Of a stretch of 34,087 bases of DNA, positions 1 through 34,087 are shown one piece after another. The DNA comes from a bacterium. Its GTDB lineage: Bacteria > Electryoneota > JAOADG01. The notes below the pieces were generated by a model. The model worked only from the letters and a program-made list of their open reading frames with translations, did not search any database and was not told the origin of the DNA. The number at the start of each line of letters is the position of its first letter. Position 1 is the stretch's first letter. The stretch spans positions 1-34,087 of the forward strand of contig JAOTSC010000014.1 in NCBI GenBank assembly GCA_030247525.1, written 5' to 3'. The position numbers were made by a program, and so were the translations under genes.

Positions 1-2
1 GT

Positions 3-1934
3 CGAACCCCGAGTCCCGAATCCCGAACCCCTACGAATGGAACCCCGATTGCCCAATCCCCATTGCCCATCACCGAGCTTCTCCTGCCAACATCCTTAGG
101 AGAATTGCGAACGGCGCTGCCAAGTGTGTATCAAGTGTCGGCAAATGGAACACGAAATGAAATCGAAGCGTCCTTTCAACTAACCGACAAGAACACCTTC
201 GGCATCACACTACCTAACGGTTACAACCCCGACCATTCCTTGCGCATTGATCCCCTCATCTACAGCACATTTTTAGGGGGAAGTAGTGGAAGTGAGTATG
301 GACTAAGTTTGGTTAGCGACAATATCGGCGGTGTATTTGTCAGTGGATCGTCTAATAGCGTAGACTTCCCAATTACTCCCGGTGCTTACGATTCCACGAT
401 GAGAAATCACCCTTGTTTCGTTACCCATTTGAGTAGTGATGGTACGCAAATTCTATCAAGCACGTTTATTGGTGGTACCGGTGGTGAACAACCCTATGGG
501 ATAGCGAACGATGGAAGCGGAGGAGTTATCATCGCTGGAAACACGTACAGTTATGACTACCCTATAACTTTATGGGCATTTGACCCAACGTTTAATGGAA
601 TGCACACCAATTGTTTTGTCACTCGATTGAATAGTAGCGGTTCCCAGCTTATCTATAGTACCTATCTTGGTGGAAGTAACGGGACTGAGAGCCAAGCATT
701 AGCGCTTGCTGGCGATGGGAATGGCGGTGCAATCATCACTGGATATACCGGAAGTAACGACTTTCCATCAACTCAAAACGCCTATGACAATACTTACAAT
801 GGCGCTTTTGACTGCTTTGTTACATATCTAAATAATACCGGTAGAGGTTTACTCTTTAGCACATTTCTTGGTGGCAGCGACGACGATGTGGAAGCTGCAA
901 TCGACCGAACGAACAATGGTGAAATCTATCTTACCGGTGGCACTCGTTCCAGCAATTTTCCCACGACTCCGAACACGTATGATAGTTTGTTTAATGGAGT
1001 GCGCGATTGTTTCCTCGTGAAACTCAATTCTACCGGTTCGCAGCTTGAATATAGCACCTTTGTGGGTGGTACCGGCGACGATATGGGACACGGCATCGCA
1101 GTAGACGTAGATGGTATTGTTGCAGTTACCGGTGGGGTGCGAGGCAATGACTTCCCGACTACGACTGGTGCATTCGATACCTCCTACAATGCGAGTATCT
1201 CTGATTGCTTCTTGCTAAAAATGAACTGCACTACCTCACAATTGCTTGCCAGTACTTTTCTTGGCGGGAATGGTCTTGACCAAGGTGAATCTATCGTAAT
1301 TAATCCCGGTAATGGCAGTTTAGTAGTCGTTGGTGAGACAAGTAGCTCCAATTTTCCTTGTTCAAGTAATTCTATTGATACAACATTTAGTGGTGGGACT
1401 TATGATGGTTTTGTGAGTCAGTTTGACAGCACCTTATCAACCCTTTTATATAGTACTTATCTTGGTGGTGCAAGTATAGATGTTGCGTGCGATATCGTTT
1501 ATACCGGGAATGACAGCATTATTGCTTATGGATTTACTGAAAGTTCAAATTTTCCGACCACAACCGCGGCATTTGACTCTACCTATAATGGTGGCTCCGA
1601 TTGCTTCGTCACGAAGCTAAGTTTACGAGCCGACACCAGTGATGTTGCCTCGGAACATCTTTTTCTTCCTTTAAGGTTTTCATTGTATCAAAACTACCCC
1701 AACCCCTTCAATTCCTCGACATCGATTTCTTATTCACTACCGAAACCGGGGAATGTTGACCTAAGACTGTTCGATATCACAGGTCGGGAAGTCGCTACTC
1801 TCGTAAATCAAAAACAAGAAACCGGAAGTTATCGCGTGACATTCGATGGCAAGAATCTTTCGTCGGGGACCTATTTCGTACGGATGCAAGCCGGAGAATT
1901 TGTCAAGACACAGAAAATGGTGCTCTTAAGGTGA
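3..1934 (+). CDS. SBBP beta-propeller repeat protein with T9SS C-terminal sorting domain, 5'-truncated by window edge
   Basis: Likely secreted or cell-surface protein. The reading frame is open from base 3, and the stretch before the TTG at 63 already encodes residues (PIAQSPLPI) that also precede the same domain in the second paralogue. The TTG is therefore an internal codon and the true start lies outside the window. A conserved segment with LGELRTALPSVYQ and GYNPDHSLRIDPL is followed by about seven propeller-like repeats, each beginning with a variant of YSTFLGGS and carrying NFPTT.G.FD. The C-terminus is a classical type IX sorting domain with YQNYPNPFNSSTSISYSLP, DITGREVATL and SSGTYFVRM, ending KMVLLR. 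T9SS export and surface anchoring are known for this domain. The ligand or function of the propeller is unknown. The gene is mirrored by the minus-strand paralogue near the right end. Confidence 0.88.
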   Translation, partial: RTPSPESRTPTNGTPIAQSPLPITELLLPTSLGELRTALPSVYQVSANGTRNEIEASFQLTDKNTFGITLPNGYNPDHSLRIDPLIYSTFLGGSSGSEYGLSLVSDNIGGVFVSGSSNSVDFPITPGAYDSTMRNHPCFVTHLSSDGTQILSSTFIGGTGGEQPYGIANDGSGGVIIAGNTYSYDYPITLWAFDPTFNGMHTNCFVTRLNSSGSQLIYSTYLGGSNGTESQALALAGDGNGGAIITGYTGSNDFPSTQNAYDNTYNGAFDCFVTYLNNTGRGLLFSTFLGGSDDDVEAAIDRTNNGEIYLTGGTRSSNFPTTPNTYDSLFNGVRDCFLVKLNSTGSQLEYSTFVGGTGDDMGHGIAVDVDGIVAVTGGVRGNDFPTTTGAFDTSYNASISDCFLLKMNCTTSQLLASTFLGGNGLDQGESIVINPGNGSLVVVGETSSSNFPCSSNSIDTTFSGGTYDGFVSQFDSTLSTLLYSTYLGGASIDVACDIVYTGNDSIIAYGFTESSNFPTTTAAFDSTYNGGSDCFVTKLSLRADTSDVASEHLFLPLRFSLYQNYPNPFNSSTSISYSLPKPGNVDLRLFDITGREVATLVNQKQETGSYRVTFDGKNLSSGTYFVRMQAGEFVKTQKMVLLR

Positions 1935-2276
1935 AAGGTGTAGGGTGTAAGGTGAAGGGGATCGAAAAAAATGGTGAAGGGTGAAAGGTGTAAGGTGAAG
2001 GGGGAAGGGTGAAAGGTGAAAGAGTCGGCGCGGTTGTCAACCGCGCATTTTTATTGGAAGAGCACAAAGGGCGGCTGCCAGCCGCCCCTACGATAGCAAA
2101 TGGGATTGCTTCGCTACGCTCGCAAAGACAATCGCAGACAAGATTGTCTGCGCTACAAATGGAACGGGTTTGGAAACCCGTAACCACCAACCCAAAATTC
2201 AACCAAAGACGGGTTTGGAAACCCGTAGCAACCAGTACAAAACAACCAACACAAACCACCAATACAAAATAAAAAA
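1935..2276. repeat. Mosaic of dispersed repeats downstream of the first SBBP gene
   Basis: No credible gene. The stretch begins with GGTGTAGGGTGTAAGGTG-type low-complexity sequence (1932-2025). It continues with a GGGCGGCTgccAGCCGCCC hairpin near 2071-2090, a TCGCTACGCTCGCAA-type element, an AGACAAGATTGTCT hairpin, and two copies of ACGGGTTTGGAAACCCGT (2164-2181 and 2209-2226) followed by AACCACCA-rich sequence. The same modules in the same order occur inverted at 28606-29110, downstream of the second SBBP gene. Short ORFs here translate repeat sequence only. Confidence 0.85.
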
Positions 2277-2297
2277 GGGCGAACACGAGGTTCACCC
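2269..2297 (-). terminator. Intrinsic terminator of the 2330-3091 gene
   Basis: Read on the minus strand, GGGTGAAC-ctcgt-GTTCGCCC (2297 down to 2277) forms an 8-bp stem with one G-T pair and is followed by six T residues. It lies about 33 bases past the stop of the minus-strand gene. The same hairpin word recurs at 7208-7228 and 28608-28628. Confidence 0.75.
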
Positions 2298-2329
2298 TTA
2301 CACGTACGATGCATTAAAGATGCATAAAA

Positions 2330-3091
2330 TCAATCCTCGTCGTCGAGCTCCCACGGTTTCTTCTCTTTTTTCTCTTTCTTCTCAGCGGCAGCGAGATCAT
2401 TGTCATTGATTTCATCCTCGGAGGCAAGCCACTCCGGAATTCCAATGCCAGCTTCTTCCTGTTTTTTTGCATTCTCTTCGGCCGCATCGCTCAACTGCTT
2501 ATCGGCATTCACCAGATGTTCGACATCGAGGGGTATCGTATTCGGATCGTCAAACATCCACGGTTTTGAGGTTTCGCCGTCGCCAGTAAATTTTCTGATT
2601 TTCTTTCCCTCTTCATCCATTTCCCATGGTTTCAACTCTTCCTGTTTGGCAAGTCCTTCGTCGGCGAGTTTGAGAACCATTCCGGAAGATTTCTTTGTAT
2701 GCTCATCGTGGTGTCTTACTTCAGCCGACGGCGGTTTGGCAATCTTCTTGCAGATCGGACATGGGTAATCGTGATGGTTGGGAGTATAGGGGTGTTTGGT
2801 GTTGTCGAGGTAACCATTCCCGCGGTAACGATGGTAATCGCGACAGCATCGCTCATACGATTGCCGCGAAGTGTCAGCAAATTGAAACGTAAACCGGGTA
2901 TACTTCTTTTTTAGTGCCTGCCTTCGCAACTCCCCTTTGAGGTCGTCGTCGGAGCGTCCGATGAGACGAACGCAAAGTTGTCCCCACACATCGTTGTGAC
3001 CGAGACGAAACGTCCCCGGTCCAGTGCGGGTTACATTGGCTTCGACGATGTCTAACTCGAGGTCGAACGGTCCTAAATGGTCGGCAGGCAT
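2330..3091 (-). CDS. Possible GIY-YIG-like zinc-knuckle protein with KPW-acidic repeats
   Basis: 253 residues, starting at ATG behind an AGAGGAG ribosome site. Residues about 20-125 read as one compact domain: GTFRLG, then RLIGRSDDDLKGELRR, then YTRFTFQF, SYERCCRDYH, LDN.KHP and a CPIC zinc-knuckle pair. The spacing of GTF...LIGRS and the later glutamate resembles a diverged GIY-YIG nuclease core; this is my inference from the pattern, not a firm assignment. The C-terminal half is acidic, low in complexity and probably disordered. It carries three copies of a short motif, KPWEMDEE, KPWMFDD and KPWELDDED, the last at the extreme C-terminus. The gene is monocistronic, divergent from the DUF899 gene, and followed by an intrinsic terminator. 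The function is unknown. Confidence 0.7.
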   Translation of the reverse strand: MPADHLGPFDLELDIVEANVTRTGPGTFRLGHNDVWGQLCVRLIGRSDDDLKGELRRQALKKKYTRFTFQFADTSRQSYERCCRDYHRYRGNGYLDNTKHPYTPNHHDYPCPICKKIAKPPSAEVRHHDEHTKKSSGMVLKLADEGLAKQEELKPWEMDEEGKKIRKFTGDGETSKPWMFDDPNTIPLDVEHLVNADKQLSDAAEENAKKQEEAGIGIPEWLASEDEINDNDLAAAEKKEKKEKKPWELDDED

Positions 3092-3314
3092 AACAAAGCT
3101 CCTCTGAACCCCTAATTTGCAAAAAAGTTAACCCAAATGCCAATGCCTCACCTTGTGAGTGTGTGTTGACAATAGAAGTATTATTGAAGATCGACTGATT
3201 TACAAGTAAGTACGAATAAATGGCTTTTTCGCGAATTGAGAAATATATTCCGCTTGGTAAGTGTGACGAATGTACGAAATTTATGGGGTTTCCCCGCAAC
3301 GGAAAGGATATTTC

Positions 3315-3887
3315 ATGGCTGACAGTGCTTGGCAACAGCAGATTGATGCGCTGGAAAAGGAAATCGTCGAGCGTAAGCAGCAACTGGCAGCTCTCCGGTT
3401 GCAAGGTCCACGTTCCGAAGTACCAGACTACACATTCCGGCGTAGCGATGGGTCCAAGGTGAAACTCTCCGAACTGTTCGGCGATAAATCGGAGTTGCTC
3501 ATTGTTCATAACATGGGCAAGTCGTGTCCGTATTGCACGTTGTGGGCGGATGGTTTTAACGGGTTATACTTTCACATTGAAAACAAAGCCGGTTTTGCGG
3601 TGAGTTCGCCCGATACGCCGGAGGTAATGAACGAGTTTGCTAAATCCAGGAACTGGCGGTTCACCATGCTCTCAACTCAAGAGAATAGCTTTAAGCGTGA
3701 CCTTGGGTTTGAAGTGAATGGGGACTACTTGCCGGGGGTTTCCTCGTTTGCGAAAACCCCGGAGGGTAAGATCGAACACGTTGCATGGTCTTACTTCGGA
3801 CCGGGTGACGATTTTAACGCAACCTGGTTCTTCTTTGATTTATTACCTTCCGGGAGGGCAGATTGGCACCCCCGATTTAAGTATTAG
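3315..3887 (+). CDS. DUF899 family thioredoxin-like protein
   Basis: 190 residues from the ATG at 3315, preceded by AAAGGA at a good distance. An upstream in-frame start at 3270 would add 15 residues with no ribosome site. An N-terminal alpha-helical, charged segment (LEKEIVERKQQLAALR) is followed by a thioredoxin/AhpC-like core. That core contains HNMGKSCPYCTLWADGFNG, which holds the CxxC-like pair typical of DUF899, then VSSPDTPE and a C-terminal WSYFGPG...WFFFDLLP. Members of this family are predicted to be cytosolic thiol redox proteins without a fixed biochemical role. It sits alone between a divergent gene and the BTAD regulator and shows no operon partner. Confidence 0.88.
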   Translation: MADSAWQQQIDALEKEIVERKQQLAALRLQGPRSEVPDYTFRRSDGSKVKLSELFGDKSELLIVHNMGKSCPYCTLWADGFNGLYFHIENKAGFAVSSPDTPEVMNEFAKSRNWRFTMLSTQENSFKRDLGFEVNGDYLPGVSSFAKTPEGKIEHVAWSYFGPGDDFNATWFFFDLLPSGRADWHPRFKY

Positions 3888-3931
3888 TCAAGTGTTCTGG
3901 CGATTGATTTCCCGGAGTGATCGAATTAGCC

Positions 3932-3951
3932 ATCGCTAACAAGTCAGCGAT
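3932..3951 (+). other. Weak hairpin after the DUF899 gene
   Basis: ATCGCT-aacaagtc-AGCGAT forms a short stem-loop about 45 bases past the stop at 3887. It is not followed by a real T tract, so a terminator role is uncertain. The rest of 3888-4095 shows no gene or convincing promoter. Confidence 0.3.
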
Positions 3952-4095
3952 TTGTGACATGTTTGCACGGTGAAGCCCAGCTCGATAAACATTCATTGAC
4001 TGGTTATCAAAAAGTTATCACTACAACATTGTGAGAGTAATTGGAGTTCGACAAATTGTCATGTAACTTCCTACGGTGAAATTTAAAACAAGCTA

Positions 4096-7000
4096 ATGCA
4101 AGCAGTAAACTCACAAAACAACCTCATCGTCCATTTTCTTGGAACGGTTAAGCTCATCTGGCAAGGACGAGCTGTAAGCGATTTTGCTACCCAAAAAGTC
4201 TTGGGGCTTTTCTGTTATCTCCTCGATAACCGTGGTATCGAGATTTCCCGCGATAAGCTGATGACAATGTTCTGGGGGGAATCTCCGGAAAGCCAAGCGC
4301 GCTACAATCTTCGCTATGCATTGTGGAACATCCGGAAACTTTTCAAAGAGAACGACGACGATATTGATCCGTTGCTTTCTACTCGATCAACTTGTCAAAT
4401 CAATCCAGAATTTCGTGTTCAGATCGACTCCGAAGATTTTACCAAATTGGTGTCGAACGCTAACATTCGCACCTTCGCAACTTTCGAGGCAATTATTGCC
4501 AAGTATCAGGGTCCGTTCCTCGAAGGGTTCACCCTGCGCAATCTTCCCGAGTGGGAAGAGTGGCTCTACCACCGTCGCGAAGAATTTGTGAAGAAGTATC
4601 TGGAAGCCATCGTCGAATTGGGAAATCTCTACTTAGCGGCGAACAAGCCGGCGAACGCCATCGACACTTTTATGCGCGGTCTCACCGTTGCCAACGATTT
4701 GGAACCAGCGCATATCGGGATTATCCGTGCTTACAATATGCAGGGGAAGAACTCCGCCGCGATTCGTCAGTACAACTATTACGTGACAGTGATGAAGCGG
4801 GAGCATAATCTTCCTCCTCAACCCGAAGCCGTCAAGATTATCGACGAAATTCGCCGTGGTGAGCCGACCCAACCACCACCGATTGAGGCGGGTGGCAGCA
4901 CAAAGCCGCCGCCGGAACCGGAATTGGAACCGATTGAGGAACCAGTTATTCCCGAACTGGTTACTCAGCCCACAACCGACTATTCGGTTGCCGCGCCGGA
5001 GTCTTCACCGTTTGTCGGTCGAGTACAGGAACTCTCGACATTAGCACAACTGCAACAACAAATCATCGCCGGTGAAGGACAAGCGCTAATTATCTCCGGT
5101 GAAATGGGCATTGGGAAAACCCGGTTATTGAACCGTTTCTTCGAGCAACTCCCGGCAAATTTTGTCGTCGCGATTACGGAAACCCAAGAGATTTCCTCGA
5201 CCCAGCCGCTCGACCTATTCGACCGATTATTCGATGCAATGCGCAACGATAAACGGATTTCCGAAGAAGCTCGCCAGGAATTGCACGAGTTAGGAAAACA
5301 ACTTCGCAAACCGGCGGAGCCGGAAGGTTCGACTGCCGAAGCGGCACAATTGGACGCATGGCGGCGCTGGATCGTGAATGTCGCCCGCACCACTCCGATT
5401 GCAATTGCCATCGACGATCTTCATTGGGCAAGCGAAGCGGTACTCCGGTTTTTTGCCGCACTGGCACAGGAAGTCCGCCGTGTTCCCTTATTACTGATTG
5501 GGGTCTTCCGCACCTTCGAGAAAACCACCGAAGATGCGATTGCGGCATCGCTCATCAGTATTGCCCGTACCGGTAGGCTCTGGCGGATTGAACTCACCGA
5601 ATTGAGCGACAACGAAACATTGCAACTCATTTCCACCAAGGCGGCGCGGGCAGCGGAAACCATGCCGCAACAGGAATTGGTGAAGCTCAGTAAATTTTCC
5701 CATGGCGTACCGTTGTACGCGGTGGAGCTTGCAAATTCGTTGGAGGAGGGGCGAATTGAGTTGCTGGAAAGCCCCTTACTGGAAAATCTCCCGGCATTTG
5801 AAGCGAGTAGCAAAGTCACGCCACCGTTGCTCGTGAAAATAACAAATTTACGGATGGGAAAACTGCCGACGGAGCAAATTGAGTTACTGAAAACCGCGGC
5901 ACTGTTAATCGGCGATTTTGGTTTACCAATATTGCAGACATTATCAAAACTCGATTCGGATTCTTTGGAAGAAGCCCTCGTAAATCTCGAGTTCCGTAAC
6001 TTCCTCCACCACTTCGAACATAACGGACAACTCCTCTTTGCCTTCAATCATCAATTGATCAAATTGGCGATAACTGAACTAATTCCCGATCTCGAACGTC
6101 GTCGTCATTTCAAAGCGATTATTCAAGCGATCCACAACTCCGGCGAACAGTGCAGTTCCGATGCGTTGGCATATTATCTCTACCATGCCGACGAGCGCGT
6201 AGAAGCCACCACACCGCTATTGGAGAGTGCGCGGCGGTGGTATGCCGTCGGTGATCAACAACGGGCATTAGAGTACTCGAAAATCGCCGAGCGAATAGCA
6301 CAAGAACATCTTACGACCGATCCGAATCGGATGGCGGTTGTGATTCTCGCCCATGCGAATTTTCTCGTCGAATTAGGGATGTTGAAGCCGGCAATTGATC
6401 TCTTCAACGACTTGATTTCCAAGATGGAGAGCAGCGGTGAGAAGGGGGCGTGGCAGGCGCGGCGCGATCAGTTACGGGAATTATTGAAGATTGCCGCTCC
6501 GAAGCCCCAACCGGCAATTGCGCAATTGGTTTGGGTGACAACGAAACGCTCACTCGCTAATGTGAAACTATTGCAAGGCGACCGCGAAGGTGCCAGTCAA
6601 CTCTTGGGCGAAGCGGAAAAAATTCTCGAAGCGATTCCCGATAATCCTGAGGCGATTCGTGAAGCGGGCTTAACCCTACAAGTCAAAGCGAAAATCCGGC
6701 TCGCGGGCAACGATTATACCGAAGCGGTGCAATTACTCGAAAACTCGCTGGAACTCTTGAAACGCGAAGGAGTCGGCAGAGAGATTTCCGAGACGATGCG
6801 GCTATTAGCAACGGCGTATTCTAAACTCAAGCGGAACGATAAAACGCGTGAGTGGCTGGAGGCGTGTTGCACAAAAGCACGGGAAATCGGCGGTGACGAA
6901 GAGGTGATCTGTCTCCATGAGTTAGGATTACTGGCGGCAGAATCGCTAAAAGACAGTGATCGGGCGGAAGTATTGTTACGGGATGCCGTTGCCGCTGCGA

Positions 7001-7182
7001 TGAAGGGAAATAAACCCCACGCGAAACTTGCATTCATTCAAATCGATTATGCGCAGGTCTTGGTCAAACTGAACAAGAAGGATGATGCGCGCACTCAATT
7101 GATTCTCTCCGAAGAACTGCTGCTGGATAGCGAAAACTACGAAGCGCTCGCTAAGATTAAACAGCTCCGCGCGAAGTTGTAA
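4096..7182 (+). CDS. BTAD-domain transcriptional activator with AAA ATPase and TPR domains
   Basis: 1028 residues. The order is: N-terminal winged-helix DNA-binding domain (about 10-105, with LFCYLLDNRG.EISRDKL and a YNLRYALWNIRK recognition-helix region); bacterial transcriptional activation (BTAD) TPR-like domain (about 110-255, ending KREHNLPPQPE); Pro/Glu-rich linker (about 257-300); and an AAA/STAND-type ATPase with Walker A GEMGIGKT near residue 335 and Walker B AIAIDDLHWAS near 436. The C-terminal third is helical TPR-like repeats. The architecture matches SARP/AfsR-like large regulators, which bind DNA and are gated by nucleotide and a TPR-sensed signal. No C-terminal LuxR helix-turn-helix is seen. 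It has no obvious Shine-Dalgarno sequence, so the start is less certain. It is monocistronic, and its targets cannot be read from this window. Confidence 0.85.
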   Translation: MQAVNSQNNLIVHFLGTVKLIWQGRAVSDFATQKVLGLFCYLLDNRGIEISRDKLMTMFWGESPESQARYNLRYALWNIRKLFKENDDDIDPLLSTRSTCQINPEFRVQIDSEDFTKLVSNANIRTFATFEAIIAKYQGPFLEGFTLRNLPEWEEWLYHRREEFVKKYLEAIVELGNLYLAANKPANAIDTFMRGLTVANDLEPAHIGIIRAYNMQGKNSAAIRQYNYYVTVMKREHNLPPQPEAVKIIDEIRRGEPTQPPPIEAGGSTKPPPEPELEPIEEPVIPELVTQPTTDYSVAAPESSPFVGRVQELSTLAQLQQQIIAGEGQALIISGEMGIGKTRLLNRFFEQLPANFVVAITETQEISSTQPLDLFDRLFDAMRNDKRISEEARQELHELGKQLRKPAEPEGSTAEAAQLDAWRRWIVNVARTTPIAIAIDDLHWASEAVLRFFAALAQEVRRVPLLLIGVFRTFEKTTEDAIAASLISIARTGRLWRIELTELSDNETLQLISTKAARAAETMPQQELVKLSKFSHGVPLYAVELANSLEEGRIELLESPLLENLPAFEASSKVTPPLLVKITNLRMGKLPTEQIELLKTAALLIGDFGLPILQTLSKLDSDSLEEALVNLEFRNFLHHFEHNGQLLFAFNHQLIKLAITELIPDLERRRHFKAIIQAIHNSGEQCSSDALAYYLYHADERVEATTPLLESARRWYAVGDQQRALEYSKIAERIAQEHLTTDPNRMAVVILAHANFLVELGMLKPAIDLFNDLISKMESSGEKGAWQARRDQLRELLKIAAPKPQPAIAQLVWVTTKRSLANVKLLQGDREGASQLLGEAEKILEAIPDNPEAIREAGLTLQVKAKIRLAGNDYTEAVQLLENSLELLKREGVGREISETMRLLATAYSKLKRNDKTREWLEACCTKAREIGGDEEVICLHELGLLAAESLKDSDRAEVLLRDAVAAAMKGNKPHAKLAFIQIDYAQVLVKLNKKDDARTQLILSEELLLDSENYEALAKIKQLRAKL

Positions 7183-7207
7183 TTTTAATTTTGGAGTTTT
7201 CGTGTAT

Positions 7208-7234
7208 GGGTGAACCTTGTGTTCACCCTTTTTT
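7208..7234 (+). terminator. Intrinsic terminator of the BTAD regulator
   Basis: A perfect 8-bp stem GGGTGAAC-cttgt-GTTCACCC is followed by TTTTTT, 25 bases after the stop codon. It belongs to the same hairpin family as those at 2277-2297 and 28608-28628. Confidence 0.85.
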
Positions 7235-7290
7235 ATTTTAGGTGTTGTTCAGAAAACAGTCGGGACGTCTTTCTGATTTCGCCCGCTATT

Positions 7291-7324
7291 GTAGGGGTCG
7301 CAACGCTGCGACCCGTTTTTTTTT
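7291..7324 (+). terminator. Second terminator-like palindrome, GTAGGGG-capped
   Basis: GGGTCGCA-acgc-TGCGACCC (7295-7314) is followed by a G and nine T residues. It carries the GTAGGGG left cap of the dispersed repeat family. It may act as a back-up terminator or simply be a repeat copy. A further capped hairpin (GGGCGTGCcgcGCACGCCC) follows at about 7334-7352. Confidence 0.6.
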
Positions 7325-7362
7325 GTCGTGTAGGGGCGTGCCGCGCACGCCCAAACTTGCAG

Positions 7363-7435
7363 TTGGTAGCCGCAGGCTTTAGCCTGCGAAATGGTTAACA
7401 ATTGCAAAACGTGGGCGAAAGCCCACGGCTACCAA
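7363..7435. repeat. Composite palindrome TTGGTAGCCG...CGGCTACCAA, copy 1
   Basis: Outer inverted arms TTGGTAGCCG and CGGCTACCAA enclose two inner hairpins, CGCAGGCTTTAGCCTGCG and GTGGGC-gaaa-GCCCAC, separated by an A/T-rich spacer. This gives a three-way-junction-like fold. A second copy lies at 27655-27723. Confidence 0.85.
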
Positions 7436-7438
7436 TTG

Positions 7439-7574
7439 GTGAAAACTGAAAGTAATAGTCCACAAAGCGGAGGAGGGCGGTTATTGGGCGGAAGTCCCCG
7501 CGATACCCGGTTGTGCGACGCAAGGAGAAACCTTTGAGGAACTGCTCCAAAACCTCTACGAGGCAGTCGAGGGT
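7439..7574 (+). pseudogene. hicB-like antitoxin remnant
   Basis: From 7443 the frame reads [19 protein letters not shown], then [17 protein letters not shown] and YEAVEG. This is the diagnostic core of HicB-family antitoxins (ribonuclease-H-like fold). The expected start would be GTG AAA CTG AAA GTA, but the sequence has GTGAAAACTG. One extra A in the A-run puts the GTG out of frame, and an in-frame TGA sits at 7440. After EAVEG the frame runs into repeat-derived sequence (CEERSDEAI-type translation) instead of the usual HicB C-terminus. No hicA toxin is visible nearby. I read it as a broken, orphan gene; a non-standard CTG start cannot be excluded. Confidence 0.6.
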
Positions 7575-7893
7575 GTTTGGCGGTTGTGTTGCCTCGATCC
7601 GCAACAGGGTCTGCTTGTCTTTGCGAGGAATGAAACGAAGTGCAACAGCACGAAGTGGAATGACGTGGCAATCTTCTTATGTCGTTGCGAGGAGCGAAGC
7701 GACGAAGCAATCCCAGTTGTCAAAAAAGAGAATGAGATCGCCACGTCACTTCCTTCCGTAAGTCCGTTCGCGAACGGACGTTACTTCATTGCATTCCTCG
7801 CGAAGACAAGAAAACAAGTAATACCGAAAATCGCAGAAGCATCGCTACAAGTCGGCACCGAAGTCGCCATCACCAAGTTTGCGGCGGGACTTA
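7575..7893. repeat. Repeat-derived stretch with GCGAGGAGCGAAGCGACGAA element
   Basis: No supportable gene. It contains two diverged copies of the widespread TTGCGAGGAGCGAAGCGACG-type repeat (about 7619-7660 and 7684-7712) and a GTCCGTTCGCGAACGGAC palindrome near 7771-7788. The frame continuing from hicB is open to 7934, but its translation is the typical in-frame read-out of these repeats ([10 protein letters not shown]). A stretch reading [20 protein letters not shown] looks protein-like but is not recognised. Confidence 0.6.
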
Positions 7894-8885
7894 TTACATA
7901 TACTCTTTGTATGACTTGTGCCAGTTTGTATTAATCAAGAGCATTTCAAAATCGTCGCATAATACATTATCAGGTGGAACCACCTTACATAGTGTTTTGT
8001 TGTTAATATCGTACACCGTATAACCGAGTATTCCTTCCACCTCTTCTCTTCCCATTTTGTCTGAAAGTGTCACAGAATACCTTAATCTTCCAAACAAACC
8101 GATGATTGCACATAAGCAATCATTAACATAATCGAGTCTCACATAATGAAATGACTGATAATCTATGTCTGATGGATCAATCGAAAGAGTACTGGCATGA
8201 TCGATCACATATCTATTCTCAAGTGTATCATCCCAAATCCAATCTTTGAACGAAGTGAGTGATTGATGAAAACCACTGTCGGCACTTATTCTCGAATAGT
8301 GGTTTAGTGCAATCTTGCCAATTGCCCGAAATGAGATACCTTCTAACCCAGATATTTTAGATTAGTCTCATTACCTCTTCTTTTGACAAATGAAAATAGA
8401 AATAAGCTCTTACTCGAATCCATGATGGGAATGTGTAAATCATACGGAGCGTTGACATAGTCTTCCTCACAAAAATCTGATGTACAATTATGCTCGTTTA
8501 TTTTCTTTTCAAGAATCTTTCTGATATGCGAAAAACTTAATGAGTTGGGTACCTCGAGAAATTCCTCGTAATCTTGTACACCACCTGTTAGAACATCCGA
8601 ATTGTTAAAGTAAGCTGGAATTTCTTTACCGTTCCTTTCAAAAGACAATTTGACGTTGCGGTGAATCTTCTTTTTCGTGCTCAATTTGAGTTTGTTTAAT
8701 GCTTTTATAATATAAATGCTCTTTTTAAACGAAGAGTCTAATTCAATTCCGAGCTTATCATTACAAGTTTCACAAACATTTTTTTTCACAGCAAATCCTC
8801 CGATAACTTGCGGGAAAATATGTTCGTCTGATTTCTGTAAATGTGATTTTTGGTTCTGAGATGGGATATCATAAATACATTTCAT
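7894..8885 (-). pseudogene. HNH endonuclease family protein, split by a one-base frameshift
   Basis: The N-terminal piece (8885-8343) has the HNH core EHIFPQVIGG...NVCETCNDKLG. The family's first cysteine pair (usually CxxC) appears as CIYD here. After NLK the frame hits TAG at 8345-8343. Re-reading one base in the run of four A (plus-strand TTTT at 8355-8358) restores a continuous frame, LKISGLEGISFRAIGKIALN, which joins the C-terminal piece ending [14 protein letters not shown] at 7894. The repaired protein would be about 330 residues, normal for this family. The gene is clearly AT-richer than its neighbours, suggesting acquisition. It may be a true pseudogene or a sequencing error; no canonical slippery site for programmed shifting is present. 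Probable role: DNA endonuclease, possibly of defence type. Confidence 0.8.
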
Positions 8886-8901
8886 TTTTTCCCCTCCAAG
8901 T

Positions 8902-10296
8902 TCATGCTGATTGCAACGCAGCCAACGCCCGCTCCCTCGCCCACTTGTGGTCGATCATCGGAGCAAAAGATTCGCGGGGTTGCCATTGATTGCGGTAGGC
9001 TCCGGTTGGATCGAATTTCTCCGCTTGAGTCGTTGGATTAAATATACGGAAGAATGGCGCCGCATCCGCCCCACACCCCGCCGTCCATTGCCATCCCAGC
9101 GTATTATTCGCGAGGTCGGCATCGACCAAGGTATCCCAAAACCACTCCGCGCCGGTTCGCCAATCGACTAAGAGATCCTTCACGAGGAATGACGCGGTAA
9201 TCATCCGTACCCGGTTATGCATCCAGCCCGTCGCCCACAGTTCCCGCATCCCCGCATCAACCAATGGATAACCGGTGCAACCGCGTTGCCATTGGCGCAA
9301 ATCCTCCGGCGCACTCCGCCACGGAAACCGGGCATATTTCTCCCGTAGCGGCGCATCGCTGGTGTGGGGAAAATGCCACAACAAGTAATGGGCAAATTCC
9401 CGCCATACAAGCTCTTTTTGATACTGCACAATATTTCCGCGAGGAGCGGACGACGCGACCTTGTGCGGCGGAAGCGACGTGGCGGTCTCTAATGGCAAAT
9501 CGTTAAGCAGCGTTTCGCATTCGCGCCAAATCCGGTGAATCGAAAGCTCGCCAAAATGCAGATGGGGGGATAATCGCGATGTCCCTGCGATTGCCGGATA
9601 ATCGCGCTCGTCATCATAGCAGAAAATCGCATTCGCGAGAAACCGGGCGAGATTCTCTTGTGCACCTTGTTCGCCCGGCCGCCATACTGCAGGAAAACCA
9701 CTCGCCCAATCGACTGTTGGCAGCAGTTCCAATGCATCCAACGGCAACGAGAATACATCCTCCACCGGCATCGGCAATGTCCGCGGCAACGCTGCCTGAG
9801 CGAGCATGGAAGACGCAAATTGCGCATGGAACGCATTCCAAAACGGGGTGTATACCTGGTACGGTTTTCCGGTTTTTGTGAGGTGCGTTTGATAATTACA
9901 AAGCAGATTCGGCGCGACCCGGATGACTTCTACTTTCAACTCATTACACAGCGTGGCGACTTCGTTATCGATCCGCCGCCATGCCGGTTCGATCCGGTCA
10001 CACCACACGATTCTCGTCGCTTTCGTTTCGCGAAATAGCTTTTGGATTTCGTCGCGATAAGTGATCCCTTGTCGGAGAAGTAAGGTAGAAGATTTTTCGC
10101 GCAACGATGCTGTCAGCGATGCGAGCGAATGGTGAAGCCACCACCGCGACGCCGCGCCCGGCGCCCACTTCTCTTCATCGAGAGGACACCAAAGGAACAC
10201 CGGCTGCATTGCGCCGGCAGTCTCGCTTGCGATCGTCAGTGCCGGGTTATCGGCAAGCCGGAGATCGTTCCGAAACCAAAAGAGTGTTGTACTCAT
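8902..10296 (-). CDS. phrB: Deoxyribodipyrimidine photolyase (class I)
   Basis: 464 residues, typical length. It repairs UV-induced cyclobutane pyrimidine dimers using light and reduced FAD. The N-terminal Rossmann domain opens with LFWFRNDLRLADNPAL. The C-terminal FAD-binding domain contains RLSPHLHFGELS near residue 240, HNRVRMITASFLVKDLL, and NNTLGWQWTAGCGADAAPFF, which holds residues around the flavin and the tryptophan electron-transfer chain. The last part, FRIFNPTTQAEKFDP, is a family hallmark. It lies downstream of a GT9 gene on the same strand with 85 bases between, in which repeat fragments occur. The ATG at 10296 has no strong ribosome site. A (6-4) photolyase or cryptochrome is less likely given overall resemblance to CPD enzymes. 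Confidence 0.93.
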   Translation of the reverse strand: MSTTLFWFRNDLRLADNPALTIASETAGAMQPVFLWCPLDEEKWAPGAASRWWLHHSLASLTASLREKSSTLLLRQGITYRDEIQKLFRETKATRIVWCDRIEPAWRRIDNEVATLCNELKVEVIRVAPNLLCNYQTHLTKTGKPYQVYTPFWNAFHAQFASSMLAQAALPRTLPMPVEDVFSLPLDALELLPTVDWASGFPAVWRPGEQGAQENLARFLANAIFCYDDERDYPAIAGTSRLSPHLHFGELSIHRIWRECETLLNDLPLETATSLPPHKVASSAPRGNIVQYQKELVWREFAHYLLWHFPHTSDAPLREKYARFPWRSAPEDLRQWQRGCTGYPLVDAGMRELWATGWMHNRVRMITASFLVKDLLVDWRTGAEWFWDTLVDADLANNTLGWQWTAGCGADAAPFFRIFNPTTQAEKFDPTGAYRNQWQPRESFAPMIDHKWARERALAALQSA

Positions 10297-10381
10297 ACGA
10301 TTCTATTTCGTGCGTCGCCAAGATTGCCACGTCGTTTTGCCGGCACAAGGTTGCCGGCGTCGCTCCTCGCAAATCCATTGG

Positions 10382-11479
10382 TCATACAAGCGCTACTTGC
10401 CGCTCAATCGCGGCGAGTACCCGCTCGACAGAGAGATTTTGCATACAGCCGCCGTGCGGGCATTCGTTCGCATAATAGCACTTGCATGCCGGCTCCGGTT
10501 CGAGAATTTCGCCCCGCCCGTACAATACAAACTCATGTTTATTGAAGATATTATTGAACAATACTAAGCGGCGTTTCCTGCCAATTGCCAAGTGCATTGC
10601 CATCGTAACGGCAGTAACGACGACATCCATCGAACCTTGCAGCGCGTCGAATTGCGCCAGTGGCATCGTTCCGTAGTACGGCGCATTCGTCACGCTTTGC
10701 AGTCGGAGATTTTTCTCATGCTCTTCCGGTCCTCCCAGAATCACCGGCGAATACCCTTTTGCCCTCAGCGCTTCGATGAGTTTTACCCAATACTCTTCGG
10801 GCCAGAGTCGTGACGGCCAACGTCCGCCACACCCGGTATTGAGTCCGATTCGCTTTCCGGTCGGCAGCTCAAATGGAATTGTTTGCGCAACGGGGACGAT
10901 GTATTCTTCATTCGTGAATTCGTACCCGCAAATCGCAAATATTTCCTGTTGATACGATTGCGTATTTGCCTTGCTCGTGTCGTCGAAAAGTCCGGTCTCC
11001 CACTTGTGGCGCGCGGCTTTGGCGGCATCCTTTCCCACCACCGTCGCCAATACCGGAACGACCGCATTGTCTTTCAAGCGGTAGCCAAATTTGTGTTTCG
11101 CCCGCACTCGCTCAGTGATGGCGACTGCTTCGACATCTTTATCGAGACAATAGACCCGGTCGAAGGAAAATTGTTCGAGGATTACGATACTGCGCGCGTC
11201 ATATTTGTAGACGCGATCCACCCATGGTGCGCGCGGCACGGCGTCGGGAAAATCGGTCAACCAATGGATGGCATAACGGGGATACTCTTTTTTCAGGCGG
11301 TGCAGGAGTGGCGTGGTGCGGATAACATCCCCCATCGCACCTAATTTTACGATGAGGATATGCCCATACAACGCGTCGTAATGGGGGCAGTCTTCGCAGT
11401 GAACCCCTTCGCTTTTATGCGGCTTACACGGCAGACGTCCGCGGTAGTGGCGGCAATCGGTACGTACATTCGTAATCAC
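10382..11479 (-). CDS. Glycosyltransferase family 9 (heptosyltransferase-like)
   Basis: 365 residues from a GTG start at 11479 preceded by AAGGGG. GT9 enzymes transfer heptose or related sugars from ADP-activated donors to lipopolysaccharide or other glycans in the cytoplasm. The N-terminal domain shows ILIVKLGAMGDVIRTTPLL. The C-terminal donor-binding domain shows LNTGCGGRWPSRLWPEEYW and ILGGPEEHE, then a late MAMHLAIGRKRRLVLF segment. Two cysteine clusters frame the protein: CRHYRG.LPC...CEDCPHY at the N-terminus and CKCYYANECPHGGC at the C-terminus. Both are likely metal-binding or structural and set this subfamily apart from the classic WaaC/WaaF type. No other LPS genes are adjacent, so the acceptor is unknown. 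Confidence 0.88.
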   Translation of the reverse strand: MITNVRTDCRHYRGRLPCKPHKSEGVHCEDCPHYDALYGHILIVKLGAMGDVIRTTPLLHRLKKEYPRYAIHWLTDFPDAVPRAPWVDRVYKYDARSIVILEQFSFDRVYCLDKDVEAVAITERVRAKHKFGYRLKDNAVVPVLATVVGKDAAKAARHKWETGLFDDTSKANTQSYQQEIFAICGYEFTNEEYIVPVAQTIPFELPTGKRIGLNTGCGGRWPSRLWPEEYWVKLIEALRAKGYSPVILGGPEEHEKNLRLQSVTNAPYYGTMPLAQFDALQGSMDVVVTAVTMAMHLAIGRKRRLVLFNNIFNKHEFVLYGRGEILEPEPACKCYYANECPHGGCMQNLSVERVLAAIERQVALV

Positions 11480-11569
11480 TCAGTACCCCTTCTTTCCTTC
11501 GTTCCGAACGAGGTGTCGAACAGCATCGCGACCCCGTACATGCAGGAAAATGTCGAAGGAAACCACGGT

Positions 11570-11598
11570 TTGCAAATGCATTTCGGAAGTCGTATACT
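11570..11598 (+). promoter_or_regulatory. Sigma-70-type promoter of tRNA-Ser
   Basis: TTGCAA (11570-11575), a 17-base spacer and TATACT (11593-11598) place transcription initiation a few bases before the tRNA 5' end at 11608. Confidence 0.65.
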
Positions 11599-11607
11599 TA
11601 TCGGTTC

Positions 11608-11693
11608 GGAGAGTTGCCGGAGCGGTCGAACGGGGCGGTCTCGAAAACCGTTGAAGGCTACGCCTTCCGGGGGTTCGAATCCCTCACTCTCCG
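11608..11693 (+). tRNA. tRNA-Ser (anticodon CGA)
   Basis: Acceptor stem GGAGAGT (11608-11614) pairs with ACTCTCC (11686-11692), with discriminator G. The anticodon loop CTCGAAA gives anticodon CGA. A long variable arm (GAAGGCTACGCCTTC) marks it as class II, and the T arm contains GGTTCGAATCC. CCA is not encoded after the discriminator. Length is 86 bases. Confidence 0.95.
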
Positions 11694-11698
11694 CGGTA

Positions 11699-11760
11699 CG
11701 ACCGACACCCCAGTCGGTCGAAAGTCTATAAGGGCGTACACGATACGCCCTTATTTTTTT
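11699..11760 (+). terminator. Hairpin plus intrinsic terminator after tRNA-Ser
   Basis: A CGACCGAC-acccca-GTCGGTCG hairpin (11699-11720) is followed by GGGCGTA-cacga-TACGCCC (11732-11750) and TTATTTTTTT. The second is a convincing intrinsic terminator built from the GGGCGTA...TACGCCC palindrome word also used by the dispersed repeats. Confidence 0.8.
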
Positions 11761-11790
11761 GGGGGAGGTGGCTGGCCGCCGTCATTTACT

Positions 11791-11816
11791 GTACGGGAGC
11801 CCCCAGGCTCCCCTAC
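11791..11816. repeat. Capped palindrome GTACGGGAGCC...GGCTCCCCTAC
   Basis: Inner hairpin GGGAGCC-cccca-GGCTCCC with a right CCTAC cap, another member of the short capped-palindrome family. It lies between the tRNA terminator and the redox operon promoter; no gene is seen in 11761-12084. Confidence 0.7.
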
Positions 11817-11917
11817 GACTCAGGCCTGGAAACAAGTCTGTACCTCTATATGTTTCAACCATTATTGGCGAAGTGAAACTTATAAAAAATAAGTAAACTC
11901 ACAGAGAATCTGGGGTT

Positions 11918-11946
11918 TTGCGGATTGCTAAGATGTGATTTATATT
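11918..11946 (+). promoter_or_regulatory. Candidate promoter of the 2-oxoacid oxidoreductase operon
   Basis: TTGCGG (11918-11923), a 17-base spacer and TATATT (11941-11946) would give a leader of about 130 bases before the ATPase start. An imperfect GTTTCA...TGAAAC inverted repeat just upstream (about 11851-11878) could be an operator, but this is speculative. Confidence 0.45.
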
Positions 11947-12084
11947 GTAGGCGATTTCGGGTGGCGGATGTTCCGGAATCGAAACCTCATGCGGAGTTGA
12001 GGCGTATTTCTTCTACCTGATACTCCCTATCTTTCGCAACCGCACCGGAGATTCTCCCAAACCCAACGGTATTGCGAGGCGTTG

Positions 12085-12828
12085 ATGCAGCGACCCGTTC
12101 CGACCGCTCCAGTTGTACTTTTCACCGGGAATTATGGCAGCGGCAAAACTGAAGTGGCGGTTAACTATACCGCTCATTTCGCGCGGATGGGAACCAAGGT
12201 AAAGATTGCTGACCTCGATTTGGTGAATCCCTATTTCCGTTGCCGGGAAGCACGCGATGAACTGACTGCATTAGGTGTAGAGGTGATTGCACCGGGTGGT
12301 GAGTATCATAATGCCGACTTGCCAATCCTGCTTCCCCAAGTGCGCGGATCGATTGAAACCGAGGGCGGATTAACCGTTCTGGATGTTGGTGGCGACAGCG
12401 TAGGCGCTACGGTCGTATCGAGCTTGGTCACCAGTTTCGCCAAGGGCCACTACGAGATGTTCTTTGTACTCAACAAAAGCCGTCCATTCACCGGAACCGT
12501 GGAAGGCGCGTTGCGCCTGATCCGCGAAGTGGAAGAAGGCGCCCGGCTGCCAGTTACTGCGATTGTCTCGAATACCCATTTAATCGAAGAGACTACCCCG
12601 GAAATGGTTGCCGATGGTATCGTCTTTGCACAGGAAGTAGCGGCTGCCAAAGGAGTAAGTTTCGCTTTCGTCGCGGCAATGCGTTTTCTGTTTGACGATC
12701 CGGTATTGGCGAATCTTGACGTCCCCATTCTGCCGATGGAGCGGATGCTCCTCCCCCCGTGGCGGCAAAAAGTAACCGGACGACAAGTCACACACACTCG
12801 CGACGGCTGGGGTCGCATCAGTAATTAA
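12085..12828 (+). CDS. P-loop ATPase (MinD/CobQ-like) associated with 2-oxoacid oxidoreductase
   Basis: 247 residues. I place the start at the ATG at 12085, five bases after GAGG, rather than the TTG just before. The Walker A motif is GNYGSGKT near residue 15. KIADLDLVNPYFRCREA and LTVLDVGGDSVGA supply the switch/Walker B region of SIMIBI-class NTPases, and FVLNKSRPFTG follows. The overall form is a small soluble cytoplasmic ATPase of the MinD/CobQ-like superfamily. Similar genes are commonly found next to four-subunit 2-oxoacid:ferredoxin oxidoreductases. A role in metallocluster insertion, complex assembly or gating is an inference. It is the first gene of the operon, with 69 bases before the ferredoxin subunit. 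Confidence 0.82.
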   Translation: MQRPVPTAPVVLFTGNYGSGKTEVAVNYTAHFARMGTKVKIADLDLVNPYFRCREARDELTALGVEVIAPGGEYHNADLPILLPQVRGSIETEGGLTVLDVGGDSVGATVVSSLVTSFAKGHYEMFFVLNKSRPFTGTVEGALRLIREVEEGARLPVTAIVSNTHLIEETTPEMVADGIVFAQEVAAAKGVSFAFVAAMRFLFDDPVLANLDVPILPMERMLLPPWRQKVTGRQVTHTRDGWGRISN

Positions 12829-12897
12829 CCGCGAAGCGGTATCAGCATTTTCATTTGCATGTAATCCTCATTTTTTCCTCGACCAATCGGAGCTTGT

Positions 12898-13131
12898 ATG
12901 CCGAGAGTCACAATCCAACCGAACCGCTGCAAAGGGTGTGAACTATGCGTTCGCGCTTGTCCGCAGCAGATCATCCGGATGTCGCACGAGATTAACGTTA
13001 AGGGATACTTCTACGCCGAAGTGTTTGAACAGCCGCGCTGTATCGGCTGTACGCTTTGCGCGTTAACGTGTCCCGATTTGGCGATTACCATCGGTGTCAA
13101 CGCCGTCGCCTATCGTTTCTTTGAAGCATAA
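12898..13131 (+). CDS. korD: 2-oxoacid:ferredoxin oxidoreductase delta subunit (2x[4Fe-4S] ferredoxin)
   Basis: 77 residues. CKGCELCVRACP and CIGCTLCALTCP bind two [4Fe-4S] clusters, which carry electrons between the thiamine-diphosphate centre of the complex and external acceptors. Size and position directly before the alpha subunit match the delta subunit of Kor/Vor enzymes. The ATG at 12898 is preceded by CGGAG. The symbol is by position; kor versus vor cannot be settled from sequence. A capped palindrome begins one base after the stop. Confidence 0.9.
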   Translation: MPRVTIQPNRCKGCELCVRACPQQIIRMSHEINVKGYFYAEVFEQPRCIGCTLCALTCPDLAITIGVNAVAYRFFEA

Positions 13132-13185
13132 GTAGGGGCGTATTGCATACGCCCGAATTCGGGTCGATTTGAAATCGACTCCTAC
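13132..13185. repeat. GTAGG...CCTAC capped double palindrome between korD and alpha subunit genes
   Basis: Outer caps GTAGG (13132-13136) and CCTAC (13181-13185) enclose two hairpins, GGCGTAT-tgc-ATACGCC and GTCGATTT-ga-AATCGAC. It starts immediately after the stop codon of korD. In the operon mRNA it would fold as a compact cloverleaf-like structure. Confidence 0.88.
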
Positions 13186-13212
13186 GGACCAACCAGCTAA
13201 CGGGAGTGACCC

Positions 13213-14262
13213 GTGAAATTATTGATGAAGGGTAACGAAGCGATTAGTGAAGCCGCCCTCTTTGCCGGCGCAAAAAACTACTTCGGTTATCCCATTACCC
13301 CGCAAAACGAAGTCGCCGAATACTTATCCCGGAGAATGCCGGAAGTTGGCGCGACGTTCCTCCAGCTTGAGAGCGAAGTTGCCGTCGGCAATGCCTTGTT
13401 TGGCGCTGCTGCCACCGGCATCCGCTGCTTCACCACTTCCAGTTCGCCCGGCATTTCGCTGATGGCGGAGTCAATGAGCTATACCACTGCGGCGAATTTA
13501 CCGATTGTGTATGTCAACGTCTGTCGCGCCGGTCCGGGCTTAGGCGGTATTCTTCCATCACAGGGCGATTACTTCCAGATGACGCGCGGCGCCGGCCACG
13601 GCGATTACAATATGATCATACTTGCGCCGTCCACGGTTCAGGAAGCGGTCGAATTGATGGTTCTCGCCTTCGATTTGGCGGAGAAATACCGGAACCCGGT
13701 CGCCTTGCTTGCCGATGGAATGATCGGACAGATGATGGAACCGGTTGATTTCGATAAACTCCCGAAACCGGTACCAATGGATAATAGCGATTGGGCGGTC
13801 GGCGTATCGACCGGACGGGCAAAGCGGGTGATTGGCACACTCTTCCTCGATCCGAACATCGGCGAAGAATATCATGTGAAGCGCCGCAAAAAGTATGCGA
13901 TGATTAACGTGATGGAACAACGCTCCGAGCTGTACAATCTGGAACAGCCGCGCGATATCGTGCTTTGCGCGTTTGGTACGATCGCCCGGGTTTGCAAGAC
14001 CGTCATCGACGAGTTGAAAGCGGAAGGTATCGAAGTTGGTTTATTCCGTCCGATTTCCCTTTGGCCGTTCCCCAGCGATGAACTCAAGCGAATCGGCGCA
14101 CAGTCGAAAGCGCTCCTCAGCGTGGAAATGAATAACGGACAGATGATTGAGGATTTGCGCTTGATCATGCAAGGTACCAAGCCGATTCATTTTTATGGCC
14201 GACAAGGCGGTATCGTTCCGTCGCCGGAAGAGATCATCGCAGAGATCAAGAAGTTAATGTAA
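13213..14262 (+). CDS. vorB: 2-oxoacid:ferredoxin oxidoreductase alpha subunit (VorB/KorA type)
   Basis: 349 residues from a GTG start behind GGGAG. This is the large pyrimidine-domain subunit of a four-subunit enzyme that oxidatively decarboxylates a 2-oxoacid to the acyl-CoA, reducing ferredoxin, or runs in reverse to fix CO2. The N-terminus MKGNEAISEAALFAGAKNYF, then GYPITPQNEVAEYLSR, LQLESEVAVGNALFGAA and TSSSSPGISL (here TTSSSPGISL) are signature segments. RAGPGLGGILPSQGDYFQ and GAGHGDY follow. It lacks the fused gamma domain seen in KorA of two-subunit types. Sequence style is closest to proteins annotated VorB (3-methyl-2-oxobutanoate), but 2-oxoglutarate is equally plausible. Confidence 0.9.
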   Translation: MKLLMKGNEAISEAALFAGAKNYFGYPITPQNEVAEYLSRRMPEVGATFLQLESEVAVGNALFGAAATGIRCFTTSSSPGISLMAESMSYTTAANLPIVYVNVCRAGPGLGGILPSQGDYFQMTRGAGHGDYNMIILAPSTVQEAVELMVLAFDLAEKYRNPVALLADGMIGQMMEPVDFDKLPKPVPMDNSDWAVGVSTGRAKRVIGTLFLDPNIGEEYHVKRRKKYAMINVMEQRSELYNLEQPRDIVLCAFGTIARVCKTVIDELKAEGIEVGLFRPISLWPFPSDELKRIGAQSKALLSVEMNNGQMIEDLRLIMQGTKPIHFYGRQGGIVPSPEEIIAEIKKLM

Positions 14263-14269
14263 TAGGATA

Positions 14270-14340
14270 TCGGGTATCGGAACTCGGGGATCGAAAACAA
14301 ACACAACAATTGCGAACCCCGAATCCCGAATCCCGAACCC
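14270..14340. repeat. CCCGAATCCCGAA-type imperfect inverted repeat
   Basis: A left arm TCGGGTATCGGAACTCGGGG (14270-14289) and a right arm CCCCGAATCCCGAATCCCGA (14317-14336) are imperfect complements around an A/C-rich loop. The same low-complexity word occurs at bases 3-30, about 31340-31375 and 32115-32145 within the SBBP reading frames. Confidence 0.7.
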
Positions 14341-14355
14341 TGAATGGAGCCAGTT

Positions 14356-15105
14356 ATGGCAGATTTAATTTTCAAACGCACCGAGGCGCTTACCGAGACG
14401 ATTACTCACTACTGTCCCGGCTGTACCCATGGGATTATTCATCGGTTGGTCGCCGAATGTCTCGATGAACTGGGGTTGCGGGAACGCGCGGTCGGTGTTG
14501 CGCCGGTGGGTTGTTCGGTACTCGCCTACAATTACTTTAATTGCGATTTCCTCGAATCGGCTCACGGCAGAGCGCCGGCATTCGCCACTGGTCTCAAACG
14601 GGCGCGTCCCGATTTAATCGTGTTCACCTACCAAGGGGACGGCGACCTTGCCTCCATCGGTGGAAACGAAATTCTCCATGCGGCGAATCGCGGCGAAAAG
14701 ATTACCACGATTTTTGTGAACAATGCGATTTACGGCATGACCGGCGGCCAGATGGCGCCAACTACGCTGCCCGGACAAGTCACGACCACCAGCCCGTTTG
14801 GACGCGATGTGAACAACACCGGTTGGCCGTTGCGCGAATCGGAACTATTGGCAACGCTGCGTACGCCATCCTACATCGCCCGCACCACCGTACACAATAC
14901 AGCGGGAATTATCGCAACCAAGAAAGCGATTAAAAAAGCGTTCGCCTATCAACGTGACAACGTCTGTTTCTCGCTGGTCGAGGTGTTGTCTTCGTGTCCG
15001 ACGAATTGGGGTAAGACCCCGGTTGCGGCGGTGGAATGGGTCGGCAGCGATATGATGCCGTATTTCCACCTCGGCGAATACAAAACACCGGATATGGTGA
15101 AGTAA
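14356..15105 (+). CDS. korB: 2-oxoacid:ferredoxin oxidoreductase beta subunit (ThDP-binding)
   Basis: 249 residues. The ATG at 14356 is chosen over the ATG at 14344 because GGAG (14346-14349) lies six bases before it. This subunit binds thiamine diphosphate and one [4Fe-4S] cluster. HYCPGCTHGIIHRLVAE carries the first cluster cysteines, and GCSVLAYNYF and HGRAPAFATGLKRA follow. GDGDLASIGGNEILHAANRG with FVNNAIYGMTGGQMAPTT is the ThDP/magnesium motif region. Together with the alpha, gamma and delta genes it completes a Kor/Vor-type heterotetramer in the cytoplasm. Electron flow would pass from ThDP through this cluster to the delta ferredoxin and probably on to the downstream Nuo-like subunits. 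Confidence 0.93.
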   Translation: MADLIFKRTEALTETITHYCPGCTHGIIHRLVAECLDELGLRERAVGVAPVGCSVLAYNYFNCDFLESAHGRAPAFATGLKRARPDLIVFTYQGDGDLASIGGNEILHAANRGEKITTIFVNNAIYGMTGGQMAPTTLPGQVTTTSPFGRDVNNTGWPLRESELLATLRTPSYIARTTVHNTAGIIATKKAIKKAFAYQRDNVCFSLVEVLSSCPTNWGKTPVAAVEWVGSDMMPYFHLGEYKTPDMVK

Positions 15106-15110
15106 CAATT

Positions 15111-15165
15111 GTAGGGGTCGATTTGAAATCGACCCGATGACGTCGGACAGGAATGTCCGACCTAC
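15111..15165. repeat. GTAGG...CCTAC capped double palindrome between beta and gamma subunit genes
   Basis: Same outer caps as the 13132-13185 element, but with a different pair of inner hairpins: GGTCGATTT-ga-AATCGACC and GTCGGACA-ggaa-TGTCCGAC. It lies between the stop at 15105 and a GAGG ribosome site for the next gene. Confidence 0.88.
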
Positions 15166-15177
15166 TGTGAGGTTGCA

Positions 15178-15747
15178 ATGCAACTGGAAATTAAATTTGC
15201 CGGGTTTGGCGGACAAGGCGTGATGCTAACCGGTAAACTGCTGGCGGAAGCGGCGATGGAAGAGGGAAAGCAAGTGGTTTGGCTCCCTTCCTATGGTCCC
15301 GAAATGCGCGGCGGCACGGCGTATTGTACCGTCGTTATCGCTGACCGTCCGATTGGTTCGCCGATTGTCAACAATCCGGGGAACTTGGTCGCGATGAATC
15401 GTCCCTCGCTCGAAAAGTTTGCCCCGATGATAAAACCGGGCGGCTTTTGCCTCGTCAACAGTTCGCTGATTCCGATTTCGAGCGGACGCGATGATATAAC
15501 CGAAGTGCGGCTTGCCTGTAATGCGATTGCGATTGAGTTAAACAATCCGCGCGCTTCGAATATGGTGGCGCTGGGTGGAATCGCGGCATTAGTGAATGTG
15601 TGCAGCATCGACGCCGTCGAGCACATCATCCGCCACGAATTTAAATCGAAAGCGAAATTCATCGAAGCGAACGTAGCGGCAATGAAGCGCGGCGCCGAAC
15701 TCGCGCTGTCGGATGCTTCCCGGGTTCGCGTGGAGGCAGTAGCATGA
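15178..15747 (+). CDS. korC: 2-oxoacid:ferredoxin oxidoreductase gamma subunit
   Basis: 189 residues, typical length for the separate gamma subunit. It opens with KFAGFGGQGVMLTGKLLAEA, the glycine-rich hallmark of the POR/KOR gamma domain. WLPSYGPEMRGGTAYCTVVI and MNRPSLEKFAP follow. This domain helps form the CoA/substrate site and the interface of the complex. The ATG at 15178 follows GTGAGG directly after a capped palindrome. The stop overlaps the next start in ATGA (15744-15747), so production is translationally coupled to the NuoE-like subunit. That is the strongest direct link between the 2-oxoacid enzyme and the diaphorase module. Confidence 0.93.
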   Translation: MQLEIKFAGFGGQGVMLTGKLLAEAAMEEGKQVVWLPSYGPEMRGGTAYCTVVIADRPIGSPIVNNPGNLVAMNRPSLEKFAPMIKPGGFCLVNSSLIPISSGRDDITEVRLACNAIAIELNNPRASNMVALGGIAALVNVCSIDAVEHIIRHEFKSKAKFIEANVAAMKRGAELALSDASRVRVEAVA

Positions 15748-16238
15748 GCAACGCCGATATCGTAACGCCGCAAGCGGCGCACGACTTTACCAAACTCGAG
15801 AAGATTCTTGCGAAGTATCCCCGCAACGAAGCGAGTTTGATTATGGTGCTGCAGGACGTCCAGGATGAATACCGTTTTCTTCCCTGCGATGTATTAATCG
15901 AAGTGTCGAAAGTACTGGACGTACCGAAAGCGAAAGTGTTTGCGGTCGGAACGTTCTACAAAGCGTTCTCACTCGAACCGCAAGGGCGCGTCAATATTAA
16001 AGTTTGTATGGGAACGGCTTGTCACGTCCGCGGCGCTCAGATGGTGATGGAATCACTCGCCCGCGAATTGGAAATGGACGGTCCCGGTACCACCAAAGAC
16101 CTTGAGTTTACCCTCGAAACGGTGAATTGCGTCGGTGCTTGCGGCATGGCGCCGGTGGTGGTCGTCGACGATAAGTACCACGCTGAAGTGAAACCGGAAC
16201 GGGTTGAGAAGCTGCTCAAGACGAAGGAGGCGAAATGA
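15744..16238 (+). CDS. NuoE/HydC-like [2Fe-2S] thioredoxin-fold subunit
   Basis: 164 residues, the size of the 24-kDa NADH dehydrogenase subunit family. An N-terminal helical part (KLEKILAKYPRNEASLIMVLQDVQDEY) precedes a thioredoxin-like ferredoxin domain with cysteines in CMGTACHVRGA and VNCVGACGMAP, the C-x4-C...C-x3-C pattern for one [2Fe-2S] cluster. Such subunits dock on NuoF-type flavoproteins in Complex I, NAD-reducing and bifurcating hydrogenases and NAD-linked formate dehydrogenases. It overlaps both neighbours by four bases (ATGA), so gamma, NuoE-like and NuoF-like subunits are made together. Confidence 0.92.
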   Translation: MSNADIVTPQAAHDFTKLEKILAKYPRNEASLIMVLQDVQDEYRFLPCDVLIEVSKVLDVPKAKVFAVGTFYKAFSLEPQGRVNIKVCMGTACHVRGAQMVMESLARELEMDGPGTTKDLEFTLETVNCVGACGMAPVVVVDDKYHAEVKPERVEKLLKTKEAK

Positions 16239-18127
16239 GTCGCTTCGAATCGGTCGACCAACTGGTCGCATATCGAACGAAACTGCAGGATGCGCATAAT
16301 AAACTGCAACGCCGTATCGTTGTCTGCGCCGGTACCGGTTGCGTTGCCTGTGGCGCGTTGGAAGTATTCGACGAATTGAAAAAGCAGCTTGCCGACAATA
16401 AGTACGAAGTCGCGCTCGAGTTGCAGGATTGTCTCCACAGTAAAAATGGTGGGGCGCATCACGTCTCGATCAGCGGTTGTCACGGCTTCTGTCAGATGGG
16501 CCCGCTCGTACATATCCTGCCCGACGATGTGCTGTATATGCAGCCGAAGGTGAAGGACGTTACCGACATCGTGAATGCCCTGCTCGGAAAAGCGCCGGTC
16601 AACGAAAAATTGCTTTTCAAAGATCCCGCGACGAAGCAAGCGCAAAAGGGTCGTAACGACATCACGTTCTATGCGAAACAAGAGCGGATTGCGCTCAAGA
16701 ATTGCGGTTATGTCGATCCCGAATCGCTCGACGATTATCTCGCGCACGGCGGCTTTAGCGGTTTGCTGAAAGCGATGTCGATGGAAGGGAAAGCGGTCGT
16801 CGATAGTGTAACGAAGAGTGGTTTGCGCGGTCGCGGCGGCGCTGGTTTCGCTACCGGCCGCAAATGGAAAACCGCGATGGACGCCGGCTCGCCCTATATC
16901 CTTTGTAACGGCGACGAAGGCGATCCCGGCGCGTTTATGGATCGTTCGATCATGGAAGGCGATCCCTTCAAAGTGCTCGAAGGAATGACCATCGGCGCGT
17001 ATGCGATGAAAGCGAACCGCGGTTATTTGTATGTCCGCAAAGAGTATCCGCTGGCAGTAAAACGACTGCAAAAAGCCATCGACAAATTGACCGAAGCGGG
17101 ATTGCTCGGCGACAATATTCTCAATACCGGATTCAACTTTACAGTATCGATTTCCCGCGGCGGCGGCGCGTTTGTCTGCGGTGAATCGACCGCGCTGATG
17201 CGTTCCATCGAAGGGAAGATCGGCGAACCGCGCGCGAAGTACACCCGCAGCGCCGTCAAAGGTCTCTACGAACAACCGACCGTATTGAACAATGTCGAAA
17301 CGTGGGCATGCGTACCGCTGATTCTCGAACATGGTCACGAATGGTTTGCGTCGAAAGGCACCAAAACTTCGACCGGAACGAAGGCATTCTCATTGGTCGG
17401 TAAAGTAAAGAATACCGGGCTCGTTGAAGTCGAAATGGGAACGACGCTACGCGAAATCATTTTCGATATCGGCGGCGGTATCATCGGCGATAAACCGTTC
17501 AAAGCGGTACAGACCGGCGGCCCATCGGGCGGTTGTATCCCCGAATCGCTGCTCGACGTACCAGTCGATTTCGATACGCTGACGGCGAATGGTTCGATGA
17601 TGGGTTCCGGCGGTATGATTGTGATGGACAGCCGGAATTGCATGGTCGACATTGCGAAGTATTTCGTTCACTTTTTGCTCGAAGAGAGCTGTGGAAAGTG
17701 TACGCCGTGCCGCGAAGGGTTGCGCCAATTACACGCGATGGTCGATAGCGTCACCAAAGGCGAAGCGACGATGGAGACGCTCGACAATATCGAACGGGTC
17801 TGTCGGGCAATGAAGCTCGGTTCGCTCTGTTCACTCGGAATGGATGCGCCGAATCCGGTATTGTCGACGCTCAAATTCTTCCGCGAAGAGTGGATTCAAC
17901 ATATTCAGGAAAAGAAGTGCGTTGCCGGCGTCTGCCGCAATCTGATCACGTTCCATATCATCGAAGAGAAGTGTACCGGTTGTATGATTTGCGCGCGCCA
18001 TTGTCCACAAACCGCCATTCATGGCGAAAAGGGCAAACCGTACGTGATCGATACCGCGATTTGCGATAAGTGCGGCATCTGCTACACCGTCTGTCCGGAA
18101 AAATTCGACGCGATTGAAATTCTTTAG
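16235..18127 (+). CDS. NuoF/HydB-like NAD(P)H-FMN flavoprotein with extra ferredoxin domains
   Basis: 630 residues, longer than plain NuoF (about 430), and matching the HydB type. An N-terminal thioredoxin-like [2Fe-2S] domain (CAGTGCVACGA ... SGCHGFCQMGP) comes first. The central FMN/NAD(H) domain follows, with GLRGRGGAGFATGRKW, CNGDEGDPGAFMDRSI and GGGAFVCGESTALMRSIEGK. Next are an SLBB-like part and the [4Fe-4S] motif ESCGKCTPCREG. Two C-terminal [4Fe-4S] ferredoxin motifs, CTGCMICARHCP and CDKCGICYTVCP, complete it. It should exchange electrons between NAD(P)(H) and the iron-sulphur chain. Closest known contexts are electron-bifurcating [FeFe] hydrogenases and related complexes, but no hydrogenase subunit is present here. 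Confidence 0.93.
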   Translation: MSRFESVDQLVAYRTKLQDAHNKLQRRIVVCAGTGCVACGALEVFDELKKQLADNKYEVALELQDCLHSKNGGAHHVSISGCHGFCQMGPLVHILPDDVLYMQPKVKDVTDIVNALLGKAPVNEKLLFKDPATKQAQKGRNDITFYAKQERIALKNCGYVDPESLDDYLAHGGFSGLLKAMSMEGKAVVDSVTKSGLRGRGGAGFATGRKWKTAMDAGSPYILCNGDEGDPGAFMDRSIMEGDPFKVLEGMTIGAYAMKANRGYLYVRKEYPLAVKRLQKAIDKLTEAGLLGDNILNTGFNFTVSISRGGGAFVCGESTALMRSIEGKIGEPRAKYTRSAVKGLYEQPTVLNNVETWACVPLILEHGHEWFASKGTKTSTGTKAFSLVGKVKNTGLVEVEMGTTLREIIFDIGGGIIGDKPFKAVQTGGPSGGCIPESLLDVPVDFDTLTANGSMMGSGGMIVMDSRNCMVDIAKYFVHFLLEESCGKCTPCREGLRQLHAMVDSVTKGEATMETLDNIERVCRAMKLGSLCSLGMDAPNPVLSTLKFFREEWIQHIQEKKCVAGVCRNLITFHIIEEKCTGCMICARHCPQTAIHGEKGKPYVIDTAICDKCGICYTVCPEKFDAIEIL

Positions 18128-18132
18128 TCTTG

Positions 18133-18268
18133 TTTGGAGGTTAGGCAATCTTGCCTGACATCGTAGGGGCGTATTGCAATACGCCCCTCATGAAAACAAA
18201 AAACGGGTCGGGCGGCACAGAAAACGTCCGCCCGAAAAGAAAGCGGGTCGTTCACGAACGACCCCTAC
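18133..18268. repeat. Palindrome cluster between flavoprotein and mrr genes
   Basis: It contains a TTAGGCAA-tc-TTGCCTGA hairpin (about 18141-18158) and GTAGGGGCGTAT-tgca-ATACGCCCC (18163-18187). A GGGCGG...CCGCCC pair follows, and finally GGGTCGTTC-ac-GAACGACCCCTAC, ending at 18268. GTAGGGG (18163) and CCCCTAC (18262-18268) cap the main part. The GGAGGTTAGGCAA...TTGCCTGACATC module recurs inverted at about 32610-32670. It marks the left border of the mrr insertion. Confidence 0.85.
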
Positions 18269-18325
18269 AAATTGGAGCGGGCAGAAAGTACGCCCGTACA
18301 CGTAAACAGAATCGACACGAGTATC

Positions 18326-19246
18326 ATGGCATTACCGAAATTCGACGACGTCACATTAGTCTTTCTGCAATTTCTTGCAGATGGACAAGTGCATACACGC
18401 GCCGAGTATTTTGATGCGATTGCCAAGCATTTTCAGTTGAGCGAAGTCGAACGCAATGCGGTTTCGAAAAGCGGAATGAATCTATTTCGCGATCGTTGCT
18501 ATTGGGCTCGCTATTATCTTTTACGAGCTCTCTTAGTTGAAAAAGTATCGAATGGAAAGTATCGTATTACGACGCGTGGTTTAGAATTATTGAAAGAGAA
18601 GCCGACAAAAATCAATGCAAAGCTATTGCTTGAAAAGTATGAAGAATTTAGAGAATTCTATCTAAAATCTCATGCTGAGAAAAGCATAACAGGAACCGAA
18701 AACGCATCGCCAATCGCAATACCAATAATGGAACTAACGCCAACCGAGCAGTTAACGCAAGTTGAAGAGACACTCCGACAAGAATTACTCGAAAAACTTC
18801 GTGAAGCGATATTGAAGAATACACCATCCTTTTTTGAGCAGTTGGTTGTCCGTTTGTTAGAGAAGATGGGTTATGGAATTGGCGAGATCACTGGCAAGTC
18901 GGGCGACGGCGGTATCGATGGGATTATTTACGAAGATAAATTGGGATTAGAGAAAATTCACATTCAAGCAAAGCGATTTGAAAATGCTCCAGTAGGAAGA
19001 CCAACGATTCAAGGCTTTGTTGGGGCGTTAGTGGGGCTTGGCGCCGATAAGGGGGTTTTCATAACAATGTCGCATTTTTCGCAAGATGCGGCAAATTATG
19101 TTAAAGGTCTCAAAGCACAAAGAGTTATCCTAATCGACGGTGAAAAACTACTTCAATTGATGATTGATCACGAATTAGGCGTATCGGTTGACAGAATTAT
19201 AAAAATCAATAAAATCGATAACGACTTTTTTGAACCGGATGAGTAA
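18326..19246 (+). CDS. mrr: Mrr-type restriction endonuclease
   Basis: 306 residues from the ATG at 18326 (MALPKFDD), which matches the family N-terminus; the in-frame upstream start at 18272 would read through repeat sequence. The Mrr N-terminal winged-helix-like domain spans about residues 1-95 (LQFLADGQVHTRAEYFDAIA, YYLLRALLVEK, YRITTRGLELL). A variable linker follows, then the PD-(D/E)XK catalytic domain from about 170: FFEQLVVRLLEKMGYG, then GKSGDGGIDGII with the catalytic Asp, and IHIQAKRF with the QxK pair. Mrr enzymes cut DNA carrying foreign methylation. It is AT-richer than the surrounding redox genes and sits between two subunit genes of one complex, only 25 bases before the next start, which suggests insertion into the operon. 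Confidence 0.93.
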   Translation: MALPKFDDVTLVFLQFLADGQVHTRAEYFDAIAKHFQLSEVERNAVSKSGMNLFRDRCYWARYYLLRALLVEKVSNGKYRITTRGLELLKEKPTKINAKLLLEKYEEFREFYLKSHAEKSITGTENASPIAIPIMELTPTEQLTQVEETLRQELLEKLREAILKNTPSFFEQLVVRLLEKMGYGIGEITGKSGDGGIDGIIYEDKLGLEKIHIQAKRFENAPVGRPTIQGFVGALVGLGADKGVFITMSHFSQDAANYVKGLKAQRVILIDGEKLLQLMIDHELGVSVDRIIKINKIDNDFFEPDE

Positions 19247-19271
19247 CGGTTCGTTGGTACTCGAGGAAGTT

Positions 19272-20024
19272 ATGAAATTAACACTAAACGGAAAGACCGT
19301 CGAAGCGGAGAAGGGGGAATACCTTCTCGCCGTGGCGCGTCGCGAGAATATTCGCATCCCGTCGCTCTGCCATCACGACGGCGTCGAGCCCGTCGGCGCG
19401 TGCCGGTTGTGCGTCGTCGAAATCACCCGCCCCGAATGGGGTGGCTGGACCCGACTTGTTACCAGTTGTCTTTATCAGGCGGAAGAGGGACTCATCGTCG
19501 ACACCCACTCGCCAAAAGTGGTGGAGACGCGGGCGACTCTGCTCGATATGCAGCTCGCACGGTGCCCGAATAGCGACGTGATCAAAGGGTGGGCGAAAGA
19601 GTACGGGATCGAAAAGACCACGATGGAAATTCGGGTCGATGGCGATAACTGTATTCTTTGCGATATCTGCGTCCGGGTCTGCGAAGCGGTTGGCAGAAAT
19701 GCGATTGCCCGTACGTCACGCGGCATCCAGAAGGTGATAGCGACGCCGCTCGAACTCGACGAAGAGCGTTCGTGCATCGGCTGTCTCGCCTGTGCCCACG
19801 CCTGTCCGACCGATGCGATTCCGTGGGAAGAGAAAGACGGTAAGCGGACGATTTGGGATCACACCTTCGATCTCGTGAAGTGTGTCGATACCGGCGACGT
19901 GTTGGGAACGCCGGAGCAACTCAAGCACTTTGCGCAGAAATCCGGGTTACCCGAAGCGTATTTCACGAAGTCGGATCGCGCGCGGAAACTTGAGACTGCC
20001 CGTAAATTCGTCTCAGTTGTTTAA
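19272..20024 (+). CDS. HoxU/NuoG-like [2Fe-2S]/[4Fe-4S] electron-transfer subunit
   Basis: 250 residues from the ATG at 19272, preceded by GAGGAAG; the earlier in-frame start overlaps mrr and lacks a ribosome site. The N-terminal [2Fe-2S] domain has CHHDGVEPVGACRLC plus the later VTSC cysteine. The His-Cys3 [4Fe-4S] motif usual in NuoG is not recognisable: only one cysteine is seen, in QLARCPNSD. Two [4Fe-4S] motifs follow, CILCDICVRVCE and CIGCLACAHACP. The catalytic molybdopterin or H-cluster domains of larger relatives are absent, so this is an electron-transfer-only subunit that would bridge the NuoEF-like diaphorase to partners. Confidence 0.88.
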   Translation: MKLTLNGKTVEAEKGEYLLAVARRENIRIPSLCHHDGVEPVGACRLCVVEITRPEWGGWTRLVTSCLYQAEEGLIVDTHSPKVVETRATLLDMQLARCPNSDVIKGWAKEYGIEKTTMEIRVDGDNCILCDICVRVCEAVGRNAIARTSRGIQKVIATPLELDEERSCIGCLACAHACPTDAIPWEEKDGKRTIWDHTFDLVKCVDTGDVLGTPEQLKHFAQKSGLPEAYFTKSDRARKLETARKFVSVV

Positions 20025-20025
20025 T

Positions 20026-20104
20026 AGGGTGTAAGGTGTATGGTGTAAGGTGTATGCAAGTTTGTTCAATTGATACCCTTCACCTTTGACCTTTTACCTT
20101 AAAC
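20026..20104. repeat. GGTGTAAGG low-complexity imperfect hairpin
   Basis: The left arm is built of GGTGTAAGGTGTATGG-like units and the right arm of CACCTTTGACCTTTTACC units, giving a long degenerate inverted repeat between two genes of the operon. Similar sequence follows at 20608-20640 and at both SBBP loci. Confidence 0.7.
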
Positions 20105-20120
20105 CATTTTCGAGAGAAAA

Positions 20121-20606
20121 ATGAGCAAGAAACTTTGGGTTACCCCATACCGTTGTATCGGCTGCCGTTCGTGCGAAATCGCCTGCAGCTTCGTCCACAG
20201 TAAATCGCCAATGAATCCGGCGATGACAAGGGTACGCGCCTACACCTTCTCGCCGACGGTGTCGTCGGTTGTCCTCTGTCTACAATGCGACGAAGCGGCA
20301 TGTCAGAAAGTCTGTCCGACCAATGCGCTGCCGCGCAATCCGGTCACCGGCGCGATTGAAGTCGATACGAACAAATGCGTAAAGTGCATGATGTGTACCG
20401 TCGCCTGTCCCTTCGGGAATATCCATCTCGACAAGTTCGCCAATGAAATTGTCAAGTGCGATGTCTGCGGCGGCGATCCCGCGTGTGCGAAATTCTGTCC
20501 AACTCGCGCGCTCGAATGGGCGGAAGAGTCGTCACCCGATCTCGCACCGGGTGATCAAATCGAAGTCCCCCCGTTACCACTCATGGCAAGGGTGAATAAC
20601 GCCTAA
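20121..20606 (+). CDS. CooF/HycB-like polyferredoxin (4x[4Fe-4S])
   Basis: 161 residues with four cysteine clusters in order: CIGCRSCEIAC, CLQCDEAACQKVCP, CVKCMMCTVACP and CDVCGGDPACAKFCP. This is the four-cluster pattern of CooF, HycB, HydN and the small subunits of formate dehydrogenase, aldehyde oxidoreductase and class II benzoyl-CoA reductase complexes. Those proteins wire catalytic subunits to electron donors or acceptors. Here it is last in the operon after the HoxU-like subunit, with 96 bases of repeat-derived spacer. No matching tungsten, molybdenum or nickel catalytic subunit is in the window, so its partner is either the 2-oxoacid enzyme or something encoded elsewhere. Confidence 0.92.
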   Translation: MSKKLWVTPYRCIGCRSCEIACSFVHSKSPMNPAMTRVRAYTFSPTVSSVVLCLQCDEAACQKVCPTNALPRNPVTGAIEVDTNKCVKCMMCTVACPFGNIHLDKFANEIVKCDVCGGDPACAKFCPTRALEWAEESSPDLAPGDQIEVPPLPLMARVNNA

Positions 20607-21132
20607 ACAATGGTGTAAGGTTAAGGGTGTAGGGTAAAAGATAAGTCGATAATTTTATATTGTAGGGGCGGCTGGCAGCCGCCCTTTGTTATAGGGGTAG
20701 TTGATGAGAATGACCCCTTCCTAACTGAGCAGTTCTCGAACCGCCCTTACGTCCGCCCGTGTCGTTGGGTGCGTCACGACGATTACAAAGGAGTTTGTTA
20801 TACGGTAGGTCATCTTTGCGGAGTACTCGATAGCTGGTTTTGTTGTATTGCAAATCCCACTTGTGGGCGTGAGTAGAAGCAAAATTTGTACTATGTGGAA
20901 CACCTTTATTAGGTAGAACCCCCCACATAACGCCCTTCACCACTGCATGCATTTGTACAAACGCGTTGATTGTTTGCAGTCCAGCCAATAGTAAATGTCT
21001 ACAAGTATCACACACCGCCGGAACCGGAGCTTTTCCCAATTGAAACATACCACAATAATTTCCAAAACTTTCGCTTCCGTTCCACAAAGTAAGAATTATC
21101 TTTTGGTGATTTACTCAAATGGGTCGTCTCGG
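20607..21132. other. Region with repeat hairpin and an unrecognised degenerate reading frame
   Basis: It starts with GGTGTAAGG low-complexity sequence. A capped hairpin GGGCGGCT-ggc-AGCCGCCC (20666-20684) followed by TTTG could end the redox operon. On the minus strand, 21087-20689 is open from a TTG and reads CGMFQLGKAPVPAVCDTCRH..., with no Shine-Dalgarno. Near 20820 the more protein-like frame seems to switch to one ending THPTTRADVRAVRELLS. I do not recognise a family; it may be a decayed gene or noise. Confidence 0.35.
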
Positions 21133-21528
21133 TTACCGTTTCTTTCCCCCTGTTGTGATATCGTTGAAATAGGTCCAGCCCCACCCTGTCAATTTGCACT
21201 CTTTGAATACCAAGGGAGTTAGTTCTTCGTTTTTGTTCGCTCCCTTTTGAGGATCGCGCGTATAGTAATACACCACTTCATAGAGGTTCCCATCGGCACC
21301 CTTCACCGTCTCGGTGCGATACGGGTTGTACATCATCCGCATATTCCATAGCAACAGCATTTCCGTGCCCATAATCTCAATCGCTTCGTCTTTATCGATG
21401 CCGATATTCAGCTCAGCGAGCCGCGACCCATTCTTCCGCCGGACCTGTGACTCACCCGGCAGTAAAATCATGCAACCATCGAGTAGCAACATGAGTATAA
21501 CCAAAGATGCGACTGCATATTTACGCAT
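21133..21528 (-). CDS. Small lipoprotein, SmpA/BamE-like or DUF3192-like
   Basis: 131 residues. MRKYAVASLVILMLLLDGC is a lipoprotein signal with lipobox LLDG-C at Cys19. The mature part contains LNIGIDKDEAIEIMGTE, a motif reminiscent of SmpA/OmlA (BamE-like) or DUF3192 domains. NPYRTETVKGADGNLYEVVYYYT and a final LTPLVFKECKLTGWGW follow. These small beta-lipoproteins sit in the periplasm, attached to a membrane. The start is supported by GGGGAGG just before the ATG. It is monocistronic and divergent from clpB. Assignment to an exact family is uncertain. Confidence 0.75.
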   Translation of the reverse strand: MRKYAVASLVILMLLLDGCMILLPGESQVRRKNGSRLAELNIGIDKDEAIEIMGTEMLLLWNMRMMYNPYRTETVKGADGNLYEVVYYYTRDPQKGANKNEELTPLVFKECKLTGWGWTYFNDITTGGKKR

Positions 21529-21661
21529 AACCTCCCCTATCGTGGTTCATAGATAGACCACCACATCTAATATCGGCTCGATAGGGAGAAAACCTGAGAA
21601 CACAAGAATTGTTCCGTATCATACAGTAAATGCAAAAGATTTACATCCAAGAGGTTATAAA

Positions 21662-24259
21662 ATGGCAACCGATAAACTGACGACCAAAGCCCGCCAAGCC
21701 TTTGAGACCGCCATCAGCACGGCAAAACACCGGGGCAACGCCACCTTCGATGGCATTGACCTCCTCGCAGCCCTGCTTGCCGATGAAGGGGGGATGACAC
21801 GCCCGATCCTCGAACAAATTCCGGTCGAATTCGCTAAACTGCAAGCGCGAATTCAGCAGGAGATCGCCCGCAAGCCGGTGGTTCAAGGGGATATCGAAGT
21901 TACTCCCGGCCGCGATATACAAACAATTTTTGCCAAAGCGAGCGAATGGACGACCAAACTCGGCGATGAGTACGTTTCGACTGAACACCTCCTGTTAGCC
22001 CTTGCCGACAGTGGCGGCGACGCTTCCCGGCTCTTAAAAGAAATCGGCGCGACCAGCGACAAACTGTTGCAAGCGACCGCGAAAATTCGCGGCAACCATC
22101 GCGTAGTCGACGAAGACCCGGAAACAAAATTCAACGCCCTCAAGAAGTATGGTCGTGATTTAACCGAATTAGCCGCCAACGGAAAACTCGATCCGGTGAT
22201 CGGACGCGACGACGAAATCCGGCGGGTATTACAGGTACTGTCGAAACGAACCAAAAATAATCCCTTACTAATCGGCGAAGCGGGCGTCGGCAAAACGGCG
22301 ATTGCCGAAGGGATCGCGCACCGCATTGTCGCTGGCGACGTGCCCGATTCCTTGAAGAAGCGGAAAATCGTCTCGCTCGATATCGCCTCACTGACTGCCG
22401 GCGCGAAGTACCGCGGGGAATTCGAGGAGCGGTTGAAGGCGGTAATTCAGGAAGTCGTTGCCGCGAAAGGGAATGTCCTGCTCTTCATCGACGAAATTCA
22501 TACTGTTGTGAGTGCCGGCAATGCCGAAGGCGCGGTCGGCGCCGCCGATATACTGAAACCGCCGCTTGCACGGGGAGAGTTACGTTGCATCGGTGCAACC
22601 ACCATCGACGAATTCCGGAAGCATATCGAGAAAGACCCGGCGCTGGCGCGGCGTTTCCAAACCGTATTGGTAGATGAACCGGGGATCGCCGAAACAGTTG
22701 CAATTCTTCGCGGCTTGAAAGAACGGTATGAAATTCACCACGGTGTATCGATTCGCGACGAAGCGCTGGTCGCGGCTGCCCGGTTATCGCACCGTTATCT
22801 CCCCGACCGCCGATTACCAGATAAAGCGATTGATTTAATCGATGAAGCGTGTGCGCGGTTGCGGATTGAACTGGATAGCGTTCCCGAGGAAATCGACGAA
22901 GTGCAACGGCAAATCCGCCAATTGGAAATTGAGAAAGCCGCGGTCGCCAAAGGTTCGGCGGGAACCCACCAATTACAAGAAATCGAATCAGAACTCGGCG
23001 AATTGAAACAACAGCTTGCGAACTTGAATGAACGATGGCAACGGGAAAAATCTGCCTTGGATTTGGTGCGCGCCGAAGCGGAGAAACTCGATAAACTCAA
23101 ATTGGAAGAAGAACAGTCAATTCGCGCGGGGAACCTGAATCGCGCCGCTGAGCTGAAGTATGGCAGTATTCCTGAAGTGCAAAAGAAAATCACTGAGCTG
23201 CGCAACCGCTATGCCGCCAATGAGAATAGTCCACTACTACCGGAATCGGTCGGTGAAGATGATGTCGCGCAAATCATTTCGCGTGCGACCGGCATTCCCG
23301 TTCAGAAAATGTTGGAGACCGAAAAACGGAAATTGCGTGAATTGGAAGCGCGGTTACATCAGCGAGTGGTTGGGCAGGAGCTCGCAGTGAAAGCGGTTGC
23401 GAATGCGATTCGCCGCTCACGTGCCGGGTTATCCGAATCGTCGCGTCCGATTGGCAGTTTTTTCTTTTTAGGTTCGACTGGCGTCGGAAAGACCGAGTTG
23501 GCGAAAGCGCTCGCCGAAGAGCTCTTCTCCGATGAATCGGCGCTCATTCGCATCGACTTATCGGAATACACCGAGCAGCATAGCGTCGCGCGGCTAATCG
23601 GCGCTCCGCCCGGCTATGTCGGTTACGAAGAGGGGGGACAACTAACCGAAGCAGTCCGCCGCCGCCCCTATGCGGTAATCCTCTTCGATGAAGCGGAAAA
23701 AGCGCATCCGCAGGTATTCAATTTGCTATTGCAAGTCTTGGACGATGGACGATTGACCGATAATCAAGGGCACACGGCGCATTTTGAAAATTGCGTTGTC
23801 ATCTTTACATCGAATATCGGCAGCGAACTGATTTCTGAGCATTTGCGGGAACATAACGGTAGTTCGGATTTACCGGATGAAGTGCGCGAGCACGTGCTTT
23901 CTTTACTCAAATTGAAGTTACGGCCGGAGTTCCTTAACCGATTGGACGAAGTGGTTTTCTTCCATCCATTGAACTCGGAGCAACTCAACGCAATACTCGA
24001 TTTGCAGATTTCCCGGATTCGTAAACGATTGGAACCGCAAGGCTTTGCGTTGGAGGTAAGCGAAGCTGCGAATCAACTGTTGTTGACCGAAGGAACTAAC
24101 TTCGAGTATGGCGCGCGACCTCTCAAGCGGGCTTTGCAGGATTTATTGCTCGATCCGTTAGCCGATGTTTTGTTGAGTGGCGATTTTGAGAGTAGCGATA
24201 CCATTTATGCCGATGTGCAATCCGGTAAGATTATTCTTACCGCCAAAGTGAGTAAATAA
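21662..24259 (+). CDS. clpB: ATP-dependent disaggregase ClpB
   Basis: 865 residues, normal for ClpB. It is a cytoplasmic AAA+ hexamer that, with DnaK, rescues proteins from aggregates. The N domain spans about 1-150 (LTTKARQAFETAISTA). The first AAA module has GEAGVGKTAIAEG near residue 205 and LLFIDEIHTV. The long coiled-coil M domain (about 400-530, rich in E/K/L) separates ClpB from ClpA/ClpC. The second AAA module has GSTGVGKTELAKALAE near 605, GPPGYVGYEEGGQL-like APPGYVGYEEGG, and GARPLKRALQDLL at the end. GAGG precedes the ATG. No CIRCE operator is visible upstream. The stop directly abuts the ppc start, so the two are probably co-transcribed. Confidence 0.96.
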   Translation: MATDKLTTKARQAFETAISTAKHRGNATFDGIDLLAALLADEGGMTRPILEQIPVEFAKLQARIQQEIARKPVVQGDIEVTPGRDIQTIFAKASEWTTKLGDEYVSTEHLLLALADSGGDASRLLKEIGATSDKLLQATAKIRGNHRVVDEDPETKFNALKKYGRDLTELAANGKLDPVIGRDDEIRRVLQVLSKRTKNNPLLIGEAGVGKTAIAEGIAHRIVAGDVPDSLKKRKIVSLDIASLTAGAKYRGEFEERLKAVIQEVVAAKGNVLLFIDEIHTVVSAGNAEGAVGAADILKPPLARGELRCIGATTIDEFRKHIEKDPALARRFQTVLVDEPGIAETVAILRGLKERYEIHHGVSIRDEALVAAARLSHRYLPDRRLPDKAIDLIDEACARLRIELDSVPEEIDEVQRQIRQLEIEKAAVAKGSAGTHQLQEIESELGELKQQLANLNERWQREKSALDLVRAEAEKLDKLKLEEEQSIRAGNLNRAAELKYGSIPEVQKKITELRNRYAANENSPLLPESVGEDDVAQIISRATGIPVQKMLETEKRKLRELEARLHQRVVGQELAVKAVANAIRRSRAGLSESSRPIGSFFFLGSTGVGKTELAKALAEELFSDESALIRIDLSEYTEQHSVARLIGAPPGYVGYEEGGQLTEAVRRRPYAVILFDEAEKAHPQVFNLLLQVLDDGRLTDNQGHTAHFENCVVIFTSNIGSELISEHLREHNGSSDLPDEVREHVLSLLKLKLRPEFLNRLDEVVFFHPLNSEQLNAILDLQISRIRKRLEPQGFALEVSEAANQLLLTEGTNFEYGARPLKRALQDLLLDPLADVLLSGDFESSDTIYADVQSGKIILTAKVSK

Positions 24260-26968
24260 ATGCGGGTAATCGACGAACGACTATCGTTAGTATTGCGGGA
24301 AGATGAGCAGCGATTCGACAAGAAAACCACGCCGTTTCTCAACGATAGTTTACAATTGTATGAACTATGGCAAAAGCAGATCGAGCGATTGTACCCGGAG
24401 CTGTCGCCGGTGATTTTCGCGTTGACTGCATCCGAACAAACGATAAGTAATCTTCACGATTACTCAGCAAGCGATTTGTACCGGATTTCCCATGCGGTCT
24501 CGACGCTATTCCAATTGTACAATCTTGCCGAAGAGCATCACCGCTTGCGCCGCATTGGCGCGCATCGCAGCAGTAAACCAGAAAAGGGAACTTTCGCAGC
24601 TCTTGCCCCGCAGGAATCATTACTCGAAGAATTGCAAAAGGTAAATGTCCGCATCGTATTCACGGCGCATCCTACCGAGGTGCGGCGGCCGGCACTGCTG
24701 CGCGAATGGCGGCAGATTGCGCAATTGCTCGCCGATAGTGAACGCAACGATTTCACCAACGAGCAACATCAGTTACTCCGTGACAATTTAGCGGCATCGA
24801 TTCAATCGTTATTAGTTACCGGGGACGTCCGCACCAACGAGGTAACTCCATATCACGAGATCCGAGATTTATGGTCGCAACTCAGTAATGTTTGGCAAGC
24901 TTCGGAAGCCCTATTCCATCGGATACGGCTCGCCGTTCCGTCATCGCTTGCAACCGAAGCACCGCTATCTCCGCTCTCCTTCGGTTGTTGGGTGGGCAGC
25001 GATGCTGATGGTAATCCGAATATCACCGCCGAGACGATGCAGTATGCGGCGGATACATTGCGCAGGATGGCACTTTCGCGTTACCTGACATCGTGTGAAA
25101 CGATTCGTTCCCAACTCACAATCAATGCTGGTCTACTCGATATTGCACCTGCCATCGGCGAATGGCTTTCGCTCACCGAGCATCGAATGCCGAAAACAAC
25201 TTCACGAATCGGACAACGCTATCGGGAAGAGCCGTTCCGTCGCGCGTTTACGTTCATCTGTGAGCGGATTAGCGATACGTTAAAACAGCTGCCCGAAGAC
25301 GAATCACTTCACGGTTATGAAATCGTCCGAACGATTCCGCCACGCGAGATCGAGTTGCCTTACACCACAGCTTCCGAATTGGAAAACGATTTAATTGCAA
25401 TTCGGAATTCTCTACACGCAACTTTACAATCGCATTATCTCCCCATCGAGCAATTGCTATTTCAGGTGCGCAATTTTGGTTTTCATTATGCGTCCCTCGA
25501 ACATCGGATTCATGCAAAGGATGTCATCGAATGTTTCCAACTGCTATGGCAACCGGAGAATGCATCGCTTTCAGTTGAACAAATTCTATTCCGAATTCGC
25601 GAAACGGTAAATCGTTGTGAAGCGATATCAGTGGAAGCGATTGCCGAGCATCGGGTGATAAAACGGCTGCGGAAAGCCGCGGGATTGCGCCGCGCGTATG
25701 GTTCAAAAACTCTTGATACTGTGATTCTCTCCGGCACCTCCCAAGTCGAAGAATTACTTGGACTCAGTTTACTGCTCGACGCCTGTCAAGTTGATGCAAA
25801 TGAACCGGAACCGATTCGTGTCGTCCCATTATTTGAAACATTGCCCGATTTACAACATGCGCCAGTCTTTCTCAATGAATTGTTTTCGCTCCCGTATTGG
25901 CAAACGAAGTTGCAAGTTGCTCATCGCATCCAGGAAGTGATGCTGGGCTATTCTGATTCCGGGAAAGATGCCGGGATTGTAGCGGCGAATTTAGCACTCG
26001 ATCAAGCTGCTCGTGAGATTCATGCCGCCGGTGAACGCAACCAAGTTGCCATCCAATTTTTCCATGGGCGTGGCGGCACTGTTGCTCGCGGTGGCGGTTT
26101 TCTCTATCAATCGATTGTTGCCTCTCTCCACGGCGTCGGTGATGGTCACTGGAAATTGACCGAACAAGGAGAGATGATTGCGACCCGTTATGGCGATCCT
26201 GCGCTGGCGGTGCGGGTAATCGAACAGATGCTGGTGGCGACCATCGAAGCGCGTACTTTGCAATCCACAATTTCCTCCAATGCCGCGCTGGAATTCGAGG
26301 AACTATCGGTATTATCGGAAAAAGCTTGGCGTGCGCTGGTGTATGAAAAACCGGATTTTGCGCAATTCTTCGCGATCGCGTCTCCGGTCGGAGAATTATC
26401 GGCGTTGCGAATTGGCAGTCGCCCTGCGAAACGCACCCCTGGCGGTGATATCTCGATGTTACGGGCAATCCCTTGGAACTTCGCATGGCTGCAAAACCGC
26501 ATCAATTTGACCGGATGGTACGGTGCCGGAACTGCGCTCAATGCCATTCGACATCAACCGGAATTGTGGCATGGTTTTCTTGCCGCCTTACCACACACCC
26601 CCATTCTGCAATTGCTTATCCAGAAATTGCGAATCTCGCTCTGGCTATCGGATTGGAATGCCGCAGAGTTCTATCTACATCGGGTACCGGAGGAGCATCG
26701 CGCATACATAACCCGGATTCGCAATGAATTCGATGATTTGAAAACAGTATTGGAGGAATTGCAGGAACACCTTCCGGCAAAATCCTATGCAATCTTTCAT
26801 GCGTCGCGCGCAGTACGGGTTGCCCCCTTGCGGGGATTGGCAGCGATTCAGAGTGAACTCATTGACCGCTTCCGTAATCAAACCAACACAACGGTTGAGA
26901 CGATGCTGCAGCGCGCCTTATTGCAATCCTTTATCGGCGTTTCGGCAGGATTGCGTAATACCGGTTGA
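24260..26968 (+). CDS. ppc: Phosphoenolpyruvate carboxylase
   Basis: 902 residues, typical for bacterial PEPC. It carboxylates phosphoenolpyruvate with bicarbonate to oxaloacetate and so refills the TCA cycle. VFTAHPTEVRRP near residue 135 holds the catalytic histidine. GCWVGSDADGNPNIT, LGYSDSGKDAG and FHGRGGTVARGGG (near 600) are the known active-site segments, and the C-terminus GVSAGLRNTG is the conserved tail. The ATG starts on the base after the clpB stop, so it depends on translation of clpB or on a ribosome site inside it. The clpB-ppc pairing is functionally unexplained. The product could supply carbon skeletons used by the 2-oxoacid enzyme encoded upstream. Confidence 0.97.
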   Translation: MRVIDERLSLVLREDEQRFDKKTTPFLNDSLQLYELWQKQIERLYPELSPVIFALTASEQTISNLHDYSASDLYRISHAVSTLFQLYNLAEEHHRLRRIGAHRSSKPEKGTFAALAPQESLLEELQKVNVRIVFTAHPTEVRRPALLREWRQIAQLLADSERNDFTNEQHQLLRDNLAASIQSLLVTGDVRTNEVTPYHEIRDLWSQLSNVWQASEALFHRIRLAVPSSLATEAPLSPLSFGCWVGSDADGNPNITAETMQYAADTLRRMALSRYLTSCETIRSQLTINAGLLDIAPAIGEWLSLTEHRMPKTTSRIGQRYREEPFRRAFTFICERISDTLKQLPEDESLHGYEIVRTIPPREIELPYTTASELENDLIAIRNSLHATLQSHYLPIEQLLFQVRNFGFHYASLEHRIHAKDVIECFQLLWQPENASLSVEQILFRIRETVNRCEAISVEAIAEHRVIKRLRKAAGLRRAYGSKTLDTVILSGTSQVEELLGLSLLLDACQVDANEPEPIRVVPLFETLPDLQHAPVFLNELFSLPYWQTKLQVAHRIQEVMLGYSDSGKDAGIVAANLALDQAAREIHAAGERNQVAIQFFHGRGGTVARGGGFLYQSIVASLHGVGDGHWKLTEQGEMIATRYGDPALAVRVIEQMLVATIEARTLQSTISSNAALEFEELSVLSEKAWRALVYEKPDFAQFFAIASPVGELSALRIGSRPAKRTPGGDISMLRAIPWNFAWLQNRINLTGWYGAGTALNAIRHQPELWHGFLAALPHTPILQLLIQKLRISLWLSDWNAAEFYLHRVPEEHRAYITRIRNEFDDLKTVLEELQEHLPAKSYAIFHASRAVRVAPLRGLAAIQSELIDRFRNQTNTTVETMLQRALLQSFIGVSAGLRNTG

Positions 26969-27015
26969 TATTGGCGTTTGCGAATCGTATGTTAGCCGTT
27001 TCTTGGGGGGTTATT

Positions 27016-27507
27016 ATGATCGATACAAATCACTGGCGCGAACTATTTGCCGACGAACAACTGACGAGGCAGCGCGCTTTTGCGCAATACACCGATGACA
27101 TTATCGCAACAATCGCGAAGTTGCCGGGTTATAGTTGGTGTGGTTTCTACTGGGTAGTGGGCGATACGCTGCACCTCGGCGCATGGCGCGGGCCCCACGC
27201 TACCGAACATGTCGCGATACCGGTTGGACAAGGGATTTGCGGAGCGGCAGTGACTTCGCGGGAAACCGTAATTGTCGACGATGTCACAAAAGACCCGCGT
27301 TACCTGCAGTGTTTCCTTTCGACAAAATCGGAAATCGTGGTTCCCATTTATACTGACGGTGATCCAAGTAAGGACGTTATCGGGGAAATCGATATCGATA
27401 GCGATAAAACCGGTATGTTCACATCGGACGACCGCTTACAATTGGAAAAACTCGCGACCTTGATTGGAAAGTTCTATCCTACCGGTTTCGATCCCCGTTT
27501 GGTGTAG
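27016..27507 (+). CDS. GAF-domain protein, free methionine-R-sulfoxide reductase-like
   Basis: 163 residues starting at ATG 27016 behind a G-rich TTGGGGGG; an alternative TTG at 26965 would overlap ppc. A single GAF domain fills the protein: YSWCGFYWVVGDTLHLGAW, HVAIPVGQGICGAAV, ETVIVDDVTKDPRYLQC, SEIVVPIY and IGEIDIDS. This is the layout of fRMsr (E. coli YebR), which reduces free methionine-R-sulfoxide. Of the three cysteines in the E. coli enzyme, the second (GICG) and the catalytic third (LQC) are present. The first, normally in CVRIPFG, is His here (HVAIPVG). A two-cysteine mechanism is plausible. It is likely co-transcribed with ppc and is followed by a strong terminator. Confidence 0.85.
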   Translation: MIDTNHWRELFADEQLTRQRAFAQYTDDIIATIAKLPGYSWCGFYWVVGDTLHLGAWRGPHATEHVAIPVGQGICGAAVTSRETVIVDDVTKDPRYLQCFLSTKSEIVVPIYTDGDPSKDVIGEIDIDSDKTGMFTSDDRLQLEKLATLIGKFYPTGFDPRLV

Positions 27508-27547
27508 TGTATCTTCAGAATCTATCCTCGGGTGGGGGTTTGAGAAG

Positions 27548-27572
27548 GGGCGTATCGCATACGCCCTTTTTT
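27548..27572 (+). terminator. Intrinsic terminator after the clpB-ppc-GAF gene group
   Basis: GGGCGTAT-cgc-ATACGCCC followed by TTTTTT, 40 bases past the GAF stop. The stem word is the same as in the capped palindromes at 13132, 18163 and 31050. Confidence 0.85.
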
Positions 27573-27654
27573 CATGGGCGAACACCGGTTCTGCTGTATA
27601 CAAGTAATTGGCAAAGTTAGTTCTATTACTGTACGTAAATCTATCTCACGAATA

Positions 27655-27723
27655 GGTAGCCGCTGGCTTTAGCCAGCGAATAGAGTGAAAATTATAAAAC
27701 GCGGTCTAAAGCCCACGGCTACC
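27655..27723. repeat. Composite palindrome GGTAGCCG...CGGCTACC, copy 2
   Basis: Arms GGTAGCCG (27655-27662) and CGGCTACC (27716-27723) enclose CGCTGGCTTTAGCCAGCG and a second, imperfect GCGGTCTAAAGCCCAC hairpin. It is homologous to the 7363-7435 copy, with compensatory changes in the first hairpin (CAGG...CCTG there, CTGG...CCAG here). The rest of 27573-27863 shows no gene. Confidence 0.85.
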
Positions 27724-27863
27724 AATACAAAGCGAATAAACAAGATCGTTTCGTATCTTTTTAGAACCAATATCCTATTGGAACCGTTTACCGAAGTTTC
27801 CTACCTTGTACCCTGAATGACGACTTACTGCAACTTGAACGCCAACGCGACAGGAATTAACCG

Positions 27864-28490
27864 ATGAGCCAACCACATTCCATCGACCAATACGAACTCG
27901 ACCGTTACCTTTGCATCTTGCGGGATATCGATACGAACACTGTACAATTTCGGTGGGCGTCTGATAACCTCGCCCGCTTGTTGTGCAGTGCTGCCGTGGC
28001 GAAACTGCCTCATCGCAAAATCACCGTGAAAACGCCAGTGGGGATTGGCGAGGGTGTTGAACTCGCGACAAATGTGATGGGGGTTCCGATTTACCGTGCC
28101 GGGCAGGCATTGGTACAGGCGTTTCTCGGTGTAGTGCCGCAAGCGGCAGTCGGTTCGTTATTGATTCAACGCAATGAGGAGACAGCGCAACCGAAATTGT
28201 TTTACAAAAAATTTCCCCATCCACTGCCGCCGAATGCAATTATCCTTGATCCGATGCTTGCAACGGCGGGTTCGGCGATTATGGCGGTGAATATTTTGAA
28301 GGAACACGGCTACGCATCGGATTCGATTTATTTCCTCGGGGTCGTCGCTTCACAGGAAGGTTTTGATCGGCTCTCGCAACACATTCCAACGGCGCACATC
28401 ACGGTAGCCGCGGTCGATCCGCGCTTGACTGCAATGAAGTACATCGATCCCGGATTAGGCGATTATGGCGACCGCTACTTCGGCACTTGA
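27864..28490 (+). CDS. upp: Uracil phosphoribosyltransferase
   Basis: 208 residues, the standard length. It converts uracil and PRPP to UMP in pyrimidine salvage. ELDRYLCILRDIDTNTVQFR is the N-terminal oligomerisation part. VPIYRAGQALVQAF corresponds to the VPILRAG segment of the family. ILDPMLATAGSAIMA is the PRPP-binding loop. YIDPGLGDYGDRYFGT is the C-terminal uracil-binding signature. AGGA lies eight bases before the ATG. It is monocistronic, with a terminator-like hairpin about 120 bases downstream. Confidence 0.95.
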   Translation: MSQPHSIDQYELDRYLCILRDIDTNTVQFRWASDNLARLLCSAAVAKLPHRKITVKTPVGIGEGVELATNVMGVPIYRAGQALVQAFLGVVPQAAVGSLLIQRNEETAQPKLFYKKFPHPLPPNAIILDPMLATAGSAIMAVNILKEHGYASDSIYFLGVVASQEGFDRLSQHIPTAHITVAAVDPRLTAMKYIDPGLGDYGDRYFGT

Positions 28491-28607
28491 TATCTTGGAT
28501 ATTCTATTTTCCGTTTTACAGTGTTTACTGTGTTGGGCGAATTCTCTGAGCGCCCTTTGTTGTAGTAGGAACAGACCTCAGAAAAGTCCGTCCTCGTTTT
28601 TGAGTAC

Positions 28608-28635
28608 GGGCGAACCTTGTGTTCGCCCTTTTGTT
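28608..28635 (+). terminator. Intrinsic terminator downstream of upp
   Basis: GGGCGAAC-cttgt-GTTCGCCC followed by TTTTG, of the same family as 2277-2297 and 7208-7228. A weaker GGGCG...CGCCC hairpin occurs near 28536-28553. Confidence 0.7.
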
Positions 28636-29114
28636 TTGGGTTGGTAGTTTTAGGTTGGTTGTTTTGTACTGGTGGTTACGGGTTTCCAAACCCGTTCCGT
28701 AGGGGCGTGCCGCGCACGCACTTCTGTTTGTATCGTAGGGGCGGCTGGCAGCAGCCCTTTCTTTAGTAGGGACAGATCCCAGAAAAGTCTGTCCATGTCA
28801 TTGCGAGCGTAGCGAAGCAACCCCGCAGGGCTCACCGAAGGTAATCCCATTTGCTATCGTAGGGGCGGCTGGCAGCCGCCCTTGTTTCAGTAGGGGCAGA
28901 CCCTCTGGGTCGCCCTTTTGTTTTTACAGGTCTGGAGACCTGTCTGTACCCAATACAGGCGGGGACGCCTGTCTCTACCCAATTTCGGGCGGACACGATG
29001 GTCCACCCCTACCCACCCCCTACCACCTTACACCCTACACCTTACACCTTTCACCCTTCACCATTTTTTTCGATCCCCATTGCCCATTCCCCTTCACCCT
29101 ACACCCTTCACCTT
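28636..29114. repeat. Mosaic of palindromic repeats downstream of the second SBBP gene
   Basis: No gene. Modules in order include ACGGGTTTCCAAACCCGT (28678-28695), a capped GGGCGTGC element and GGGCGGCTggcAGCAGCCC. These are followed by an ACAGATCCCAGAAAAGTCTGT element, ATTGCGAGCGTAGCGAAGC, and GGGCGGCTggcAGCCGCCC near 28865-28883. GGGCAGACCctctGGGTCGCCC, CAGGTCTggAGACCTG and ACAGGCGgggaCGCCTGT come next. The stretch ends in CACCTTACACC-type low-complexity sequence. In inverse orientation it parallels 1932-2297. Confidence 0.85.
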
Positions 29115-32100
29115 TCACCTTAGCAGCACCATCTTCTTTGTTTTCACAAAATCCCCGGATTGCATCCGCACGAAATAGGTTCCCGACGAAAGATGTTGTC
29201 CATCGATGGTCACTCGATAACTTCCGGTTTGCTGTTTCTGGTTTACAAGGGTTGCGACTTCCCGACCGGTGATGTCGAATAGTTTTAGATCGACAAATCC
29301 CGGTTTTGGTAGTGAGTAGGAAATGGTTGTGGAAGAGTTGAAGGGGTTGGGGTAGTTTTGGGATAACGAATAGGTTTGTGGAAAAAGAATCCGTTCTGTT
29401 GCAATATCGGTCGTATCGATGTGGATTTTTGTCAAAAAAGCATCTTCAAATCCAGCATTATAAGTTGGGTCGAAACCGTTTGGTGTCGTTGGAAAACTCG
29501 GACTGTCGGTAATACCGGAAACATAAATATCGTTATTGTTATCGACGGTCACACAAAATCCATCATCAGAGTTTGAGCCGCCAAGGTATGTACCATATAG
29601 TAAGTTGGAACCGGTACTATCCAATACTGCGACGAAGCAATCACCGCCGCCATTATAAGTAGCATCGAAACAGTTGGCAGTAACCGGAAAATCAGCACTA
29701 TTGGTCTGTCCAGTGATGAGGATGCTTCCATTAGTAGATAGATCAGAAGGGGCTGCCAAATCAGAACCGGTTCCACCGAGAAGTGTGCTAAAAACGACGC
29801 TTCTACCATTCTGATTGAACTTTGTGACAAATGCTTTTCTTGTTCCTAAATGCAACGTATCGAAAGCGCCGGGAGTCGTGGGAAAGTCCAAACTCGATGT
29901 GTAACCTGTAACTAGTACCTCATTTGTGTTCAACACTTTGACCGTCTGTGCTACATCATAGGAAGAACCACCCCAATAAGTGCTGTACAGCAATTGTGAG
30001 CCGTCGGCAGTTAAGCAAAGGAGAGCACAATCATAGCCCTCCCCACCGCCGAAAGACGTATCAATCGCATCAGCCGTTATCGGGAAATCAGAACTTAGCG
30101 TGGTAGGTGCTGCCCAGAGGTAACCGGAACGATCGTAATCGATGGCTAAGATACCATCGATACTGTTACCACCGAGGAAAGTACAAAACAGTAGTTGGGT
30201 TCCCGAAGCATTGAGATGAAGCAAGAAACCATCGCTATTGCCGTGCATCGAATTTTGCAAAGCGTTTGTTATCGGAAAGTTCGCACTTGCAGTTAAACCG
30301 GACGCGTAGTAACCGCCAATACCATCGGAACATAAATCGTCTAATTGATCGGTGGAACTTCCACCGATGACAACACTATACTGTATCGCCGAACCGGTGC
30401 TATTCAGTTTTGTTACAAAACCATCTCCATCACCACCCCGTGGACCAAAACTGCTGGTGGTCGGAAAATCACCGGATCTCGCTATACCTGCGACAACAAC
30501 ATTGCCAACACTATCGATTAAAACACCGGTGCAACCATCATCTCCTCCACCACCGATTGAAGTACTAAACAATAGTTGTGATCCGGATGCATTGAAATGG
30601 GTGATGTAACCGTCCCGTGCGCTAATGGTTGGGTCGAATGCGCCTGGAGTTGTCGGGAAGTTCCAACTTTCCGTTGCCCCGACCAGAATTATTCCACCGT
30701 TACCATCAAGACACATATCCAAACCATTATCATCGTCATTACCCCCCAAAAAGGTGCTATAGATGAGGGGATCGATGCGTAAGGAATGGTCGGGGTTATA
30801 ACCGTTCGGCAGTACGATCCCGAACGTGTTTTGGTCGGTGAGTTCAAATGTCGCTTCGATTTCCGTTCGACTCCCATTTGCCGAAATCTGATACACACTC
30901 GGCAACGCAGTTCGCAATTCCCCCAATGATGTTGACAGGAGAAGCTCGGCAATGGGCAATGGGGATTGGGCAATAGGGGATGGGTGTTGGGTGTTAGGTG
31001 ATGGGTAGGGGCGGACTCCCATGTCCGTCCGCGTCGTTTCTGTGGTAGCGGGCGTATGCCATACGCCCCTACTGGAATCCATTACGCCATCGGACAAGAA
31101 TGTCCGATGTACGGTTCCTCCAGTAGTTCGTGAATCGCGTAGCAGGGCACGAACATTTACATCGGGCGACCCAGAGGGTCTGCCCCTACTGGAACATTTG
31201 TCAGACAGGATTGTCTGACCTACACCTGTAACTGCGGGCGTGCGCGGCACGCCCCTACTGTTCCCAGTCCCCCGTTCCCTGTTCCCTTTATCCAAATGAG
31301 ATTGCTTCGGCGCAGGGCGCTCTCGCAATGACAGTAACGATTCCGGATCCCCGAACCCCGAAATCCGATCCCCTTCTAATCCCTCGACAGACATCCGAAT
31401 TTGTGACGGATCGAAGCCGGGATGGACGATGAAATCGAATTCTAATTTGCCTTCGTTTTCATACCATTCGATATCGATCCCATCCCACACTTCCCGATAC
31501 ACGACCGTAGAAAAGTTGCGACAATTTGGAGCCCACTTCGAAGAATCATTCCCCAAGAAGTAATTATTCTTCCAGGGGAGTTCACCCTGCGCTTCCACGC
31601 TTTGTGCTTCCGCACGGTGTAAGGTGGAAAAAGATTGGTGTAGGGTGTAAGGTGTAGGGTGTAAGAAATCGGGTGAAGGGTTTAGGGTATAAGGTGTAGG
31701 GTGTTGAGTAGAAAAAGATTGGAAAAGGTTCTCGGAATCTTCTTTTGTTGACCTTTCACCATTCACCTTTAACCCTTCACCCTTGACCTTTGACCCTTCA
31801 CCCTTGACCTTTGACCCTTCACCCTTGACCTTTGACCCTTCACCCTTGACCTTTGACCCTTCACTTTTCACGAAGTGAAACTTCAGTGCATGAGATATCA
31901 TTGGAACATTTTCACGCGCGGGATGGCGGCGCAGCATTTCCGGTAAGTCATTTTCCATTACGTCGTCGGACAAGAATGTCCGACGTACGGAGCCACCTGT
32001 GGGCGGCTGCCAGCCGCCCCTACCCTGTTCCCCATTGCCTATTGCCTGTTCCCCATTCCCCAAATGAGATTGCTTCGTCGCTGCGCTACCTCGCAATGAC

Positions 32101-32393
32101 AATCCAGTTTCCTGAGCCCCGAAATCCGAATCCCGAGCCCCCGGTTGCGTTAGCAGTAGCGTTATCCCATCGCGTTCGAGGAACCATGTCATCCCATTCT
32201 TCGCTTGACACTTATATAGCACGCGAGCATCCCACTGCCCCTTGTTCTCGGTAAAGAAAAACGGTTTTGGTACTGAGGTTGACGAGGGTTTCGTGAGGGG
32301 TTTATGAGAGGATGCGTGGTTATCCGAAGCGGAAGCGAACTCCGGAAAGCAGAACAACAGGACGAAAAGAGAAGATACAGTTGTTAATTTCAT
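29115..32393 (-). CDS. Secreted SBBP beta-propeller protein with T9SS sorting domain and in-frame repeat insertions
   Basis: 1092 residues from the ATG at 32393, chosen because GAGAGG lies just before it and a clean signal peptide follows (MKLTTVSSLFVLLFCFPEFASA); the upstream start at 32420 adds nine residues without support. After a segment with FFTENKGQWDARVLYKC, known at the start of many SBBP proteins, the frame crosses long stretches of repeat DNA. These include GSKVKGE heptads at about residues 175-210, RTFLSD-encoding palindromes and SPNTQHPSPI low complexity. Then come LGELRTALPSVYQ, about seven propeller repeats (YSTFLGGN and variants) and a T9SS C-terminal domain with YQNYPNPFN-like SQNYPNPFNSSTTISYSLP, ending KMVLLR. 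It is predicted to be exported and surface-bound. The core is paralogous to the gene at the left edge. Confidence 0.9.
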   Translation of the reverse strand: MKLTTVSSLFVLLFCFPEFASASDNHASSHKPLTKPSSTSVPKPFFFTENKGQWDARVLYKCQAKNGMTWFLERDGITLLLTQPGARDSDFGAQETGLSLRGSAATKQSHLGNGEQAIGNGEQGRGGWQPPTGGSVRRTFLSDDVMENDLPEMLRRHPARENVPMISHALKFHFVKSEGSKVKGEGSKVKGEGSKVKGEGSKVKGEGLKVNGERSTKEDSENLFQSFSTQHPTPYTLNPSPDFLHPTPYTLHQSFSTLHRAEAQSVEAQGELPWKNNYFLGNDSSKWAPNCRNFSTVVYREVWDGIDIEWYENEGKLEFDFIVHPGFDPSQIRMSVEGLEGDRISGFGDPESLLSLRERPAPKQSHLDKGNRERGTGNSRGVPRTPAVTGVGQTILSDKCSSRGRPSGSPDVNVRALLRDSRTTGGTVHRTFLSDGVMDSSRGVWHTPATTETTRTDMGVRPYPSPNTQHPSPIAQSPLPIAELLLSTSLGELRTALPSVYQISANGSRTEIEATFELTDQNTFGIVLPNGYNPDHSLRIDPLIYSTFLGGNDDDNGLDMCLDGNGGIILVGATESWNFPTTPGAFDPTISARDGYITHFNASGSQLLFSTSIGGGGDDGCTGVLIDSVGNVVVAGIARSGDFPTTSSFGPRGGDGDGFVTKLNSTGSAIQYSVVIGGSSTDQLDDLCSDGIGGYYASGLTASANFPITNALQNSMHGNSDGFLLHLNASGTQLLFCTFLGGNSIDGILAIDYDRSGYLWAAPTTLSSDFPITADAIDTSFGGGEGYDCALLCLTADGSQLLYSTYWGGSSYDVAQTVKVLNTNEVLVTGYTSSLDFPTTPGAFDTLHLGTRKAFVTKFNQNGRSVVFSTLLGGTGSDLAAPSDLSTNGSILITGQTNSADFPVTANCFDATYNGGGDCFVAVLDSTGSNLLYGTYLGGSNSDDGFCVTVDNNNDIYVSGITDSPSFPTTPNGFDPTYNAGFEDAFLTKIHIDTTDIATERILFPQTYSLSQNYPNPFNSSTTISYSLPKPGFVDLKLFDITGREVATLVNQKQQTGSYRVTIDGQHLSSGTYFVRMQSGDFVKTKKMVLLR
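31005..31259. repeat. Array of six capped palindromes inside the SBBP coding frame
   Basis: Successive hairpins: GTAGGGGCGGACT...GTCCGTCCGC; GGGCGTATgccATACGCCC ending CCTAC (31050-31072); CATCGGACAagaaTGTCCGATG (31088-31109); GGGCGACC...GGTCTGCCC ending CCTAC at 31189; GTCAGACAggatTGTCTGAC (31200-31219); and GGGCGTGCgcgGCACGCCC ending CCTAC (31236-31259). All lie within an uninterrupted minus-strand reading frame. Confidence 0.88.
31620..31870. repeat. GGTGTAAGG low-complexity region with 21-bp tandem repeat, inside the SBBP frame
   Basis: The left part is GGTGTAGGGTGTAAGG-like and the right part CACCTTTGACC-like, so the region is a long degenerate inverted repeat. About 31772-31865 is a tandem array of roughly four to five 21-bp units (ACCCTTCACCCTTGACCTTTG), read on the minus strand as GSKVKGE heptads. 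Confidence 0.85.
31964..32023. repeat. Two further palindromes inside the SBBP frame
   Basis: CGTCGGACA-agaa-TGTCCGACG followed by TAC (31964-31988), then GGGCGGCT-gcc-AGCCGCCC with a CTAC cap (32001-32023). Both are read through by the minus-strand frame, giving RTFLSD and GGWQPPTGG respectively. Confidence 0.85.
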
Positions 32394-32407
32394 CGCAACC
32401 TCTCGAA

Positions 32408-32429
32408 ATCTTAGAAGCAATTCTAAGAT
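32408..32429 (-). promoter_or_regulatory. Perfect hairpin in the leader of the second SBBP gene
   Basis: ATCTTAGAA-gcaa-TTCTAAGAT forms a 9-bp perfect stem just upstream of the GAGAGG ribosome site. It could be a leader hairpin or an operator. A possible extended -10 (TGGTAAAAT on the minus strand, 32457-32465) lies about 30 bases further upstream, without a good -35. Confidence 0.4.
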
Positions 32430-32529
32430 ACCGGTAGCGTGGAACCTAACAAAGGAATTTTACCATAAACGAGAAAAAGCACATCATCGGGTAGGGTTTT
32501 AACGGACAGGTGTGGGAAACCTCTTTTTC

Positions 32530-32733
32530 TGAACGGGTTTGGAAACCCGTAACCACCATCTCAAATACCCAACGGGTTTGGAAACCCGTAACCACCAGTT
32601 ACACGTCAAATGATGTCAGGCAAGATTACCTGCGGTGAGCCGCAAGGCGGGTTGCCTAACCTCCAACTAATATGGGGCGTGCGCGGCACGCCCCTATTTA
32701 AGACTCAACACCCATCACCCACTACCCATCCAA
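32530..32733. repeat. Repeat cluster upstream of the second SBBP gene
   Basis: Two copies of ACGGGTTTGGAAACCCGT (32533-32550 and 32572-32589), each followed by AACCACCA, precede a TCAGGCAAGATTACCTG...GGTTGCCTAACCTCC module. That module is the inverse of the one at 18135-18162, but with an extra inner hairpin. GGGCGTGCgcgGCACGCCCC and ATCACCCACTACCCATCC low-complexity sequence follow. No gene is seen in 32430-32733. Confidence 0.8.
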
Positions 32734-33129
32734 TCACCCATTGGCAACGGAGTCGATGGCAGATGTGATGAGGTCTTGTGCTTTCTTGCCGTGTGGTGCC
32801 AATTCGGCATTGTTAAGAGTATCGACCACCGTTGCCGGGTTTAGTGCCCAAATCGAGACAGTACCGTCATCCTCTTGCCGCAAACAAACCGAGCAGGGAA
32901 GAAATACACCAATCGAGGGATCGGCTTCCAGTGCGTTATGGGCAAGGGTCGGATTGCAAGCCCCGAGAATCCGGTACGGGGTTGTCTCGACGCCGATTTT
33001 CTCTTTCAACACTTTATCGGCTTCGATCCGGGTGAGAATGCCGAATCCGACTTCTTTCAAAGCGGCGGTGATTTTCGTTTCGACTTCGTCGATAGTTCCG
33101 GTTGCTTTTTTCGCGATTGCGAATTCCAT
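32734..33129 (-). CDS. DUF302 domain protein
   Basis: 131 residues from the ATG at 33129 (MEFAIAKKATG), which has GGAGG upstream; the longer frame from 33270 has no ribosome site. The whole protein is one DUF302 domain: EVETKITAALKEVGFGILTRIEADKVLKEK, then YRILGACNPTLAHNALEADPSIGVFLPCSVC and a final PHGKKAQDLITSAIDSV. DUF302 proteins are small, soluble, of unknown biochemical role, and often co-occur with redox or thiol stress genes. The CSVC cysteine pair is typical of many members. It is divergent from the DUF167 gene. Confidence 0.92.
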   Translation of the reverse strand: MEFAIAKKATGTIDEVETKITAALKEVGFGILTRIEADKVLKEKIGVETTPYRILGACNPTLAHNALEADPSIGVFLPCSVCLRQEDDGTVSIWALNPATVVDTLNNAELAPHGKKAQDLITSAIDSVANG

Positions 33130-33253
33130 AGATGGTTCCTCCGTTGTGATTTGGTTTAAGTTGCTTCGAACAATTGTGATACGATTTATCCCGGATTTAT
33201 TGTTAAGAACCTCTACTTCTCCCATCCGATGCGCGAATTCGTTATCTTGGCTT

Positions 33254-33499
33254 ATGCACCTTACCATCAAAGTGATTCCTCAATCGTCGCGCCTTGAATT
33301 TGCCGGGTGGCAAGGCGATGTTTTGCGGATAAGGCTCACGAAAGGAGCACACGACGGCGAGGCGAATGGGCAACTCATCGAGTTTCTCGCCAAGAAATGC
33401 AATGTCCCAAAAACATCGATTCGGATTCTCCACGGTGAGAAACAACGCGAGAAAACCATCGAACTACCCGACTCCGCTCACCCCTTCTTACCGGATTAA
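33254..33499 (+). CDS. DUF167 (YggU) family protein
   Basis: 81 residues from the ATG at 33254; the frame is open much further upstream but overlaps the DUF302 gene antisense. LTIKVIPQSSRLEF, VLRIRLTKGAHDGEANGQLIEFLAKKC and SIRILHGEKQREKTIEL cover the compact alpha/beta DUF167 fold, with the conserved (A)xDGxAN motif. These proteins are small and conserved, with no settled function. The ribosome site is weak. A DUF21 membrane protein follows 70 bases later on the same strand. Confidence 0.9.
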   Translation: MHLTIKVIPQSSRLEFAGWQGDVLRIRLTKGAHDGEANGQLIEFLAKKCNVPKTSIRILHGEKQREKTIELPDSAHPFLPD

Positions 33500-33569
33500 A
33501 CATTCTTTAACACTGCAAATCTACTGGTGACCACTGTTTTTTTGGTAACGGTTATACTACATTACGACC

Positions 33570-34085
33570 ATGTCCTCAATCTGGCTCGACATTCTCTTAC
33601 TCTTTCTTCTCGTACTGGCGAACGGTTGGTTTGCCATGGTCGAGATTGCCGTCGTCTCTGCCCGCAAGGCAAAATTACAAGTGCTCGCTCGTAAAGGGAA
33701 TGCTCGTGCCCAAGAAGCGTTGGCGCTCTTGACCCAACCGAGTCGCTTTCTGGCAACGGTACAAATCGGTATATCACTGGTTGGGGTCTTTGCCGGAGCT
33801 TTCGGCGGCGCAACCATTGCGGAAAAATTAGCCGTCTACTTTCGCTCCGTTCCTCTACTTGCCGAGTACAGTGAGCTCCTTGGTCTTATCGTCGTTGTCG
33901 CCGGGATAACTTACCTCTCCCTGGTCGTGGGTGAATTGGTGCCGAAACATGTAGCTTTACGTAATCCCGAGCGAGTCACTTTGTTGTTTGTTCGACCGTT
34001 ACGTTGGCTGCTTTTACTCTCCTATCCGGCGGTACGATTTCTCAGCGCCTCAAGCGACGGCATCATGAAGATGATGCGGCTTTAA
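33570..34085 (+). CDS. DUF21 (CNNM) membrane domain protein, CorC/hemolysin-like, ending early
   Basis: 171 residues. The N-terminal part of CorC/YfjD/HlyC-type transporters is visible: membrane segment DILLLFLLVLANGWFAM, EIAVVSARKAKLQ, LLTQPSRFLATVQIGISLVG, a second hydrophobic stretch LLGLIVVVAGITYLSLVVGE, LVPKHVALRNPERV, and a third LRWLLLLSYPAVRF. These proteins are linked to magnesium/cobalt efflux and normally continue into two CBS domains and a CorC domain. Here TAA ends the frame two bases before the window edge, right after MMRL. One extra T in the TTT run would read on as LLT, so a frameshift or assembly-end error is possible. A TATACT -10-like box lies at 33553-33558. Confidence 0.85.
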   Translation: MSSIWLDILLLFLLVLANGWFAMVEIAVVSARKAKLQVLARKGNARAQEALALLTQPSRFLATVQIGISLVGVFAGAFGGATIAEKLAVYFRSVPLLAEYSELLGLIVVVAGITYLSLVVGELVPKHVALRNPERVTLLFVRPLRWLLLLSYPAVRFLSASSDGIMKMMRL

Positions 34086-34087
34086 CT

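Follow-up and report, generated by a model that had tools for sequence, protein, structure and literature searches.

Repeats of several palindrome families are read in frame in three DUF7948 loops of an exported beta-propeller protein family

The stretch of DNA analysed here (the window, 34,087 nucleotides at its full length) carries two members of one protein family, of which the complete one is the subject of this study (Table 1). Its product consists of a signal peptide (called by reading the sequence), the domain DUF7948 (PF25778), an SBBP beta-propeller and a T9SS C-terminal sorting domain, in this order, and the matches to DUF7948, the SBBP repeats and Por_Secre_tail all exceed the curated Pfam cut-offs. 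The match to DUF7948 falls into three stretches because repeats interrupt the domain. The repeats thus do not form a region of their own that separates signal peptide from propeller, as an earlier note on this DNA had it, but lie within the N-terminal DUF7948. Directly downstream of both window paralogues (28560-29110 and 1935-2300), the same palindromes and heptamers occur as dense arrays.

Table 1. Features of the window, with insert boundaries taken from the paralogue alignment and insert coordinates derived from the translation.
Feature	Position	Strand	Description
Host gene	29115..32393	-	1092 aa; ATG at 32393, GAGAGG ahead of ATG
DUF7948, split by three inserts	30765..32255	-	Pfam PF25778, E 1.4e-45, three stretches
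DUF7948, own-genome pieces	32121-32255, 31362-31646, 30765-30947	-
Loop 1 insert, 66 aa	31956..32153	-	LSLRGSAATKQSHL (F1), heptamer words, GGCTGCCAGCC palindrome, RTFLSD (F2); pLDDT <50
Loop 2 insert, 94 aa	31587..31868	-	KGEGSKV 21-nt units (3 x heptamer), then TLHPTPYTLH heptamer array; pLDDT <50
Loop 3 insert, 134 aa	30948..31349	-	F1, GTAGGGGC-type palindromes, QTILSD (F2b), F3, RTFLSD (F2), low-complexity words to IAQSPLPI
F1 repeat TCATTGCGAG..GAAGCAATCTC, copy 1	32066..32099	-
F1 repeat, copy 2	31298..31331	-
F2 palindrome CGTCGGACAAGAATGTCCGACG	31964..31985	.	read RTFLSD
F2 palindrome CATCGGACAAGAATGTCCGATG	31088..31109	.	read RTFLSD
F2b palindrome GTCAGACAGGATTGTCTGAC	31200..31219	.	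read QTILSD
F3 palindrome GTAGGGGCAGACCCTCTGGGTCGCCC	31164..31189	-	GTAG-tagged
F3-type palindrome GGGCGTATGCCATACGCCC	31050..31068	.
F3-type palindrome GGGCGTGCGCGGCACGCCC	31236..31254	.
F3-type palindrome GGGCGGCTGCCAGCCGCCC	32001..32019	.
Heptamer array AAGGGTC/AAGGGTG...	31748..31871	-	read as KGEGSKV units
Second paralogue	3..1934	+	cut by contig start within loop 3 repeats

Between positions 31005 and 32145 we counted seven palindromes with perfect arms (arm of at least 7, loop of at most 12), compared to a mean of 0.75 and a maximum of 3 in 60 shuffles. Together with two interrupted palindromes of the TCATTGCGAG..GAAGCAATC type, one of the GTAGGGGC..GCCC type and the heptamer arrays of the same segment, this bears out the at least eight palindromes described earlier. 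The whole segment lies in one unbroken minus-strand frame inside the ORF 29115-32393, and the three hairpins are read in the same phase (RTFLSD, RTFLSD and QTILSD), again as claimed; the repeats are indeed found in the segment named, but their true extent is slightly wider (30948-32153).

For an insert-free homologue (L229), AlphaFold gives a high-confidence all-beta domain, in which the site of loop 1 lies between strands 36-42 and 72-79, that of loop 2 at 80-91 and that of loop 3 at a two-residue beta-hairpin turn (173-174). In the AlphaFold (AF2) model of the window protein the core reaches a pLDDT of about 85-97, against values of mostly about 30-50 in three parts of the modelled stretch (residues 45-98, 141-209 and 297-426). 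Because the core is confident and the insert residues are not, the inserts are predicted to be flexible, disordered loops at three strand-connecting sites of a folded beta domain. The flexible stalk that the earlier note suggested as possible is rejected on the Pfam pieces together with the AF2 model, which place the inserts in loops of the globular DUF7948. Sequence and fold searches of the PDB with DUF7948 gave nothing significant.

Over 2300 insert codons the used frame is free of stops, compared to 412 in the 11,356 codons of the five remaining frames. Among 20 aligned family members, dN/dS in the one shared frame is 0.02 for the core upstream of loop 1, 0.06-0.12 for the cores that separate and follow the inserts, and 0.42-0.58 for the inserts themselves, so that relaxed selection within the inserts is flanked by strong selection around them. 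Since the cores are under selection in one frame and the inserts hold no stops, translation must begin before the repeats, and a true start after them is excluded by the selected core upstream of the first insert. The repeats of several families are read in frame and, judging from the purifying selection on either side of the open frame, they appear to be translated; the frame appears to be maintained by selection and the insert residues to be weakly constrained. As dN/dS in the inserts never exceeds 1, no diversifying selection was detected there by this measure. Thus, of the suggestion that the segment is fast-varying, the differences in modules among paralogues remain, but not a signature of diversifying selection.

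Silent divergence in the inserts (about 0.17-0.24) is clearly below that in the cores of the same pairs (0.49-0.59), and loop 3 is less divergent than core D in 49 of 49 pairs. This suggests that the inserts may be younger than the gene copies or homogenised among them, although the alignments behind the comparison are short and partly filtered (similar blocks were kept) and constraint on the palindromes at the DNA level could also lower the divergence. Without filtering, the contrast remains at loops 2 and 3 but is weak at loop 1. Copying of inserts was also approached by correlating distances, but core segments were uncorrelated even with each other. Distances among the cores are saturated to a degree that precludes a tree test.

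The organism's own genome (G000; 3.59 Mb in 305 contigs) yields 33 matches to DUF7948, which represent some 20 genes or more. Many of these genes break off within the repeats where a contig ends (contigs C54, C143, C153, C140, C203, C222, C231 and C248 end in them), making the true number of paralogues uncertain; the repeat inserts probably cause the assembly breaks. Several family genes span their inserts within a single contig. Loop 1 is without an insert in the paralogues on C85 and C112 (VSKEDRTKEAIV.P), and the remaining paralogues are differing mosaics of shared modules, with RTFLSD present once or twice, so the variation between paralogues that had been expected is there. The KGEGSKV array differs in length among paralogues by steps of 21 nt, i.e. 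three heptamers, and thereby keeps the reading frame. The propellers (29115-30760 in the window, and those of the paralogues) share about 38% identity, compared to 80-92% in the DUF7948 cores and 74% in the T9SS tail, and by this comparison the propeller is the variable part of the family.

Within the family, F1 is found in one phase in 10 of 10 cases, F2 in 14 of 14 and F2b in 2 of 2, while F3 occurs in both orientations (11 sense, 2 antisense). Inspection of F2 shows no stop in any of the six frames, and its constant phase therefore reflects descent, copying or selection and not stops in the palindrome itself. The paralogues are not independent of one another, and common ancestry or the copying of a single cassette may account for much of the agreement in phase. 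A common phase of all in-gene copies, which the earlier note proposed to check, holds within the family but fails as a universal rule, since the in-frame palindromes in genes for an N6/N4 DNA methylase (L061:7818-8900, C5), HypF (L140:6008-8341, C83) and Lon (L097:13581-16217, C38) use other phases or orientations. In the Lon protease, the repeat-derived stretch follows the catalytic domain, in the C-terminal part.

A census of five palindrome families, with a strict pattern for F1, covered 2.32 of the 3.59 Mb and found 39 palindromes in 42 kb of family ORFs, 179 between genes and 4 in those three other genes. The densities per kb are 0.926, 0.404 and 0.0022 in family ORFs, intergenic DNA and other genes, respectively (Fisher p 5e-60). 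With the segment as a blastn query, 143 matches were intergenic, among them composite ones 86-141 nt long, and 78 lay in the family; none was found in other called genes.

The same loops were surveyed in 40 other genomes, 11 of which carry DUF7948. The loop 1-2 region, taken over 24 distinct genes of the phylum, holds 22 palindromes within 4146 nt against 3.4 expected from shuffles, whereas the flanking core of these genes has none in 4104 nt; the loops of 40 homologues outside the phylum have 3 in 6168 nt, with 4.5 expected. Five related genera (genomes G008, G013, G028, G035 and G036) contributed loop palindromes, and in the four tested (all but G036) these belong to the genome's own repeats, so other genomes' own palindromes occupy the same loops. 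In G008 one family (TCATCCTGA..GAAGGACC) has 17 copies, of which 4 are in DUF7948 genes (binomial p ~2e-8, uncorrected for relatedness), and two copies of a second (CTTCCCCCAC..GTGGGGGAAGG) are also in DUF7948 genes. In G013, 4 of the 10 distinct copies of its own family are in such genes, and the families of G035 and G028 have 13 and 4 copies. The paralogues of G008 carry different palindromes at the same codons, and one has none at all. Two of its genes (L262 on C16 and L256 on C3) have another insert, GVGAHSSVPVG (HINMNMNANSVGAHSSVPVG), in a further DUF7948 loop. Loop 2 of the G028 gene contains the F1 repeat in another frame, read VIASAAKQSL. This is the sole strict F1 match in that genome (G028:C1:129222-129246, L180), within the DUF7948 gene, while F1 is abundant in the window's genome; it is possible that the gene was acquired by transfer together with its F1 insert.

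Judged by sequence, the palindromes are REP-like. The tag GTAG stands at the 5' end in 73 of 102 F3-type palindromes, although it was not required in the search, and the 3' side is unconserved; with 95 copies in 2.32 Mb, 79 of them intergenic, F3 is a high-copy element mainly between genes and fits the GTAG REP super-family in tag and copy number. F1 copies read TG-TCATTGC..GCAATC(T/C)C, and their TGTC end and AT-starting stem resemble the CGTC super-family of REPs, whose loop length and CCA-like tail they do not match strictly. Both super-families have been described inside genes, including coding copies, in several species (Di Nocera et al. 2013, PMC3733652), and our repeats resemble these intragenic REPs in the tag of F3 and in the end and stem of F1. 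In Xanthomonas recB, different REPs lie at about the same site (PMC3733652). As in the REP/RAYT systems (PMC2817692; PMC3116915), short palindromes are combined with RAYT-like genes in the genome, but the REPs of those studies are extragenic and the three RAYT-like proteins here match NF047646 with E 1e-16 to 1e-19, below the NCBIfam cut-off. One decayed RAYT-like gene (L255, G000 C3:32160) has F2-type palindromes, not F3, at its end and upstream, and is possibly a former REPtron.

The earlier note had named Rickettsia palindromic elements (RPEs) as the precedent, and like these the repeats here are palindromic, of several families and inserted in frame in genes; RPEs sit in functional genes (Ogata et al. 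2000, 2002, as cited in PMC10969869). We therefore take the repeats to work like RPEs and do not class them as members. RPEs are spread over many unrelated genes, whereas here 39 copies are in one exported family and 4 in three others, and the repeats, unlike RPEs, are at three loops and mixed with heptamer repeats. Cyanobacteria have short tandemly repeated repetitive sequences, heptanucleotide arrays scattered in the genome. The arrays here are scattered likewise, but some are translated, in 21-nt steps.

In-frame palindromes, intragenic REPs and one case of different REPs at about the same site are established knowledge. What appears to be new is that the repeats are concentrated in a single family of exported paralogues, that palindromes and heptamer arrays are mixed in three DUF7948 loops, and that unrelated palindromes have repeatedly been captured by these loops in different genera. 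We found no report of one domain capturing different REP families in its loops in several genera and about 20 paralogues in a literature search that covered few subscription papers, and text searches gave no description of the F1 sequence and no mention of DUF7948.

Taken together, we consider it probable that REP-type palindromes and heptamer repeats, residing mainly between genes, entered three surface loops of DUF7948 in a T9SS-exported propeller family. The loops would tolerate long disordered inserts, while insertions elsewhere in genes would be purged, and only those that keep the frame would survive. Palindromes may have been brought by RAYT-like transposases or related single-strand events, slippage could alter the heptamer arrays in 21-nt steps, and recombination among the about 20 paralogues would shuffle and spread composite cassettes. 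The inserts would then most likely be near-neutral passengers forming long flexible loops, and not a purpose-built variation system.

Selection for a varying exposed surface, with the family as a reservoir of variants, would also account for the different module combinations of about 20 paralogues, for T9SS export and for the recurrence in related genera, and the propellers diverge as well (38% identity, against 74-92% in domain cores and tail). Yet dN/dS in the inserts stays below 1, the modules are drawn from an intergenic pool and not from a dedicated cassette store, and the organism is not known to be under pressure from a host, phages or immunity, so we regard such adaptive diversity as unlikely. 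Doubtful to a similar degree is the stronger idea that the loops of DUF7948 have evolved into a landing site throughout the phylum, where mobile palindromes and paralogue recombination remake the exposed loops as a diversity-generating use of REPs.

It is considerably less probable that the palindromes act as mRNA hairpins, for stability or pausing for export, with the peptide as a by-product: a role as RNA hairpins has been proposed for REPs elsewhere (PMC3733652) and palindromic arms are kept here in several copies, but the inserts are confined to protein loops and do not occur where the gene encodes the propeller, and much of their length is heptamer repeat and not hairpin. We give about as little credit to a transposase or hotspot that recognises the DNA at these loops, since the DNA next to them is not the same in different genera or at the three loops and homologues outside the phylum have DUF7948 without an excess of palindromes, although it would fit the G008 paralogues, in which the same codons hold different palindromes. 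That the open frames are due to chance, pseudogenes or chimaeric assembly is the least credible, even with many paralogues stopping at contig ends within repeats: the cores before, between and after the inserts share one frame under strong purifying selection, several genes cross their inserts in one contig, and the same architecture is found in independent genomes.

Non-coding repeats that become protein are usually met as isolated examples, whereas here one domain offers many in parallel: within one genome it exists with and without inserts, three loops and several families of repeats are involved, and in related genera different palindromes have been captured at the same loops. The system allows frame choice, loop tolerance and insert age to be measured, and provides a handle on the movement of REP-like elements.
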